Positions 1-64,000 of a DNA stretch of 64,000 bases are shown in pieces; position 1 is the stretch's first letter, and each line of letters begins with the position of its first letter. The DNA comes from Thermoplasmata archaeon (GTDB lineage: Archaea; Thermoplasmatota; Thermoplasmata; Halarchaeoplasmatales; Halarchaeoplasmataceae): assembly GCA_003560595.1 (NCBI GenBank), contig PWKY01000033.1, forward strand, positions 1 through 64,000, read 5' to 3'. The translations under genes and the position numbers were made by a program. The notes below the pieces were generated by a model. The model was not told where the DNA came from. It did no database searches and saw only the letters and a list, made by a program, of their open reading frames with translations.

Positions 1-423
1 GAGGGGATATATGTTCCGCTCTATATATGCTTTGCGTTTATATTATTTGCATGACGATACAAAGGTGCAAGATATACCCTCAGTGTTTTCTCGATCCATC
101 GATGGTTGAGAGAGAAAAAAATCGATGTATTTTGTACTAACACTCTACTAACACTTTAAAGAGTGATCATCTTCAACAGGTGAGCTCAGTGTGAATTGTA
201 GTAAATAGTTTAGTGATATCTCATGGATGAAGCATCCTCGCATACAGCAGAGCCATGGGGTTCTCTACCTCTGAACAGTATAGATATGTTGTATTCCCTC
301 TCTTCCCCCAAGCTGTTAGCCGAGTGAGGGGAGAAGTCGATCCTGCTGCACCTGACAAGCTCTTTGAATGGATAATTAGATATATACATTCTGAGATGAG
401 ACGGTAACAAAGGTGTATGAAAC

Positions 424-669
424 ATGGAAGATGTTGAAGAACTTAGGGAAGTCATGGAGACGATGAAACAAACGGTTCCTTCGTTGATATCGGGGATCGT
501 TAAAGCGGTATATGATGCCGAGAACACCGAAAAGCTAGCCGAGAGTACCGCTAACTTTTATAAAGAACTGATTAAAGCGGGCGTGGATAAAGAACAGGCA
601 TTCAAGCTCACACGGGAGTTCATGAAAGGAAGAAATGTAAGTAGTCTTGTACAGGATATCATCAGATAA
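424..669 (+). CDS. small uncharacterised helical protein (81 aa)
   Basis: ORF on same strand as and overlapping the next gene; charged helical composition; no family recognised. Confidence 0.55.
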   Translation: MEDVEELREVMETMKQTVPSLISGIVKAVYDAENTEKLAESTANFYKELIKAGVDKEQAFKLTREFMKGRNVSSLVQDIIR

Positions 670-682
670 GGGTGATGATCCT

Positions 683-1828
683 GTGAAATACAATAAGATC
701 GATGGGACGGAAGTATCAGCGGTAGGCTTCGGCTGCTATGGACTGAGCGGAGCCTACGGATCTGTTGATGAACTAGAGTACGAGAAGGTGATCAAAAGAG
801 CGTTTGAATTAGGTGTGACGCTCTTCGATACCGCAGATACCTATGGTGAAAAAGCCGAGCAGATACTGGGCAGAACGTTGAATCATGTGCGTGACGACGT
901 GTTCATCTCAACTAAAGTGGGGATAACCCAAGGAAACAAGCCTGATCTTTCATACGATTCGGTGATCGATGCATGTAAAAACAGTCTGGATAGACTGCAA
1001 ACCGATTACCTTGACATGTACCTGGTTCACTTCGACGACCCGGATACCCCAGTAGAAGAGACGGTCGAGGCCATGGAGCATCTCTTGGAACGGGGTATGA
1101 TATATAGGTACGGAGTCAGTCACCTCCCCTACAGCCGGGTTGAAGAGTATATTGAGATCGGTGACCCATCCGCACTGATGTTCGAGTATAGCGCCGTCGC
1201 CATGGACGCCGAGAAAAGTTTGTTCCCATTATGTAAAAATAATGATCTAGGTGCCCTTGCCTTCAGCGTTACCGGCAGAGGAATACTCACCGGTAAGATA
1301 ACCAAGGATATGGAATTCGAAAAAGGTGATATCAGGAGGAACGACCCTCTCTTCAAACATGCACGTTTTTCTTCGGCTATGAGACGGAAAAACAAATTAG
1401 AAGAGATGGGAAAGCCTTATGGAAAAACACCCGCCCAGATGGCCATCGCCTGGGTACTATCTCATCCTGAGATAAGCTGCGCCTTGACCGGCCCATCTTC
1501 CCTAAAGCATTTAGAAGAGAACGTGGATGCGGCGGATTTCAAGATACCTCCCGAGGATCTGCAAGAATTGGACCTCTTTTTTGAAAACGAGAACATACGT
1601 TTGATAAAAGATGAAAGAGAATTGATCAGGTCTTTACTTGAAAGACCACTGGATAAGGATACCGGATTCGGCGATATGATATATGTCATCGAAACCGCCA
1701 TACTCCAGGATATGGCAGACGAATCGGACCTTATGCCACTATTCATGGAGTTGTGGTCTATGAAGGATGAGCCCGACCGTTACATCATAGAAGACGTCCA
1801 AAGGGTGTTGAAGGATAAATTGTTTTAG
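683..1828 (+). CDS. aldo/keto reductase family protein
   Basis: Motifs GVTLFDTADTYG, DYLDMYLVHFDD, AIAWVLSHPEISCALTGPSS; GTG start at 683 more plausible than 647. Confidence 0.88.
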   Translation: MKYNKIDGTEVSAVGFGCYGLSGAYGSVDELEYEKVIKRAFELGVTLFDTADTYGEKAEQILGRTLNHVRDDVFISTKVGITQGNKPDLSYDSVIDACKNSLDRLQTDYLDMYLVHFDDPDTPVEETVEAMEHLLERGMIYRYGVSHLPYSRVEEYIEIGDPSALMFEYSAVAMDAEKSLFPLCKNNDLGALAFSVTGRGILTGKITKDMEFEKGDIRRNDPLFKHARFSSAMRRKNKLEEMGKPYGKTPAQMAIAWVLSHPEISCALTGPSSLKHLEENVDAADFKIPPEDLQELDLFFENENIRLIKDERELIRSLLERPLDKDTGFGDMIYVIETAILQDMADESDLMPLFMELWSMKDEPDRYIIEDVQRVLKDKLF

Positions 1829-2514
1829 GCTCCTTCACCCCAAGCCAACCATATCAATTCTATCATCTCGTCCTCTGAAGGGCTGAGTTTATGTACCGTG
1901 TTTGGAGGTACGTAGACCGCATCGCCGGAAGAGACTCTTAACTCTTTTTCATCTATTTCGGCTACCCCCTTTCCACCGATCACTATGAAGCTCTGGTGCA
2001 TAGGATCTTTGGCCCCATCTTCGTTCAATACCTCTCCCGGTTTTACACAGTAATAGGAAGAGCGGAGGCCGGGGTGGTAGAAAAGAGCGGCTGCATTACC
2101 ACCGTGAATCTTTCTTGTATGATCAGGTCCAAATTTGATGCGTGTCGGGTACTCCGGGCTGAAAAAGTGGGTCATGAAAAAGTATCCCATCTGCATCGCT
2201 TCTAATGGAGGTTTATCCTTTGGCAGGGTGAAGTTTATCGGTGCGGATTCCTGTATATGAGCCCTACCTGCGGCGGTTAACCCGCTCCATTCTGCTTCAT
2301 ATGTTTTACGCAGGGTATCACTGCTCATAGATAGAGTCCATTCCGCATCCTCCATCTCTCCTGCGCCGTATTTTAGTTCGCCGTCCTTGGCTACTACGTG
2401 CCACACAAATTCATCCACCTTGAGGTTTACACTGATCTCGTAATCCTCTGGTAACTTTTTCTCAAATGCCTTTGACATCTCTAAGAGCATCCCTTCTATG
2501 TTTTCTTTGAACAT
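1825..2514 (-). CDS. SCP2-like N-terminal domain fused to C-terminal cupin
   Basis: C-terminal cupin pattern (GKGVAEIDEKELRVSSGDAVYVPPNTVHKL); N-terminus resembles SCP2/sterol-carrier-like fold (inference). Confidence 0.7.
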   Translation of the reverse strand: MFKENIEGMLLEMSKAFEKKLPEDYEISVNLKVDEFVWHVVAKDGELKYGAGEMEDAEWTLSMSSDTLRKTYEAEWSGLTAAGRAHIQESAPINFTLPKDKPPLEAMQMGYFFMTHFFSPEYPTRIKFGPDHTRKIHGGNAAALFYHPGLRSSYYCVKPGEVLNEDGAKDPMHQSFIVIGGKGVAEIDEKELRVSSGDAVYVPPNTVHKLSPSEDEMIELIWLAWGEGA

Positions 2515-2541
2515 GGTTTACACTAATGTAACTAACACAAA

Positions 2542-3168
2542 TTAAACTATTTGTTCTAGATCCTCCAAAGAACGGATCTTTTCCTTCATCTTAGTATGCT
2601 TTTCAAGGGCTTTTTCCACAAAGCACCTAAGTCTTTTTTTGACATCGTCATTTTCAGCCAACCGTCCGGATATAGAACTTTGTGAGTAATTATGGCTTTG
2701 TAGTAGGATCAAATCTTCATGATCTTTTAAGTCTGCCGAGATCAATTCTACCGATTCCTTACCTCCGGCCTCTTCATTTCCTATGATTATGAAGTACTTG
2801 CTAACCCTTTCGTATCGATCATAAAACTCCGGGTCGTAAAATACACTCTGCGAACGTTCTCTTAATGTGAAGTAGTTAGAACAAGGTGCACCACTGTATA
2901 CAGGTATGTCCATGAAGATCATATCGTGGTCAACTATCTCCCGGTATATCTCTTCAACATCATCATCTACAGGGCACTTATCTTCAGGATCGAAACATTG
3001 GTAATCACAGCCAAAGCAGGATCGGATATCGTGATCTAAGATATCGATCAAATTGACTTCGACTCCCTCTTCCTCAAGGATGTCTCCAACGATTTTTAAA
3101 GTACCTAAACAGTTACCGGACCCATTTCTACCACTGAAAGATATCAATAACGCCTTCATGATCGCCAC
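2542..3168 (-). CDS. flavodoxin-like / NADPH-dependent FMN reductase family protein
   Basis: SFSGRNGSGNCLG flavin-phosphate-binding start and CFGCDYQCF...DKCPVDDD..DHDMIFMDIPVYSGAPC iron-sulfur flavoprotein-like pattern. Confidence 0.75.
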   Translation of the reverse strand: MAIMKALLISFSGRNGSGNCLGTLKIVGDILEEEGVEVNLIDILDHDIRSCFGCDYQCFDPEDKCPVDDDVEEIYREIVDHDMIFMDIPVYSGAPCSNYFTLRERSQSVFYDPEFYDRYERVSKYFIIIGNEEAGGKESVELISADLKDHEDLILLQSHNYSQSSISGRLAENDDVKKRLRCFVEKALEKHTKMKEKIRSLEDLEQIV

Positions 3169-3229
3169 ACCTTAGTGAAATTATTACAACGCATGTACAT
3201 ACCATCAACCATATATTCAATAAGTTTTT

Positions 3230-3251
3230 TCCCAATTAGAACCTATTGGGA
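3230..3251. promoter_or_regulatory. 7-bp-arm palindrome TCCCAAT-N8-ATTGGGA in divergent intergenic region
   Basis: Read directly: tcccaattagaacctattggga between divergent genes 2542-3168(-) and 3330-4094(+). Confidence 0.4.
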
Positions 3252-3329
3252 CTTAGCATCGACTATGGTATTTAAAAAAGCATAAATACCCAGGTAGCGA
3301 TCGTATAGGAACTAACGGGGAACATACAT

Positions 3330-4094
3330 ATGAAAGATACTGAAAAAGGACTCAAGTCACTGACCATGGCATTCACCTTGGGCACCGTAAGTATGCTTGG
3401 TTTATTTTTCCTGGGTTTTGAACATCACATGAAAGAAGACTTGATAGAGGTCAGTAGTTTAGTTACAAGTTTTGCTGGATTGGGCATCATACTGATATTT
3501 TTCTTCATCTTATACCTAACCTTGGGATCTAACAAATTAAGAAAGGATGCAGATGATCACGGTATAGAACATGTAGATAACATCGATAAATCAAGTTGGT
3601 TCATGAGCGGAGGTATCATCTCCCTCTTAGTTTTCATAGTGATGCTTTTTCTATTCGCTTCTAAACCAGCTCTTGGAACAACACCTAGTCCTGATTTAGT
3701 ACGTGAAACGAGAAATATACTTTTAATCCTGCAGATATCTTCCATGATGTCCACTGTCTTGATATCTCTTACAGCAGTATTTCTTGTGATCCAGATAACG
3801 TCAGAGAAGATCAAAAGGTTCCTATGGGTATCCGCAGGAGCTAATATCGTATCATCGTTTGTCGGTTTCTTCATATTTCTATATCTCTTTTTAGAAGACG
3901 AGTTAGTGGTGACCGCCCCTAGGTTGGAAACGTCACATTACCTAACACAGGGTCTTTCTTTTGTCGGTTATTCGATGTTTGCAGTACTTTTATTGAAAAT
4001 ATACCTTGATCATCGAAGGATGAATCGTGAAAAAGATGAGAAGGACCTTGAAGAGATCGAAATCTTTGAAGAGGTATTTGAAGACGAAAATTAG
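3330..4094 (+). CDS. multi-pass membrane protein, unknown function
   Basis: About six hydrophobic segments with acidic C-terminal tail. Confidence 0.65.
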   Translation: MKDTEKGLKSLTMAFTLGTVSMLGLFFLGFEHHMKEDLIEVSSLVTSFAGLGIILIFFFILYLTLGSNKLRKDADDHGIEHVDNIDKSSWFMSGGIISLLVFIVMLFLFASKPALGTTPSPDLVRETRNILLILQISSMMSTVLISLTAVFLVIQITSEKIKRFLWVSAGANIVSSFVGFFIFLYLFLEDELVVTAPRLETSHYLTQGLSFVGYSMFAVLLLKIYLDHRRMNREKDEKDLEEIEIFEEVFEDEN

Positions 4095-4328
4095 TTGTGA
4101 TGGAATCATCATACCCTAAGCTTTCACGTGAACTATTGAAAATACTTGCTTAGTTACCGAGTCGGGCACCGCTGTGATCTAAAAACGCTGTTAACCGATG
4201 GAAAAACATATATATGTGAGAGCTTCTTCTACCGTTTGAAGAGATTTTAGGGGGTTTGTAAACATCTTGATTCCCGATGAATACCTACTAAAATCGTATA
4301 TAATCCAAATGGGACAGAGTGTGAAACC

Positions 4329-4979
4329 ATGGAAACAGAAGGAAAAAAAGGAACTACGACCATAGGATTGGTTTGTGATGGTGGAGTCGTTTTAGCCACC
4401 GAGAAGAGAGCAACGATGGGGAACTTTATAGCCCACAAAGATACGCAGAAGTTGTTCCAAGTAGGAAACAACCTGGGCATGACGATCGCCGGGTTAGTGG
4501 CAGATGGACAGATGTTGGCACGCTACATGAGTGCTGAGATCGAGCTTTACCAGTTGAAAAGAGATAAGGATATGACTGTAAAAGCTGCAGCAACGCTTCT
4601 TTCCAACATACTCGCAGGACGTAGGATGATGCCCTATTTCGTAGGACTTATCCTAGGTGGTGTGGATTCTAAGGGGGGATGTGTTTACTCTATGGATATG
4701 GCTGGTGGCGCTATAGACGACGATTATGTATCTGTCGGTTCAGGATCTCCCTTCGTTTACGGAGTTCTCGAAGATCATTACAAAAAGGGTATGAAACTTG
4801 AAGAAGGTATAGATCTAGCCGTTCTCGGCCTGATGGTATCCAGTAGTAGAGATTCAGCGTCAGGAGATGGGATAAGGGTGGCTACGATAACCGAAGACGG
4901 TTTTCAAGAACTCGATGAAAAAAATATCGAGAAGCGGATGTCTAAGATCAAAAAGGAAAAAGGTCTAAGATATCCGTGA
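4329..4979 (+). CDS. psmB: proteasome beta subunit
   Basis: Propeptide then TTTIGLVCDGGVVLATEKRATMGNFIAHKDTQKLF; SGSGSPFVYGVLE; catalytic Thr context. Confidence 0.96.
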   Translation: METEGKKGTTTIGLVCDGGVVLATEKRATMGNFIAHKDTQKLFQVGNNLGMTIAGLVADGQMLARYMSAEIELYQLKRDKDMTVKAAATLLSNILAGRRMMPYFVGLILGGVDSKGGCVYSMDMAGGAIDDDYVSVGSGSPFVYGVLEDHYKKGMKLEEGIDLAVLGLMVSSSRDSASGDGIRVATITEDGFQELDEKNIEKRMSKIKKEKGLRYP

Positions 4980-5011
4980 TTAAAACCCCTTATTTATAAT
5001 TAAGTTAAAAA

Positions 5012-6934
5012 GTGAATTCTATGAGTGTTGAAGACGTTTTAAATGATGCTAGGAAGGCGGTAAACGAGGTTATTTCTACCTCAGTTCAGATAACGGAGAT
5101 CGAGTTCGAAGGTTCAACTATAGTTATTTACACAAAGGACCTGGAAGAGTTCACCAAGGATAATGAAGTGGTAAGAAAACTCGCTGAACGATTAAAGAGA
5201 AGAATTTCCATCCGACCGGATCCTTCGCTTTTAGACTCCAAAGGGGAGGCTGAAGAAAAAATTATGGAGATCATCCCAACGGAAGCGGAGGTCACCGATC
5301 TGTACTTCAAAGAGGATACCGGTGAAGTGACCATCGAAGCTAAAGCTCCTGGGATAGCAATCGGTAAAAAAGGAACAATACTTAACGAGATAAAAAGAGA
5401 AACCGGTTGGTCGCCTGAAGTTGTTAGAACTCCACCGATACCTTCGAAAACCGTTAAAGACATACGCAGTTATCTGAGGTCGGTCAGGGGAGATCGAAAG
5501 GAATTCCTTAAAAGACTAGGGAGAAAGATCAACAGGGACAAAAGGACCGGTGAAACCTTCGCAAGGATAACCGCTTTAGGAGGATATCGAGAAGTAGGTC
5601 GTTCCTGTCATCTGCTGCATACACGGGACAGTAAAATATTGATAGATTGTGGTGCCGACGTTTCTTCCGACGATAGCGGAACACCTTACCTCATCGCTCC
5701 GGAATTGATGCCTTTGGACAGCATAGATGCGATAGTATTAACACATGCTCATCTAGATCACAGTGGTATAATACCCGCTCTTTTCAAATACGGGTACGAC
5801 GGCCCTGTTTATTGCACCGCACCGACCAGAGATATGGCGGCGCTTCTACAACTCGATTACATCAAAGTAGCAGTCAGTGACGCCAGGGACGCACCTTTCA
5901 AATCCAGTCATATCCGAGAAGCTGTAAAGCACACCATCACATTGGAATATGGTGAGACCACGGACATAGCTCCGGATATAAGGCTAACCATGCACAACGC
6001 AGGACACATAATCGGTTCAGCCGTGGCACACATGCATATTGGCGAAGGGGATTACAACGTCGTTTTTACCGGTGATCTAAAGTACGATAAAACGTGGCTC
6101 TTCAACCAAGCGGTGAACAAGTTCCCTAGGGCAGAAACCGTGGTCATGGAATCGACTTATGGAGGATACCACGACCTGCAGCCTAGTAGGTTGGATGCTG
6201 CTGAACAGTTGAAAGATATATTGATCCAACATATTGAAAGGGCTGAAGGAAAGGTACTGATACCCGTATTTGCAGTCGGTAGATCTCAAGAAGTGATGCT
6301 TGTTATAGAAGAAGCCATGCGGAAGGGAGATGTACCAGAGGCACCGGTCTATCTTGACGGTATGATCTGGGAGGCAACCGCCATACACACAGCTTATCCT
6401 GAGTTTTTAAACAACAAACTAAAGAAGAAGATTTTTCAGGACGACGAAAACCCATTCATGTCCTCGATATTTAAGCAGGTTGACAGCATAGATATGCGAA
6501 AGCAGATCTGCGATAGTTCGGAACCATCAGTAGTTCTAGCTACCGCAGGTATGATGAACGGTGGACCTATTCTAGAGTACTTCAAATCGTGGGGAGATGA
6601 TCCTGAATCAGGGATAGTGTTCGTTGGATACCAAGCAAGCGGTACCATCGGAGACCGCATACAGAAAGGTTACGACCACGTAACATTGACTGAAAACGGT
6701 AATCCCATAGATATCCGTGTAAAGCTAAGGGTACATACCTGTGAAGGTTTCTCCGGACACAGCGATAGGATACAGCTGCTTCACTATATCAGCGGTATGA
6801 GACCTTCTCCGGAAAGAGTCATAGTTTCCCACGGTGAAGAAGGTAAATGTACCAACTTGGCCAGCACTATATACAAAAAATATGGTATGGAAACTAGAAC
6901 CCCTAAGAACCTTGAAACTGTAAGGTTATATTAA
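5012..6934 (+). CDS. aCPSF1-type KH/metallo-beta-lactamase/beta-CASP ribonuclease
   Basis: N-terminal KH regions (GKKGTILNEIKRETGW), HAHLDHSG, HNAGHIIGSA, TGDLKYD, ATAGMMNGGP, SGHSDR; archaeal FttA/aCPSF1 family. Confidence 0.95.
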   Translation: MNSMSVEDVLNDARKAVNEVISTSVQITEIEFEGSTIVIYTKDLEEFTKDNEVVRKLAERLKRRISIRPDPSLLDSKGEAEEKIMEIIPTEAEVTDLYFKEDTGEVTIEAKAPGIAIGKKGTILNEIKRETGWSPEVVRTPPIPSKTVKDIRSYLRSVRGDRKEFLKRLGRKINRDKRTGETFARITALGGYREVGRSCHLLHTRDSKILIDCGADVSSDDSGTPYLIAPELMPLDSIDAIVLTHAHLDHSGIIPALFKYGYDGPVYCTAPTRDMAALLQLDYIKVAVSDARDAPFKSSHIREAVKHTITLEYGETTDIAPDIRLTMHNAGHIIGSAVAHMHIGEGDYNVVFTGDLKYDKTWLFNQAVNKFPRAETVVMESTYGGYHDLQPSRLDAAEQLKDILIQHIERAEGKVLIPVFAVGRSQEVMLVIEEAMRKGDVPEAPVYLDGMIWEATAIHTAYPEFLNNKLKKKIFQDDENPFMSSIFKQVDSIDMRKQICDSSEPSVVLATAGMMNGGPILEYFKSWGDDPESGIVFVGYQASGTIGDRIQKGYDHVTLTENGNPIDIRVKLRVHTCEGFSGHSDRIQLLHYISGMRPSPERVIVSHGEEGKCTNLASTIYKKYGMETRTPKNLETVRLY

Positions 6935-6940
6935 AAAAGA

Positions 6941-7549
6941 TTAAAGGGTTTGTTCGAAGTCGTCCACGCTGTGTTCGAAGTCTTCTCTTTTTTCGATCTT
7001 ACCTCGATTGAGCTGTACTTCACGTGCCAGCAACCAGAACACCAGCGCCAATGCCTTTCTACCTTTGTTGTTCGTAGGTAGAGCTATATCGACGTTCTCC
7101 AAAGTGTTGTTAGTATCTACCAACCCGATTATCGGTATCCCGATATTGACAGCTTCTCTAAGAGCCTGTCTATCTGCGGTGGGATCTACTGTGATGATCA
7201 CTTCAGGCTCGATAAAGCCAGAAATGGAGGGGTTCGTTAATATACCAGGCACAAAACGTCCGGCTATGCACATGGTACCAACGATATCTGAAAATTTTTC
7301 TATCGGTTTCTTACCATACTGCCTAGCGGATACCAATAAAATCCGTTCTGGAGGGAATCTTGCGAGGAATTTACCTATAGTGATTATACGATCATTGCTT
7401 TTTGTAACGTCCAGTACGTAGAGTCCATCATTCCTCACCTTAAAGATGAACGGTTTCATAGAAGCACTTTTCTGTTGAGTACCTATATGAACTCCAGATG
7501 TTAAGTATGTATCTTCGGGAACCAGCATATTTTCCTTAGTTTCTTCCAT
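6941..7549 (-). CDS. rpsB: 30S ribosomal protein S2
   Basis: [57 protein letters not shown]. Confidence 0.96.
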
Positions 7550-7551
7550 CG

Positions 7552-7731
7552 TTATTCCTCTCTGATAACTGATATAGGTATCACACCTAAGTCGTATTCA
7601 CTCATGGCTATGTCCACCGGGTCCATGAACTTTTTTGATAGTTCTATCAAAGGTGGAGCTCCCATGGATATCTGTAGCGAACGGGCACCGATGACCCTAG
7701 CCTTTTCGAATCGGGTGTGTTTCCTAGTCAT
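7552..7731 (-). CDS. rpoK: DNA-directed RNA polymerase subunit K (Rpb6-like)
   Basis: [31 protein letters not shown]...[23 protein letters not shown]; start at internal ATG of the ORF-track entry 7552..8112. Confidence 0.93.
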
Positions 7732-7825
7732 GTTCTCTAATCTCTCCCACCAAACAGCACTCCTTTTATAAATCTTTTGCACAACCCGGCTTCCAAAAGT
7801 CTTAAACCGTTGGTATGATATAAAA

Positions 7826-8137
7826 TTGATCATGCTAGCGGAATTCACGATAGTTCCTTTAGATAAAGGTGAAAGTCTAAGCGAGTACGTGTCTAAAGTG
7901 CTCGACTTGGTGGATGAAAGTGGTTTGGAATACCGGCTTACCCCCATGGGTACGGTTGTAGAAGGTGATTGGGATGATGTTATCGGCCTCATTAAAAAAT
8001 GCCATATGCACATGAGGAAGCATTCTGATCGAGTATCCACCAGTATCAAGATAGACGACAGGAAGGGAGCAGTGGGCAGGTTGGACGGAAAGATAAAGTC
8101 TGTGGAATCCAAGCTTGGTAAGACTTTAAAGAAATAG
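7826..8137 (+). CDS. MTH1187/UPF0045 thiamine-binding family protein
   Basis: LAEFTIVPLDKGESLSEYV..., YRLTPMGTVVEGDWDDVIGLIKKCH, RVSTSIKIDDRKG. Confidence 0.88.
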   Translation: MIMLAEFTIVPLDKGESLSEYVSKVLDLVDESGLEYRLTPMGTVVEGDWDDVIGLIKKCHMHMRKHSDRVSTSIKIDDRKGAVGRLDGKIKSVESKLGKTLKK

Positions 8138-8138
8138 T

Positions 8139-10280
8139 TTAAAAATCCATCAAAGATACCTGTTCCGAAGGATCTTCAGCCTTAGAGGAAAGTTTATCAC
8201 CGATACCAGGAAGCTCACGCAGCTGTTCGGGTGAGGCGGTTCGTACGTCCTCGGGTGTTTTAAAGCCAGACTCAAACAGCGTCCGGGCTCTCACCCTACC
8301 GACCAGCTCTAATTTCATCAAAGGCAGAAGTTCTTCCTTTATACCGTTTTTTATCCTAAAGGTGAGTAACTTTAGAGTCTGTGTTTTGTTTGGATTGTAC
8401 ATGGATGCTATGCGAGTGGATGAATGCAGAAGCCATTCCGCAGTTTCCACTCTGTTCCTGATGTCACCGGGTCCGATATCGTATCGTTTGGATATCTCAT
8501 CCTCGGGGACCTCTTCCATCCAATCCTTCAGCATAAGAGCGGTTTTGAGAGCGGAGTAGTAATGTTCCATCTCACCTTGATCATGGGGGAGATCAAAGAA
8601 AAGGTCGGCACGGATCTCGGAGAACAAATTTTCTAGCTCCATCATATCCTTCTTTTTGATATACAGTTGATAGATATCGGGGGTTAGGCATATCGCATGT
8701 AAAAAGGAAAGTAGGATACCTCTACGGCCGCTGGCTACCGCTTCTTTTATCGTTATAGCGGATAATGGGTCTATGTACAGGGATGAAACGAGCTTACCGA
8801 ATTCGGTGGGAGATATATTGTCATCTTCGTACTCGATCATCTCATGTTCGGTCAAAGTTTCGAATAGTTGTTCGATCAAGCCCTCTATGGTCCAAAGGTC
8901 GCTGTAGTGGGCGTGAAATGTTCCTTCCATAAAGTCCATGACATCATCTTTGGTGGTACAGTGAGATGTAGCTATGAGGGCCAGTAGATGCTTACGTAAT
9001 GAAGTTTCAACAGCCATCCTTGAATGTATAACTTCACTATCTCCGTATAGATAGTTATCTCGCATAGAACGAACGGCTTTTTGACTTTTAGCTACCAAGA
9101 TAGCTTCGCCCTTATCGTCGTATCCAGGTCTGCCGGCGCGACCGCACATCTGTTTTATCTCCATCACAGGTATGGGGTTGTAGAATCCATGAAGCGGATC
9201 GTAGCGTCTGCAGTCACGTATGATCACCCTTCGAGCAGGAAGGTTGACTCCTGCGGCTAGAGTAGGAGTAGCTGCGATGAGTTTGATTTTTCTGTCCTTG
9301 AAACCTCTCTCCACCATCTTTCTCTGAGAATTACTTAGACCAGCATTGTGAAATGCGGCACCGTTTTCGACCTGATCCGCGAGTTTTTTACCTAATGACG
9401 TTGTGCTTTGAAGCCTGATACGCTCGGCGATATCCCGTAACTGCCCCCTTTCTTCTTCAGTCAAATATTGTTTAACCACTTTAGACATATCCCTAGCTAC
9501 GGATTCCGTCGAACGTCTAGTAGAAACAAAAACCAGGCATTGTGCACCATCGGATAAGGTAGGACGGCATAGTTCCTGCACCGGGTCACCTTCTCTAACT
9601 TCATCAGTGCTGCCGTCGGCGTAAGTCACCGTACCGTCGTGATAGATACCCTCCTGCAGTTCAACCGGCCGCCATTCACTTTTATGATGTTCCGCGTCGA
9701 GCCATTCTGCCAGGGCATCGGAATTGCGTATGGTAGCTGAGAGTGCTATTATCTGGGCTTCCGGATTCACCTGCTTCAGCTTAGAAAGGGTTACTTCCAA
9801 AGTCGCACCTCTATCCCTATCGTTAATAAGATGAACCTCGTCGGCGACGACCAGGTTGATATCCTTCAACCAGTTCACGTTGTGCCTTAAAAGTGAATCC
9901 GCCTTCTCCGAAGTAGCGACTATAACGTCGTGCCGTTCCAATCTTGGGTCTGGTTCGTCGTAGTCACCCATGGAAACAGCGACTTTTAGGCCTAATTTCT
10001 CGAACTGTTTTAGATCTTCCACCTTCTCAGAGGCGAGTGAGCGTAGCGGCACTATATACAGAGCCTTACCACCCTCCTCGATAACCCGTTTTATTATCGC
10101 TATATACGCTAGTAAAGATTTACCGCTAGCCGTTGGAAATGCGAGTACTGAACTTTTACCTTTGATAACGTCTTCGACGCTCTCCTCTTGAGGAGGATAA
10201 AGCTCTTTGATCCCCCAGGATTTGAATATCTTTTTTCCTTGCTCGATCATCTCAATATCATCTACTCGCAGGGCCCACAC
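8139..10280 (-). CDS. hel308: Hel308-type Ski2-like DNA helicase
   Basis: AFPTASGKS, DEVHLI, LSATIRN, VFVSTRRS, MCGRAGRPGYD; C-terminal HhH ELPGIGDKLSSK. Confidence 0.94.
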   Translation of the reverse strand: MWALRVDDIEMIEQGKKIFKSWGIKELYPPQEESVEDVIKGKSSVLAFPTASGKSLLAYIAIIKRVIEEGGKALYIVPLRSLASEKVEDLKQFEKLGLKVAVSMGDYDEPDPRLERHDVIVATSEKADSLLRHNVNWLKDINLVVADEVHLINDRDRGATLEVTLSKLKQVNPEAQIIALSATIRNSDALAEWLDAEHHKSEWRPVELQEGIYHDGTVTYADGSTDEVREGDPVQELCRPTLSDGAQCLVFVSTRRSTESVARDMSKVVKQYLTEEERGQLRDIAERIRLQSTTSLGKKLADQVENGAAFHNAGLSNSQRKMVERGFKDRKIKLIAATPTLAAGVNLPARRVIIRDCRRYDPLHGFYNPIPVMEIKQMCGRAGRPGYDDKGEAILVAKSQKAVRSMRDNYLYGDSEVIHSRMAVETSLRKHLLALIATSHCTTKDDVMDFMEGTFHAHYSDLWTIEGLIEQLFETLTEHEMIEYEDDNISPTEFGKLVSSLYIDPLSAITIKEAVASGRRGILLSFLHAICLTPDIYQLYIKKKDMMELENLFSEIRADLFFDLPHDQGEMEHYYSALKTALMLKDWMEEVPEDEISKRYDIGPGDIRNRVETAEWLLHSSTRIASMYNPNKTQTLKLLTFRIKNGIKEELLPLMKLELVGRVRARTLFESGFKTPEDVRTASPEQLRELPGIGDKLSSKAEDPSEQVSLMDF

Positions 10281-10450
10281 CTCTCAGCTTTTGAAATATG
10301 ATCTAAACATGGCCAGCATCTATCGTGCCTGAATTCACTCATGTGCCTTCCTTTAGCGATGACGTTAAATATACTTTTCCGTGAGACCCCTCCCCGAAAC
10401 TAGATCGCTTCCACCCAAAAGATAAATAGCAACTTATAGATTATTCACCG

Positions 10451-10924
10451 ATGAGCTACAAGAACCAGCACAGGTTGAAGAAAAAAAAGGTAGAATTATT
10501 TCATAAAGAGATGTTGGACAAACTTGGCGTAAGTTTGTTCGATGAAGAGGGAGAAGTAGATATCGCCGATTCCTCTGCAGGTAAAGTTTTATTGATGGGA
10601 GGTAAACCGGTAGCGGCCTTCTTCGACAACGAATTATTCCCCACGATCCAAGGCCTATTGAGTATCCAGCCCTCTAAAGCATATGTAACGGTGGATATGG
10701 GAGCGGTAAGGTTCGTATACAATGGAGCGGACATAATGGCCCCGGGTATAGTGGATGCAGATATTGCCATAGAAGAAGGTGATCTAGTGTGGATACGGGA
10801 TGAAGATCACGGTAAGCCCTTAGCGGTGGGTAGAGCTATGACCGACGGTAAAACCATGGTTGAATCGTCCAGCGGAAAGGTGGTTAAAACTCTGCACCAC
10901 TTGGGCGACGATCAGTACCGCTAG
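10451..10924 (+). CDS. PUA-domain RNA-binding protein (archaeal MCT-1/Tma20-like)
   Basis: GADIMAPGIVDADIAIEEGDLVWIRDEDHGKPLAVGRAMTDGKTM PUA signature. Confidence 0.88.
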   Translation: MSYKNQHRLKKKKVELFHKEMLDKLGVSLFDEEGEVDIADSSAGKVLLMGGKPVAAFFDNELFPTIQGLLSIQPSKAYVTVDMGAVRFVYNGADIMAPGIVDADIAIEEGDLVWIRDEDHGKPLAVGRAMTDGKTMVESSSGKVVKTLHHLGDDQYR

Positions 10925-11952
10925 AGCTGTTCTTTTAAACGATCTATAACTTTTACGGGTCCGGGGTCTTTACCGTTCAAAGCCGCTAGGTATAAGCTAA
11001 CGTAATCACCTAGATATACAAGATACATTATACGAGCGAGCTGTGTTTCTCCTTCTGCCGATACTTCGATGATATCTTTGCACTTAGAGAATGCCAGTTC
11101 TTTGGTTATCTCTATACGTTTGGTGATACGTTCGTTTTCTTTGGCCTCTCTGAGTAATATGGGTATGAATTCAGAAGACCTACTGTCTCCGGCCCAACCG
11201 ACTATCTCGTTATGGTTCATCTCCGGGATAGCGCCATACCAAGCAAGGATCCCTGCATTTTCGTTGAACTGGGTGTGCCATCTATTTGCCACAGCGTTGT
11301 AAATTGAGTGGCCGTAGATCACCGGTATCTTACCGTGTATCCTTTGGGCGATGCGCTTGGCTTCGTTTTCCGCCGTAGGGATGGACTTTTTTATCTTATC
11401 TCTTAAGTTGCGGAGCTCGGAAAGGGTATCGATTATAGCTACGTCGGGGTCGTAAACCAATATCTCGGAAAGGAACTCCAACACGGGAACCAGCATGAAT
11501 GCTATGGCGGCTCTAGGATGGTAGCCCGACGGGGCTTTAATGAATACGACTCCCTTACGACCGCACATCTGCTCAAGTTTACCGTTCGAACTGATAGCCA
11601 CTACCTTGGCTCCTTTACTGATGCCCATCTCCGCGGCGTTCAAGGTTTCTTCGGTATTACCGGAATATGATACAACAAAAAGCAGGGTTTTCTTTGACAC
11701 GAAATGTGGAAGTTCGTAATCCTTAACAACGTAGATGGGGATGCTGATACGGTTAGCCAGAAAGCACTTCAATATGTCACCGATGATCCCGGAACCTCCC
11801 ATACCGGCTACCACTATTTCATCGGGCTTGAAAGGGAGAAGATTTAGTTTGAGCTCCTCCACCACGCCCTCGATCTGTTCTGGAAAATCCTCAAGGGTGT
11901 CAAGCAGGCCCTGGCCGTCTATTTCTGCGAGTTTCTCAAGGTCATCTAGCAT
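10921..11952 (-). CDS. bifunctional phosphoglucose/phosphomannose isomerase
   Basis: SIS domain VAGMGGSGIIGDI, VVSYSGNTEETL, MNHNEIVGW. Confidence 0.92.
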   Translation of the reverse strand: MLDDLEKLAEIDGQGLLDTLEDFPEQIEGVVEELKLNLLPFKPDEIVVAGMGGSGIIGDILKCFLANRISIPIYVVKDYELPHFVSKKTLLFVVSYSGNTEETLNAAEMGISKGAKVVAISSNGKLEQMCGRKGVVFIKAPSGYHPRAAIAFMLVPVLEFLSEILVYDPDVAIIDTLSELRNLRDKIKKSIPTAENEAKRIAQRIHGKIPVIYGHSIYNAVANRWHTQFNENAGILAWYGAIPEMNHNEIVGWAGDSRSSEFIPILLREAKENERITKRIEITKELAFSKCKDIIEVSAEGETQLARIMYLVYLGDYVSLYLAALNGKDPGPVKVIDRLKEQL

Positions 11953-12058
11953 GATTTATCACGACTACCCTTATACATCCAGGTGATATATAGATTGTCC
12001 TCATACTTGACATGTTCAAAACCAAAAGCCTATTATAAACCGTGTAGATTTTCATACC

Positions 12059-12760
12059 ATGCATGATACGGTAGAAGAGGCGATCAGCAAGTTAGAGAGC
12101 GGCGGATTCGTGATGATATACGATTCGGACGGGAGAGAGGAAGAAGTAGATCTGGTTACACCCTCTTGTAGCATCAGCCCCCGTAAAGTAAGGAGGCTCA
12201 GGCAGGACGCCGGTGGGTTGATATGCGTTACGATACCTCCTAAAACGTGGGAGAAACTCGGGCTGCCGTACCTTCATGAGTTATTTGTTGAATCTTCGGA
12301 TAAATATAAAATACTCAGCCACATGAAAGCCGACGACATACCTTACGACGAAAAATCCACCTTCTCGCTTTCTGTCAATCATAGGGATACCTTCACCGGT
12401 ATAACCGACCTTGACCGTTCGCTTACCATCAAAAGACTTACCGGTATAGGGGAAGAGATAAAAGACATGGATCCGGGACAAGCCTCTTCCGCCTTCGGAA
12501 AGGAGTTCCGTACACCCGGCCATGTATTCTTACTCAACGCCAGTAGAGGCTTGTTAGATGATAGGATGGGGCATACCGAACTTGCTACTTTTGCTCTTAT
12601 GCTGACTTCTTTGTATCCAAGCATGACCATATGTGAGATGCTATCCGACGGAGGGGGTAGTATGACGGAAGAAGAGGCACTTAGATACGGAGAAAAGAAC
12701 GATATACCTCTTATAGAAGGTAAGGAGCTCCTTGCGGTTTGGGAGGAAAAGAATGGGTGA
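12059..12760 (+). CDS. ribB: 3,4-dihydroxy-2-butanone-4-phosphate synthase
   Basis: GGFVMIYDSDGREEEVDLV, FSLSVNHRDTFTGITDLDRSLTI, RTPGHVFLL, GHTELA. Confidence 0.93.
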   Translation: MHDTVEEAISKLESGGFVMIYDSDGREEEVDLVTPSCSISPRKVRRLRQDAGGLICVTIPPKTWEKLGLPYLHELFVESSDKYKILSHMKADDIPYDEKSTFSLSVNHRDTFTGITDLDRSLTIKRLTGIGEEIKDMDPGQASSAFGKEFRTPGHVFLLNASRGLLDDRMGHTELATFALMLTSLYPSMTICEMLSDGGGSMTEEEALRYGEKNDIPLIEGKELLAVWEEKNG

Positions 12761-13211
12761 AAAAAGGGTGATGGCTGCCGGGGTTTTCGATTTATTACAT
12801 CTGGGACACATACATTATCTTGAAGAAGCAAAAAAGCTGGCTGATGAGCTAGTGGTGGTCGTCGCCTGCGACGAAACGGTCAGAAAACGAAAGCACGAGC
12901 CTCTGATGAAAGAGGACGTGAGGGCTGAGATGGTATCTTTTTTGAAGCCGGTGGACGAGGTGTTCGTTGGCTACCAGGACGATAAGTACCGTACGGTGGA
13001 GGAGATCAAACCGGATATCATAGCACTTGGATACGATCAGCGCCATGAGGAGAACAGTATCAGGGAGGAACTGAAAAAGAGGGGGATCGGAGCCGAGGTA
13101 ACCAGGATGGAACATTACAATCACGATCTAGACGGTACCAGAAAGATAATACGTAAGATAATCGATTGGTACAGTATGAAAAAGGAACTAGAGAAGGTGG
13201 AAGGAACATGA
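12753..13211 (+). CDS. ribL: FAD synthase (archaeal nucleotidyltransferase)
   Basis: AAGVFDLLHLGHIHYLEEAKKLADELVVVVACD; position in riboflavin cluster. Confidence 0.92.
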   Translation: MGEKRVMAAGVFDLLHLGHIHYLEEAKKLADELVVVVACDETVRKRKHEPLMKEDVRAEMVSFLKPVDEVFVGYQDDKYRTVEEIKPDIIALGYDQRHEENSIREELKKRGIGAEVTRMEHYNHDLDGTRKIIRKIIDWYSMKKELEKVEGT

Positions 13212-13669
13212 AGACGATAGGGATAGCAGACACCACCTTTGCTAGATACGACATGTACGGCAGTGTGGTGGAAGAATTGAACTCCATCGGTACGGGTTTC
13301 AAGGTGAAGAGATATACTGTTCCGGGGATCAAAGACCTGGCCATTGCAGCCCAAAAACTGATCGAAGACGGCTGCGACCTGGTGCTTGCACTGGGTATGC
13401 CCGGACCTGAGCCCATCGACAAACAATGTGCGGACCAGGCGTCCCGTTCTCTTCTACAGGTGGAGATCAAACACAGCGTACATATTCTCGAAGTCTTCGT
13501 TCACGAGGACGAGGCCGATAACGATAAGGAGTTGGGCAAGATGGCGGATAACAGGGCTAGAGAACACGCTGTTAACGCTTACGACCTGCTCTTCAGGCCG
13601 GATAGACTTCAACGCTTGGCCGGTACCGGTCAGCGAGAAGGACATCCCGATGCAGAACCGATTAGATAA
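13208..13669 (+). CDS. ribC: archaeal-type riboflavin synthase
   Basis: KTIGIADTTFARYDMYGSV, LGMPGPEPIDKQCADQASRSLL; overlaps ribL stop. Confidence 0.9.
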   Translation: MKTIGIADTTFARYDMYGSVVEELNSIGTGFKVKRYTVPGIKDLAIAAQKLIEDGCDLVLALGMPGPEPIDKQCADQASRSLLQVEIKHSVHILEVFVHEDEADNDKELGKMADNRAREHAVNAYDLLFRPDRLQRLAGTGQREGHPDAEPIR

Positions 13670-13686
13670 AAAGAAGGTGTATATAA

Positions 13687-14088
13687 ATGAATATAGGAAT
13701 AGTAGTGTCGGAATTTAACTACGACATAACGCAGATGATGCTGGAAAGGGCGAAAGAACACGCCAAATTCCTTGGAGCCGAGGTGAAAGAGATAGCCCAT
13801 GTTCCCGGTGTTTTCGACATGCCTCTGGTCATCAAAAAGTTACTTGAAAAAGAAGAGATCGACGGCGTGGTGACCCTGGGGGCGGTTATCAAGGGAGAAA
13901 CGGATCACGATGAAACCGTCATATCCCATGCCGCACGTAAGATAGCGGACCTGGCACTGGAGTATGGAAAACCTGTTAGCCTAGGTATCACCGGACCGGG
14001 GATGACCAGGATGCAGGCTCAGCAGCGTATCGAAAGAGCTAAGACCGCGGTGGAAAGCGTTGTTAAAATATACGAGAGTACCAAATAG
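13687..14088 (+). CDS. ribH: 6,7-dimethyl-8-ribityllumazine synthase
   Basis: [48 protein letters not shown]. Confidence 0.94.
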
Positions 14089-14124
14089 GTAAAAATAAGT
14101 AATCCCGCCGCGATACCCCTTTCG

Positions 14125-14526
14125 ATGCCCTACTCGATCCCCGATGATGAGGAAATACTGGACGCTCTACGGTCGGTAATGAGAAGGATGAAGGGCATCA
14201 GTTCTCTTAGTAAACTTCGTTCTTTAGTTGTGAAGGAGTTGAAGATACAGGACCCGGATCACACGGTAAGTCATGAAAGGCTGAGAAGATCGGCGGTGAG
14301 AGCTCCTTTTTTGAAGACCCGGATCACTGCAAGAAGAAATGATTCGCTGAAAAGTTTGAAAGGGAAGTGTCCTGTTTGCAGCGGTAAGCTCAAGACCACC
14401 AAGAACGAAACCATATTTGGAGGCAGGGTAACACTGGGATATCGGTGCACAGAATGTCCCTACTGGACCACTTTGAAAAGGCGGGTACCCACAAGGTATC
14501 ACTTTGAATACGTTAAGGAGAAGTAA
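14125..14526 (+). CDS. zinc-ribbon protein with N-terminal helical domain
   Basis: CPVCSGKL...YRCTECPYWT. Confidence 0.7.
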   Translation: MPYSIPDDEEILDALRSVMRRMKGISSLSKLRSLVVKELKIQDPDHTVSHERLRRSAVRAPFLKTRITARRNDSLKSLKGKCPVCSGKLKTTKNETIFGGRVTLGYRCTECPYWTTLKRRVPTRYHFEYVKEK

Positions 14527-14528
14527 AG

Positions 14529-15470
14529 ATGAACATATGTTACGAAAGAGGTATAATGCTTGTAGAAAACGGAAAGAAACTGCTGCTAGACCCATCCCAC
14601 CAGAGCGAGATCGGTATAGTTACACATGGACATCTAGACCACCTGGTTAAGGATGCCTACATGACGCCCCACACGCTAGATATACTGGGTGTCAGATTGG
14701 GAGAACGAAGGGGGAAGCCGGTCCCTTACGGTGAAGCGGTGAATGTAGGAGGGTTCGAAGGGGTAAAATTAATTCCGGCGGGCCACGTCTTCGGCTCTGC
14801 CATGGTGAGGGTTAACGGAGTTCTTTATACGGGGGATTTTAATACGATGGGGGGTAAAACATGCGGTAGGGCGGAACCGCAGGATTGCGAAACTTTGATA
14901 CTCGAGACCACCTACGGTAAAAGAGAGTACAGATTACCGTCCAAGGATATGGTTGAAAAGGATATACGTACGTGGACCGAGATGCAGATGGAAGAAGGAC
15001 CGGTGGTGTTCGGTGCCTACGAATTCGGTAAGGCTCAAGAGATTATCGCCATTTTGAATTCCATGGGACAAACACCCTATGTGCCTGAGAAGATAGCTAA
15101 TATTTGTCAAATTTACACGGATCATGGTGTAGATCTCCGATATAGGACCGGTGAGCCAGAAGGGGACTTTACTGCAGTGGTTACGCCTGCGGCGTTGAAA
15201 AAACCGGCTTCAGGTTTAGCCGCTGAAGCACGTGATGAAAACGGTTACCTGGCATATCTTTCAGGCTGGTGCGCCTTTTATCCGTTCTTCCGAACCATGG
15301 ACATAGACGCTCAGTTTCCACTTTCGGACCATGCAGGATTCGACGAGTTGTTGGATTTCGTCCACAAATGTGACCCAGAGCAGGTGCTCACCGTACACGG
15401 TAGTGCTAAAGAGTTCTGTGTATCGGTTGAGAAGGAACTAGGGATAGAGGCCCGGCCGTTGAAGGGATGA
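14529..15470 (+). CDS. metallo-beta-lactamase/beta-CASP-fold RNA-processing exonuclease-like protein
   Basis: THGHLDHL, AGHVFGSAMV, YTGDFN, SDHAGFDELL, TVHGS. Confidence 0.85.
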   Translation: MNICYERGIMLVENGKKLLLDPSHQSEIGIVTHGHLDHLVKDAYMTPHTLDILGVRLGERRGKPVPYGEAVNVGGFEGVKLIPAGHVFGSAMVRVNGVLYTGDFNTMGGKTCGRAEPQDCETLILETTYGKREYRLPSKDMVEKDIRTWTEMQMEEGPVVFGAYEFGKAQEIIAILNSMGQTPYVPEKIANICQIYTDHGVDLRYRTGEPEGDFTAVVTPAALKKPASGLAAEARDENGYLAYLSGWCAFYPFFRTMDIDAQFPLSDHAGFDELLDFVHKCDPEQVLTVHGSAKEFCVSVEKELGIEARPLKG

Positions 15471-15512
15471 AAAAACGTTTATTACCTACATCAACGATAA
15501 AAGGGGGATAAA

Positions 15513-15932
15513 ATGGACTGTGAGATAGAAGATAATATCGTGGTAGCTAAACTAGATCATGAAACAAGTATATTCAAAAGTATGGAAAAAATTTTGAAGG
15601 ATCTCGACCGGGAGAGTGCTTTGATCGTATCAGGCATAGGTATGTTGAAGGATTTTAAGCTGGGATTTTATAACAGCGAAAAAGGAGAATATCAGTGGGA
15701 ATCATTCGATGAGCCCATGGAACTAGTGACTTTGGGTGGTAGTATAAGTGATGAAGGTACCATCCATTTACACGCCAGTGTATCTGGAAAGGATCATGTG
15801 CTTAGTGGTGGACACCTTGAAGGTGGTGAAGTGTTCAACGTTGTGGAACTGGTTATGCTGGTTTTCAACGGTATGGTACTTAGTCGAGAATATGATGAAG
15901 AAAGAAAGATGCGTCTGCTCTCCATGGGATGA
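15513..15932 (+). CDS. PPC/DUF296 domain protein
   Basis: LIVSGIGMLKDFKLGFYN..., LVTLGGSIS, HLHASVSGKDHVLSGGHLEGGEVF. Confidence 0.88.
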   Translation: MDCEIEDNIVVAKLDHETSIFKSMEKILKDLDRESALIVSGIGMLKDFKLGFYNSEKGEYQWESFDEPMELVTLGGSISDEGTIHLHASVSGKDHVLSGGHLEGGEVFNVVELVMLVFNGMVLSREYDEERKMRLLSMG

Positions 15933-15936
15933 AAAC

Positions 15937-16347
15937 ATGCCCTACGAACAGTTCGACCATACTGCTGACATCGGGCTCGAGGCCTGGGGGGACGGGCTCG
16001 AAGATGTATTTTGTGAGATCGCTAAAGGTATGTTCGACGTGATCACGGATATAGATAAGATTGAAAAGAAAGAAGAACAAGAGTTTAGGGTAAAATCCGA
16101 TTCACTTGAGATGCTTTTGGTGGATTTTTTATCCGAGTTCGTATTCCTCTTCGAGGTCGATGGCATGCTGTTCAGCGAATTCAGTGTTGATATACAGGAG
16201 GGGGATGAATTTGTGTTGAAAGCGGTTTGTAAGGGTGAGAAACTGGATCTGGAGAAACATCCTTTAGGGTCAGCTATCAAAGCAGTTTCATATCACGAGA
16301 TCTCGGTTGACCCGGAAGGAAGGATCAAGGTCATCTTCGACGTTTGA
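15937..16347 (+). CDS. archease (RtcB/tRNA splicing cofactor family)
   Basis: YEQFDHTADIGLEAWGDGLEDVF, KAVSYHEISV; ATG at 15937. Confidence 0.93.
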   Translation: MPYEQFDHTADIGLEAWGDGLEDVFCEIAKGMFDVITDIDKIEKKEEQEFRVKSDSLEMLLVDFLSEFVFLFEVDGMLFSEFSVDIQEGDEFVLKAVCKGEKLDLEKHPLGSAIKAVSYHEISVDPEGRIKVIFDV

Positions 16348-16401
16348 AGTCACTTTCGCTTAACCCCCTAACAAAACTTAATAAAGGCTTACCCGGTAAA
16401 G

Positions 16402-17355
16402 GTGGCCGATAAAATGAGCAAAGACTTAATACAAGAGTTGCCAGGAGTAGGACCCGCAACTGCAGAGAAGCTCATCGAAGCAGGTTATAGGGATATGCTA
16501 GCCATAGCTGTAGAATCCCCGAGAGTACTGTCCGACGTTGCAGAGATCGGAGAGGCCACAGCTGCTAAGATTATAAATGCCGCAAAGGCTTCCGCAGATA
16601 TAGGTGATTTCGAAACTGGAGACCAATTGATGGAAAAGCGTAAACAGATAGGAAAATTGACCACATGTGCGGAATCATTAGATTCTCTTCTGGGCGGTGG
16701 CGTAGAAACAAGATCGATCACAGAGTTTTTCGGCGAGTATGGATCTGGGAAGACGCAGTTGGTACATCAGCTGGCGGTTACCACGACCATGCCTAAAAGC
16801 GAGGGTGGATTGGAAGGAGAAGTTATCATAATAGATACCGAGAACAGTTTCAGGCCAGAAAGGATAATCCAGATGGCTGAAGGGCTAGACCAAGATCCTG
16901 AAGAAGTGTTAGGAAAGATCAAAGTTGCACGAGCGTTCAACTCACATCACCAGATGCTTCTAGCTGAGAAGGCGCTGGAAGTTGCAGAGGACTCACCCAT
17001 ACGTCTTCTAGTGGTTGATTCTCTAACATCTCACTTCAGAGCTGAATATGTAGGTAGAGGAGCTTTGGCTGAAAGGCAGCAGACCTTGAACAAACATCTT
17101 CATAAGTTGCTGCGCTTCGGCGATAGGTTCAACTCGGCGATAGTTGTGACTAACCAGGTTTCTGCAAATCCCGATCAGTTCTTTGGTGATCCCACCAAAC
17201 CCATCGGTGGACACATACTAGGTCATACGGCTACCTTCAGGATATATCTGAGGAAGAGTAAAGGTAGTAAGAGGATAGCACGTTTGGTTGATTCACCGAA
17301 TCTACCGGATGGTGAAGCGGTTGTAGTTGTCAAAGAAGAGGGAATAAGAGACTGA
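16402..17355 (+). CDS. radA: DNA repair and recombination protein RadA
   Basis: Hh[50 protein letters not shown]. Confidence 0.97.
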
Positions 17356-17489
17356 ATAGGTATGACAATAAAACCCCTTTTTTAATTTTTTTTTTGATAT
17401 GCCTATGTTTTAGTATTTATACTTTATCCACATTCACTCAAAAAATTACCATAAAATATATATCAGTCTTAAGGAAATAAAGTATACAG

Positions 17490-17565
17490 GGGATACATCG
17501 GGCTAGTCGGTTAGAGTGCATCCCATCCCACCATCCTTCCAGTCTAGCCCCCTCCCCTTTCTTTT
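17490..17565 (+). ncRNA. candidate small structured RNA (7-bp GGGCTAG/CTAGCCC stem, T-rich tail)
   Basis: GGGCTAG 17500-17506 pairs with CTAGCCC 17544-17550; TATA-like aaaatatatatc ~25-30 nt upstream; T-rich tail; could alternatively be a terminator of radA. Confidence 0.28.
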
Positions 17566-18582
17566 TTACAAAAATCTCAGATAGGAGATCACACCGATTA
17601 AAAAGAGTAATAGAGCTGCCCATATGATGATGGCTATTCGGGTCAATCTTTTCGCTTTATCCGCTTTCCACCAAAGATTAGGTGTGAAACCTTGGACCAA
17701 GAAAGTGAGTACCCCGGAGAGGTTTATGCAGATCAGATTTATCAAGAACAACAATAATGCATAGAAAGAGAGTGTGAAATAGCCGGCGCCTAACAAAAGA
17801 CCGGATGCGACGATCGTAGGAACTAGAGCTATGGCCACCATCACCCCGATCAATGCCGCAGGTATACTTCGAGTGTATGCCAAAGCTCCGGCGCTTCCGG
17901 CAGCCAAGGCTAAAGCCACATCACCGTAACCTACATTTGTTCTTGCCATCAATTCCAGTGAACCGGTTGGATTATCTGTGAATAGAAGTCCTATGATCAC
18001 AGCTATTAGAAAGGCCAGGAGGATACCTGCAAGGTTTGATCGCATCGCTTTCCTAGCTAGATCCGAATCAGCTAGTGTGGTGGCCAATGATAAACCAACG
18101 TTGGGTCCTAGGAGTGGTGCGATCACCATAGCTCCGATGATAACAGCCACATCGCTCCTGAGAACGCCTATAGCGGCAACTATGGCTGATAGGCCCATCA
18201 ACAGTATATACGAGCTTGACAGTTTTATCTGGTCAGAAGCCGCCGTATAAAGCTCTTCCCTACTGACTCCACGCGTCTCCTCCCCATCATCATCATCATC
18301 ATCTTTCTTTTCCTTTTCCTCTTGAATAGGTAGGGAGGCCTCTACATGGAACATCAAAAGCCTGAATCCTTCGATAGATCCATAATTATTCTCCAGTTGA
18401 TCGATTACGGTTTGGCTTTCCTCTGCATCAACTAGGATCTTGAACTGAACTTTTTCACCGGAGGCTTTTCCACACCAATAATCAAATACCTTATCGTCCC
18501 CTTCCAAGATCTCCTCCACATCGGCTTCGTATTTACCGGGTACCACCAGCTCTATCAGCCTTTGAGCCATCTTATCCTCCAA
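17566..18582 (-). CDS. TIGR00341/DUF389 family membrane protein
   Basis: IGAMVIAPLLGPNVGLSLATTLAD, multiple TMs, Asp-run linker. Confidence 0.9.
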   Translation of the reverse strand: MEDKMAQRLIELVVPGKYEADVEEILEGDDKVFDYWCGKASGEKVQFKILVDAEESQTVIDQLENNYGSIEGFRLLMFHVEASLPIQEEKEKKDDDDDDGEETRGVSREELYTAASDQIKLSSSYILLMGLSAIVAAIGVLRSDVAVIIGAMVIAPLLGPNVGLSLATTLADSDLARKAMRSNLAGILLAFLIAVIIGLLFTDNPTGSLELMARTNVGYGDVALALAAGSAGALAYTRSIPAALIGVMVAIALVPTIVASGLLLGAGYFTLSFYALLLFLINLICINLSGVLTFLVQGFTPNLWWKADKAKRLTRIAIIIWAALLLFLIGVISYLRFL

Positions 18583-18657
18583 TCCAGTCGATAGTTACGG
18601 TACACATTATACACATGGTTGAGAATGGAAACGGACTATTTCATGTTTTTGGAGCAT

Positions 18658-20802
18658 TTATATATTGGCGGCTATCAACGCCTGACCGACACAGACACCC
18701 ATATCGCCGTTGGGGACCTTTCGGTGAACCAGTAAGTCGTAACCGAGTTCTTTCAATCTGTTTCTTACGTGGTCAACTACAGGGCGATTGTAAGAAACTC
18801 CCCCGGAGATCCCTATGGGGGCGGCGTACTCTTCCGCGGTACGAACGGCGGCTTCCGCCAGGGTGCATGCTACATGATACGTGTAAGAAGCGGCACGATG
18901 GGGGGCGGCTGATTCGTCCAGGAGCATCTTCAAGAAAGCCTCTAGAGTGTAGATCGTATCCCCTTCGAGATAAACGGGATATTCCCTGTTGATATCTCCC
19001 TCTAACTGAAGTTTTTCAAGCTTCATCGCAGGTTCCCCCTCATAGTTCCTTTGGGTGCATACACCCAGAGCGGCTGAAACCGCATCCAGTAACCTACCAA
19101 AGCTGGTTGTTTTAACACTCTTATCCATCAGGTTATCCAATATACTGGCGGTTTTGTCGTCGAAATATGGGCTGTCGTGACCGAGTTTTCTATGGATGGC
19201 GTGGGCTAACCTTTTAGGATATTTTACAGCCTGCTCTCCACCCAGTAGAGGGAACGGTTCCAGATGTGCAGTTCTTACGTATTCCTCAGCGGTACAGTAT
19301 AATACCTCACCGCCCCAGCTTCCTCCGTCCTCTCCATACCCAGTTCCATCCACCGCGATGCACACTATATGCTCCAGATCGTGCTCTAACAAAAGGGAGG
19401 CTCCGTGGGCCCAATGGTGCTGTACTTCGACAACTGGCAGATCTTTCTTTTCTGCGTATTTCAAACCGAGCTTTCTGCTGGTATAGGCGGGATGCAGGTC
19501 CACGGCCACAGCTTCTAGCTCATTGATACCCAGCATGGACTCCAGGTGATCAACCGTGTTCTGGTAGAACACCTTTGCATCGTAAGAACCCAGGTCTCCC
19601 AAGTACTGACTTGGGTATAGATGAGCGTTCGTTGAAAAGGCCAGGCAGCCGCTTTGGTCCGCCCCGGCGGCGAAAACGGTGGAGTCGTAGAAAGGTAACG
19701 TTTCAGGCACGTAACCTCTTGATCTCCTTATGGGACAGATCTTGTCACCGTGAACTCTGATGAGGGAATCGTCTATACGGTTTGCTATCTTCCTATCGTG
19801 CAGAAGATAGCAGTCTAGATCGAGTGAAAATGCATCTCTATCCTTTATTATCATGGGCTCGCCGGGTAGGTTGGCACTGGTCATCACCAGTGCATCCACG
19901 GATATCCCGTCGAACAATATATGATGTAGGGGTGTGTAGGGAAGCATTATACCCACGGTGGGTAACCCAGGTGCCACTTCTTCTAGAGGCTCTTTTTTCT
20001 CGTAGATCATTATCGGACGCCTCGGACCGGTGAATACGTCCTCCCTGGTCACATGGGCGTACTTCCTTGCAGTTTCTAGATCTTCAACCATTATAGCGAA
20101 GGGTTTCTGTGCACGGCCGTACCTTCTGCGGAGTTCGGGTATCTTATCTAGTGTGCTGACTATGTGCATACCGCCCCAGCTCTTTGCGACGCCCACCGAG
20201 CCTTCCTCTATCATAGATATGAATTCCCCAACCCCGCCTATCTTCTTCTTGTTATCATCGTAAAGAGTGTACTTCGGACCGCAGTCCGGGCAGGAAAGTG
20301 TTTGGGCGTGAAAGCGCCGGTCCATGGGTTCGCCGTACTCCTCCCTGCACGAGGTGCACATCTCGAAGGGCGCCATAGTGGTTTTCTCCCGGTCGTAGGG
20401 TAATCCTTGGATAGCCGAGTAGCGGGCTCCGCAATCCGTGCAGTTGATAAATGGATAGTTAAAACGTCTGTCGTCGGGATCCTTGAGCTCGGATATACAA
20501 AAGCGGCATGTGGCCGTGTCCACTGGGATCGAAGACGATCGACTACCATCTGTGCTGGGAATTATGGTGAAATCATCGTACTTTCCACCGCTCTCAAATA
20601 CCTCCACTGAGGTGAGTTCGGCTAAAGGAGGCAGCCGCCTTTCGAGCTCATCCATGAACTCGTCCACATCCCCGTCGATGACGACCTCCACCTCACTCCC
20701 CATGTTCTTTACATAGCCCTTCATACCTAGGCTCTTAGCCACTCGATACACGGTGGGACGGAAGCCGACTCCCTGCACTATACCTTTCAGTACGATACGC
20801 AT
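18658..20802 (-). CDS. hypF: carbamoyltransferase HypF
   Basis: Acylphosphatase GIVQGVGFRPTVYRVA; CRFC...CTDC / CTSC...CPDC zinc fingers; YrdC-like and Kae1-like domains (QHHWAHGASLLLEH, AVDGTGYGEDG). Confidence 0.96.
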   Translation of the reverse strand: MRIVLKGIVQGVGFRPTVYRVAKSLGMKGYVKNMGSEVEVVIDGDVDEFMDELERRLPPLAELTSVEVFESGGKYDDFTIIPSTDGSRSSSIPVDTATCRFCISELKDPDDRRFNYPFINCTDCGARYSAIQGLPYDREKTTMAPFEMCTSCREEYGEPMDRRFHAQTLSCPDCGPKYTLYDDNKKKIGGVGEFISMIEEGSVGVAKSWGGMHIVSTLDKIPELRRRYGRAQKPFAIMVEDLETARKYAHVTREDVFTGPRRPIMIYEKKEPLEEVAPGLPTVGIMLPYTPLHHILFDGISVDALVMTSANLPGEPMIIKDRDAFSLDLDCYLLHDRKIANRIDDSLIRVHGDKICPIRRSRGYVPETLPFYDSTVFAAGADQSGCLAFSTNAHLYPSQYLGDLGSYDAKVFYQNTVDHLESMLGINELEAVAVDLHPAYTSRKLGLKYAEKKDLPVVEVQHHWAHGASLLLEHDLEHIVCIAVDGTGYGEDGGSWGGEVLYCTAEEYVRTAHLEPFPLLGGEQAVKYPKRLAHAIHRKLGHDSPYFDDKTASILDNLMDKSVKTTSFGRLLDAVSAALGVCTQRNYEGEPAMKLEKLQLEGDINREYPVYLEGDTIYTLEAFLKMLLDESAAPHRAASYTYHVACTLAEAAVRTAEEYAAPIGISGGVSYNRPVVDHVRNRLKELGYDLLVHRKVPNGDMGVCVGQALIAANI

Positions 20803-20839
20803 GGTATTCGGAGAGAGAAGGATGTTTATTAGAATTGTG

Positions 20840-21223
20840 TCACATCAGATTGATCATATATGGTTTAAGGAAACGAACGAATAACGTCAATATGCTGGAA
20901 AGTAGAAGCAGCGTGACGAAGGCCACATAATCCGGTGTAAATAACAGAGCTATCACGGTACCTCCGGCGGGTGGATGCTCGATGGCTAGAACCACCATGG
21001 CAAAGATTGAGAGTCCCACCGCGAGGCTAAGCATCACGGAATTGGGTGCGAACCCGCTGTTGAACATGGAGAAAGCTATGCCGATCAAACCACACACAAA
21101 ATTGCCGCTAATAAGACAGCGTCGTCGATAAACGGTACAATTAGGTATAAAAATAAAGCAGCAAGAGCGCTTGGAGAAATAGTACTTTAAAGTTTTCTTT
21201 TCGAATATATGTACCATGTGCAT
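20840..21223 (-). pseudogene. HPP-family membrane protein remnant, copy A (C-terminal half in frame, N-terminal TM in a shifted frame)
   Basis: VGLSIFAMVVLAIEHPPAGGTVIALLF is HPP-like; N-terminal TM (SALAALFLYLIVPFIDDAVLLAAI) is readable only in another frame; ~80 bp shorter than copy B. Confidence 0.75.
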
Positions 21224-21232
21224 CTCGGACAG
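21018..21232. repeat. direct repeat copy A flanking ClC-USP cassette
   Basis: accgcgaggctaagcatcac...gtaccatgtgcatctcggacag also found at 24197-24491. Confidence 0.85.
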
Positions 21233-21308
21233 TGTATTTATAAACCATTTAATGTAAAGCTAAGTCGCAGAAAAAATATATATACAATTACACCCTAAAA
21301 CCTCCGGA

Positions 21309-23231
21309 ATGACGCCCCCTTCAGAAGAGCCAAATCTAAAAATGATATCTTGCCCTAACTTAGATTGTAAGGACTTTAGAAAGAGCGGGATGGGAAACAT
21401 ATCATTTGTCAGCGAGAAAGAAACGACAGGGGGGATTACACGGGAGTTCAAATGTCATACCTGCGGCGAGACTTTTGATAAGTGTATCGATTTAGAGAGA
21501 GATTTTAAAGGCAAAATGAAAGTAGTTCTCGAATCGTTTAAATCTCCAGATTTAGCAAGATTATCCATATTAGGAGTTCTAATAGGCCTTATTGGAGGAT
21601 TAGGGGCGTTTCTCTTCCACTATCTCATTTTAGCATTCAAATACATTTTCTTTGGCGCTACAGATACAGGTACATTTTTAGATACCGTTCTCGCTCTTCC
21701 GTGGTATCAACGTCTTTTGATACCTGCTTTGGGTGGATTGATTATAGGACCGATAATAACTTATTTTGTAAGAGAAGCACGAGGACACGGAGTACCCGAG
21801 GTCATGGAAGGTGTCGCATTAAGAGGAGGTAAGATAAGGGCAAGGGTGGCTCCGTTGAAAGCTTTGATGTCCGCAATATGTATAGGTTCAGGTGGTTCGG
21901 CTGGTCGTGAAGGGCCTATCGTACAGATCGGTGCATCCTTCGGTTCATCTTTGGGTCAGTTTCTGGATCTGGAGCCAGATCGTATAAAAACTTTACTTGC
22001 TGCTGGAGCTGCAGCTGGGATAGCCGGTACTTTTAACGCACCCCTAGCAGGGGTAGTATTCAGCATGGAAGTTATTCTCAGAGACATTAAAAAAGAAAGC
22101 TTTGCACCAATAGTTATCGCCGCAGTTGTAGGTACTAGCTTTGCTAATCTTCTATTTGGAGGAAGAGGTCCCATATTTTATATACCATCAATTAATATAG
22201 GGCCATGGGATGTTTTATTTTTGATCGGTATTGGCTTCGCTGCCGCTGGAGTAGGGTTGTTGTTTTCAAATTCACTATATAAGGTTGAGCATTTATTCGA
22301 AAAGATCCCTTTTCCAGAAGCTATACGGCCCGCTCTCGGTGGTTTGATGCTCGGTGCTCTTGCCTTATCCATACCTCAGGTCCAAGCCACAGGTTATCCC
22401 GTTATGACCGCTGCGCTTTGGAATGAGCTTCCTTTTTATCTGGTTTTGATATTGATGTTCGGTAAGATCTTATCTACCTGCCTCTCGTTGGGTAGCGGCG
22501 GGTCAGGAGGTATATTTGCACCTTCATTGTTTATTGGGTCCATGATGGGCAGTACGTATGGAAAGGTAGTCGACTTTATCGCACCTAATCTAACGGCTGG
22601 ACCGAGTACTTATGCAGTTGTAGGGATGGCGGCTGTGTTTGCCGCCGCAAGTCATGCACCACTTACCGCTATCGTGATCTTATTCGAGATGACAGGAGAT
22701 CCGGGTGTGATAATCCTACTTATGTTCCCATGTATAATCTGTACAGTAATAGCCTCACATGTACAGCACAGAAATATCTATACCACGAAACTGTTGAACA
22801 GAGGTATAGATATAGAAGCCGCTGAAGAAAAGCAAAAATTAAGAAGCATACCTGTGAAAAATGTAATGGATACCGACCTAATGAGATTGGTTATCTATAA
22901 AAAAGACACTTTTAAACACGCAAATAAGAAGTTCACTAAAACACATCATACACAATTGCCAGTTTTGGATAACGATACCGGTGAGTTTATGGGCATGATA
23001 AATTACTTCGATGTGTTAAATCGAAGAGAAGAACTCGATAGATTGGTTGACTTCATTTCACCCCCTATGGCTACGGTGACCGAAGATGATGATCTTTATC
23101 ATGCCTTTGAGTTACTCGGTAACATCGAAGTTGAGTTTATTCCTGTTGTTGATAAAGAAAACCCCGATAAATTGGTAGGCGGCATAAGTCGTAGAGATAT
23201 ACTAGAAGAATATTACTGGATAACTGAGTGA
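21309..23231 (+). CDS. ClC-family chloride channel/transporter with C-terminal CBS pair and N-terminal Cys4 zinc-ribbon-like extension
   Basis: GSGGSAGREGPIVQIGA, LGSGGSGGIFAPSLFIG, CBS region; N-terminus CPNLDC...CHTCG. Confidence 0.94.
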   Translation: MTPPSEEPNLKMISCPNLDCKDFRKSGMGNISFVSEKETTGGITREFKCHTCGETFDKCIDLERDFKGKMKVVLESFKSPDLARLSILGVLIGLIGGLGAFLFHYLILAFKYIFFGATDTGTFLDTVLALPWYQRLLIPALGGLIIGPIITYFVREARGHGVPEVMEGVALRGGKIRARVAPLKALMSAICIGSGGSAGREGPIVQIGASFGSSLGQFLDLEPDRIKTLLAAGAAAGIAGTFNAPLAGVVFSMEVILRDIKKESFAPIVIAAVVGTSFANLLFGGRGPIFYIPSINIGPWDVLFLIGIGFAAAGVGLLFSNSLYKVEHLFEKIPFPEAIRPALGGLMLGALALSIPQVQATGYPVMTAALWNELPFYLVLILMFGKILSTCLSLGSGGSGGIFAPSLFIGSMMGSTYGKVVDFIAPNLTAGPSTYAVVGMAAVFAAASHAPLTAIVILFEMTGDPGVIILLMFPCIICTVIASHVQHRNIYTTKLLNRGIDIEAAEEKQKLRSIPVKNVMDTDLMRLVIYKKDTFKHANKKFTKTHHTQLPVLDNDTGEFMGMINYFDVLNRREELDRLVDFISPPMATVTEDDDLYHAFELLGNIEVEFIPVVDKENPDKLVGGISRRDILEEYYWITE

Positions 23232-23313
23232 GTTAAATATGAGATTGATTTCAAATTCGATGGGAAATGGATTTATACGTTATTCGAGCTTGAGTTCAAA
23301 GAGATGATAGAAT

Positions 23314-24177
23314 ATGTTTGAAAGAGCTTTGGTAGCCATGGACATGTCTCCAGCTACCGATAAGATGACAAGCTGTATAGCCGAGTTTCAAGAGATCGGT
23401 AGAGAGGAGATCATACTCTGCAACGTCATAAATATAGATCCATCAGGTTCATATTCCGGCGAGTTGAAAAGAAAACACTTGATAGAGAAGCAAAAGGTAG
23501 CTTCAAAACTGACCAACAAACAAAAGGAATTACAAAGATGGAGTAACTCGGTTATCTACGAAGTAACTATAGGTGTACCTCATAGAGAAATCGCAAAGAT
23601 AGCAAAGAGAAAGAATGTGGATCTTATCGTTATCGGTTCCAGAGGTAAAAGTAAAATCAAAGGCATCTTCCTGGGAAGCACGGTTACCGAATTGATACGT
23701 ATAACAGACATACCAACACTTATAGAAAAGATCGAGATCAAAGATACGATGGATAGAGATAGTTATATGCTGGCTTGTGATCGTAAATTCAAGTCGATAT
23801 TGTTGGCTACAGACTTTTCGATGAACGCAAAACAAGCTGAAAAAATGGCTATGAAGTTGGCGGAGGAAGCGGAGAAAATGATCTTGGTTTCCGTATCTGA
23901 AAAAGATGATCCAACCACATCTGCCGAGAATAAAAAAAGGCTAGAATCCATGAAAGATAAGTTCCAAAACGTATGCGGTAACGTAACCGTCAGAGTGGCG
24001 GAAGGAACCGCATCACAAAAAATCAATAAAATTGCCAACGAAGAAGGAGCCACATTGGTTGTTCTTGGGAAGAAGGGAAGGGGTGGTATCAAACAGATAT
24101 TATTAGGTAGTACTGCGGAAAATGTAGCAAGACGGTCTAAAAAGCCTATCTTATTGGTACCTCCGACAGAAGGATAA
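23314..24177 (+). CDS. tandem universal stress protein (UspA) domain protein
   Basis: Two Usp domains: IVIGSRGKSKIKGIFLGSTVTELI and VVLGKKGRGGIKQILLGSTAENVARRSKKPILLV. Confidence 0.92.
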   Translation: MFERALVAMDMSPATDKMTSCIAEFQEIGREEIILCNVINIDPSGSYSGELKRKHLIEKQKVASKLTNKQKELQRWSNSVIYEVTIGVPHREIAKIAKRKNVDLIVIGSRGKSKIKGIFLGSTVTELIRITDIPTLIEKIEIKDTMDRDSYMLACDRKFKSILLATDFSMNAKQAEKMAMKLAEEAEKMILVSVSEKDDPTTSAENKKRLESMKDKFQNVCGNVTVRVAEGTASQKINKIANEEGATLVVLGKKGRGGIKQILLGSTAENVARRSKKPILLVPPTEG

Positions 24178-24196
24178 CAGATAGCAAAGATGTAGT

Positions 24197-24491
24197 ACCG
24201 CGAGGCTAAGCATCACTGAATTTGGTGCGTACCCGCTGTTGAACATCGAGAAAGCAATGCAGATCAAGCCACATACAAAATTACTGCCCAAAACATTCCT
24301 AGGGCGAGAAGTGGTAGTGTTTTAGGCATGGCGAATAAACCAATGTGTTGGATCTTATAATATGCTAATTAAACAGCGTTTTCGATAAACGGTACACTCA
24401 GGCACAGAAATAAAACTTAGGTGCAATAGTGCTTTAGGGTTTTTTTATCTAGCTTCTTATCGAATATCTGTACCATGTGCATCTCGGACAG
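24197..24491 (-). pseudogene. HPP-family remnant, copy B (direct repeat of 21018-21232, N-terminal part only, frameshifted, stop codons)
   Basis: Reverse-strand translation gives IGLFAMPKTLPLLA / RPRNVLGSNFVCGLICIAFSMFNSGYAPNSVMLSLAV in two different frames; no C-terminal half. Confidence 0.78.
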
Positions 24492-24569
24492 CAGAGTTAC
24501 ATAATAAAATTTTTTGTGAACCAACAAAGGAGGTAAAAGATTTATATTATAGTTATTGATGGGTTCATC

Positions 24570-25478
24570 ATGTCTTTCATAGACGAGGTCGAAAAGTTAA
24601 AGAAGGAAAATGATATCCTCCTCGTTGCTCATAATTATCAACTCGGAGTTATCCAGGATGCCGCCGATTACACCGGTGATTCGTTTGGATTGGCACGTAT
24701 AGTTACCGAGGAAGAGGCGGAGAACGTGGTTTTCTGTGGCGTTGATTTTATGGCTGAATCCGCAGTCGTACTCAATCCCGATAAAAATATCATCCATCCC
24801 GAGCCGAAGGCTCAGTGTCCTATGGCGGCCATGGTGGATATAGGTAGATTGAGGCAGTACAAAAAAGATAACCCCGGTGCTGCGGTGGTTTCCTACGTTA
24901 ACACCAACGTCGAAACTAAGGTGGAATCCGATATCTGCTGTACGTCGTCCAACGCCGTAAAAGTGGTTGAGAGTTTAGAGCAGAATAAGATACTATTTTT
25001 ACCGGATAAGAACCTGGGCAGCTACATAAAACGCTTCGTTAAGGACAAGACCATCGATCTTTGGGAAGGCTACTGCGGTACTCACGATAAGATATCTGTG
25101 AAGGATATAGAGGTATCTTTGAAAAAATACCCTCGAGCGGAAGTTATGGTTCATCCCGAATGCCAACCCGAGGTAGTAGATATCGCCGATTTCGTCGGTT
25201 CAACCGCCGGCATTTTAAAACGAGCCGGGAAATCGAGTGCAAAAGAGTTCATCGTGGGAACGGAGGTGGAGATGGGACACAGGCTGAGAAAGGAGAACCC
25301 CGATAAAACATTCGTATTTCCAGGTGATCCACTCTGCCAGAACATGAAAAGGATCACACCCGAGAAGGTTATCAGAGCCATGGAAACGCTGGAGCCCGTG
25401 GTTGTCATAGAGGAACAGCTCATCAAAAGAGCGAAGAAACCTCTGGAGCGTATGATGGAAGTGGGTAGAGGAAATTGA
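24570..25478 (+). CDS. nadA: quinolinate synthase A
   Basis: VAHNYQLGVIQDAADYTGDSFGLAR, VFCGVDFMAESAVVLNP, CPMAAMVD, HPECQPEVVDIADFVGSTAG. Confidence 0.97.
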   Translation: MSFIDEVEKLKKENDILLVAHNYQLGVIQDAADYTGDSFGLARIVTEEEAENVVFCGVDFMAESAVVLNPDKNIIHPEPKAQCPMAAMVDIGRLRQYKKDNPGAAVVSYVNTNVETKVESDICCTSSNAVKVVESLEQNKILFLPDKNLGSYIKRFVKDKTIDLWEGYCGTHDKISVKDIEVSLKKYPRAEVMVHPECQPEVVDIADFVGSTAGILKRAGKSSAKEFIVGTEVEMGHRLRKENPDKTFVFPGDPLCQNMKRITPEKVIRAMETLEPVVVIEEQLIKRAKKPLERMMEVGRGN

Positions 25479-26299
25479 AGATCGAAGCGGTAGTTACAGA
25501 TCTAGACGGAACCATCGCCGACGATGGTCGTGTAGATGATAAAAACCGAGCAGTCCTAGATAGATTATTTGACCGGGGTATCCCCGTGATAGTTTCAACC
25601 ACTAGGATGAGATATTCCGCTTCACATATCATGAACGGAACCAAGGTTTTCCGACACCCTGCGATATGCTTGAACGGAGGGATGATCATAGGCGAGGATT
25701 GGGATAAACCCTGTGATGTGTGGTTCCAAAAAAGTCTGGATATGGAGATCGCAAGGGCTATAACTGAATTCACCGACGATAAAGGATACGAATTGACCAC
25801 TATCTATGATGAAAAGAAATACTGGCGCCAAAGTAGAGCCGATAGGCTTGGAAAACACTTCGAGAATCCTACCGCGGTGTTAGTAAAGAACAATTCAGAT
25901 GCTCTGGAGGCGGGAGAACCCGCCAGTTTTATGATACATCGTGACGGCAACGGGTTGCAGGCTTTACTCGAGATAGAGGAGTTCGTCCACGATAATTTCT
26001 CATCACGTGTAACATTACACAGGCATCACAGGGATGAGAAGTTCCTAGCGCTGACCGTTTACCCATCCGGTATAAACAAGGGTTCCGCCCTTGAGATGCT
26101 CTCTAAAAGGGCTGACATAGACTTGGATCAGGTATTGGCCATCGGCGACGATCACGTGGATGTGCCCATGTTCGAGATAGTGGGAAAGGGCGTCGCCATG
26201 AAGAACTCGCCTGAAGAGGTTAAAGCGAAGGCTCACGATATAGCACCGACATGTACCGAGAGCGGTTTCGCTTGGTGCATGGAGAAGTACGTGCTTTGA
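25475..26299 (+). CDS. HAD-superfamily (Cof-type) hydrolase
   Basis: TDLDGTIADDGRV, NGGMI, AIGDDHVDVPMFEIVGKGVAMKNSPEEVK. Confidence 0.92.
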   Translation: MKIEAVVTDLDGTIADDGRVDDKNRAVLDRLFDRGIPVIVSTTRMRYSASHIMNGTKVFRHPAICLNGGMIIGEDWDKPCDVWFQKSLDMEIARAITEFTDDKGYELTTIYDEKKYWRQSRADRLGKHFENPTAVLVKNNSDALEAGEPASFMIHRDGNGLQALLEIEEFVHDNFSSRVTLHRHHRDEKFLALTVYPSGINKGSALEMLSKRADIDLDQVLAIGDDHVDVPMFEIVGKGVAMKNSPEEVKAKAHDIAPTCTESGFAWCMEKYVL

Positions 26300-26451
26300 A
26301 TACTATGATTGAAAATCGGTTCGTTATCGGTAAGATCACGTAACCTATGCAGAGTTTCAAACAAGAAAATCCAGAGGGTCATGTAAGATCGACGAACAAA
26401 ACCACAATTTTTAACCGTACTAGGAAGGTTTCTGTGTAGAATGGATACGAC

Positions 26452-29355
26452 TCAAATCAACTTCTTACATTTCTCAGCCCATGTTTTCATACCAAGGCTC
26501 TCAAATAGGAAGAGAGCTTTTTTCAAATGTTCAGCGGACTCCTTGGTAAGACCGATCTTTTCTAGTAAAATGGCATACTCATAATGATATCTTGCAAGTT
26601 CATATTTATTATCTACTTCTTTGAGTATCTCACCAGACAGCTGGAACTGCTTTATAGCATCATCCCATTCCTTAGCCTCTCGGTAAACCTGACCTAGGAT
26701 GCATCGGCTTAGTCCTTCTTGGGATTTTGCACCGATTTCAGAGGATATAGCAACTGCCTTTTTAGCATATTCCAGGGCAGTTTGAACTTGATTTATCTTC
26801 ACTTCGGCCAGTTTACAGTAGTTATAGATCAATACTCTCTTTTCACCTATTTGTAAGCATATATCTAGGCTGCGTTGGTAGAGTTCCAAGGCCTTATCAA
26901 CATCGCCTCGGAGGTAATGCATCTCCCCAATACCTAGTAGAGACATTGCAGTGCCGTGGATATCTCCAATCTTTCGATGCAGTTCAAAACTCTGTTCGTA
27001 CAGCTCTAAAGCTCTGTCTACATCCCCCATAGTAGAGTACAAACCACCCATGTTGAGGATAGAGAACGAAATGCCCTGCTTATCTCCTATACTCTCTCTT
27101 ATCTCATGACTCCTTTCATAGAATTCGAGTGCCTTGTCAAGCTCACCGGTACTCATGTATAAGATTCCAATATTACCAAGAGCAGCAGCTATTCCGAATT
27201 TATCATCTACGTTTTTCATCACCGATAAGCTTCTTTTGTAGTTCTCGAGTGCTTCTGTAAATTGTCCTTGACTCAAGTAAGTGTTCCCTATTGCTCGAAG
27301 AGCATTACCCACGTCCTTTTGGTCTGCTATATTTTTATGGAAGAGTATTTTTGCCTTCTCGAATATTTGCATAGCCTCGGTATAATTTCCCATACGGGTG
27401 TGTGCAGTTCCCTCTGCAAATAAGTGACGAGCATATTCAGTGTTCTTCTTATCTGTGATGTGTTTTTTTGCCTGAGCTAGTACTTCGAGAGATTCATCAT
27501 ATTCACCCTTTTTCACATGGACCTCTGCAACCTTCCTAAGCATCTTTGCTTTTATTTCATCATCTACAGCGGAATTGGAGGCTTTGGTGAAGTGCCGTAT
27601 CGCTTTATCATACTCTCCTATCAAAGAAAGTACGTCACCCATATCCTCAAGTATGCTGACCTTCTGTTCGGATCCGGCAAACTCCAGAGCCATTCCATAG
27701 AAAGTGACGGCCTCTTCGTTGGCATAAGCATCCTTGGCTTTGTTAGCTGCTTTCAGTAGATATTTAAAAGCCCTAACGTCCTCGCCTTCGTGATAGTGAT
27801 AGGCCAATTCGTTTACAACCTGATCTAAACTGCCTTTGTATAGTTCAAGGATGGTATCGCCGACCATACGGTGATACTCTATCCTTAGATCTTCGAGCAT
27901 ACCATTATAGAGCACATCCTTTATCTTAGCGTGATCAAATCGATATCTATCTTTTTGCGAATGGATCAATTTATGGGTCTTCTCGATATCACTCAAGTTT
28001 CTTAATAATTTCAAACGACCGATCGCCATTATAATACCGATAACTTCCGACCTGAACTCTTCTCCCTGGATACTGGCGCATTCAAGCATCTCCAATTGAT
28101 CATCCCTTAACCTATCGAGACGACGTTTGATAACATCATAAACTCTAGAGGGGAGGTCAATATTCTTTATATCGATGGAAAGTTCCCACCTACCGTTTTC
28201 TTGCTGTCGTATGCAGGACTCCTCAACTAAAAGTTTGATCACCTCTAGAACGAAAAATGGATTACCTTCTGTTTCCTTGTAGATCATTTCTGTGAAATTT
28301 TTCTCAAATTCATCTCCATCAAAAACGGTTTGGAGCAATTCTTCGATCTGTTCATTGTCCAAACGTTCGAGCTTGATCTTATCAAATAGACTCTCTCGAT
28401 TCATGTTCTGCATCGTTTTCTTTAGCTGATGTGTTCGTTCAGACTGGGTTTCCAAAATATCTTCTGGTCGATAGGTTCCGATGATCAATATTCTGTTATC
28501 TCGTGTGTTTCTTGCCAAATAATGGAGCAGGTTCAATGTTGTTTTGTCTGCCCAATGGAGATCATCGATGAATATTATCACCGGATCACCTTGAGATTCC
28601 CGCTGTATCCCCATCAATACATTGTCAAAAAGATTTTCTTGTTTGAGTTTAGGATCATCCACTAAGAATTTTCCGGAGTATTTGTCTGATTTTATCAGCC
28701 AAGATATCTTATTTTTGATATCGGCGATGTTATCCTCAGATCCATCCCAATCATCCAACCTGCTGCCGATCTCTTCTAATATTCTTCGCATATCTTGAAT
28801 TAGAAACTCACTCTGTGTTCCTTTGATCACACATGCTAATGAAGCACTGCTTTGCTTCTGCAAGAGTATGATATGATCACCATATCCGATGGAGTTCAAT
28901 CCCTGGCCTTCTCTGTTCATCAAAGATAGAGAATCTTTAACAAAATTACCAACCGCGTTGAGCATGGATGCGAATATATCATCATCGAGTTCCGTTTTAT
29001 TCCGTTCGGCCTTTGCCGCCACCATACCGCTTACATCTATCAGGTATGCAGATATCACTTGAGGAGGGGGTTTTCCCGCTATAAGGTGATGTAAATCCGA
29101 GTTTCTGAGTCCCTCACGTATGGGCATCAATGGCTCTAAGCTTCCAGCCATACATCGGCCCGTTATTATTTTTACACCCCTTTTTTTAGCCAACTCTAAA
29201 AAATCAGAAACGAGCCTTGTTTTTCCTAAGCCTGCTTCACCGGAGACAAATACTGTGCTGCCCTTGCCTTCTAAAGCTTTATCTAGATGAGCTTGCAGTA
29301 TAGACTCTTCTTCTGATCTGCCCACAATCCCGGGCTTTTCAAACGAAAGCTCCAT
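26452..29355 (-). CDS. STAND-like AAA ATPase with inserted domain and C-terminal TPR repeats
   Basis: Walker A SGEAGLGKTRLV, Walker B IIFIDDLHWAD, MalT/adenylyl-cyclase-associated-like ATPase, multiple TPRs. Confidence 0.9.
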   Translation of the reverse strand: MELSFEKPGIVGRSEEESILQAHLDKALEGKGSTVFVSGEAGLGKTRLVSDFLELAKKRGVKIITGRCMAGSLEPLMPIREGLRNSDLHHLIAGKPPPQVISAYLIDVSGMVAAKAERNKTELDDDIFASMLNAVGNFVKDSLSLMNREGQGLNSIGYGDHIILLQKQSSASLACVIKGTQSEFLIQDMRRILEEIGSRLDDWDGSEDNIADIKNKISWLIKSDKYSGKFLVDDPKLKQENLFDNVLMGIQRESQGDPVIIFIDDLHWADKTTLNLLHYLARNTRDNRILIIGTYRPEDILETQSERTHQLKKTMQNMNRESLFDKIKLERLDNEQIEELLQTVFDGDEFEKNFTEMIYKETEGNPFFVLEVIKLLVEESCIRQQENGRWELSIDIKNIDLPSRVYDVIKRRLDRLRDDQLEMLECASIQGEEFRSEVIGIIMAIGRLKLLRNLSDIEKTHKLIHSQKDRYRFDHAKIKDVLYNGMLEDLRIEYHRMVGDTILELYKGSLDQVVNELAYHYHEGEDVRAFKYLLKAANKAKDAYANEEAVTFYGMALEFAGSEQKVSILEDMGDVLSLIGEYDKAIRHFTKASNSAVDDEIKAKMLRKVAEVHVKKGEYDESLEVLAQAKKHITDKKNTEYARHLFAEGTAHTRMGNYTEAMQIFEKAKILFHKNIADQKDVGNALRAIGNTYLSQGQFTEALENYKRSLSVMKNVDDKFGIAAALGNIGILYMSTGELDKALEFYERSHEIRESIGDKQGISFSILNMGGLYSTMGDVDRALELYEQSFELHRKIGDIHGTAMSLLGIGEMHYLRGDVDKALELYQRSLDICLQIGEKRVLIYNYCKLAEVKINQVQTALEYAKKAVAISSEIGAKSQEGLSRCILGQVYREAKEWDDAIKQFQLSGEILKEVDNKYELARYHYEYAILLEKIGLTKESAEHLKKALFLFESLGMKTWAEKCKKLI

Positions 29356-29524
29356 GATAGTTCTTAACGAGATGTTTATAGATATACATATCGGAGGATA
29401 GCGGTGCTGATGATTTTAGTAATGGATCTAGTACTTTTTAACGGTGATCACAATACATTTGAGGAAAAATATTTAGGATATGATCTACCTCGCACATATC
29501 TATTTTATCTTATTCCTTCGTGAT

Positions 29525-29674
29525 CTAGTCGTCGGTAATAGTATCACTTCCATCATCACCTTTCTTCATCATGTACCCGATAGCCTCCAGTTTTATCGTT
29601 ATTATCACGACTAGCATTATGATCATCCCAGTTCCGATCGTATCGTCCTTATCGAAGCTCGCTCTTAATTCCAT
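29525..29674 (-). CDS. small single-TM protein (49 aa), hypothetical
   Basis: Reverse strand ATG 29674 to TAG: MELRASFDKDDTIGTGMIIMLVVIITIKLEAIGYMMKKGDDGSDTITDD; below ORF-track threshold. Confidence 0.45.
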   Translation of the reverse strand: MELRASFDKDDTIGTGMIIMLVVIITIKLEAIGYMMKKGDDGSDTITDD

Positions 29675-29770
29675 ATATCCTGGTCTGTAATTTGTTAAAG
29701 ACCTTCACACATCGTAGATAATAGACAGAAAACATTAATTAATACCGGTAACTGCAATTAGTAGATAACT

Positions 29771-30727
29771 ATGAAATTACAGGAGATTTACGCACTTGCG
29801 GTTAAAAAGGGAAAGGAAGTAGACCCCCGAGGTAAAGAGGCTTTGGAAAAGTTGACCGAAGAAGAGAAAGAAAAGTACGATGAGCTGAAGGGAAAGGACA
29901 AAGAGGTGTACGACGAACAGCGATTAAAGAACCCCTTCCACGATACAAGACTTCTTCATGGTGACGATGACAAAGAAGTCAAAGGAGTCATGGTAGGTAT
30001 AGATTTCAGTACAGGTGAAGTAACACTTGCAGATAGATTGAGAGAAAAAGGAAAGAACGTTGATCTGATGATCAGCCATCACCCAAGCGGCCTGGGTGTA
30101 GCCGGTCTGCCCGAAGTGATGCACCTTCAAAAAGATGTACTGTATCAATGGGGAGTACCGATCAACATCGCAGAATCCTTGATGAACGAAAGGATAAGTG
30201 AAGTGGAAAGAAGAGTAAAGGGCAGGAATTACAATAAAACTCTGGACGCCGCCAGGCTCTTGGACATACCCTTCATGTGTGTTCACACCCCTGCGGATAA
30301 CCTAGTCAACGATCATCTGGTCAACCTGGTAGAGGAAACAGAATTAAATACGGTTAAGGACGTCCTCGAGATGCTGAAAGAGATACCAGAATATCACGAA
30401 GCCAGGAAGTACGGTGACGGCCCCTTCGTTTTGATAGGTAGTGAGGATAGACGTGCAGGTAAGGTCGTTATAGAGATGACCGGCGGGACCGAGGGTTCAA
30501 AAAAATCCTACGAAAAACTCGCTCAGTCGGGTGTCGGCACGGTCATCGGAATGCACCTGAGCGAAGACCACCGTAAGCAAGCGGAAAAACATCACATCAA
30601 TTACGTCATCGCCGGACACATGGCCAGTGATTCGTTGGGACTCAATCTGTTCCTTGATGAGTTAGAGAAGGAGGGAGTAGAAATATTCCCATGCAGCGGA
30701 TTCATTCGTCACTCCCGTAATAAATGA
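29771..30727 (+). CDS. NIF3-like protein
   Basis: LMISHHPSG, FMCVHTPADN, SGVGTVIGMHLSEDHRKQAEKHHINYVIAGHMASDSLG. Confidence 0.87.
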   Translation: MKLQEIYALAVKKGKEVDPRGKEALEKLTEEEKEKYDELKGKDKEVYDEQRLKNPFHDTRLLHGDDDKEVKGVMVGIDFSTGEVTLADRLREKGKNVDLMISHHPSGLGVAGLPEVMHLQKDVLYQWGVPINIAESLMNERISEVERRVKGRNYNKTLDAARLLDIPFMCVHTPADNLVNDHLVNLVEETELNTVKDVLEMLKEIPEYHEARKYGDGPFVLIGSEDRRAGKVVIEMTGGTEGSKKSYEKLAQSGVGTVIGMHLSEDHRKQAEKHHINYVIAGHMASDSLGLNLFLDELEKEGVEIFPCSGFIRHSRNK

Positions 30728-31452
30728 TAGAAATCAAGGATCTAAGAAAAAGATACGACGGATTCCTAGCTCTAAAAGGGGTATCTCTAAAGGTCAATCC
30801 AGGTGAAGTATTCGTACTCCTAGGTTCCAACGGTGCCGGTAAAACCACTTTGATAAAGATACTGACCGGTTTGCTAAAAGCTACTGAAGGAGAGGCGCTA
30901 ATAGACGGTGTATCCGTTTGGGATGAGGTGAAAAGCAGAGAGCGATTCGGATATATGCCGGAACATCCACACCTTTACGACAGGTTGACCGCTAGGGAGT
31001 TCCTTGAAACCATGGGTTCTTTGAAAGGTGTAAATGAATCCACAGTCAAGGATAGGATAAATAAACTATCGAAGGGATTAGAACTGGATCGGGTCATCGA
31101 CTCTGAGATCAGCAGTTATTCCAAGGGTATGAAACAAAAAGTACTCTTCGCTAATTCGCTTATAAACAACCCGCCTAACCTGATACTGGATGAACCAACT
31201 AGCGGCCTGGATCCAAGGTTCACCCGGTACATCAAGATGCGTATAAGAGACCAAGCCGTTAAAGGAAAGACCGTACTCATGAGTACACACATTACTTCTA
31301 TAACGGAAGAGATCGCAGATAGGGTGGCCATAATCGAAGAGGGTGATATAGTCGCTCAGGGGACCGTCGGAGAGCTCTTCGAGCGATGTGGATGTGATTC
31401 TTTGGAAGAGGTGTTCATAGAGGTGGTGAACCACGCCAGGTCACGCGCTTGA
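30724..31452 (+). CDS. ABC transporter ATP-binding protein
   Basis: LGSNGAGKTTLIK, SSYSKGMKQKV, LILDEPTSGLDP. Confidence 0.95.
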   Translation: MIEIKDLRKRYDGFLALKGVSLKVNPGEVFVLLGSNGAGKTTLIKILTGLLKATEGEALIDGVSVWDEVKSRERFGYMPEHPHLYDRLTAREFLETMGSLKGVNESTVKDRINKLSKGLELDRVIDSEISSYSKGMKQKVLFANSLINNPPNLILDEPTSGLDPRFTRYIKMRIRDQAVKGKTVLMSTHITSITEEIADRVAIIEEGDIVAQGTVGELFERCGCDSLEEVFIEVVNHARSRA

Positions 31453-31462
31453 GATCTTTTCG

Positions 31463-32911
31463 TTGGAAGTGATCAAAGCTTACAGGTTAACCAAGAAAAA
31501 GATAACTAAAAATCCCATCGTCACAGCATGGTTTCTGATACTTTTGTTCGCAGGAGTAAGGATGACCTTGTTCGTTATCGAAGTCCTAGCAGATGTAGAA
31601 GATCTTTTCATAGAACCCTCCAGGGCGGACATACTTTTTGCCCTGTTCTTCGTTTTGATGGCGAAGGCTTCGACAGAGACCACCGAGGATACTTTCAACA
31701 ATCAAACACTGCAGTACTTTTTTACCTCCCCTGTCAAAAACGTCCACATACTTTTATCACGTTTGTTCAAAGTTTTCTGGTACAATCTACTTCTGGTGGG
31801 AGTGGTCATGTCCATCATCACTATGATGGTTAAGTTAGAAGGTATAACGTTACCCACCGACCACTTGTTTTATCCCCAGCTATATTCTCTCATGATCCTA
31901 GCACCCATCACTGGATTCAACATATCCCTCTTTTCGAAACAGGAGTCCCTCATTTTAAAAATACTAACGTTAACGGTCTATGGACAGATATTAACGGCGG
32001 TCTGGTGGATCTTGAATTCTTCATCAGAATTATCAACTCAACTGATGTACACACTCCTACTTACCCCTATCTCTTTGATTATAACACTGATATGCACTCC
32101 CTTGTTCAAACGTGCCTGGGTAGCGGGTATCAAAGGTAAAAACAGTCAGATACTGCGATTTCATCGAAAGAAGGACTTTTTACCTAACTTCATGCCTACC
32201 TGCATAAGAAAAGTAGCACAAGCAGAGATATTGAGAAGGATAAGGAACAGACAGATACCGGCAACTGTAGGTGTTACCGCGGTTTTAAGCATAGGGCTAC
32301 TTTTTATCTTCCATCAACTCGGTCCAGATCCGGATATCGGGTTAGATATGGGTAAGTACTTCTATCCTGCACTGATAGCGATGACCGCTTACACCGTTGT
32401 GGTGATACACAGTGTTATACCCTCTCTCACCCTTTTCAGCCGTGACGGAAAGCGGCTTTGGGCCTTGAGAACCACCTCTGCCAGCCCTGGTAGTATCGTA
32501 TGGGGTAAGGGTAGTTCATCACTGCTTTTCTCACCATTGACTACCATCATAGTCATCTTACCCATAACTATAGTGTTGCATTATCCGACCATATTCATCT
32601 TATTTGCCGTAACGGCGACCTTAACCATGTACTTTTTATTCACAGGCATCGGAGTTTGGATGGGGATCATGTTTCCGAACTTCGACGAAAGTACCCGTGG
32701 GGCACCTGATGTGATGATAATGTACACATCCCTGATGATATGTCTGTTGAGCGGAGGATTATTTTTGGCGTTACCCACGGCTATACTTGAGATCGATAGA
32801 TTTCTTGGGTTGTTAGCCTGCATCCTAGCGGCAGACGCCGCCGCAGCAGTGATGTTCATCCTTTTCAAGCATTCAGCAAAAAAGTACGAGGATATGGAGA
32901 TCAATATTTGA
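31463..32911 (+). CDS. ABC-2-like exporter permease
   Basis: Multiple TM segments; immediately downstream of ABC ATPase. Confidence 0.82.
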   Translation: MEVIKAYRLTKKKITKNPIVTAWFLILLFAGVRMTLFVIEVLADVEDLFIEPSRADILFALFFVLMAKASTETTEDTFNNQTLQYFFTSPVKNVHILLSRLFKVFWYNLLLVGVVMSIITMMVKLEGITLPTDHLFYPQLYSLMILAPITGFNISLFSKQESLILKILTLTVYGQILTAVWWILNSSSELSTQLMYTLLLTPISLIITLICTPLFKRAWVAGIKGKNSQILRFHRKKDFLPNFMPTCIRKVAQAEILRRIRNRQIPATVGVTAVLSIGLLFIFHQLGPDPDIGLDMGKYFYPALIAMTAYTVVVIHSVIPSLTLFSRDGKRLWALRTTSASPGSIVWGKGSSSLLFSPLTTIIVILPITIVLHYPTIFILFAVTATLTMYFLFTGIGVWMGIMFPNFDESTRGAPDVMIMYTSLMICLLSGGLFLALPTAILEIDRFLGLLACILAADAAAAVMFILFKHSAKKYEDMEINI

Positions 32912-32952
32912 GGAGCGTAAGAATATTATACACACTACTCGGTTGTTTTGTT

Positions 32953-33504
32953 ATGAAGTTACTCGTGTGCATAAGCGGTGCATCCGGTGTTATCTACGGT
33001 GAAAGGCTGCTGAGATCACTTACGGATGTTGAAGCGGTCGACTTGGTCATATCGGAGGCCGCTAAAAAGATGATAGATCTGGAATTAGATGTGGATGTTA
33101 ACACCATAAGGGCCTTGGTAAGAAATACTTTTGAACCAGACCAGATGGAAGCTCCACCTGCATCAGGAAGTTCGTTGTACGATGCGGTAATAGTTGTACC
33201 ATGCTCAGTTTCAACGCTTTCAAAGATAGCCCAGGGGATAGCGGACAACTTGATCACACGGTCAGCCGCAGTGGCTTTAAAAGAAAATAAAAAGCTGATA
33301 TTGGTCCCTAGAGAAACCCCATTATCCAAGATACACCTTGAAAACATGGTATCTATTTGTACGGCCGGTGGAACGATACTACCTGCATGCCCCGGCTTTT
33401 ACGGGGACCCAAAAAGTATTGATGATCTGGTTGACTTTATAGTAGGTAAGATGCTTGACTGTTTAGGTATAGACAATGAAGTATACCACCGTTGGAAATC
33501 TTAG
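32953..33504 (+). CDS. ubiX: UbiX-family flavin prenyltransferase
   Basis: MKLLVCISGASGVIYGERLL, VVPCSVSTLSKIAQGIADNLITRSAAVALKE, LVPRETPLS; ATG 32953. Confidence 0.93.
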   Translation: MKLLVCISGASGVIYGERLLRSLTDVEAVDLVISEAAKKMIDLELDVDVNTIRALVRNTFEPDQMEAPPASGSSLYDAVIVVPCSVSTLSKIAQGIADNLITRSAAVALKENKKLILVPRETPLSKIHLENMVSICTAGGTILPACPGFYGDPKSIDDLVDFIVGKMLDCLGIDNEVYHRWKS

Positions 33505-35573
33505 AACCTTTTTTTACCTCTCAGATCTTCTACATGGTCAAATTCCTTCTTGGTGATGCTAATTTCTGACTCGGCCATGGAACTAGGATTCAGGTGTGCC
33601 ATGTAGGTAGTACCGTTCAAAGAACAAGTGTCGGTAGTTTTCTTCAAGAACTTAGAAACCCTTTCGAATCCGTTCTCCACTATCAAGTATTCCAATCCAT
33701 CGAGAAGTATCACTCCTCTGCCATTTTCCTTCGAGAAGTTGGATATAGCTCTGACTATTTCGAATTCCAACCTCGTAGGGTCCAAAATCTCGTGTTCGCT
33801 GGAGTCATGGTCAGTTAACCACATTATATCCACCTTGGGTAGGGAATATTTTTCACGGATCTTAGATGGTATCTTTGTAGTGATCACCAATCCAGGGACC
33901 CCTTCCTTCAAAAAATCAGAGTATATTGAGAAGGTTTCCGTTCCATGATCCTCGAGGAACAGATAATTGTAGCCCTCCCTCAATTTTCTTTGACGTCCGT
34001 TGCAAACTGGACATTTTACGGTCAGTAAATTCTTGTCCTTCGGGATGGTAAATATCTCGTCACACACGTTACATTTGTGTTTCTTTCCACTTATGGGTTT
34101 TTTGACTGTTTTTTTGACCGGTGCCGTTTTCATTTTCTTTTTCCTAGGAGGTTTGATGTCTTCCTCGGGGATGTCCCGGGATCTCTTCTCATAAACCACC
34201 TTGGACAAGATTAAACTTGAAGCTACAAAAGCACCCGCTATGACTATGAGATACAACCCTCCTATGTACAGTGGGCCTATAGATGGGAAAAAGTATAGTA
34301 TCAACACAACTATGGACATGATCCTTGTCGATATGTGTGTAAAGGTGTCTTTCTCCGCTTTGGAACGACGAGAACTGTGATATACCTCTCGATGTTTTTT
34401 GAATTGTGATTTAGGGAATTTTACAGTTAGGTATGCAGCTACCGCTGCAATAACGAAAAGTAATTGAGGATTTTCGATGATATTTAACTGCTTCCAACGT
34501 ATCTGTGCGGTAGGTTCGTCTGACCCATCATACTCTACCGAATAACGGAGTAGTTGACCTGCGGGAGTCCTGATGATGTATAAGGTACCGTCTTCGTAAT
34601 TCGGATTATAATAGCTGTGGGTACCGACAACATAGGTCCAGTGTGAGAGTTGAGAGTCACCCCTCCATTCCACTCCGGTACCGTAGAAAGCACGTAATTC
34701 ATCACCGTCGTTGAATTCAAAACCTTCGAGCAACTCCACTCCACCGTCTTCAGATATCACATAATTATATTCTTCAGGGGGGCTTAATACGGTGTCGTTT
34801 ACACCGGGTCCAAATCGGATCAGCCTTGCCTGGGGATCACCATCTTTTACCAGAAGACCATCGTGTTCAAGTTGAAATTCATGTGAAGTTAGAGTTTCAT
34901 TGGCGGATATCAATATCTCCTCTCTGGGAATTATTATTGCATCGAAAAGCGCTGTGAGCACCCGGTGGTCGGCGATGTTTAAATTATGTTCCTGTGTACC
35001 AGGTGTTTCATGAAAACTTATGGTGAATTTGATCTCTATGGAAGAGGTATCATCGGCGGTACTACCTATCAGACCGACTGTATCATCATGTATGTTGTTA
35101 GAGGCGAGTGACGAACGGGTTATCTTTACTCCGTGATAATCGATATGATCATTTGGGTCGATGTCCCGCTGAGGAGTAAATCCGTATCTCGTGTAAGCGT
35201 TATTAGCACGATAACTATCCAAAGTCGTCCCCCTCTGCAAGTAAGATTCCAACATCTGACTGGTTTGAAGATATTGATTCAGATGTTGCTCCGTCAATTG
35301 GCCCTCACCATCACCTACACTCATTATCAATGCTCTACGGAGGTCTCTAGCGGCTTCTCCAGTAAGATGCCAACGTACGTTGCCTCCACCTACTTCCCCG
35401 GCTTGGGGGATCAACTGCAGATTAGTGTTAACTTTGAGGGTGCCTCCATCTGTACCGGCTGTTTCCGTAGATCCGATCATGGATAACATTGGGGATAAAA
35501 GTGCTATCGCAAATAGTATCGCTATAACTTTGATTATTTTCCTCGACATTTTGCTCAATGATAGAAGTATCAT
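33501..35573 (-). CDS. DUF835-domain membrane protein with zinc ribbon
   Basis: C-terminal GRGVILLDGLEYLIVENGFERVSKFLKKTTDTCSLNGTTYMAHLNPSSM (DUF835-like); CNVC...CPVC; N-terminal signal and internal TMs. Confidence 0.82.
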   Translation of the reverse strand: MILLSLSKMSRKIIKVIAILFAIALLSPMLSMIGSTETAGTDGGTLKVNTNLQLIPQAGEVGGGNVRWHLTGEAARDLRRALIMSVGDGEGQLTEQHLNQYLQTSQMLESYLQRGTTLDSYRANNAYTRYGFTPQRDIDPNDHIDYHGVKITRSSLASNNIHDDTVGLIGSTADDTSSIEIKFTISFHETPGTQEHNLNIADHRVLTALFDAIIIPREEILISANETLTSHEFQLEHDGLLVKDGDPQARLIRFGPGVNDTVLSPPEEYNYVISEDGGVELLEGFEFNDGDELRAFYGTGVEWRGDSQLSHWTYVVGTHSYYNPNYEDGTLYIIRTPAGQLLRYSVEYDGSDEPTAQIRWKQLNIIENPQLLFVIAAVAAYLTVKFPKSQFKKHREVYHSSRRSKAEKDTFTHISTRIMSIVVLILYFFPSIGPLYIGGLYLIVIAGAFVASSLILSKVVYEKRSRDIPEEDIKPPRKKKMKTAPVKKTVKKPISGKKHKCNVCDEIFTIPKDKNLLTVKCPVCNGRQRKLREGYNYLFLEDHGTETFSIYSDFLKEGVPGLVITTKIPSKIREKYSLPKVDIMWLTDHDSSEHEILDPTRLEFEIVRAISNFSKENGRGVILLDGLEYLIVENGFERVSKFLKKTTDTCSLNGTTYMAHLNPSSMAESEISITKKEFDHVEDLRGKKRF

Positions 35574-35648
35574 AGAGATATATAATTGTGATGGAAGAGG
35601 AAAACATACGTTTGATTTATATAACCGTAAACCTATTACCTGTTTGCT

Positions 35649-35963
35649 ATGAAAAAAAGCCCGCTAACCTCTAAAGTAGGAGAAGAACTAGAGATACTTG
35701 CAAGAACTGTGGATATCTTGACTACGGTGGAAAAGGAACAGCCGGTAGGAATATCCCGACTGAGTGAAATATTGGATATCCCAGAACATAAGGTCAGATA
35801 TTCATTGAGGATGCTTCAAAAAGAAGGGATAATAAAACCAACGGGAGGCGGAGCCGTTATATCCTCGGAACATAAGGATTTCAAAAAACATCTAAAAGAT
35901 ATACTTAAAGAGTTGGAAAATTCCGTAGATAGGGTGCGAGAAGTTCTAGAAAAAGATATTTGA
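35649..35963 (+). CDS. winged-helix transcriptional regulator
   Basis: GISRLSEILDIPEHKVRYSLRMLQKEGIIKPTGGGAVIS. Confidence 0.82.
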   Translation: MKKSPLTSKVGEELEILARTVDILTTVEKEQPVGISRLSEILDIPEHKVRYSLRMLQKEGIIKPTGGGAVISSEHKDFKKHLKDILKELENSVDRVREVLEKDI

Positions 35964-36001
35964 ATCATACAAAATTTTACCCAAAATTCATATAAACCCT
36001 A

Positions 36002-36724
36002 GTGATTATATTTTTCATGTACGGTGATCATGAACTGCCGTTCCATCTCCAAAACGGGGATTTCTCAATAAAAACTGAAGGATCGGGGGATGGTTTTACT
36101 TATACAAGAGATGTAAAAGAGGATATAGTTTCTAAACATATCCTTACAGATACTGGGGTAGTCAATATTTCCCCCATAGAACCGCTTAACTTACCGATGG
36201 AGCTAACCAACGCATTACTCATCGAACTAGATACATCGGTTATAATAAAACCAAGGTCTAAAAGGAAGTTGTTTTTGAGTTTTCCTGTAGAAGTTGGTGT
36301 TTCGCTCCCCTCTAACAAGGGACAAAAGATAGTAGATATTTTCTCTCTTGTAAAACCAAAATACACACTTTACGGAGATGTGAGCACCGGTAAGATATGT
36401 AAACACCATAAAAGCCAGGTATATCCAGAGATACCTAAAAAAAACATCTACCATGAAGGTATCATAGAACTATCAGTCAAAAACAACAGCTTGGATTGGG
36501 TCGAAGTACACAATGTTGTTTTCAATGCCTTCGGGATGAAGATATACTACGATGATGAGATAGTAGGTATGAAGGCCAGGATGTTGATAAAAACAGAAGA
36601 TATATCGTTCACGGATTTTGTTGATAAGCCTCTTAAAAAAGGGATGAAAAAGGGTGTAGAATTATATATAAAAGAAAAACAACATTTGAAGGGTAACCGA
36701 TTCATAATGGAGGGTGGATTATGA
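36002..36724 (+). CDS. DUF432 family protein
   Basis: Pattern similar to archaeal DUF432 (PIEPLNLP..., overlaps mscS start); family assignment by eye. Confidence 0.7.
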   Translation: MIIFFMYGDHELPFHLQNGDFSIKTEGSGDGFTYTRDVKEDIVSKHILTDTGVVNISPIEPLNLPMELTNALLIELDTSVIIKPRSKRKLFLSFPVEVGVSLPSNKGQKIVDIFSLVKPKYTLYGDVSTGKICKHHKSQVYPEIPKKNIYHEGIIELSVKNNSLDWVEVHNVVFNAFGMKIYYDDEIVGMKARMLIKTEDISFTDFVDKPLKKGMKKGVELYIKEKQHLKGNRFIMEGGL

Positions 36725-37539
36725 TATTGGAAAGGGTTTTGTACGGTGATGTAACAGTTTACGATCTGCTTATTTCATTGATCATCCTTTTGGCGGCCAC
36801 GGTCATAGGGAAGGCCATCGCCCTTAACACGAAAAGGGTTTTCAAAGACATGTCCAAGGATAGGTATTCCACCATATCTAAAGTGATCTACTATTCCTTC
36901 GTTATAGCGGGAGTGCTGATAATCCTACCCAGGCTCGAAGTTAATTTATCCGGGCTATTAGTGGCTGGTGGACTGATGGCTATAGTTATCGGTTTCGCCA
37001 GTCAGAGTATAGTTACGAACTTGATATCAGGAATATTTCTAAGCATTGAAAAACCGTTAAAAGTGGAAGACGTGGTGAGCATCGGGAGCGGTGAAGGTAC
37101 CATGGGGATGGTGGAAGATATCAGGATCATCTCTACCACGGTGAGGACATTCGACGGAGTATACGTTAGGATACCAAATGAAAAGGTATTCACCAACAGT
37201 ATCACCAACTACATGGAGAACGTAGCTAGAAGGTTCGAATACGTGGTAGGTATAAGGTACAGTGATGACGCCGACGAAGCCGTCGAGATAATAAAGGGTC
37301 TCATCGAGGATCATCCACTGGCTCTAGTGAATCCACCACCACAGATCTTCGTCCAAAGTCTAGGGTCTAGCTCCGTAGATATCACCGTGAGGATATGGTC
37401 ACCCTCAACACAGTGGTTCCGTGTACGTATGGAGTTACTTTGGAAGATAAAGAAAACCCTGGAGGAAAATGATATCAAAGTGCCGTTCAACCAGCAGGAA
37501 GTATGGTTCTTGAACGACATGAAGATAAAAAATAAGTAA
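36721..37539 (+). CDS. MscS-family mechanosensitive channel
   Basis: GLMAIVIGFASQSIVTNLISGIFLSIEKPLKVEDVVSIGSGEGTMGMVEDIRIISTTVRTFDGVYVRIPNE. Confidence 0.95.
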   Translation: MILERVLYGDVTVYDLLISLIILLAATVIGKAIALNTKRVFKDMSKDRYSTISKVIYYSFVIAGVLIILPRLEVNLSGLLVAGGLMAIVIGFASQSIVTNLISGIFLSIEKPLKVEDVVSIGSGEGTMGMVEDIRIISTTVRTFDGVYVRIPNEKVFTNSITNYMENVARRFEYVVGIRYSDDADEAVEIIKGLIEDHPLALVNPPPQIFVQSLGSSSVDITVRIWSPSTQWFRVRMELLWKIKKTLEENDIKVPFNQQEVWFLNDMKIKNK

Positions 37540-37583
37540 AGCGATAGGGGAAATCTTTTAAAATATGACCACTCTATATTCCC

Positions 37584-39095
37584 ATGGATGGGATCTGTCT
37601 GACGGATCATGAAAAAGAAGATTCGGAGTCTGCAATGGAACAAGAGAAGAACTCCACCGGAGATATGATAGGGATAACCTTCGGTGATGTTGGCATAACT
37701 TCACTCAAGTGTAACGTTTGTAAACCTGTGGATAAAGGTGAGTATGTTATGATGGCCCACCCCACTGCGGATTGGGTACTAGGTCAAGTAGAGAGTGTAG
37801 AAAGAAAAACCAACGTATCTGTTGAGATGGCCATGGAGCTATCCATGGGTGAAGAGGTGGATATAGAGGAAACCGTCATCGCCCATATAAAGGTTATAGG
37901 GTTCAGAGATAATAGAGGATTATTGAAAACTCCTGGCAACCCATTTAGGGCAGGAGAAAAGATCCACATCGCAGAAGACGATCTGATCAGGGATGTTTTA
38001 GGACTCAAAGATGATGAAAATGGTGCTTTTGTAGGAAGACTTAGGGGTCATGACATAGACGTTAAGCTGAACATAAACACCATGGCACAGAAGCATCTAT
38101 CGGTACTAGCAAAAACGGGGAGTGGAAAGAGTTACACGACCGGAGTTATAATCGAGGAGATGATGAAAAACAACGTAACCATGGTTATCCTTGATCCCCA
38201 TGGAGAATACTCTTCCCTTGCAAAGGCCGGGAATGTGAGTACAAATGATTTTGGAGTTAAACCACGAGGATATGGGGATATCATAACTGAGTTCTCTCCA
38301 GACCCCGAGATCAATCCTGGTGCCAAACCACTTAAATTCTCCTTCAGAAACATGAAACCTCGTAAGATACTGGAGATGGTCGGTGTAAACAAAACACAAT
38401 CAAACGTTGGGGCTTTGGACGGTGCGATGTCACGTCTGGCGGCGTCCAAGGGATTTTACAGCATATCCGATGTGATACGTCTGTTAAAAGAAAATGAAGA
38501 GGGTGATTCATCCAGTGTGATCTCCGGATTGGAAACACTTGATTCCAAAGGGATCTTCGCCGCTAGAGGTACACGTATGGACGACATAGTTAGAGAAGGA
38601 AAGAACGCTATAATCAATCTAAAAGGTAGCGAACCCGACGTACAGGCCTTCGTAGTTTGCCGTCTATCAACAGCACTTTTCGAACTAAGAAAGAGGAACA
38701 AGATACCGCCAATGATGATGTTCGCCGAAGAAGCCCATAATTTCTGCCCACAGAGGGGGAAAACCGAGTCTTCGGAGATCTTTCAAACCATCGCCAGTGA
38801 GGGTAGAAAGTTCGGTCTAGGCTTGGGTATAATCACACAGCGACCTGCTAAAGTAGATAAGAACGTACTCAGTCAGTGCAATACACAGCTTATATTAAAA
38901 GTGACCAATCCAAACGATCTTAAAGCTATAGAGTCATCCGTTGAAGGTTTGAGTAAGGAGATGGCGGAAGAAGTACAGAGACTCTCCATCGGTGAAGCCA
39001 TCGTCTCCGGCGGAGGGCTTTCTGAACCGCTTTTTTTAGAGGTACGCCCTAGGGAGAGCAAAGACGGTGGATCGTCTATCAGGGTTGTGGGATAA
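37584..39095 (+). CDS. HerA-like/DUF87 ATPase
   Basis: VLAKTGSGKSYTTGVIIEEM, ILDPHGEYSSL, MMMFAEEAHNFCP, ITQRPAKVDKNVLSQCNTQLILK. Confidence 0.93.
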   Translation: MDGICLTDHEKEDSESAMEQEKNSTGDMIGITFGDVGITSLKCNVCKPVDKGEYVMMAHPTADWVLGQVESVERKTNVSVEMAMELSMGEEVDIEETVIAHIKVIGFRDNRGLLKTPGNPFRAGEKIHIAEDDLIRDVLGLKDDENGAFVGRLRGHDIDVKLNINTMAQKHLSVLAKTGSGKSYTTGVIIEEMMKNNVTMVILDPHGEYSSLAKAGNVSTNDFGVKPRGYGDIITEFSPDPEINPGAKPLKFSFRNMKPRKILEMVGVNKTQSNVGALDGAMSRLAASKGFYSISDVIRLLKENEEGDSSSVISGLETLDSKGIFAARGTRMDDIVREGKNAIINLKGSEPDVQAFVVCRLSTALFELRKRNKIPPMMMFAEEAHNFCPQRGKTESSEIFQTIASEGRKFGLGLGIITQRPAKVDKNVLSQCNTQLILKVTNPNDLKAIESSVEGLSKEMAEEVQRLSIGEAIVSGGGLSEPLFLEVRPRESKDGGSSIRVVG

Positions 39096-39380
39096 TTGGT
39101 ATCAGAAGAACGTGTTAAGCGGTATCTAAAAAAAACTAAGACCGCTTTAGATAAGATAGATATTAATTCACCTAAACGCTCTCATCTCAGAAACATCGCT
39201 GAGGATTTTTTGAAGATGGCGGAGTGCTATTACTCCGACGCAGTACATTTTTTTGAAGAGGAAAAACTGGACGATTCCTTCGCATGTGTTAATTATGCAC
39301 ATGGTTGGCTTGATGCCGGTGCAAGACTGGGTCTCTTTGATACCGGAGAGGACGATATACTATTCACCCTGGCAGAATGA
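39096..39380 (+). CDS. DUF357 family protein
   Basis: AEDFLKMAECYYSDAVHFFEEEKLDDSFACVNYAHGWLDAGARLGLF. Confidence 0.85.
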   Translation: MVSEERVKRYLKKTKTALDKIDINSPKRSHLRNIAEDFLKMAECYYSDAVHFFEEEKLDDSFACVNYAHGWLDAGARLGLFDTGEDDILFTLAE

Positions 39381-40235
39381 GCTATCCACTATCCTTGCAC
39401 CTTTATTGTCGATGGATGTAAGATAAACCTTTTCTGGCCCTAACACTTCTATAAGATGATCATAAAGTAGATCCGTTTTACCTACAAGGAATATCGAATT
39501 GCCGATCATGGACATGCTTCCAGTCCCCATATCATCCACCCCGGAAAGGATATCTTCGATATCAGTCCTCATAAATCGGGTCTCCAGAGCGAACCTTTTT
39601 GATTGTTCGCAAAAGGTTTCAAAATCACTCTTAGGTAAGAAATCATCCATGCAGTCTTCTCCTACCAATTTTATCCACTCGCTTACCGAGGGGTCGGAAA
39701 GTATATCTGGAGTTACCAACCGACTGCCGGTTATACCTATCACCAAGTCCCTATCTTCCCTCTTAGAGATTATCTTACCATCGGGAGGTAATCCTGGTTT
39801 GATCCTGGTTTCAAAACCCCCGACCGACTGTGCTAAAACATCGCCTAAACCGGTCCTGCAGAATACTTCAGCCACATGGGCTGCTCGAACCGCCTTACTT
39901 TTATCGAGTCCTACCTCTTGACAGATAGACATCGCCGAGGACAATGCACAAGCACCACTCATACCGAAACCCTGGCTGAATGGAAGTTCGGTCTTTATAC
40001 GTATTTCTCCTCCACTCGCCAAGGAACATACCGCTTTTTCTACCACCATGAATGAAGTTTTTTCGTCGTTCACATATATGTCCCAACCGGTGCCGCCTAC
40101 CTCAACTTCGCTGTATACTCCGAGTTTAGTGCAGAATCCAGCACCTCTAGAACCTATCTTCTCCATATCTGAGAGATTTTCTGAAGGGACGAAAAATCCA
40201 GTAACATGTCCGGGACTGAAGGATGTAGAACTCAT
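39360..40235 (-). CDS. archaeal pantoate kinase (GHMP kinase)
   Basis: SPGHVTGFF, FSQGFGMSGACALSSAMSI, gene overlap with coaBC. Confidence 0.88.
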   Translation of the reverse strand: MSSTSFSPGHVTGFFVPSENLSDMEKIGSRGAGFCTKLGVYSEVEVGGTGWDIYVNDEKTSFMVVEKAVCSLASGGEIRIKTELPFSQGFGMSGACALSSAMSICQEVGLDKSKAVRAAHVAEVFCRTGLGDVLAQSVGGFETRIKPGLPPDGKIISKREDRDLVIGITGSRLVTPDILSDPSVSEWIKLVGEDCMDDFLPKSDFETFCEQSKRFALETRFMRTDIEDILSGVDDMGTGSMSMIGNSIFLVGKTDLLYDHLIEVLGPEKVYLTSIDNKGARIVDSSFCQGE

Positions 40236-41449
40236 ATGCGTCTCTCTACCTCGGACAACACCCTATCCGCGATATCCCTTTTCCGGCCCTCGAACCATTT
40301 ACCTGTTCCAGTTATAAAAGCACGGGTGGTTTCGGTGCCTACATCCTTCAATGAGTTAGCTATAACTACATCGGCCCGGTTCTCTTCAACCATGATCTTC
40401 GCCTTCTCCACAGCCTCCTCTCTGCTGTCTGCAGCTTTATATGCCACTAAAAAATCCACACGATCTCTAATGGCGTCGATGAACTTTGGGAGAGGCTGAA
40501 GTTCGACTATAACCGGTTCGGTTGATGGAAGCTTACTCTTATTAACTTCTCTTACTCCAAAGTCGGATAGTGCCGCAGGAACAATTACAGTTCCGTTCAC
40601 TTCATCGGCCATAGAAAGAAGATCTTCGAATGTATCGAACGTCATTTGGGGTATCCATTCCGGCACTTCCACTGAAACGTTACCATGCCATAATTCAACA
40701 TCTGCGCCTTTCCTATAGGCCCTCTGTGCCAATTCCAAGCCGCTCCTTCCACTAGCCTTGTTTGTTATGACCCGCATGCTGTCTAGTGGCTCTTGGGTTC
40801 TTCCGGTTACTATTATTATCTTCCTACCCACCAGAGCATCACTTAACTCTCTTACCACCTCATCCAATATATGATCCCTTGAAGCCACCTTGGCGGTACC
40901 CTCTTTTACGTAAGGATCGACGAAGTGGATACCAAGATCCTTCAATTTTTTTATGTTATCCATAACAACAGGATGTTCGTACATGCTCTGATGCATGGCT
41001 GGAACTATCATCATGGGTATCCCTGATCCCATGCATGTAGTAGCAAAGGTGGTCACAGGCGTATCGTCAATTCCCTGAGCTATCTTTGATATAGTATTTG
41101 CAGTTGCAGGAGCTATCAAGTAAAGGTCTGCCTTATCTGGAACCTTTCCGCAAAAACTCACGTGCTCGACCTGACCAGTTATTTCGGTGATCGGGTCCTT
41201 TCCTGAGGCAAATTCAAGAGAATATGGGTGTATTATCTTTTGAGCCCACTCGGTCATCACACAGGTGACCTCGGCGCCTTCTCGAACCATCTCGCGAACC
41301 AATTTTACACATTCCACCGCTGCGATGCTGCCTGTGACTCCCAATACTATCTTTTTCCCCTGAAGGTCTGAGCCTTTAGAACCTCTTATATGATTGGAAG
41401 GATGCATGTTATGTAGATAGGGGGCAACGTATTTTATTATTTCTCCCAA
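40232..41449 (-). CDS. coaBC: phosphopantothenoylcysteine decarboxylase/synthetase
   Basis: GVTGSIAAVECVKLVREMVREGAEVTCVMTEWA, APATANTISKIAQGI, IIIVTGRTQEPLDSMRVITNKASGRSG. Confidence 0.95.
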   Translation of the reverse strand: MGEIIKYVAPYLHNMHPSNHIRGSKGSDLQGKKIVLGVTGSIAAVECVKLVREMVREGAEVTCVMTEWAQKIIHPYSLEFASGKDPITEITGQVEHVSFCGKVPDKADLYLIAPATANTISKIAQGIDDTPVTTFATTCMGSGIPMMIVPAMHQSMYEHPVVMDNIKKLKDLGIHFVDPYVKEGTAKVASRDHILDEVVRELSDALVGRKIIIVTGRTQEPLDSMRVITNKASGRSGLELAQRAYRKGADVELWHGNVSVEVPEWIPQMTFDTFEDLLSMADEVNGTVIVPAALSDFGVREVNKSKLPSTEPVIVELQPLPKFIDAIRDRVDFLVAYKAADSREEAVEKAKIMVEENRADVVIANSLKDVGTETTRAFITGTGKWFEGRKRDIADRVLSEVERRI

Positions 41450-41492
41450 TATGGCACAATATTTAACTAAGTCCTGTCTTATATTATGTTAT

Positions 41493-41714
41493 ATGGTACC
41501 ATTACTAAGTTTAGGGATACTCGTTTGTGTAGGACTCATAATTCTAGTTATAATAATATTGATAATCGCATTCTTCCTTAAACTTATGATCGCATTTTTA
41601 CCGGCTACCTTGGTGGCGATTTTGGTTTTCCTAGTGACATGGGATTGGTTCCTTGCAGGGATCTCTTTCGTAGTTGTCGCTTTGATTCTGGCGATATTCG
41701 ATAAAGCAAGGTGA
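41493..41714 (+). CDS. small two/three-TM membrane protein
   Basis: MVPLLSLGILVCVGLIILVIIILIIAFFLKLMIAFLPATLVAILVFLV...; hydrophobic. Confidence 0.55.
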   Translation: MVPLLSLGILVCVGLIILVIIILIIAFFLKLMIAFLPATLVAILVFLVTWDWFLAGISFVVVALILAIFDKAR

Positions 41715-41717
41715 GGG

Positions 41718-43040
41718 TCAATTATCGAGCATTTGGCCAACAGCGGCATCAGCGAGTTCTAAAAATTCTTCTATTTGATCTTTTGGAACCGTTGCACCGG
41801 CGGCTATGTCGTGACCTCCTCCACTGCCACCAAGTTTCTCACATATCTCTCTGCACATCGACCCCAGGTCAAGGCCCCTTTCGACCAGGTCCCGGGTACC
41901 CCTGCATGAGATATCAGCCCTATCCTTCAATAATGTGATACCAAAAGTGGGTTTACTCTGTTCAAGGAAGTAAAGCATCCCCAAGCCGGCAAGTTCCCCC
42001 TTCCTGGTCTTTTTATCTTCATAAAAAAACTGTATGTTCGAAAGACTTTTTATCCCCTGATCTTCCAACTCCTGGAGCCTTCTAACCATACTCCATCGAT
42101 AATCCTTCCTCAATTCCCTAGCTTGCTCCAATGCTTTATCATCGCCAAGGCAAAATGAAAGTGCTAAGCCCGGTTTAGATACTCTTGCACAAGAGTTTAG
42201 AAGCTTATAGAGTATGTCCATATCCATATCAAGGTCTGGATGTATATACTTGGAACCCTTGATACTATCGATAACATGGGGAGGGATATCTTTTTCCAGG
42301 AGGGATAAGATCAAAAGAGACGCTAGTTTTCTTTCTTTTTCCTTGGGAAGTTCGTCAACTGGAGCGTCAGGGTCTATATCTAGATCCTCGAGAAGCCTAT
42401 CTATCTCATCTTTTCTTCCAGATATACCTGGAAAGTAAGGATCACAGGCGTTCATCAGAGCATTTCTTATCCCATCTCCATCGAGATACAATCCCTGCCT
42501 CATACGAAGTTTCTTCTTTTCCAAAGCAGTTTCAATTATCCATTTGTTGACTCCTGAGAAACCTCCTACACCCTGTTTGTCCGCCGCCGCGCCAGCCAAT
42601 CCATATATGGCTTTAGTCCAGTTCGTCTCTTCATAAGTTATAGAGAGTAAAAACGCCAGGGTACCACCACTGACTTCTCTAGATCCATCGATGCCGAATT
42701 CATGTGGATTGATTAATACCTTATCGGACTCGACCGTTTTATCGGTGCGATGATGGTCCAGAACTATAACGGGTTCTTCTATAGAGGATATCTTCTCCAG
42801 ATGGCTGTTTCCTATGTCTGTGAATATGATCGGGAGTCCCGCGGGTATATTTTTTGGAAAAGATGATGAAAATGTGGTGTGAAAGCCTTTTTTGCTTTTC
42901 ATAAGGGTCCTGCAAAGAACGGCGGCTGCCGAGATACCATCTGCATCGTAATGGGTAACTATCCTAAATTTATCGTACTTGTCAAGTATATCAGCGGCGG
43001 ATTCTAACCGCTCTTTTAATGCATCCGGTAGGTATTGCAA
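41718..43040 (-). CDS. DHH/DHHA1 phosphoesterase (RecJ/GAN-like single-strand exonuclease)
   Basis: THYDADGISAAAVLCR, VLDHHRTD, C-terminal CEKLGGSGGGHDIAAGATV. Confidence 0.93.
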   Translation of the reverse strand: MQYLPDALKERLESAADILDKYDKFRIVTHYDADGISAAAVLCRTLMKSKKGFHTTFSSSFPKNIPAGLPIIFTDIGNSHLEKISSIEEPVIVLDHHRTDKTVESDKVLINPHEFGIDGSREVSGGTLAFLLSITYEETNWTKAIYGLAGAAADKQGVGGFSGVNKWIIETALEKKKLRMRQGLYLDGDGIRNALMNACDPYFPGISGRKDEIDRLLEDLDIDPDAPVDELPKEKERKLASLLILSLLEKDIPPHVIDSIKGSKYIHPDLDMDMDILYKLLNSCARVSKPGLALSFCLGDDKALEQARELRKDYRWSMVRRLQELEDQGIKSLSNIQFFYEDKKTRKGELAGLGMLYFLEQSKPTFGITLLKDRADISCRGTRDLVERGLDLGSMCREICEKLGGSGGGHDIAAGATVPKDQIEEFLELADAAVGQMLDN

Positions 43041-43062
43041 TTTTACTCCCCTTAAAGATTAT

Positions 43063-43518
43063 TTACTGAGTAAGCATCTCTGCCATGTTCCGGTTATATC
43101 TCCAACTGTCCGGTAGAACACCTTTACCTTTATAGTACTTTACCAACCTTCGGATCTTTGCTTCTATCTCTTGGAGTCCCTTTCTGTTGTGAAGGTCCTT
43201 ATTATTTTCATCCATGTGCTCGTGAAGATTGACCGCTTTTTCCATCAAAAATAGCAGGTCCTCAGGGATATCAGGGTAAACTTTTTCCTCCTTCATTATC
43301 TGAGAGATACTTTTACCGGTAACCAGTTTTACACTAGGTACACCATGTTGATCTCTTAAAGCTATACCGATCTCTCCGGAGTTCATACCCTTCTTGGCTA
43401 GACTGACTATACGTTCTACTATATCCTCCTCTCCCATGGTTACCCATTCGGGAGCTTCGGTTACGGGTGGACGTGTTGAACCGGATTTACCTCTTTTTCT
43501 TGCGTGCATTCTTGCCAT
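43063..43518 (-). CDS. rpsO: 30S ribosomal protein S15
   Basis: MARMHARKRGKSGSTRP..., GEIGIALRDQHGVPSVKLVTGKSI, HNRKGLQEIEAKIRRLVKYYKGKGVLP. Confidence 0.97.
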   Translation of the reverse strand: MARMHARKRGKSGSTRPPVTEAPEWVTMGEEDIVERIVSLAKKGMNSGEIGIALRDQHGVPSVKLVTGKSISQIMKEEKVYPDIPEDLLFLMEKAVNLHEHMDENNKDLHNRKGLQEIEAKIRRLVKYYKGKGVLPDSWRYNRNMAEMLTQ

Positions 43519-43615
43519 ATTTTTGTCTCCAGATTAGTTGAAGGGATTTCGAATATAGGTACTAATACTTAAACGTGACTATCCACACTATAAATACTCC
43601 TTTTTAAACTTTGTT

Positions 43616-44074
43616 CTATGCTGAGATACCTCGGATCTTTTTTCTAATAGCGGCGATAAAGCGTTTTTTACTCGGCATCTCTATCCCCTTCTCATCACAA
43701 ACTAGTAAAAGCGCTACTTCGATCTCCAAGTTCATCTCATCTTGCTTTTTGTTGACAGCAGCCATAAGGTCGCTTCTGGATATATCGCCGTTTTTTATCG
43801 CCTCAGAAAGCATACTCGGGAACAGAGGCATTTTTTTCCCGATCTCCAAGACCTTCTTAGATGGTTTGAAGCCTATTGGGAAGTCGACGGATCTGTAGTC
43901 GAAAGTGATTTCGACATGACCCTCACTTTCTTTAACAAATCCACTTTTTTTTGCGGCCTGTAATAGTTTTTTAGATTCGGAAAGGGTGAACCACCCTAAT
44001 TCAGTGGCCGGATCATAAATGAAATCTTTTGCCTCTAATTTGGTTGTTCCCCTGCGCGAGAATAAAAATGCCAC
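43616..44074 (-). CDS. DUF2240 family protein
   Basis: AFLFSRRGTTKLEAKDFIYDPATELGWFTLSESKKLLQAAKKSGFV; start uncertain. Confidence 0.8.
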   Translation of the reverse strand: MAFLFSRRGTTKLEAKDFIYDPATELGWFTLSESKKLLQAAKKSGFVKESEGHVEITFDYRSVDFPIGFKPSKKVLEIGKKMPLFPSMLSEAIKNGDISRSDLMAAVNKKQDEMNLEIEVALLLVCDEKGIEMPSKKRFIAAIRKKIRGISA

Positions 44075-44082
44075 GGTCCTTT

Positions 44083-44733
44083 TTAATTCATCTTTTGAGA
44101 TTGCAACACCTCCTTTAATCCTAAAATCCTTCCTGTTATCATCCCTTCGATCGTCCCATCCATATCTACATTCCCTCCGATATATATATGATGATCACCT
44201 CTTTTAGCGTTCCTCAGGTTTAAAATATTTAAGGGCCCGTCACTAAGATTAGAGATGACTATCAATTCGATACCAGTATCCAGGGCTTTATTGACCAACC
44301 CCAGCATACCCATATCTTTGATCTCCTTTGAAGGAGAGAGAACTTCTCCTTCGAATATATCTATGGTAAAGATCATGCTGTCACTGATATCAACGGCATC
44401 TTTTAAAATGGATATATCCTCGATGCTCTTGGTGGATATCACGACTCTGTCGGCGCCAGACACGTATATATCTAGAAGTGTGTTCATATCATTGACCCCG
44501 CAATCGGCCCAAATTTCACGTCTAGTGCTCAGCTTATGGATCAACTCCATCTGGGGTCGGTTCGATTCTATACCGTTGATATCCACGAGATAGATCTGAT
44601 CGTAATCTTCTAGGGAATTCATAAGTGTAGATAGATCGGTTTCCTCATCTTCAATTTTAAGTTTTTCGTACTCTCCGTTGTTAACGACAACTATCTGTCC
44701 ATCTTTGAATGAAATTGCGGGTATCTCTTTCAT
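44083..44733 (-). CDS. HisA/HisF-like TIM-barrel protein
   Basis: YLVDINGIE, ADCGV..., VISTKSI, IYIGGNV; HisA-like (not necessarily histidine biosynthesis). Confidence 0.75.
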   Translation of the reverse strand: MKEIPAISFKDGQIVVVNNGEYEKLKIEDEETDLSTLMNSLEDYDQIYLVDINGIESNRPQMELIHKLSTRREIWADCGVNDMNTLLDIYVSGADRVVISTKSIEDISILKDAVDISDSMIFTIDIFEGEVLSPSKEIKDMGMLGLVNKALDTGIELIVISNLSDGPLNILNLRNAKRGDHHIYIGGNVDMDGTIEGMITGRILGLKEVLQSQKMN

Positions 44734-44772
44734 ATTATGCAGACCTATGTACTATCTTTATAAAAGATTTCT

Positions 44773-45291
44773 TTATCTAAGCAGATGATTGAGATAGGCT
44801 ATGAACTCATGAAGAGGATATCCGTTCTCCCACTTAACTTTGTAGTTCCCATGAACCGTCCTTTCTATCAAGGGTATCTTACGCTGTAGTACCTTTTGTT
44901 TTTTCTTCAAACCGGGCACGTCGAGTGTAAATATTCTCCATCGATCACCCCGTAATCCCTTTATCCTGAATGCATAAAGTGGCATCACACTACTAGCTTT
45001 GCAAACATCTATCATCCATTCCGCCTGCTCGGTGAGCCTCTCTTCATCACTAAAGTATATAACATCGTGTTTAGACGATTTTACCTCGATAGGAAAGGAT
45101 ATCTCTCCGCGTATGGCGATGAGGTCCATACCAAGGCTGCCTCCGGCTCGGACCACTAAAAAGGGTATATCCTCTATGGCCCGATATCCTTCGATCTCTT
45201 CTTTAGAACATGTTTTAGTGGTCTTTTGTAGTACCTCTTCATCAGCGGAAAGTATACCTCTGAGTTCTCTTTCGTATTTGCCAACGGCCAT
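44773..45291 (-). CDS. hjc: archaeal Holliday junction resolvase-like nuclease
   Basis: KYERELRGIL, VVRAGGSLGMDLIAIRGEISFPIEVKSSKHDVIYFS endonuclease-fold motif. Confidence 0.85.
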   Translation of the reverse strand: MAVGKYERELRGILSADEEVLQKTTKTCSKEEIEGYRAIEDIPFLVVRAGGSLGMDLIAIRGEISFPIEVKSSKHDVIYFSDEERLTEQAEWMIDVCKASSVMPLYAFRIKGLRGDRWRIFTLDVPGLKKKQKVLQRKIPLIERTVHGNYKVKWENGYPLHEFIAYLNHLLR

Positions 45292-45330
45292 GGTACCTGA
45301 TGGATCCCTTTGTTTATAGGTATATCGCTC

Positions 45331-46647
45331 TCAAGGCTCCAACCTACTGGTATCTCTGGGGAATAGTATCCCCTCTCTGATGTTATTCAGGTCCAGCAGC
45401 TGCTGTACGAAGCGGTCCAAGCCTAATCCGATGCCTCCGTGGGGCGGCATACCATATTTAAAGGTCTTAAGATAGGACTCAAAATCATCTGGGTCGAGTT
45501 CAAGTTCTTCCATCTGATTTATCAAGACATCGTACCTGTGTTCACGCTGACCTCCTGAAACCAACTCCTGTCCCTTGTATTCAAGGTCGAAATAAGTGGT
45601 GATAGATGGGTCGTAATCCTTCCTCATAGCATAGAAGGTGTTCTTTTTGAGATGGGTTGGAAATTCTGTGATAAAGAAAAAGTCAGTTCCGTATTTTTCT
45701 TTAACGTACTCGCCTAGCATCTTTTCTCCTTCAGTATCTACGCTCTTTTCGTCTTCCCATTCCTTTCCTAGCTCCTCGAGTATCTCTATACATTCGCTGT
45801 GAGGGATTTTCTTTATCGGATGCTCCGGAACTGTTACCTCTACTCCCAGCTTATCCAATTTATCAGAACCTTTTCGTTTAACGTACTTCAAAGAATGCTC
45901 TATCATATAACCGGTCATGTCCATTATATCGTCGGAGCTGTCGATGAAGGACATCTCAAAATCCAAGGAGATAAATTCCGAAGTGTGCCTTATGGTGTCG
46001 AAGTCTTCGGCCCTATAAGCTGGGGCGATCTCGTATACTCTTTCAAGACCGCCTCCCATGAGCATCTGTTTAAACAACTGAGGGCTTTGTGCCAAGTAGG
46101 CATCCCGGCCGTAATAATCAACGCTGAACAGTGTTGCTCCTCCCTCGGCACCGGCGGCAACTATCTTGGGGGTATTTATCTCTATGAACCCTTCGTTATG
46201 GAAGAATTCTCGTATACCTTCAAGAAGTAGATTGCGGACTTCAAATATCAATCTTTTTTCTTCTTTCCGCAGATCTAAAAAGCGGTTATCAAAACGTGTG
46301 TCCATCTCCGCATCGACTTTATCTATCACACCTAGAGGTAGTGGTTTTTCAGCAAAACTATCCACAACGACTGAGGTCGGTAGTATCTCGTAACCAAGGT
46401 CGGTTTGATCTGTGACCTGTTTTTTCCCTTCTATCTCTACAACGCTCTCCCGAGGTATGCTGACCATATCGTCGAATTCATCACCTACTTCCTTCTTAAC
46501 CAGTACTACCTGAAAGACTCCCATCCTGTCCCTTACTTTTAGGAATGCTACGCCTCCAAGGTTTTTAACCTCTTGAAGCCAACCGGCTAGCTTGCATTTC
46601 TCACCGTCCTCTAACTCCCTAACATCTGTGGAATATATACGTTTCAT
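45331..46647 (-). CDS. aspS: aspartyl-tRNA synthetase
   Basis: GWLQEVKNLGGVAFLKVRDRMG, FLDLRKEEKRLIFEVR, YLAQSPQLFKQMLM, GGIGLGLDRFVQ. Confidence 0.97.
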   Translation of the reverse strand: MKRIYSTDVRELEDGEKCKLAGWLQEVKNLGGVAFLKVRDRMGVFQVVLVKKEVGDEFDDMVSIPRESVVEIEGKKQVTDQTDLGYEILPTSVVVDSFAEKPLPLGVIDKVDAEMDTRFDNRFLDLRKEEKRLIFEVRNLLLEGIREFFHNEGFIEINTPKIVAAGAEGGATLFSVDYYGRDAYLAQSPQLFKQMLMGGGLERVYEIAPAYRAEDFDTIRHTSEFISLDFEMSFIDSSDDIMDMTGYMIEHSLKYVKRKGSDKLDKLGVEVTVPEHPIKKIPHSECIEILEELGKEWEDEKSVDTEGEKMLGEYVKEKYGTDFFFITEFPTHLKKNTFYAMRKDYDPSITTYFDLEYKGQELVSGGQREHRYDVLINQMEELELDPDDFESYLKTFKYGMPPHGGIGLGLDRFVQQLLDLNNIREGILFPRDTSRLEP

Positions 46648-46734
46648 GAATTCCCAATTAAAACTAGCCCTATAAAAGCCTTTCAGGGGAACAAAAGTTA
46701 TAAATCACCGAATCAATTAATGTATATAGATAAC

Positions 46735-47058
46735 ATGGGAAAAAACAAATACGATATCAAGAGGGGTCACTTCAAGAACATCGAAGGGGATAAGTTAAAG
46801 GAGATCATGGAAAGATATTTTGGGGAGGTCGAAGAAAAAGATGGAAAGCTTTCTACAAAATACGGCGCCATCGATCACCTAGATATATGGGTCGAAGGTA
46901 GGACCGGATTGTGGGTGGATATAGAGATGAACGAAGACGTCGAGGACGATGTAGCTATGGATACCATAAGTAAATGGAATAAGTTCCTTTTAGAAACAAC
47001 CGGATTCAACGCTAAAAAACGTAGAGATAGAGCAAAGAAAAAGGCAAAATCCAAGTGA
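46735..47058 (+). CDS. conserved archaeal small protein (DUF5611-like)
   Basis: MGKNKYDIKRGHFKNIEGDKLKEIMERYFG...; family by eye. Confidence 0.65.
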   Translation: MGKNKYDIKRGHFKNIEGDKLKEIMERYFGEVEEKDGKLSTKYGAIDHLDIWVEGRTGLWVDIEMNEDVEDDVAMDTISKWNKFLLETTGFNAKKRRDRAKKKAKSK

Positions 47059-47232
47059 CCATGGTGGACTCGTTTTAGGATTTTTCCATCAACTTACGGA
47101 TGATACACATTTTTATATGTTTACCGAAGACCGAAGGATACGACCAAATACTTATCCGACCATCCTATTTATAATGGAAGACATAACTCATGACCAATTC
47201 GTTATGTCCTTAACTATAACAGTTGAATTGAT

Positions 47233-47715
47233 ATGATAATAGTCCGTTACAAACGTCCTCAAAAAGAAGCCCGTGAATGGGAGCATCGACTACTTTTAGA
47301 TACTGATGATATCATCATCTCTGACTTTGAATTCAAGCTTGAAAAACCCTTTTCACCCTTCGGAGAACCATTGATTTACAGCGGATACAAAGGGATGCTT
47401 TTTGACCATCTTGACAAATGGTATAACGTATTAGAGGTAAGGGATGAAAAGGGAGGATTCAAGGGATATTATTCAGATATTAGAACGCCGCCGGTGAGGA
47501 TCGAAAACGGTTACGAGGCACTCGATCTTATATTGGACGTCTGGGTTTATCCCGATGGAAAGTATGTGATCCTTGACCAAGACGAATTTAAACAAAATGT
47601 ACTCCCAAATAATCTGAAGGAAGCGGCCCTTCTGACCTTAGATAAATTAAAAAACAAGATAGTTGATGAAGGGTATCCTCCCTCATGGGTAAGGAGAATA
47701 AAAGATGAATTATGA
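47233..47715 (+). CDS. DUF402-like nucleotide phosphatase/hydrolase family protein
   Basis: GFKGYYSDIRTPPVRIENGYEALDLILDVWVYPDGKYVILDQDEF. Confidence 0.82.
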   Translation: MIIVRYKRPQKEAREWEHRLLLDTDDIIISDFEFKLEKPFSPFGEPLIYSGYKGMLFDHLDKWYNVLEVRDEKGGFKGYYSDIRTPPVRIENGYEALDLILDVWVYPDGKYVILDQDEFKQNVLPNNLKEAALLTLDKLKNKIVDEGYPPSWVRRIKDEL

Positions 47716-47726
47716 TAGAGGTCAAG

Positions 47727-48050
47727 ACTTCCACTTGAAATTGAAGAGTTCAACTAGAGGGATATGGAAAAAACGGCGCCGAAATGGTCATTCATTTAAA
47801 AGAATATAAACAAATATATCCTAATGAGTATGGTATTACTATAAAAACCTATATAAAGCGTCATACAAACCCCTTATATTTCTACTCATGAAGTTCACCA
47901 GGGAACGTCTGACGAAAGGTTTTTTAATAGCACCTATAATCTACAGAGCCCAAAACCTAATTCATGTCGAGGGGAAATAACCTTGGGCAAAAATGCAATC
48001 TTGAACTATTTGCAAGCCTAGGTATATCTCCACATGAAATGAAGGGGTCG
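47727..48050. promoter_or_regulatory. candidate replication origin with ORB-like repeats upstream of orc1/cdc6
   Basis: acttccacttgaaattgaagagtt (47727-47750) and atctccacatgaaatgaaggggtcg (48026-48050) resemble TTCCAxxTGAAA..GGGG ORB elements in a 372-bp noncoding region 5' of orc1. Confidence 0.4.
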
Positions 48051-48087
48051 TTTGGAACATACGCGATAAATATCTGGGGAGATATAA

Positions 48088-49377
48088 ATGGAACCGAACA
48101 TATTCACAACATACATGCAATCCAAGACGGTTTTCAAAGGTAACAAGGACATACTCAGGCCTACCTATATTCCAGAACAATTACCTCACAGAGAGGATTA
48201 TATCAATGATATGGCATCGATCATGGTCACTGCACTCAGGGGCAACCGCCCTTCAAACGTGCTGATATTTGGAAAAACCGGTACAGGTAAAACGGCCGTT
48301 GTTAGATATCTTGAAAGGGAAGTTGAAAGACTAAAAAAAGAGGATCTCGATAGTGAATTTGAATACGAATTCGATGAATTCAACGTTGAAAGAGTAAAGT
48401 ACGTATACATAAACTGCGAAGTAGTAGATACCCACTACGGCGTTATGAAAAATATCGGTAATAAATTTATGAACGAATGGAGTGAACAGATACCCTTTAC
48501 CGGTTGGCCCATGGAGAAAGTTTATGAATCACTCAAAGAAAGGATAGACGAAGAACCACGCGTAGTGGTTATCATATTGGACGAACTAGACAAATTGGTA
48601 TCAAAAAGTGGTGACAGTGTTTTGTACCACTTATCAAAGATCAACTCGGAATTAAAACAAAGTAAAGTTAGCCTTATAGGTATATCGAACAACCTTAAGT
48701 TCACCGAGTTCTTGGACCCACGTGTAAGGAGTAGGCTAGGTGAAGAGAAATTGATCTTCCCTCCCTACAACGCAGACCAATTAAAAGACATACTTTCAGA
48801 ACGTGTTGAAAGAGCATTCAAATCCGATGAAGTGATGTCAGATGATGTCGTAGCCCTTTGTGCAGCTCTTGCAGCCCAAGAACACGGCGATGCTCGTCGG
48901 GCCCTAGACCTTTTAAGGGTTGCTACTGAGATCGCAGAAAGGGAACAATGTCCATCTGTAGATACAAATCACGTTTACAAAGCTAAAAACAAAATAGAAC
49001 AGGACTGTGTTCGAGAAGCGGTGATCACCCTTCCAACTCATTCAAAAAATGTGATGTATGCCATATTGTTGAGCAGGGTCAACGGTTTCAAAAAACTGAC
49101 CACGGGAGAAGTCTATGCAGCCTACAAAGAGATATCTATCGTCTCAGGCATGGATCCCCTGACCCAGCGAAGGATCACCGATATAATTTCAGAGTTAGAT
49201 ATGTTAGGCCTGGTCAATGCCAGGGTTAAATCCTTTGGTAGAAGGGGTCGTACTAAAGAGATCCAGCCGAGCGTTCCTGAGTTAGAAACGATACGTACGA
49301 TAGAACAAGATGAAAACATAGTTCCTGTAAAGACGCTTAGGACATTCGAAGAGCCGCGGCAGATGAAGCTTATTTAG
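48088..49377 (+). CDS. orc1/cdc6: Orc1/Cdc6 replication initiator
   Basis: LIFGKTGTGKTAVVRYL, VVIILDELDKLV, SLIGISNNLKFTEFLDPRVRSRLGEEKLIFPPY, C-terminal wHTH. Confidence 0.96.
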   Translation: MEPNIFTTYMQSKTVFKGNKDILRPTYIPEQLPHREDYINDMASIMVTALRGNRPSNVLIFGKTGTGKTAVVRYLEREVERLKKEDLDSEFEYEFDEFNVERVKYVYINCEVVDTHYGVMKNIGNKFMNEWSEQIPFTGWPMEKVYESLKERIDEEPRVVVIILDELDKLVSKSGDSVLYHLSKINSELKQSKVSLIGISNNLKFTEFLDPRVRSRLGEEKLIFPPYNADQLKDILSERVERAFKSDEVMSDDVVALCAALAAQEHGDARRALDLLRVATEIAEREQCPSVDTNHVYKAKNKIEQDCVREAVITLPTHSKNVMYAILLSRVNGFKKLTTGEVYAAYKEISIVSGMDPLTQRRITDIISELDMLGLVNARVKSFGRRGRTKEIQPSVPELETIRTIEQDENIVPVKTLRTFEEPRQMKLI

Positions 49378-50260
49378 GATCGGGAGGGCGTTTAAAGTAA
49401 TCATTGTCGAAAGGTTCGTCCTTCCCATCTTCTTTTTTCCACTTAGAATAAATATGTTCAACTACAAATGGCCCGACTATCAATAGAGTCAAGGAGATAC
49501 CAAGATTGTACCAGCTGTTGTTGGGAACCTCTTCAGTTTTCCCCATATAAAGTAACTTCATGATCCCAAACCATGGTAATTGTCCCCTAGCAACACCGAT
49601 TATCCATTCATCTCTCACCGGAGCACGACATATGTTTGTAGCCTGATCATACCTTCCGGTTCCATCTGCACCTATGTTATTATCCCCCATGGTAATATAT
49701 CCGGATTGCTTCCTGGCTTCGTCGTCTAAAAGATTGCTTAGATTTATATCGATACGAACGTCTTGGAATCCATAATCGAAAATGTAAACCGAGCCGGTAA
49801 GATCGTACCATCTGTCACCCTGCGAGGTAGTCCAATCGGTACCGTATTGAAGCTGCTTTAGTTCAGGGATATCAAATGAATCTCCTGTGGTCTAGTTCAA
49901 TTCTAAATAAACTATCGGTCTATGGATGATCGGAGTTCTATCTAAATTTCCCATAGGTCTATAAATTATCACATCGCCATATTGTCCGTATCTACTATAA
50001 TCGTTGGCCCTGCCTTCCACATAGGATACTACTTCGACCCGAGCATTATCCCTAACAAGAACGATATCCCCAGTATCTATTATTCCAACGGTACTCCGTT
50101 GAGAATGACTCATGCTCGAAGATTCTATCACGACCATAGGCGGCCATATACCGGTGTAAGCATATAATGAAGCTAGTATTATCCCGAGAATTACTAGGGA
50201 AACGAGGATTTCTCTCCCTATTGTAAAGAGTTCTTCATTCCAATCGTCCATGCTATTCAA
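49370..50260 (-). pseudogene. signal peptidase I (S26), interrupted by a single in-frame TAG
   Basis: Continuous reverse-strand frame: ...IESSSMSH...GDIVLVRD...YGDVIIYRPMG..RTPIIHRPIVYLELN-*-TTGDSF...DEARKQSGYITMGDNNIGADGTGRYDQ...; ORFs 49892-50260 and 49370-49690 are its two halves. Confidence 0.82.
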
Positions 50261-50283
50261 CCGATCGATGCCGACCTATATGA

Positions 50284-50850
50284 TCATTCATTTCTTTCTG
50301 GTAAAAATCCGGTCCTTATCAATTCAAGAGATATCTTTTCGATACCTTTGTGGATATCTTCGATCCTTTTACCACCTGTACAAACCACTTTTCCCGAACC
50401 GAAGAACAACATCACCAATCGAGGTTCTTCCATCCTGAATACCAAGCCGGGAAATTGCTCAGGTTCATACTCGATCCTTTCAAGTCCCAAGGATATGGCT
50501 ACCGAATTTAAATTCAAAGGATGGCCGAGGTCGGTGGTTGCCACTATGTTTTGCACGGTGACCTCGGGTTCGTCTAACACTGCTTGGTTTTCTTTGGAAA
50601 GGACCTCTTTTAGATATTCAACGGTCTTGTCTATCTGTTCAGTTTTCGTGGCACCGGTACAGACCATCTTACCGCTTCTAAATATGAGTACCGAAGTTCT
50701 GAGTCCCCTTTCGCGTACACGATAAATTACTCCCCTGAACTTCTCTGGATCATATTCTGAACCCTCAAGTATTTCATGAACTTCGTCCAAATCGAATGAT
50801 TCTCCCAATGTGGCAGAGGCCACTACATTTTCTACATTTATATCTGTCAT
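50284..50850 (-). CDS. tbp: TATA-box binding protein
   Basis: Two direct repeats: VENVVASATLGESFDL...YDPEKFRGVIYRVREP-like and VQNIVATTDLGHPLNL...YEPEQFPGLVFRMEEPRLVMLFFGSGKVVCTG. Confidence 0.97.
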   Translation of the reverse strand: MTDINVENVVASATLGESFDLDEVHEILEGSEYDPEKFRGVIYRVRERGLRTSVLIFRSGKMVCTGATKTEQIDKTVEYLKEVLSKENQAVLDEPEVTVQNIVATTDLGHPLNLNSVAISLGLERIEYEPEQFPGLVFRMEEPRLVMLFFGSGKVVCTGGKRIEDIHKGIEKISLELIRTGFLPERNE

Positions 50851-50996
50851 ATTTTTCCCACCTTTTTGGGATTTTTTTGAACGAGAAATAATATACTTCC
50901 CGTATCTTTTTTTATCTATATCAATCGCCTATCGATTCACCATTTATAAAGGTTCGCTTAATTTCCCGCAAAAAATCAACATCGAAATACGAAAGA

Positions 50997-51623
50997 ATGA
51001 TAAGTAAGTTTACTATTTCGTTTTTGATGAACAGACCTAGTGTTGACGAATATTTCATGGCCATGGCAGAATTAGTCGCCGAGCGTTCTACATGTTTAAG
51101 AAGAAAGGTCGGAGCGGTGTTGGTTAAGAACAAGATGGTGCTGAGTACAGGTTACAACGGTGCCCCTAAAGGCCTTTCACACTGTGAAGAACTTGGTGGT
51201 TGTATAAGGCAGGGAGAAATACATCCGCCTTACCTTGATATATTTATAGAAGAATTTTCCGACAAATATGGTATCAATAACAAAGATGAGGCAGTAGAAA
51301 AGATCAACTTCTTTCCCAAAAAAGGTGATGTAACCCCTTCGGGTTACCGGCATGAATTGTGTAGAGCTGTTCATGCAGAACAGAACGCGGTTATCCAAGC
51401 GGCGGTATCGGGTATATCTATCAAAGGAAGCACCATATACTGCACAACTTACCCATGTGTGGTTTGCACTAAGATGCTGATAAACTCCGAAGTCAAGAAG
51501 ATAATCTACGATAGTGAGTACAAGGATCCACTATCTGAGAACATGTTAAAACAGAGTGATATAGAAATCCAGCGGTTCAAAGCAAAAAGCAAACAAAAGA
51601 ACATATCTGAATATTTTTCATAA
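50997..51623 (+). CDS. dCMP/cytidine deaminase family protein
   Basis: [24 protein letters not shown] zinc motif. Confidence 0.92.
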
Positions 51624-51649
51624 ATATAAAAAAAGAAAGGGGTTGGTAT

Positions 51650-51811
51650 CTATAGGCTGAGTGCGTCTACAGGACATACCTCAACGCAATTTCCGCAGTC
51701 TATGCAGTCATCACTGATGACAGCTATGTCTTCTATTGTGATTGCATCAACCGGGCACTCAGGCTCACATTGTCCACAAGCGATACACGCTTCATCTACA
51801 TTTACGACCAT
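51650..51811 (-). CDS. 2[4Fe-4S] ferredoxin (53 aa)
   Basis: [53 protein letters not shown]; below ORF-track threshold. Confidence 0.9.
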
Positions 51812-51859
51812 TGTTATCACGAACATCCGATTATATCGTGATATATATCCTTTTTCCCT

Positions 51860-52027
51860 TTAAAGCGATAGTGCATCGACGGGACAAACTGCAACACAGT
51901 CTCCTATGTCATCACATTTGGACTCGTCTACCTCTGCTACATCCCCTAGGCTCAATGCATCAACAGGACATGCTTCAATGCAAAGGCCACAGGCTATACA
52001 TTTATCTTCATCTATTTTGACTACCAT
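51860..52027 (-). CDS. ferredoxin-like protein (55 aa) with 7 cysteines in cluster motifs
   Basis: [55 protein letters not shown]; second motif CxxIxxCxxxCP. Confidence 0.88.
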   Translation of the reverse strand: MVVKIDEDKCIACGLCIEACPVDALSLGDVAEVDESKCDDIGDCVAVCPVDALSL

Positions 52028-52062
52028 TTTATCACCTTAGTTGATAGATATAATGGTATAAA

Positions 52063-53352
52063 TCATTTATCCTGCTTCTTTTTCCATCTTTTACGGTAAT
52101 AGATCATCAAAACCGCCGCTAGTAGTGTGCCCATGATCAAATATACATAGGGGGGTCTAAACAAAGCCTCTGTTGAAGATAAAGGGGGTATATGTTGAAG
52201 TTCCTTCATCCTCTGGGCTGCTAATTCATCGCACACAGGCATCATCTCTATGGTTTCTGAACCGGTGGCTTGTACGAATATTTTACTCGCATAAGTACCG
52301 CCCATCTCATGGGCAACAAAGAAGTTTAGATCGGGTGAATACCACCATGTGCCGTATAAAGCTGGTAGATCTTCTACATCAACGATATACATCAAATAAT
52401 CGCTAGGACGAACATCTACCCTTCTTTCGTCTGCTAATTCCATAGGTTCCCATGTTCCGATATCAAATTCAGTATGCACAGAAACTTCGGTTTCTTCTAT
52501 TATACCATCGTGAGAGCCTTCCAGATCTAGATCGGAATCCTCCCAATATATCGGAAATTCTATGGCATCGTGCTCGTCTAGCATCTTCTGTTCTTGTGAT
52601 TCAGGCAGGCCTCTTATGTTAAATACTCCTCCATAGACGCCTTCCATCACTGCAGATGTCGTCTTAGTAAAGTTCGTTTCGCTCTCTTCATCCTTGCTTA
52701 ACAGATCCAACGCTTCGTCGAATTCAAAAAACAAGGAAAGCATACGGTTCCCATTTAAATAAACATCTACATCTTCGTAATAGATAGAAAGATCTGTTCC
52801 ATCCTCTTCAAAAAAAGATGCGTTCGTAGCTTGAAATCTACCTCTATAATTCCACTTTGAAGTTATCTCGATACTATGAAGAGTCATATTGCTTTTATAA
52901 AAAAACATATCCATGGTAAGCTCATTGGTATAATGTATATGCCCTTCACCTGCCATTATCCTTCTTTCTAATGGATAATCCGATTCCATATCATGTACAC
53001 CCTCCGCGATGGCATCACCCTCTGCATGATATTCAATCGTTGAGTGAACTCCTCCACCACCTTGAACACGCAGATGGTAGGTATCTTCTTCAACCGCCAC
53101 GGTATGGATTATTTGATAATATCCTGCTTCGCCTTCGATCTCATGTTCCTTATGAGTATAACTATCAACGAAATCGTCCAAGTCAACGTTCATACCTGGA
53201 AAAAAGAAATTTACTACTTCCGCTTCATCTCCCATGGCCCATCTTTCACCTCTCTGCATAGGTTCGCTCCTTGCATTTAAAGGAAAAAATAACATGCACG
53301 AAAGCATAAAGACGATCAAAATCGTATTTAACTTTAGCCTGTCAACCATCAT
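52063..53352 (-). CDS. secreted/anchored protein with signal peptide and C-terminal TM
   Basis: N-terminal hydrophobic signal, C-terminal VYLIMGTLLAAVLMIYY + basic tail. Confidence 0.65.
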   Translation of the reverse strand: MMVDRLKLNTILIVFMLSCMLFFPLNARSEPMQRGERWAMGDEAEVVNFFFPGMNVDLDDFVDSYTHKEHEIEGEAGYYQIIHTVAVEEDTYHLRVQGGGGVHSTIEYHAEGDAIAEGVHDMESDYPLERRIMAGEGHIHYTNELTMDMFFYKSNMTLHSIEITSKWNYRGRFQATNASFFEEDGTDLSIYYEDVDVYLNGNRMLSLFFEFDEALDLLSKDEESETNFTKTTSAVMEGVYGGVFNIRGLPESQEQKMLDEHDAIEFPIYWEDSDLDLEGSHDGIIEETEVSVHTEFDIGTWEPMELADERRVDVRPSDYLMYIVDVEDLPALYGTWWYSPDLNFFVAHEMGGTYASKIFVQATGSETIEMMPVCDELAAQRMKELQHIPPLSSTEALFRPPYVYLIMGTLLAAVLMIYYRKRWKKKQDK

Positions 53353-53448
53353 TTAGATAAAAGCATCACCTGGATATATTAGTCTTTGGGTATTCCGTAT
53401 GATCCACCGAAAAGATTTATTGCATCCATACATCATGAGAATTTCATG

Positions 53449-53907
53449 CGACTGATACTCGATGAAAACCTTTCTATCGATGTTAGAGAAGAGATAAAAG
53501 ATATACAAAGCGTTGAAGAATACTTGGATGTGGATCAAAGCCACAAAGGTATATTAGACTTTGAATTAGTGGATATGATGGAAACCGAAGATATACTTGT
53601 GACAGGCGATTTAGAACTTCACCGTAATATGTTAAAAATCTGTAAAAAAAGTGTGTATTACGACATTCAAACCGATAACATACTCGAGGTACAGATAAAG
53701 GTACTATATTATCTCAAGGGATACTCAAAAAAGTGGATGGATAAGGAGAAAAACAATTTTGATGCGGTTTCCAATCCAAACACCCAACTCAGGAAAAGAT
53801 TCGAAGAGTTGAAAAAGGAGAACTCGGATCTGAAGGTTCGAGTCAACGTACTAGAGGGAAAACTCAAATCCGTTCTAAACACCGCCCGTTCTGCCCTTGA
53901 GGATTGA
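53449..53907 (+). CDS. PIN-like (DUF5615-like) domain protein with C-terminal coiled coil
   Basis: MRLILDENLSIDVREEI...DILVTGDLELHRNML; coiled-coil tail; ATG 53449. Confidence 0.6.
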   Translation, partial: RLILDENLSIDVREEIKDIQSVEEYLDVDQSHKGILDFELVDMMETEDILVTGDLELHRNMLKICKKSVYYDIQTDNILEVQIKVLYYLKGYSKKWMDKEKNNFDAVSNPNTQLRKRFEELKKENSDLKVRVNVLEGKLKSVLNTARSALED

Positions 53908-53935
53908 TCCTTCGGAAAATTATATGTAGAAGAAG

Positions 53936-54385
53936 ATGCATATTATTAAAGTGATTGATATGTTAGGGAGCTTACTCGAAAAGAAGTTAAAAGAGCTGAA
54001 GGGCACCACCCTGTTAGTCGTGATGGACGACGGCATAGCCTTCGCTGGTAAACTGGTAGAATTTGACAAAACCACCATCGTTCTACATGAAGTTTATCAG
54101 GGATCCGCCATGAAGATAAGCTGGGGGGACGTTTCGTCAGATAATAAAGAAGATATCAAAGAAACCCTTAGAAAAGGTGGTAAATATGGGTTCGTCGACT
54201 GGACATCAGTTGCACTAAAAGAACTCTATATCAGTGTTGATCACGTATCAAGGATATGGCCTTGGGAACTCAAGTCAAAAGAAGAAAGAGTAGAAACGCC
54301 GCTTCAGTCCGAACCGATCTACTATAAAGATCAGGTTGAAGTTAACAGAGCCATGGGCATGGATATGCCTGATTCTCCGTTCTAA
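53936..54385 (+). CDS. LSm-like RNA-binding domain protein
   Basis: LEKKLKELKGTTLLVVMDDGIAFAGKLVEFDKTTIVLHEV Sm1-like motif. Confidence 0.72.
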   Translation: MHIIKVIDMLGSLLEKKLKELKGTTLLVVMDDGIAFAGKLVEFDKTTIVLHEVYQGSAMKISWGDVSSDNKEDIKETLRKGGKYGFVDWTSVALKELYISVDHVSRIWPWELKSKEERVETPLQSEPIYYKDQVEVNRAMGMDMPDSPF

Positions 54386-54395
54386 ATACGTTGAC

Positions 54396-55412
54396 TCAGT
54401 TTCCAGTGATAGCTTCTAAGCGTTGTTCTAGGTTATCCTTTATTTCTTTTCCCTTGTTTTCCTCCCCAAAATAGTCCACCCTCGCTGCGATAGCTATCTT
54501 GTTTGCTAGGGCTCTAGCTACCTTCCCTCTAACTTCAGGCGCGGATCGATGGACTATGGGATGTTGAAGTATGTATCCATGTTTAGGTGGAGGCGTTCCT
54601 TTTTCAAGATGTCTAAATAATGACTTTTCAGCACCAAGCACCTGTATCGTACTGGCAGGCATCATGGCTAACTTCTTTAGAGAACCAGCATGAGCTATCA
54701 GCTCCCCACCTAACCTGGGCCCAGTTAAGAAGGTTATAGAAGGAGCGATCTCGTCCATGGTGTTCTCAACATAATCTTTCAGTTCGTCTCGATAATCTCT
54801 TAATTCAATTATCTTATGGGATAGTGCACGCAGCAGTTCTCTCTCCTTCTCCGCCATCGGGCTTCCGACGGAATCTATCCTTTTTCCAGTGGCTTTTTCT
54901 ATCGATTCTCTATCTCCGCACTCTTTTATCATCTCAAGCTCGTCCTCACCTTCATCGAATAATTCAGGATAATGAAGAGAGTACCAATCACGCAGCCTTT
55001 CTGTTAAGATGTTGACTGTTTCATTTAGGTCTTTTATCGATCCTACGGCTTTAGCTAGATGTTTATCTACATCCACCGATCTTCTTATACCCTCTCGACC
55101 TTCGATTATAAGGGCCTTCTGCAGAAGATCCATGCTGTAGGATCTCTCTTCAGGAGAAGGTAAATTCACTTCGGTAGAAATCATCTCACCCAGAGGAGAT
55201 AATCTTTCCGAAGTAACTTTCAATCCTTCACCTACTTCTAAAGCTAGTTCCTTCTCTTCTTCGAGTATCTTTCCTTCACTGATCAGGATCCTCCTTTGAG
55301 CGATCGATTCAGGATCCTTTGGAAAGAGCCTTTCGTCGATGATCTTACCTTCTTTAACTAGGAATGAGCCGAACCAATTTGTGATGAGTGATGTGTTTTT
55401 CATAGTTACCAA
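54396..55412 (-). CDS. Nop5/Nop56/58 C/D box sRNP core protein
   Basis: ITFLTGPRLGGELIAHAGSLKKLAMMPASTIQVLGAEKSLFRHLEKGTPPPKHGYILQHP. Confidence 0.96.
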   Translation of the reverse strand: MVTMKNTSLITNWFGSFLVKEGKIIDERLFPKDPESIAQRRILISEGKILEEEKELALEVGEGLKVTSERLSPLGEMISTEVNLPSPEERSYSMDLLQKALIIEGREGIRRSVDVDKHLAKAVGSIKDLNETVNILTERLRDWYSLHYPELFDEGEDELEMIKECGDRESIEKATGKRIDSVGSPMAEKERELLRALSHKIIELRDYRDELKDYVENTMDEIAPSITFLTGPRLGGELIAHAGSLKKLAMMPASTIQVLGAEKSLFRHLEKGTPPPKHGYILQHPIVHRSAPEVRGKVARALANKIAIAARVDYFGEENKGKEIKDNLEQRLEAITGN

Positions 55413-55452
55413 TGTATCTCAAGTATTCCCAAGGTTATATATGTTTTGAGTT

Positions 55453-56490
55453 CTAGTGTTCAGGCAGCAGGAGTATCTTATCCATATACTTGATTATCTT
55501 CACAGTATCTCCCTTGCTCACATAACCTTCTGGTTTGACTAGTGTCTTTGTCTTATAATCGTCTGGGTCAAGAACTTTGATCTCCTGCTCATCTTCCGAA
55601 ACTATGACGGATTCCTTTATTATCTCCTCGCCACCGATCACTTTTATATCCTGAACATCCCTTTTATCAAATGTGACAGGCTTACCTGTTTTTAACTCAG
55701 TCAAGGTCAGATGTCCACTACTGGTCCTGATCTCCTTCACCCTATATATACCGCCCTTATGTTCGACGAAATCCCCTCGCTCGTAAGGGGGTATTCTTAC
55801 GGAGTAAGTGACTTTATATATCTCCTGGCCATCCTCTCTTCCAGCCAACTTACTGGAAACGGTTATTTCTCCACCGAACAACTCGGATATCTGTTTGGAA
55901 AGCTTTCTACTAACGCCGTTATCGCTCATGTAAAAATCCAGACCACCATGCTTCTCCTCCATAGAAGTTACAAATATTGAGCGCTCGTCTCCCCTCTTTA
56001 CTTTTACCTCTTTATGTATCTTATCTCTAACCGCTTGTTTTTGCTCTTCAGTCATGCTTTTCTTTGTAGGCCGAACTTGTATGATCGCTTCGTAATAATG
56101 CCCGTGTATCCTGCTGCATATGGTACATTGACCGTTTTTAAATATCACTTTAGTTTCTTTGGAAGTCTGTTTTTCAAGATCATGGCACTCCATAATTAAA
56201 TCAAGTTCAGCGTGAATATTCCTTGGATCCTCCTCGTAGAAATCAGCAGTAAACGAATATTTATCCACCTTATATGACGGTTCGATTGAATCTTCGATCC
56301 GTTTTAGCATTATGGAATGCATATCAGGTCTTTCTATCCATCTATGGCCATCGCGAACTGATCCACATGTGGTACATATCTCGATGTCTATCGACGGTGT
56401 TATATTTACATCTACATCTTTTAGATAGCAATCTTTGCAAAGACCTTCGTAAAGGTCATCCGGTTCCTTACCACATTCTACACAGAACAT
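55453..56490 (-). CDS. nmd3: NMD3 60S ribosomal export/maturation protein homologue
   Basis: FCVECGKEPDDLYEGLCKDCYLKD, ICTTCGSVRDGHRW, CTICSRIHGHYYEAIIQVR. Confidence 0.92.
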   Translation of the reverse strand: MFCVECGKEPDDLYEGLCKDCYLKDVDVNITPSIDIEICTTCGSVRDGHRWIERPDMHSIMLKRIEDSIEPSYKVDKYSFTADFYEEDPRNIHAELDLIMECHDLEKQTSKETKVIFKNGQCTICSRIHGHYYEAIIQVRPTKKSMTEEQKQAVRDKIHKEVKVKRGDERSIFVTSMEEKHGGLDFYMSDNGVSRKLSKQISELFGGEITVSSKLAGREDGQEIYKVTYSVRIPPYERGDFVEHKGGIYRVKEIRTSSGHLTLTELKTGKPVTFDKRDVQDIKVIGGEEIIKESVIVSEDEQEIKVLDPDDYKTKTLVKPEGYVSKGDTVKIIKYMDKILLLPEH

Positions 56491-56502
56491 ATTTTCCTCT
56501 TT

Positions 56503-56799
56503 CTACATCCTAAATATCTGAAGATGTGGTACATCTTCAACTTCGATTATGTCTTCCTCATATCCTAAGCCCATCTCTATGGCTTTTTTAACGCAGTTTT
56601 CGCCCACCAGGTTGATGATGGTTGCTTCCTTGAGTTTATCCTCTAAGGAAATATCTTCTACCAGATCACCACCATAGAATGTTTCCTTGACATCTAAATG
56701 GATCTCTCCTTGTGTGAATATCTTACCTAGTAAGCCTTCATCACATGCGGCCAACAGCGTTTCGACACCTTGCTCGTACAACTTAATATATACCGACAT
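56503..56799 (-). CDS. DUF424 family protein
   Basis: LLAACDEGLLGKIFTQGEIHLDVKETFYGG...ATIINLVGENCVKKAIEMG. Confidence 0.88.
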   Translation of the reverse strand: MSVYIKLYEQGVETLLAACDEGLLGKIFTQGEIHLDVKETFYGGDLVEDISLEDKLKEATIINLVGENCVKKAIEMGLGYEEDIIEVEDVPHLQIFRM

Positions 56800-56817
56800 C
56801 GTATCACTACTCTTATA

Positions 56818-58890
56818 TCACGTCAAATTATATTTATTTCCACTAGGTTTGTAAACAGTACCATTTCTACTCATCCTGCCCAATTCCTTTTTGACCTGTG
56901 TTTTTGATCTTCCTTTCTCTTCAGCCTTCTCAAGTATTATGTCCTCTGGGACCCCTTCTTCGTAAAACTCTAGCTGTTCTCTTATTATATTGGTGATCTC
57001 ATGAAGAAGGGTTCTTTCGGATTGAGATATGCCGGATGCAACCAGGTCGATATCCCACACCCCATCGGAGGAGGCTACCTGATTCAAGAAATATCTTGTA
57101 ACATTGATCGCTCTTTCAGCGTCCTCTGATATCACCTTCTTCCTAAGGTGCAAACGCGCGCTGGCTTCGGATAAACGTACGAGGGACTCTAGCTGCCGGG
57201 CGGTTATAGGTATGGTATCCGTGTCCATGCCGCTACTCCTGATATCCATGAAGAAATCTTCGATCTTCTGCATGCACTCGTCTGTCATGATAGGACTTAT
57301 ATTTTTTGCATGGGCGATGTACTTTCTCATGAATTCCTTTGTAAAGTAGGGCTCCAACACTTTGTCTACATCCATTTCCCTTTCATTCATGATCAACTCC
57401 CCGGAATGATGAACTTTCAATATGTGCCTCGCTATTTCTAGATCCTTATCCTTATCCGGTTTGTCCATGATCGCAAAGATAAGATCGAACCTTGATATCA
57501 GGGGGGATGGTAGATCGATCTGCCGAAATATATTTTCATGCGTCTCGAAACGACCGTGCTTTGGATTTGCAGCACCCAATAGGGCACAACGTGAATTCAA
57601 CCTGGCGTTGATACCAGCCTTTGCTACGGATATGGTCTGCTGTTCCATGGCCTCATGCATGGAACTTCGATCTTCACTCCTCATCTTATCTAACTCGTCG
57701 ATTGCGGCGATACCTTTGTCGGCAAGCACCAAGGTTCCCGCCTCAAGTATCCATCTCGATTCTCCCATCACTTCGTCCTTTATAGCCGCGGCAGTCAATC
57801 CCGCCCCTGTAGAACCTTTTCCGGAGGTGTACATCCCTCTCGGAGATAGATCTGCGATGTAACGTAATAATTGTGATTTTGCAGTACCTGGATCACCTAC
57901 CATAAGTATGTGGATATCACCCCTGATCTTCTGTTCATCGGGTAATCTCTTTCTTACACCCCCAAATAATTGTAGAGCTAGTCCCATCTTTTCATCATCC
58001 ATCTTATTTATACTGGGTGCTATGGAGCTGTATACCTTTTGGAAAATATCATGTTCTTTAGCTGCCTTTTCGATGGCTTCCCTATCTTCCTCTGATAACT
58101 CTACTTCATCGTACTCATACTCTTTAACTTCGATACTGTTGACCCTCATGAATATGTCAAAATTTCTTGACTTTGCATTACCTCTGATGGATTTAGGGGT
58201 GCCATCTAATATGCCGTTTATAGTGATACGGTCTCCGGGTGATATTTGACCAACTAGATCATCTTCTATCCATCCCTTCAAACGCTGTGGCTGGTCTCCT
58301 CCTCTCAAGCCCTCTGGAGTTTCTTGTACCTCTATGTTCTGATAATTCTTAAATTGGGATTCTTCAAGTAAATATATCATTTTGGATTTGCTGGAATCTT
58401 TACCACACTCTGAACATCCTCCGGGTTCCTCCATCACGTGAGAACTGAACTCCTGATCTACAAGGGTCTTTCCGCCACACCTTAGGCATTGAAACATCGC
58501 CTTTGATATCCGAGGTCTTACTTCCGTGACCTTCCTAACTAATCCATCGATAGCGATGAACTTGGTGAGATCATTGGCTCTTATCTTTCTTATACCTTTG
58601 TTACGAGGAGAAGGTAAACCATCCAATCTCAACTTTACATCGGTGCCGTCATCTTCACCCATCATCTGCCGCATTACATCTTGTGCGATCTGAAAAGTTC
58701 TTTTTGGATGGTCCAATAAAAACCTTGGAAAGCTATCACCAAAGTGAAGGATGAGTTCTTCATAAGAAACTCGGAGTGACATCTCATCTGGGTAATGGTC
58801 CGCTATCTTCATGATCTCCGCGGAGTATTTTTCTTCGAAAAAGTCTTTGAAATTTTCCCTTATCTCTGAGTCAACATACTTCTTTGCCAT
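56818..58890 (-). CDS. mcm: MCM replicative helicase
   Basis: GDPGTAKSQLLRYIADLSPRGMYTSGKGSTGAGLTAA, IDELDKM, RFDLIFAIMDKPD; zinc motif CLRCGG...CSECG. Confidence 0.97.
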   Translation of the reverse strand: MAKKYVDSEIRENFKDFFEEKYSAEIMKIADHYPDEMSLRVSYEELILHFGDSFPRFLLDHPKRTFQIAQDVMRQMMGEDDGTDVKLRLDGLPSPRNKGIRKIRANDLTKFIAIDGLVRKVTEVRPRISKAMFQCLRCGGKTLVDQEFSSHVMEEPGGCSECGKDSSKSKMIYLLEESQFKNYQNIEVQETPEGLRGGDQPQRLKGWIEDDLVGQISPGDRITINGILDGTPKSIRGNAKSRNFDIFMRVNSIEVKEYEYDEVELSEEDREAIEKAAKEHDIFQKVYSSIAPSINKMDDEKMGLALQLFGGVRKRLPDEQKIRGDIHILMVGDPGTAKSQLLRYIADLSPRGMYTSGKGSTGAGLTAAAIKDEVMGESRWILEAGTLVLADKGIAAIDELDKMRSEDRSSMHEAMEQQTISVAKAGINARLNSRCALLGAANPKHGRFETHENIFRQIDLPSPLISRFDLIFAIMDKPDKDKDLEIARHILKVHHSGELIMNEREMDVDKVLEPYFTKEFMRKYIAHAKNISPIMTDECMQKIEDFFMDIRSSGMDTDTIPITARQLESLVRLSEASARLHLRKKVISEDAERAINVTRYFLNQVASSDGVWDIDLVASGISQSERTLLHEITNIIREQLEFYEEGVPEDIILEKAEEKGRSKTQVKKELGRMSRNGTVYKPSGNKYNLT

Positions 58891-59008
58891 TCGATCATAC
58901 CGGATTTGACCTATACAATACCCTGCTGTTTAAACCTTTTTAAATAATCGTGAAATGATTTTACGAAATTATTTATAAAGGATCGATTCATTTAGAGAAC
59001 GAAGGATC

Positions 59009-59563
59009 ATGTTATCACGAGAAGATGCCATCGGTCTTGTTGGTAAGAAGGTGTCCAACAAAAACCTGAAAAAACATATGCTTGCTGTTGCACAGATAAT
59101 GAAGAAGACCGCTGAAGAGATCGGTAGAGATGGAAAAAAATGGGAGATCTGCGGGCTCGTTCACGATGTAGATTACGAGGAAACAAAAGATGATCCATCG
59201 AGACACGCTCTTTGTTCGGCGGAGATGTTAGAAGGAAAGGTTTCGGAGGATATTTTGAAGGCTATAAAGGCACACAATCACGAATATACCGGCGTTAAAC
59301 CCCGTACGAAGATGGATAAAGCACTTGTAGCCGCTGATGCCGCCTCCGGTTTGATAATCGCTACAGCTCTAGTGATGCCTGATAGGAAGATCCAAGAAGC
59401 TAGGCCGGAATCGGTTTTCAAAAAATTCGAAGATTCATCTTTTGCAAGGAATGTTGACCGAGAACGTATACTATACTGCGAAGAGTTCGGCATGGATCGA
59501 GATGATTTTTTATCTCTCGCACTAGAGGCTCTTCAGGAGATAGACGAAGAACTTGGACTCTAG
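59009..59563 (+). CDS. HD-domain phosphohydrolase
   Basis: CGLVHDVDYEETKDDPSRHALCSAEML, AIKAHNHEYTG. Confidence 0.87.
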   Translation: MLSREDAIGLVGKKVSNKNLKKHMLAVAQIMKKTAEEIGRDGKKWEICGLVHDVDYEETKDDPSRHALCSAEMLEGKVSEDILKAIKAHNHEYTGVKPRTKMDKALVAADAASGLIIATALVMPDRKIQEARPESVFKKFEDSSFARNVDRERILYCEEFGMDRDDFLSLALEALQEIDEELGL

Positions 59564-59565
59564 GT

Positions 59566-60474
59566 TCACCCCTGCTTCCAGTCTACGTACTTCTTTCCTC
59601 TCAAGTCGGTTATCAAACCTAAAGCCGCTGTCGCACCTTCACCTACCGCTGCACTTATCTGTCTAGCGCCTCCGGTACAGTCTCCGGCGGCGTACACCCT
59701 GGGCATACCGGTGAACTGCTTTTCATCTACCACTAGAGTGTTATCCTCGATGGGGATGCCTAAACTTTTAGCAAAGTCTAAAGAACCGCTGGTACCTTCA
59801 GCCACCATCAAGCCGTCCATCTTTTCCTCACCATGATCCATCTCCAAGCCAACTAGTTTATCATCACCAAGAACCCTGACTATCTCTTCTTTAACAACGG
59901 GAATTTTTTCCGCTTTTAATTTTTCAAGTAGCTTTTCGTTGACTTCCAGGTCGCTGCCGTTGGTGAATATCTTTATGTCTCGGGTGTACTCCAATAACTC
60001 CAAAGCCTCTTTAACAACGAGATCTTCGGAACCGATCAATCCGACCTTCTTATCCTTGAAGAAGGGAGCGTCGCATGTAACGCAGTAGCTCACACCTTTA
60101 CCTTCGTAGTCCTCCAAACCATCCAATAGAGGCTTCTTATGTTGGATACCGGGTGCGATGATCAAACCCTTGCCTTTATATTCGTTTTCAGCGGTCGCTA
60201 CGATGAATCTATCACCTTCCAGTTTGACCAATAGAGCACGGTCTTCGAACACTTCGGTACCGAACCGTTCTGCCTGTTCTATGCCCCTATCCAGCAGCTC
60301 GGAGCCTGAAACACCTTTTGGAAAGCCGAAATAATTATCGATCTTCTTCGCCTTCCTAAGCAGCTTGTCGGGTTCGTCCAGCACGACAGTAGAAAATTCC
60401 GCTCTAGCCGTGTATATGGAAGCGGACAATCCAGCCGGACCTCCTCCGATTACGATCACATCGAATTCTTTCAT
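59566..60474 (-). CDS. thioredoxin-reductase-like FAD disulfide oxidoreductase
   Basis: VIVIGGGPAGLSASIYTARAEF, YCVTCDAPFF CxxC, RVYAAGDCTGGARQI. Confidence 0.93.
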   Translation of the reverse strand: MKEFDVIVIGGGPAGLSASIYTARAEFSTVVLDEPDKLLRKAKKIDNYFGFPKGVSGSELLDRGIEQAERFGTEVFEDRALLVKLEGDRFIVATAENEYKGKGLIIAPGIQHKKPLLDGLEDYEGKGVSYCVTCDAPFFKDKKVGLIGSEDLVVKEALELLEYTRDIKIFTNGSDLEVNEKLLEKLKAEKIPVVKEEIVRVLGDDKLVGLEMDHGEEKMDGLMVAEGTSGSLDFAKSLGIPIEDNTLVVDEKQFTGMPRVYAAGDCTGGARQISAAVGEGATAALGLITDLRGKKYVDWKQG

Positions 60475-60607
60475 CATGATTATCCCTTTGCCCATATATG
60501 GTAAGAATCCTTTAAATCGTTTTTTATCCATATCATACTTGTTGTTAACAAGGCGATAATATTAATTACATCCTATTTCATATATAATCAAACTCAAGGG
60601 TGAGATC

Positions 60608-61107
60608 ATGGATGAAGAAAAGGAGCATAGTCCGTTCAAAGTGATGGTGGTGGACGACGATAAGGACCTCCGTGAGTTGCTAGTAACTTTGGTCAACACA
60701 TCTGACTGACTGGATGCCGAGGCTTTTTCTTTTTCATCGGGAGAAGAAGCTCTCAGCAAATTGGAGGAAGAAAATTTCGATCTGGTGGTCGCGGACCAAC
60801 GTATGGATGGCATCTCCGGAATTGAGCTTTTGACCCGTATAAAAGACGAGTATCCCGATATGGTGAGGATACTGATAACCGGTTACTCAGACCTAAGAAC
60901 CGCTAAGGATGCCATCAACAAGGCCAAAGTACACCATTAATTCGAAAAACCGTCCGATAACGAGGAGATAATATCCACACTGTATCGTGAGTTGGAGAGG
61001 TTGATGGAGAGAAAGTCCAGCGAAGTCTTCAAAGTCGAAAAAAGGAAGACGCTGTAAGATTGATCGAGGACTTTCGGGAAACATTTTCCAGTATATCCCA
61101 AGTTTGA
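60608..61107 (+). pseudogene. response regulator receiver-domain pseudogene (TGA 60707, TAA 60938, probable terminal frameshift)
   Basis: FKVMVVDDDKDLRELLVTLVNTSD*LDAEAFSFSSGEEALSKLEEENFDLVVADQRMDGISGIELLTRIKDEYPDMVRILITGYSDLRTAKDAINKAKVHH*FEKPSDNEEIISTLYRELERLMERKS... Confidence 0.87.
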
Positions 61108-61404
61108 CACTTGGCATCGCTAAAAAGTCAGAAAAACCTATTTGACAGTTTGTAAAAATCAGTGCAATTTGGGAGAAAACACCTTGATTTCTCGCAGATT
61201 TTCGGATGTTTTCCATATGATTTATCCCCAAAAAAATTCATTTTGGGGGATTTCAAGTAAGTTATTTTCAAATTTCATGCAAACTGTCAAATTCTATCTG
61301 TGAATTATTCCGAATAAATTCATATGATAGGCACTCTGGCTATCTTCAGGAATATCTGTCAAATTATAGGTTTGAAAAAACTTGAAACCGTGGAAACTGT
61401 CAAA
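61103..61404. repeat. five TGTCAAA motifs (two reverse, three forward), including 12-bp inverted repeat TTTGACAGTTTG / CAAACTGTCAAA
   Basis: TTTGACA 61103-61109; TTTGACAGTTTG 61141-61152; CAAACTGTCAAA 61280-61291; TGTCAAA 61357-61363; TGTCAAA 61398-61404. Confidence 0.55.
61224..61251. repeat. strong hairpin ATCCCCAAAA-loop-TTTTGGGGGAT
   Basis: atccccaaaaaaattcattttgggggat, ~10-bp arms with one bulged G. Confidence 0.6.
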
Positions 61405-61421
61405 GTTAGGGTATATCCCGA

Positions 61422-61628
61422 GTGCATCCCGGTATCATCTCTCTACCTGGTGAAAAAAGGGAAGGACGCTATCAGATAGTCTTCGAATTCGATAATCCTT
61501 CTGAGTTCAACAAGTTCTCCTTCGAGTTGAAGGATAACGAGGAGTTATACGACAAATACAAAGCACATATAGAAGATGTACAGGTCTTTGAGAACCGCTA
61601 TCTGGTAACCGTATCGCTCAAACCATAG
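61422..61628 (+). CDS. hypothetical small protein
   Basis: 68-aa ORF with plausible codon composition; GTG start; may be a remnant. Confidence 0.35.
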   Translation: MHPGIISLPGEKREGRYQIVFEFDNPSEFNKFSFELKDNEELYDKYKAHIEDVQVFENRYLVTVSLKP

Positions 61629-61642
61629 ACTTAGGTCGAGTA

Positions 61643-63049
61643 TCAGCCATATGATTTCAGTAGGAAAAACCATACAGGGATATACCATATCTTATTATTA
61701 TCTATGATTGTTTCTTCGAACTTTTCTTTTGTGATCACTATGCCCTCTTCGATGTTGTGTTTCTCCATAAAACTGATCAGTCCTTTCAGGTCACTTTCAC
61801 CAACGTTGTTTTTGTATTTAACTTCTATAGGTATAAGACCATCCCTTTCCTTCACTACAAAATCGACTTCGTAGACCGATCGCCAATAATATACGTTTTT
61901 GGGCAGTATGTCTATTTTACCAGATACGAGATGGGAACAGACGATACCTTCTACTATAGAACCAACGATCGCACTATAAGTTAATATCTTTTTATCGTTA
62001 CCTTTTATCGCATTAAGAACGCCACTATCTAAGACGAATAATTTTTTCTCTGCTCTTTTACTCCTTTTAGGACTTTTAGAATAATATTCAATGATGTTGA
62101 TCAAACCCGCTATTTCGAGATAACCCAGATATGTTTTTACGGTTTCGATCCTGCAATCTAACATATCCCCAATTTTTGAATAATTAGCCCTCTGCCCGTG
62201 AGTATTAGCTATGTAATAGAATAATTCTTCAAGTGTTCTAGTATCTCTTATATCGAATAGTTCCATCAGATCACGGTAGAAAACAAGACCCACATAATCC
62301 TGCCTTAACCACTTATGAGCTTTAGATAGTTCCTTATCAAAAGTTTCCGGGATCCCACCGTATAGTATATAATCATTGAATAATCTCTTCAATTCCTTCT
62401 CATGATGTTTAATTTTTAGATTTAGTTCGTATGGATCGACCGTCAGTGGATCAGAATTACCGTCATCAAGACCCTCTAAGAAACTTTTCAATCCTTCGCT
62501 TCCCTTATAACAGCAATATTCTCCAAAAGAAAAAGAATCAGTTTCGAAAAAAGATATCCGTCCAGTTAGGCTTTCAGAGGTATTTTTATAAATCAGTTTA
62601 CCGGAAGATCCCGATACCACGAATTTGATGTTCATATTTTTATCATAGATACTCTTTATCCATCTGCTCCAGTCCTTAACATATTGTATCTCATCAAAAA
62701 AAATGTAACGTTTATCTGTGATGCCATAGATCTCCTCGTGGATATGGACTATCTTTTCTATTACCCCCTCGTCTTCACACATCAATGGGTTGTCGAATGT
62801 GAACAGCATTATATTCTTAGGCTCCACGCCCCTTTCCAATAAAAGATCGATCAATTGATACATCAATGTTGTTTTTCCAGTCCTTCTAGCACCGATAATG
62901 CCACATATCTCTTTGTCCTCCAGAGCATCTACAAGATCGGTAAACATGTTCCTCCGATATTCCTCTAGGTCCAATGCTCTGACACTACCCGTTTCCCACC
63001 AATAATTAGTCCGGACCAATTCACCCATGATGTCATCTTTCGATACCAT
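61643..63049 (-). CDS. AAA ATPase with C-terminal DUF4143-type domain
   Basis: GIIGARRTGKTTLMYQLIDLLL, YIFFDEIQYVKDWSRWIKSIYD, KFVVSGSSGKL, YLEIAGLINII, VYYWRS..YEVDFVV..IPIEVKYKN. Confidence 0.92.
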   Translation of the reverse strand: MVSKDDIMGELVRTNYWWETGSVRALDLEEYRRNMFTDLVDALEDKEICGIIGARRTGKTTLMYQLIDLLLERGVEPKNIMLFTFDNPLMCEDEGVIEKIVHIHEEIYGITDKRYIFFDEIQYVKDWSRWIKSIYDKNMNIKFVVSGSSGKLIYKNTSESLTGRISFFETDSFSFGEYCCYKGSEGLKSFLEGLDDGNSDPLTVDPYELNLKIKHHEKELKRLFNDYILYGGIPETFDKELSKAHKWLRQDYVGLVFYRDLMELFDIRDTRTLEELFYYIANTHGQRANYSKIGDMLDCRIETVKTYLGYLEIAGLINIIEYYSKSPKRSKRAEKKLFVLDSGVLNAIKGNDKKILTYSAIVGSIVEGIVCSHLVSGKIDILPKNVYYWRSVYEVDFVVKERDGLIPIEVKYKNNVGESDLKGLISFMEKHNIEEGIVITKEKFEETIIDNNKIWYIPVWFFLLKSYG

Positions 63050-63087
63050 GAAAGGATATAGCCCTTGTTTAAATATAAAGATTACGG

Positions 63088-63163
63088 TTGTAATAGTGGC
63101 AAATACTCATTTTCTTACTATTGTAATAGTATAATTTTGTAGCATATCTACGATTACAATAGT
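63088..63163. promoter_or_regulatory. operator-like repeats upstream of DUF4143 ATPase
   Basis: TTGTAATAGT at 63088-63097 and 63121-63130; ACTATTGTAAT 63117-63127 inverted as ATTACAATAGT 63153-63163. Confidence 0.5.
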
Positions 63164-63193
63164 TTTACTTAAATAGTCTACACTGCAGGTGGA

Positions 63194-63745
63194 TCAGTAT
63201 CTATCAAAGTGAACGAACTCTTCCACCTTCTTACGCTCAGGCCGTTCTTTCTCCGTCTTCAAAGTGTTCCCTTCTAAGATTTTCTCCGGCTCATCCGAAT
63301 GTCGGCCGAAGATGACAAGCGTGATGACCGTGTATTCGTCGGGGATCCCCAATGCATCCTTCACCTTCTTTTCACTGAAACCAGCGATGGGATGAGCGAT
63401 CAGTCCCAACTCAGTTGCTCGCAGTATCATGAAACCGTTGGCCTGCCCTGCGTCGAAGAGATGATACTCCCGACCTTTAACAATACAATCGTCATCCTTT
63501 TTTGAAAATACCGCTGCGATCATGGACGCTCGAAAGGTCCATTCATTACCCTTAGACATCACATCCTTCATCTTTTCCAGCATCTCGAGATCACGTACGA
63601 ACACGTAATTCCAAGGTTGATTGTTAAAGCAGGATGGTGTCAACTGTACCGCATGGATCAACTCATCAAGTGTGTCGTCGTCTATATCCACCCTCTCCAG
63701 AGCTCGGTATGCCCTTCTTTTTTCGATAGCTTCTTTCACATCCAT
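63194..63745 (-). CDS. nitroreductase family protein
   Basis: IEKRRAYRALERVDID, QLTPSCFNNQPWNYVFV, LGLIAHPIAGFSEKKVKDALGIPDEYTVITLVIFG. Confidence 0.93.
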   Translation of the reverse strand: MDVKEAIEKRRAYRALERVDIDDDTLDELIHAVQLTPSCFNNQPWNYVFVRDLEMLEKMKDVMSKGNEWTFRASMIAAVFSKKDDDCIVKGREYHLFDAGQANGFMILRATELGLIAHPIAGFSEKKVKDALGIPDEYTVITLVIFGRHSDEPEKILEGNTLKTEKERPERKKVEEFVHFDRY

Positions 63746-63824
63746 ATTATGGACTCCTTCATAGATAATACGATGGTAAACTAATAATTTTTTCTTCGGC
63801 CTATCGATTTTTAATGAGCTAAGT

Positions 63825-64000
63825 TCATAAAACTTCTTCTACTCTAGAAAGAAGATGTTCAAACTTATTCAAAGTATCCTTTCCGATCCTTTTTTCCTCT
63901 TTATTGAACTCTACCCTCAATCTTTTTTTCATTTCTTGATCGATATATTTACGACTAGCTGGTAAAAGAAATCGTTCTTCACGATTTATATGATCTTTTA
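63825..64000 (-). CDS. hemerythrin-like (HHE) domain protein, truncated by window end
   Basis: Reverse strand: ...KDHINREERFLLPASRKYIDQEMKKRLRVEFNKEEKRIGKDTLNKFEHLLSRVEEVL*; HxxxEExxLLP pattern. Confidence 0.6.
   Translation of the reverse strand, partial: KDHINREERFLLPASRKYIDQEMKKRLRVEFNKEEKRIGKDTLNKFEHLLSRVEEVL

Follow-up and report, generated by a model that had tools for sequence, protein, structure and literature searches.

Non-orthologous gene displacement is the process in which one gene type takes the place of an unrelated one. Insertion with long target duplication is known mainly for bacterial restriction-modification genes (PMC1643837, PMC3154945, PMC3031569), and the long duplication, which is variable in length, goes back to Nobusato et al. 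(2000), as cited in PMC1643837 and PMC3031569. Small variable segments between core genes have been described among strains of bacterial species, where approximately 10% of them are flanked by direct repeats (PMC2884548). For the HPP family of membrane proteins, nitrite transport is attributed to the members from cyanobacteria and plastids (Maeda et al., 2014, as cited in PMC4137279).

The locus considered here belongs to an archaeal MAG of 1.89 Mb (92.7% complete, 100 contigs); within its contig C33, a stretch of 64 kb, hereafter the window, was analyzed. The order of genes from left to right is DUF389, hypF, HPP remnant A, ClC, uspA, HPP remnant B, nadA, and phosphatase. The features of the locus are as follows:

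18658..20802, minus strand: hypF, the left flanking gene
20840..21223, minus strand: open reading frame of HPP copy A, 127 aa, with the C-terminal 86 codons in the native frame and a scrambled N-terminal part
21018..21232, minus strand: left target copy (A), ancestral length ~311 bp, from 6 bp 5′ of the HPP start to approximately codon 101
21233..24196, plus strand: inserted cassette, 2,964 bp, not in contig C39 of a close relative
21309..23231, plus strand: gene of a ClC-type anion channel/transporter, 640 aa, with a CBS pair at the C-terminus
21351..21485, plus strand: N-terminal cysteine cluster of ClC (C15, C20, C49, C52, C59), zinc-ribbon-like
23314..24177, plus strand: uspA, with two Usp domains
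24197..24491, minus strand: right target copy (B), a 5′ fragment of HPP with frameshifts and stops, adjoining the native upstream region
24492..24569: native hpp-nadA intergenic region, ~95–96% identical to C39
24570..25478, plus strand: nadA, the right flanking gene

Copies A and B are homologous, have the same orientation, and share both edges, which are sharp, with 86% identity over 199 ungapped columns. Their local alignment score of 119.8 is far above the scores of 1000 shuffles (mean 11.8, SD 2.0, maximum 20.6). The homology, orientation, and common edges agree with a preliminary description of this DNA. The pair constitutes the only direct repeat of at least 45 bp in the window, and neither a third copy nor a MITE-like family was found in the genome. 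The preliminary description also read both copies as HPP on the minus strand, in agreement with the match of copy A to the TM_HPP profile (PF04982; 45.2 bits, cut-off 27.2), which covers profile positions 53–143 only; the intact HPP on C39 matches positions 17–146 (71 bits). The 76–78 bp beyond the shared right edge are at background level, as judged from unrelated upstream regions and shuffles. Derivation of the ClC promoter from the nadA promoter was considered and rejected, since similarity past this edge did not exceed that of the controls.

An intact HPP locus free of ClC-UspA, which the preliminary description proposed to seek in related genomes, is present on contig C39 (L054), where an intact HPP gene of 160 aa lies between hypF and nadA. 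Relative to C39, the window contains the 2,964-bp insertion at the 5′ end of HPP and a target duplication of ~311 bp; the duplicated target is one continuous 311-bp segment in C39, and the outer flanks of A and B both match C39 in order. When two HPP genes were added to the tree as outgroups, A grouped with B to the exclusion of C39 with a support of 99/100, and 10 sites are shared derived between the two copies vs. 2 at which the outgroup matches A/B. As A and B are sister copies, the duplication is younger than the split from C39. This contig was binned with a genome of the same genus, G002, whose bin has 6% contamination and contains, on contig C87 (L161), another RadA that is more distant. 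The other matching contigs of the bin are mostly 67–80% identical to the window, as compared with 86% for C39. Either C39 or C87 is probably a contaminant of the bin, and C39 may come from an organism other than G002; it is still DNA of a close relative and is treated here as such.

The two flanks of the locus demonstrate different affinities. The 5′ part of hypF (approximately 19966–20802) is 93–96% identical to G008 (L056), a member of another genus, and 73–89% identical to C39, whereas radA near hypF is only ~73% identical to G008. In the comparison of the window with C39, dS ranges between 0.35 and 1.6 for 17 genes on the left, while nadA has the lowest value of those compared (0.186), followed by 0.330 for the next gene; nadA is ~31% divergent from an outgroup, like other genes, and is thus not intrinsically slow. 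Since the 5′ end of hypF is close to G008 and nadA is close to C39, a recent exchange with a different partner is probable on each side. The presumed inter-genus recombination tract with G008 ends at the hypF start codon, and a second presumed tract, shared with C39 (24492–26295), starts at the right edge of copy B or close to it. Further along the window, a minus-strand gene of 967 aa (26452–29355), in which an ATPase and TPR-like repeats were recognized by eye, lies between phosphatase and the next operon; C39 ends with a match to 29717–29754 directly after phosphatase, so that the 967-aa gene may represent a further insertion in this region. Two short segments (233–284 and 47170–47210) match contigs of several relatives at 80–95% and are possibly dispersed repeats.

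The interval between A and B holds ClC and UspA only, exactly as first described. The ClC gene matches Voltage_CLC (PF00654; 322.7 bits), contains CBS domains, and has the motifs GHGVP, GREGP, MEV, and IYTT. In common with H+/Cl− exchangers of the ClcA type (PDB 1kpl and others), it belongs to the same family and has the gating glutamate in GREGP (residue 199) and the pore tyrosine. It differs from them in having GHGVP instead of GSGIP, CBS domains, an N-terminal cysteine cluster, and valine (FSMEV) at the proton-glutamate position (E203 of ClcA); the second intracellular proton glutamate, the mark of the CLC H+/Cl− antiporter subclass, is missing. Given this valine, and by analogy with known CLC channels, the protein is more likely to be uncoupled than to be an H+ antiporter. 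In the tree, it is the sister of all other ClCs of the family (54–59% identity); its GC3 (0.363) is the lowest among the window genes, and its codon usage is farther from the window mean than that of genes of equal length. The collection of public species yielded only one ClC relative, a distant one in Dethiosulfatarculus (41%). The cysteine cluster had no convincing relatives in 60 genomes, and its single-sequence structure model is of low confidence (mean pLDDT 57.9). In UspA, both domains keep the nucleotide-binding motif G-2x-G-9x-G(S), and the nearest relatives, at ~50%, are located in the vicinity of transporter genes, for phosphate in G011 and of the sulfate-type symporter kind in G005.

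The window contains no Rfam matches, and no fluoride riboswitch was found upstream of ClC. An assignment to fluoride resistance (CLC-F system) was rejected on the grounds of the missing riboswitch and of the fluoride operon of E. cloacae, in which uspA is paired with crcB rather than with ClC. The transposase, integrase, and terminal inverted repeats that characterize composite transposons and integrase islands are absent: the ORFs and Pfam matches listed for the locus include no integrase, transposase, or IS, and the cassette has no terminal inverted repeats. No sequence could be recognized as the donor of the cassette, and a viral origin was rejected after scans of viral contigs gave no relative.

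We consider it highly probable that ClC-UspA was inserted into the 5′ end of hpp with duplication of the target, after which both copies decayed and HPP was replaced by ClC. The preliminary description offered tandem duplication and insertion with a duplicated edge as two possible origins of the cassette; the second is favored by the unoccupied site with intact HPP and by the sister relationship of A and B, whereas the first needs an additional event. Comparison with the empty site shows that the module entered an hpp gene already in place, at its 5′ end, and that a target of ~311 bp was duplicated, giving rise to the direct repeats A and B. The most likely mechanisms would be double-strand-break repair or template switching, as in insertion with long target duplication, or else the integration, by one crossover, of a circle carrying the 5′ segment of hpp. 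As judged from the anatomy, copy A held the complete HPP frame upon insertion but was separated from the native upstream region, which stayed with the 5′ fragment that formed copy B. With ClC present, hpp may have become dispensable, which would account for the observed decay of both copies. In functional terms, a ClC-type anion channel would have taken the place of a small HPP-family membrane protein, and Usp likely serves as nucleotide-binding partner or regulator.

The circle route, taken as a full explanation, is a Campbell-type integration, in which a circle with ClC-UspA and an hpp 5′ segment entered by one crossover, the repeats are the shared homology, and the cassette could leave and re-enter by homologous recombination. 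The layout of left flank, A, cassette, B, and right flank is the one expected from a single crossover; a similar route was proposed in a study of flanking repeats in Arabidopsis (PMC2869330), and the flanking hypF and nadA show signs of recent homologous exchange. However, as C39 falls outside the sister pair of A and B, the donor must already have held the cassette together with hpp 5′ DNA of the same lineage, and no such donor was seen, with nothing in the scans of viral contigs. We therefore regard this integration as possible but rather unlikely.

The state of the two copies bears on the loss of the resident gene. Relative to the intact HPP of the relative, copy B has an 18-bp deletion, +1, −1, and +2 indels, and stops in place of codons 29 and 45 of HPP, and it ends at approximately codon 101, confirming its initial characterization as frameshifted, interrupted by stops, and devoid of the C-terminal part. 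Copy A, described at the outset as keeping the C-terminal part with a damaged N-terminal part, has 86 native-frame codons and four deletions in its 5′ half (12, 2, 6, and 76 bp; net −96), as well as three predicted hydrophobic segments that are retained. The decay of both copies, as originally claimed, is evident from the indels in both and the stops in B; it does not extend to copy A being plainly dead, since its frame is restored and open from ATG to the native stop (127 aa). Its C-terminal 86 codons have a dN of 0.042 and a dS of 0.67 relative to C39, a constraint that may be mostly older than the duplication.

It is conceivable that copy A is a working, shortened HPP protein coexisting with ClC, as its net deletion is a multiple of three and its family score exceeds the curated cut-off. 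Yet the first hydrophobic segments are out of frame or deleted, the changes specific to copy A in the N-terminal part mostly alter amino acids, the native upstream region now adjoins B, and restoration of the frame by chance has a likelihood of 1 in 3; the frame may have been restored by chance or by selection. A working protein is thus improbable, and in view of the loss or frame displacement of the first hydrophobic segments copy A is probably non-functional. The rest of the genome yielded no intact HPP.

Two copies in the same orientation would likewise result if hpp had first been duplicated in tandem and ClC-UspA had then entered between them. This course is very improbable, as B starts abruptly at approximately codon 101 whereas the end of A lies 6 bp 5′ of the start codon, exactly complementary ends of one 311-bp segment, and two events are needed where one is enough. 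An assembly artefact joining two strains, suggested by a MAG in 100 contigs, is hardly credible for a contig of 79,947 bases in which A is separated from B by a divergence of 14% and by indels, above the level of strain variants or assembly errors, and both outer flanks follow the order of C39.

The replacement of HPP by ClC, to return to insertion with target duplication, was compared with the distribution of both genes in 16 genomes of the family, this one and 15 others, the latter being related and in many cases incomplete. Intact HPP and intact ClC occur together in none of the 16. Seven genomes have HPP only (G002, on C39, and G009, G010, G011, G012, G013, and G015), seven have intact ClC (G001, G003, G006, G007, G008, and G014, plus this one), and two have neither (G004 and G005); only this genome carries both, with HPP decayed. 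If kinship is ignored, the other 15 genomes would show no overlap at all with a probability of 0.0056. In a RadA tree of 12 of these genomes, at least four changes of state occurred, within the genera g1, g4, and g5. The independent-pairs test gave opposite states in all four pairs (p = 0.125), four being too few for significance. A class-wide exclusion was rejected, as the two genes co-occur outside the family in G033, G037, G046, and G054.

The positions of the genes are likewise shared. In genus g4 (L121/L133/L129/L131), ClC (G014 and G006) and HPP (G010 and G015) occupy the same slot, and between G014 and G010 nucleotide homology resumes 13–26 bp after the stop codon of ClC or HPP. In genus g5 (L119/L128), ClC (G007) and HPP (G011) both directly precede aIF-1A. 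The slot lies before the aIF-1A region in both genera, and its content is swapped in place between species of one genus. In G008, G003, and G001, a ClC of the other subclade adjoins hypF, where C39 has HPP; the ClCs of G003, G007, and G008 are 83–90% identical to each other, above the level of their flanking genes. As the HPP slot of G010 also adjoins the phosphatase operon found here after nadA, and that of G015 adjoins one gene of this operon, the slots of the different genera probably represent one ancestral slot. The exclusion in 16 genomes and the shared slot in other genera support the replacement of one putative anion transporter by another put forward in the preliminary description, and the pattern shows what appears to be the same exchange repeated in the family. 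A broader proposal, which we hold tentatively and at somewhat less than an even chance, is that HPP and ClC are functional equivalents swapping repeatedly in one slot, via recombination in the conserved flanking genes or insertion with long target duplication, and that HPP would be an anion channel or transporter doing the job of ClC.

The locus thus seems to capture a single instance of a swap between HPP and a ClC-type gene that has recurred in the family. As a half-finished gene replacement with a known empty site, it allows the order and mechanism of events to be read. The exclusion predicts a functional overlap, which turns the role of archaeal HPP into a simple question of complementation. 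The transport functions of HPP and ClC, as well as the loss of HPP activity, are putative and deduced from sequence.

With respect to known systems, the archaeal HPP belongs to the same Pfam family (PF04982) as the nitrite transporters, its own transport role being putative; no HPP homologs were found among solved structures. Small variable segments of bacterial strains resemble this locus in their short differences of gene content between conserved genes, whereas here two particular transporter families alternate across genera. The closest likeness is to insertion with long target duplication: the insert is missing from a related genome with an unoccupied site, the long direct repeats derive from one continuous target segment, the duplication far exceeds the IS type, and there are no IS ends or terminal inverted repeats. 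Restriction-modification cargo, which is frequent but not strictly defining for such insertions, gives way here to ClC and Usp in an archaeal genome, and the insertion hit the very gene that its cargo seems to replace, which extends this kind of insertion to transporter cargo and to archaea. As compared with non-orthologous gene displacement in general, the exchange took place in situ and at least four times, with one event preserved half-finished.
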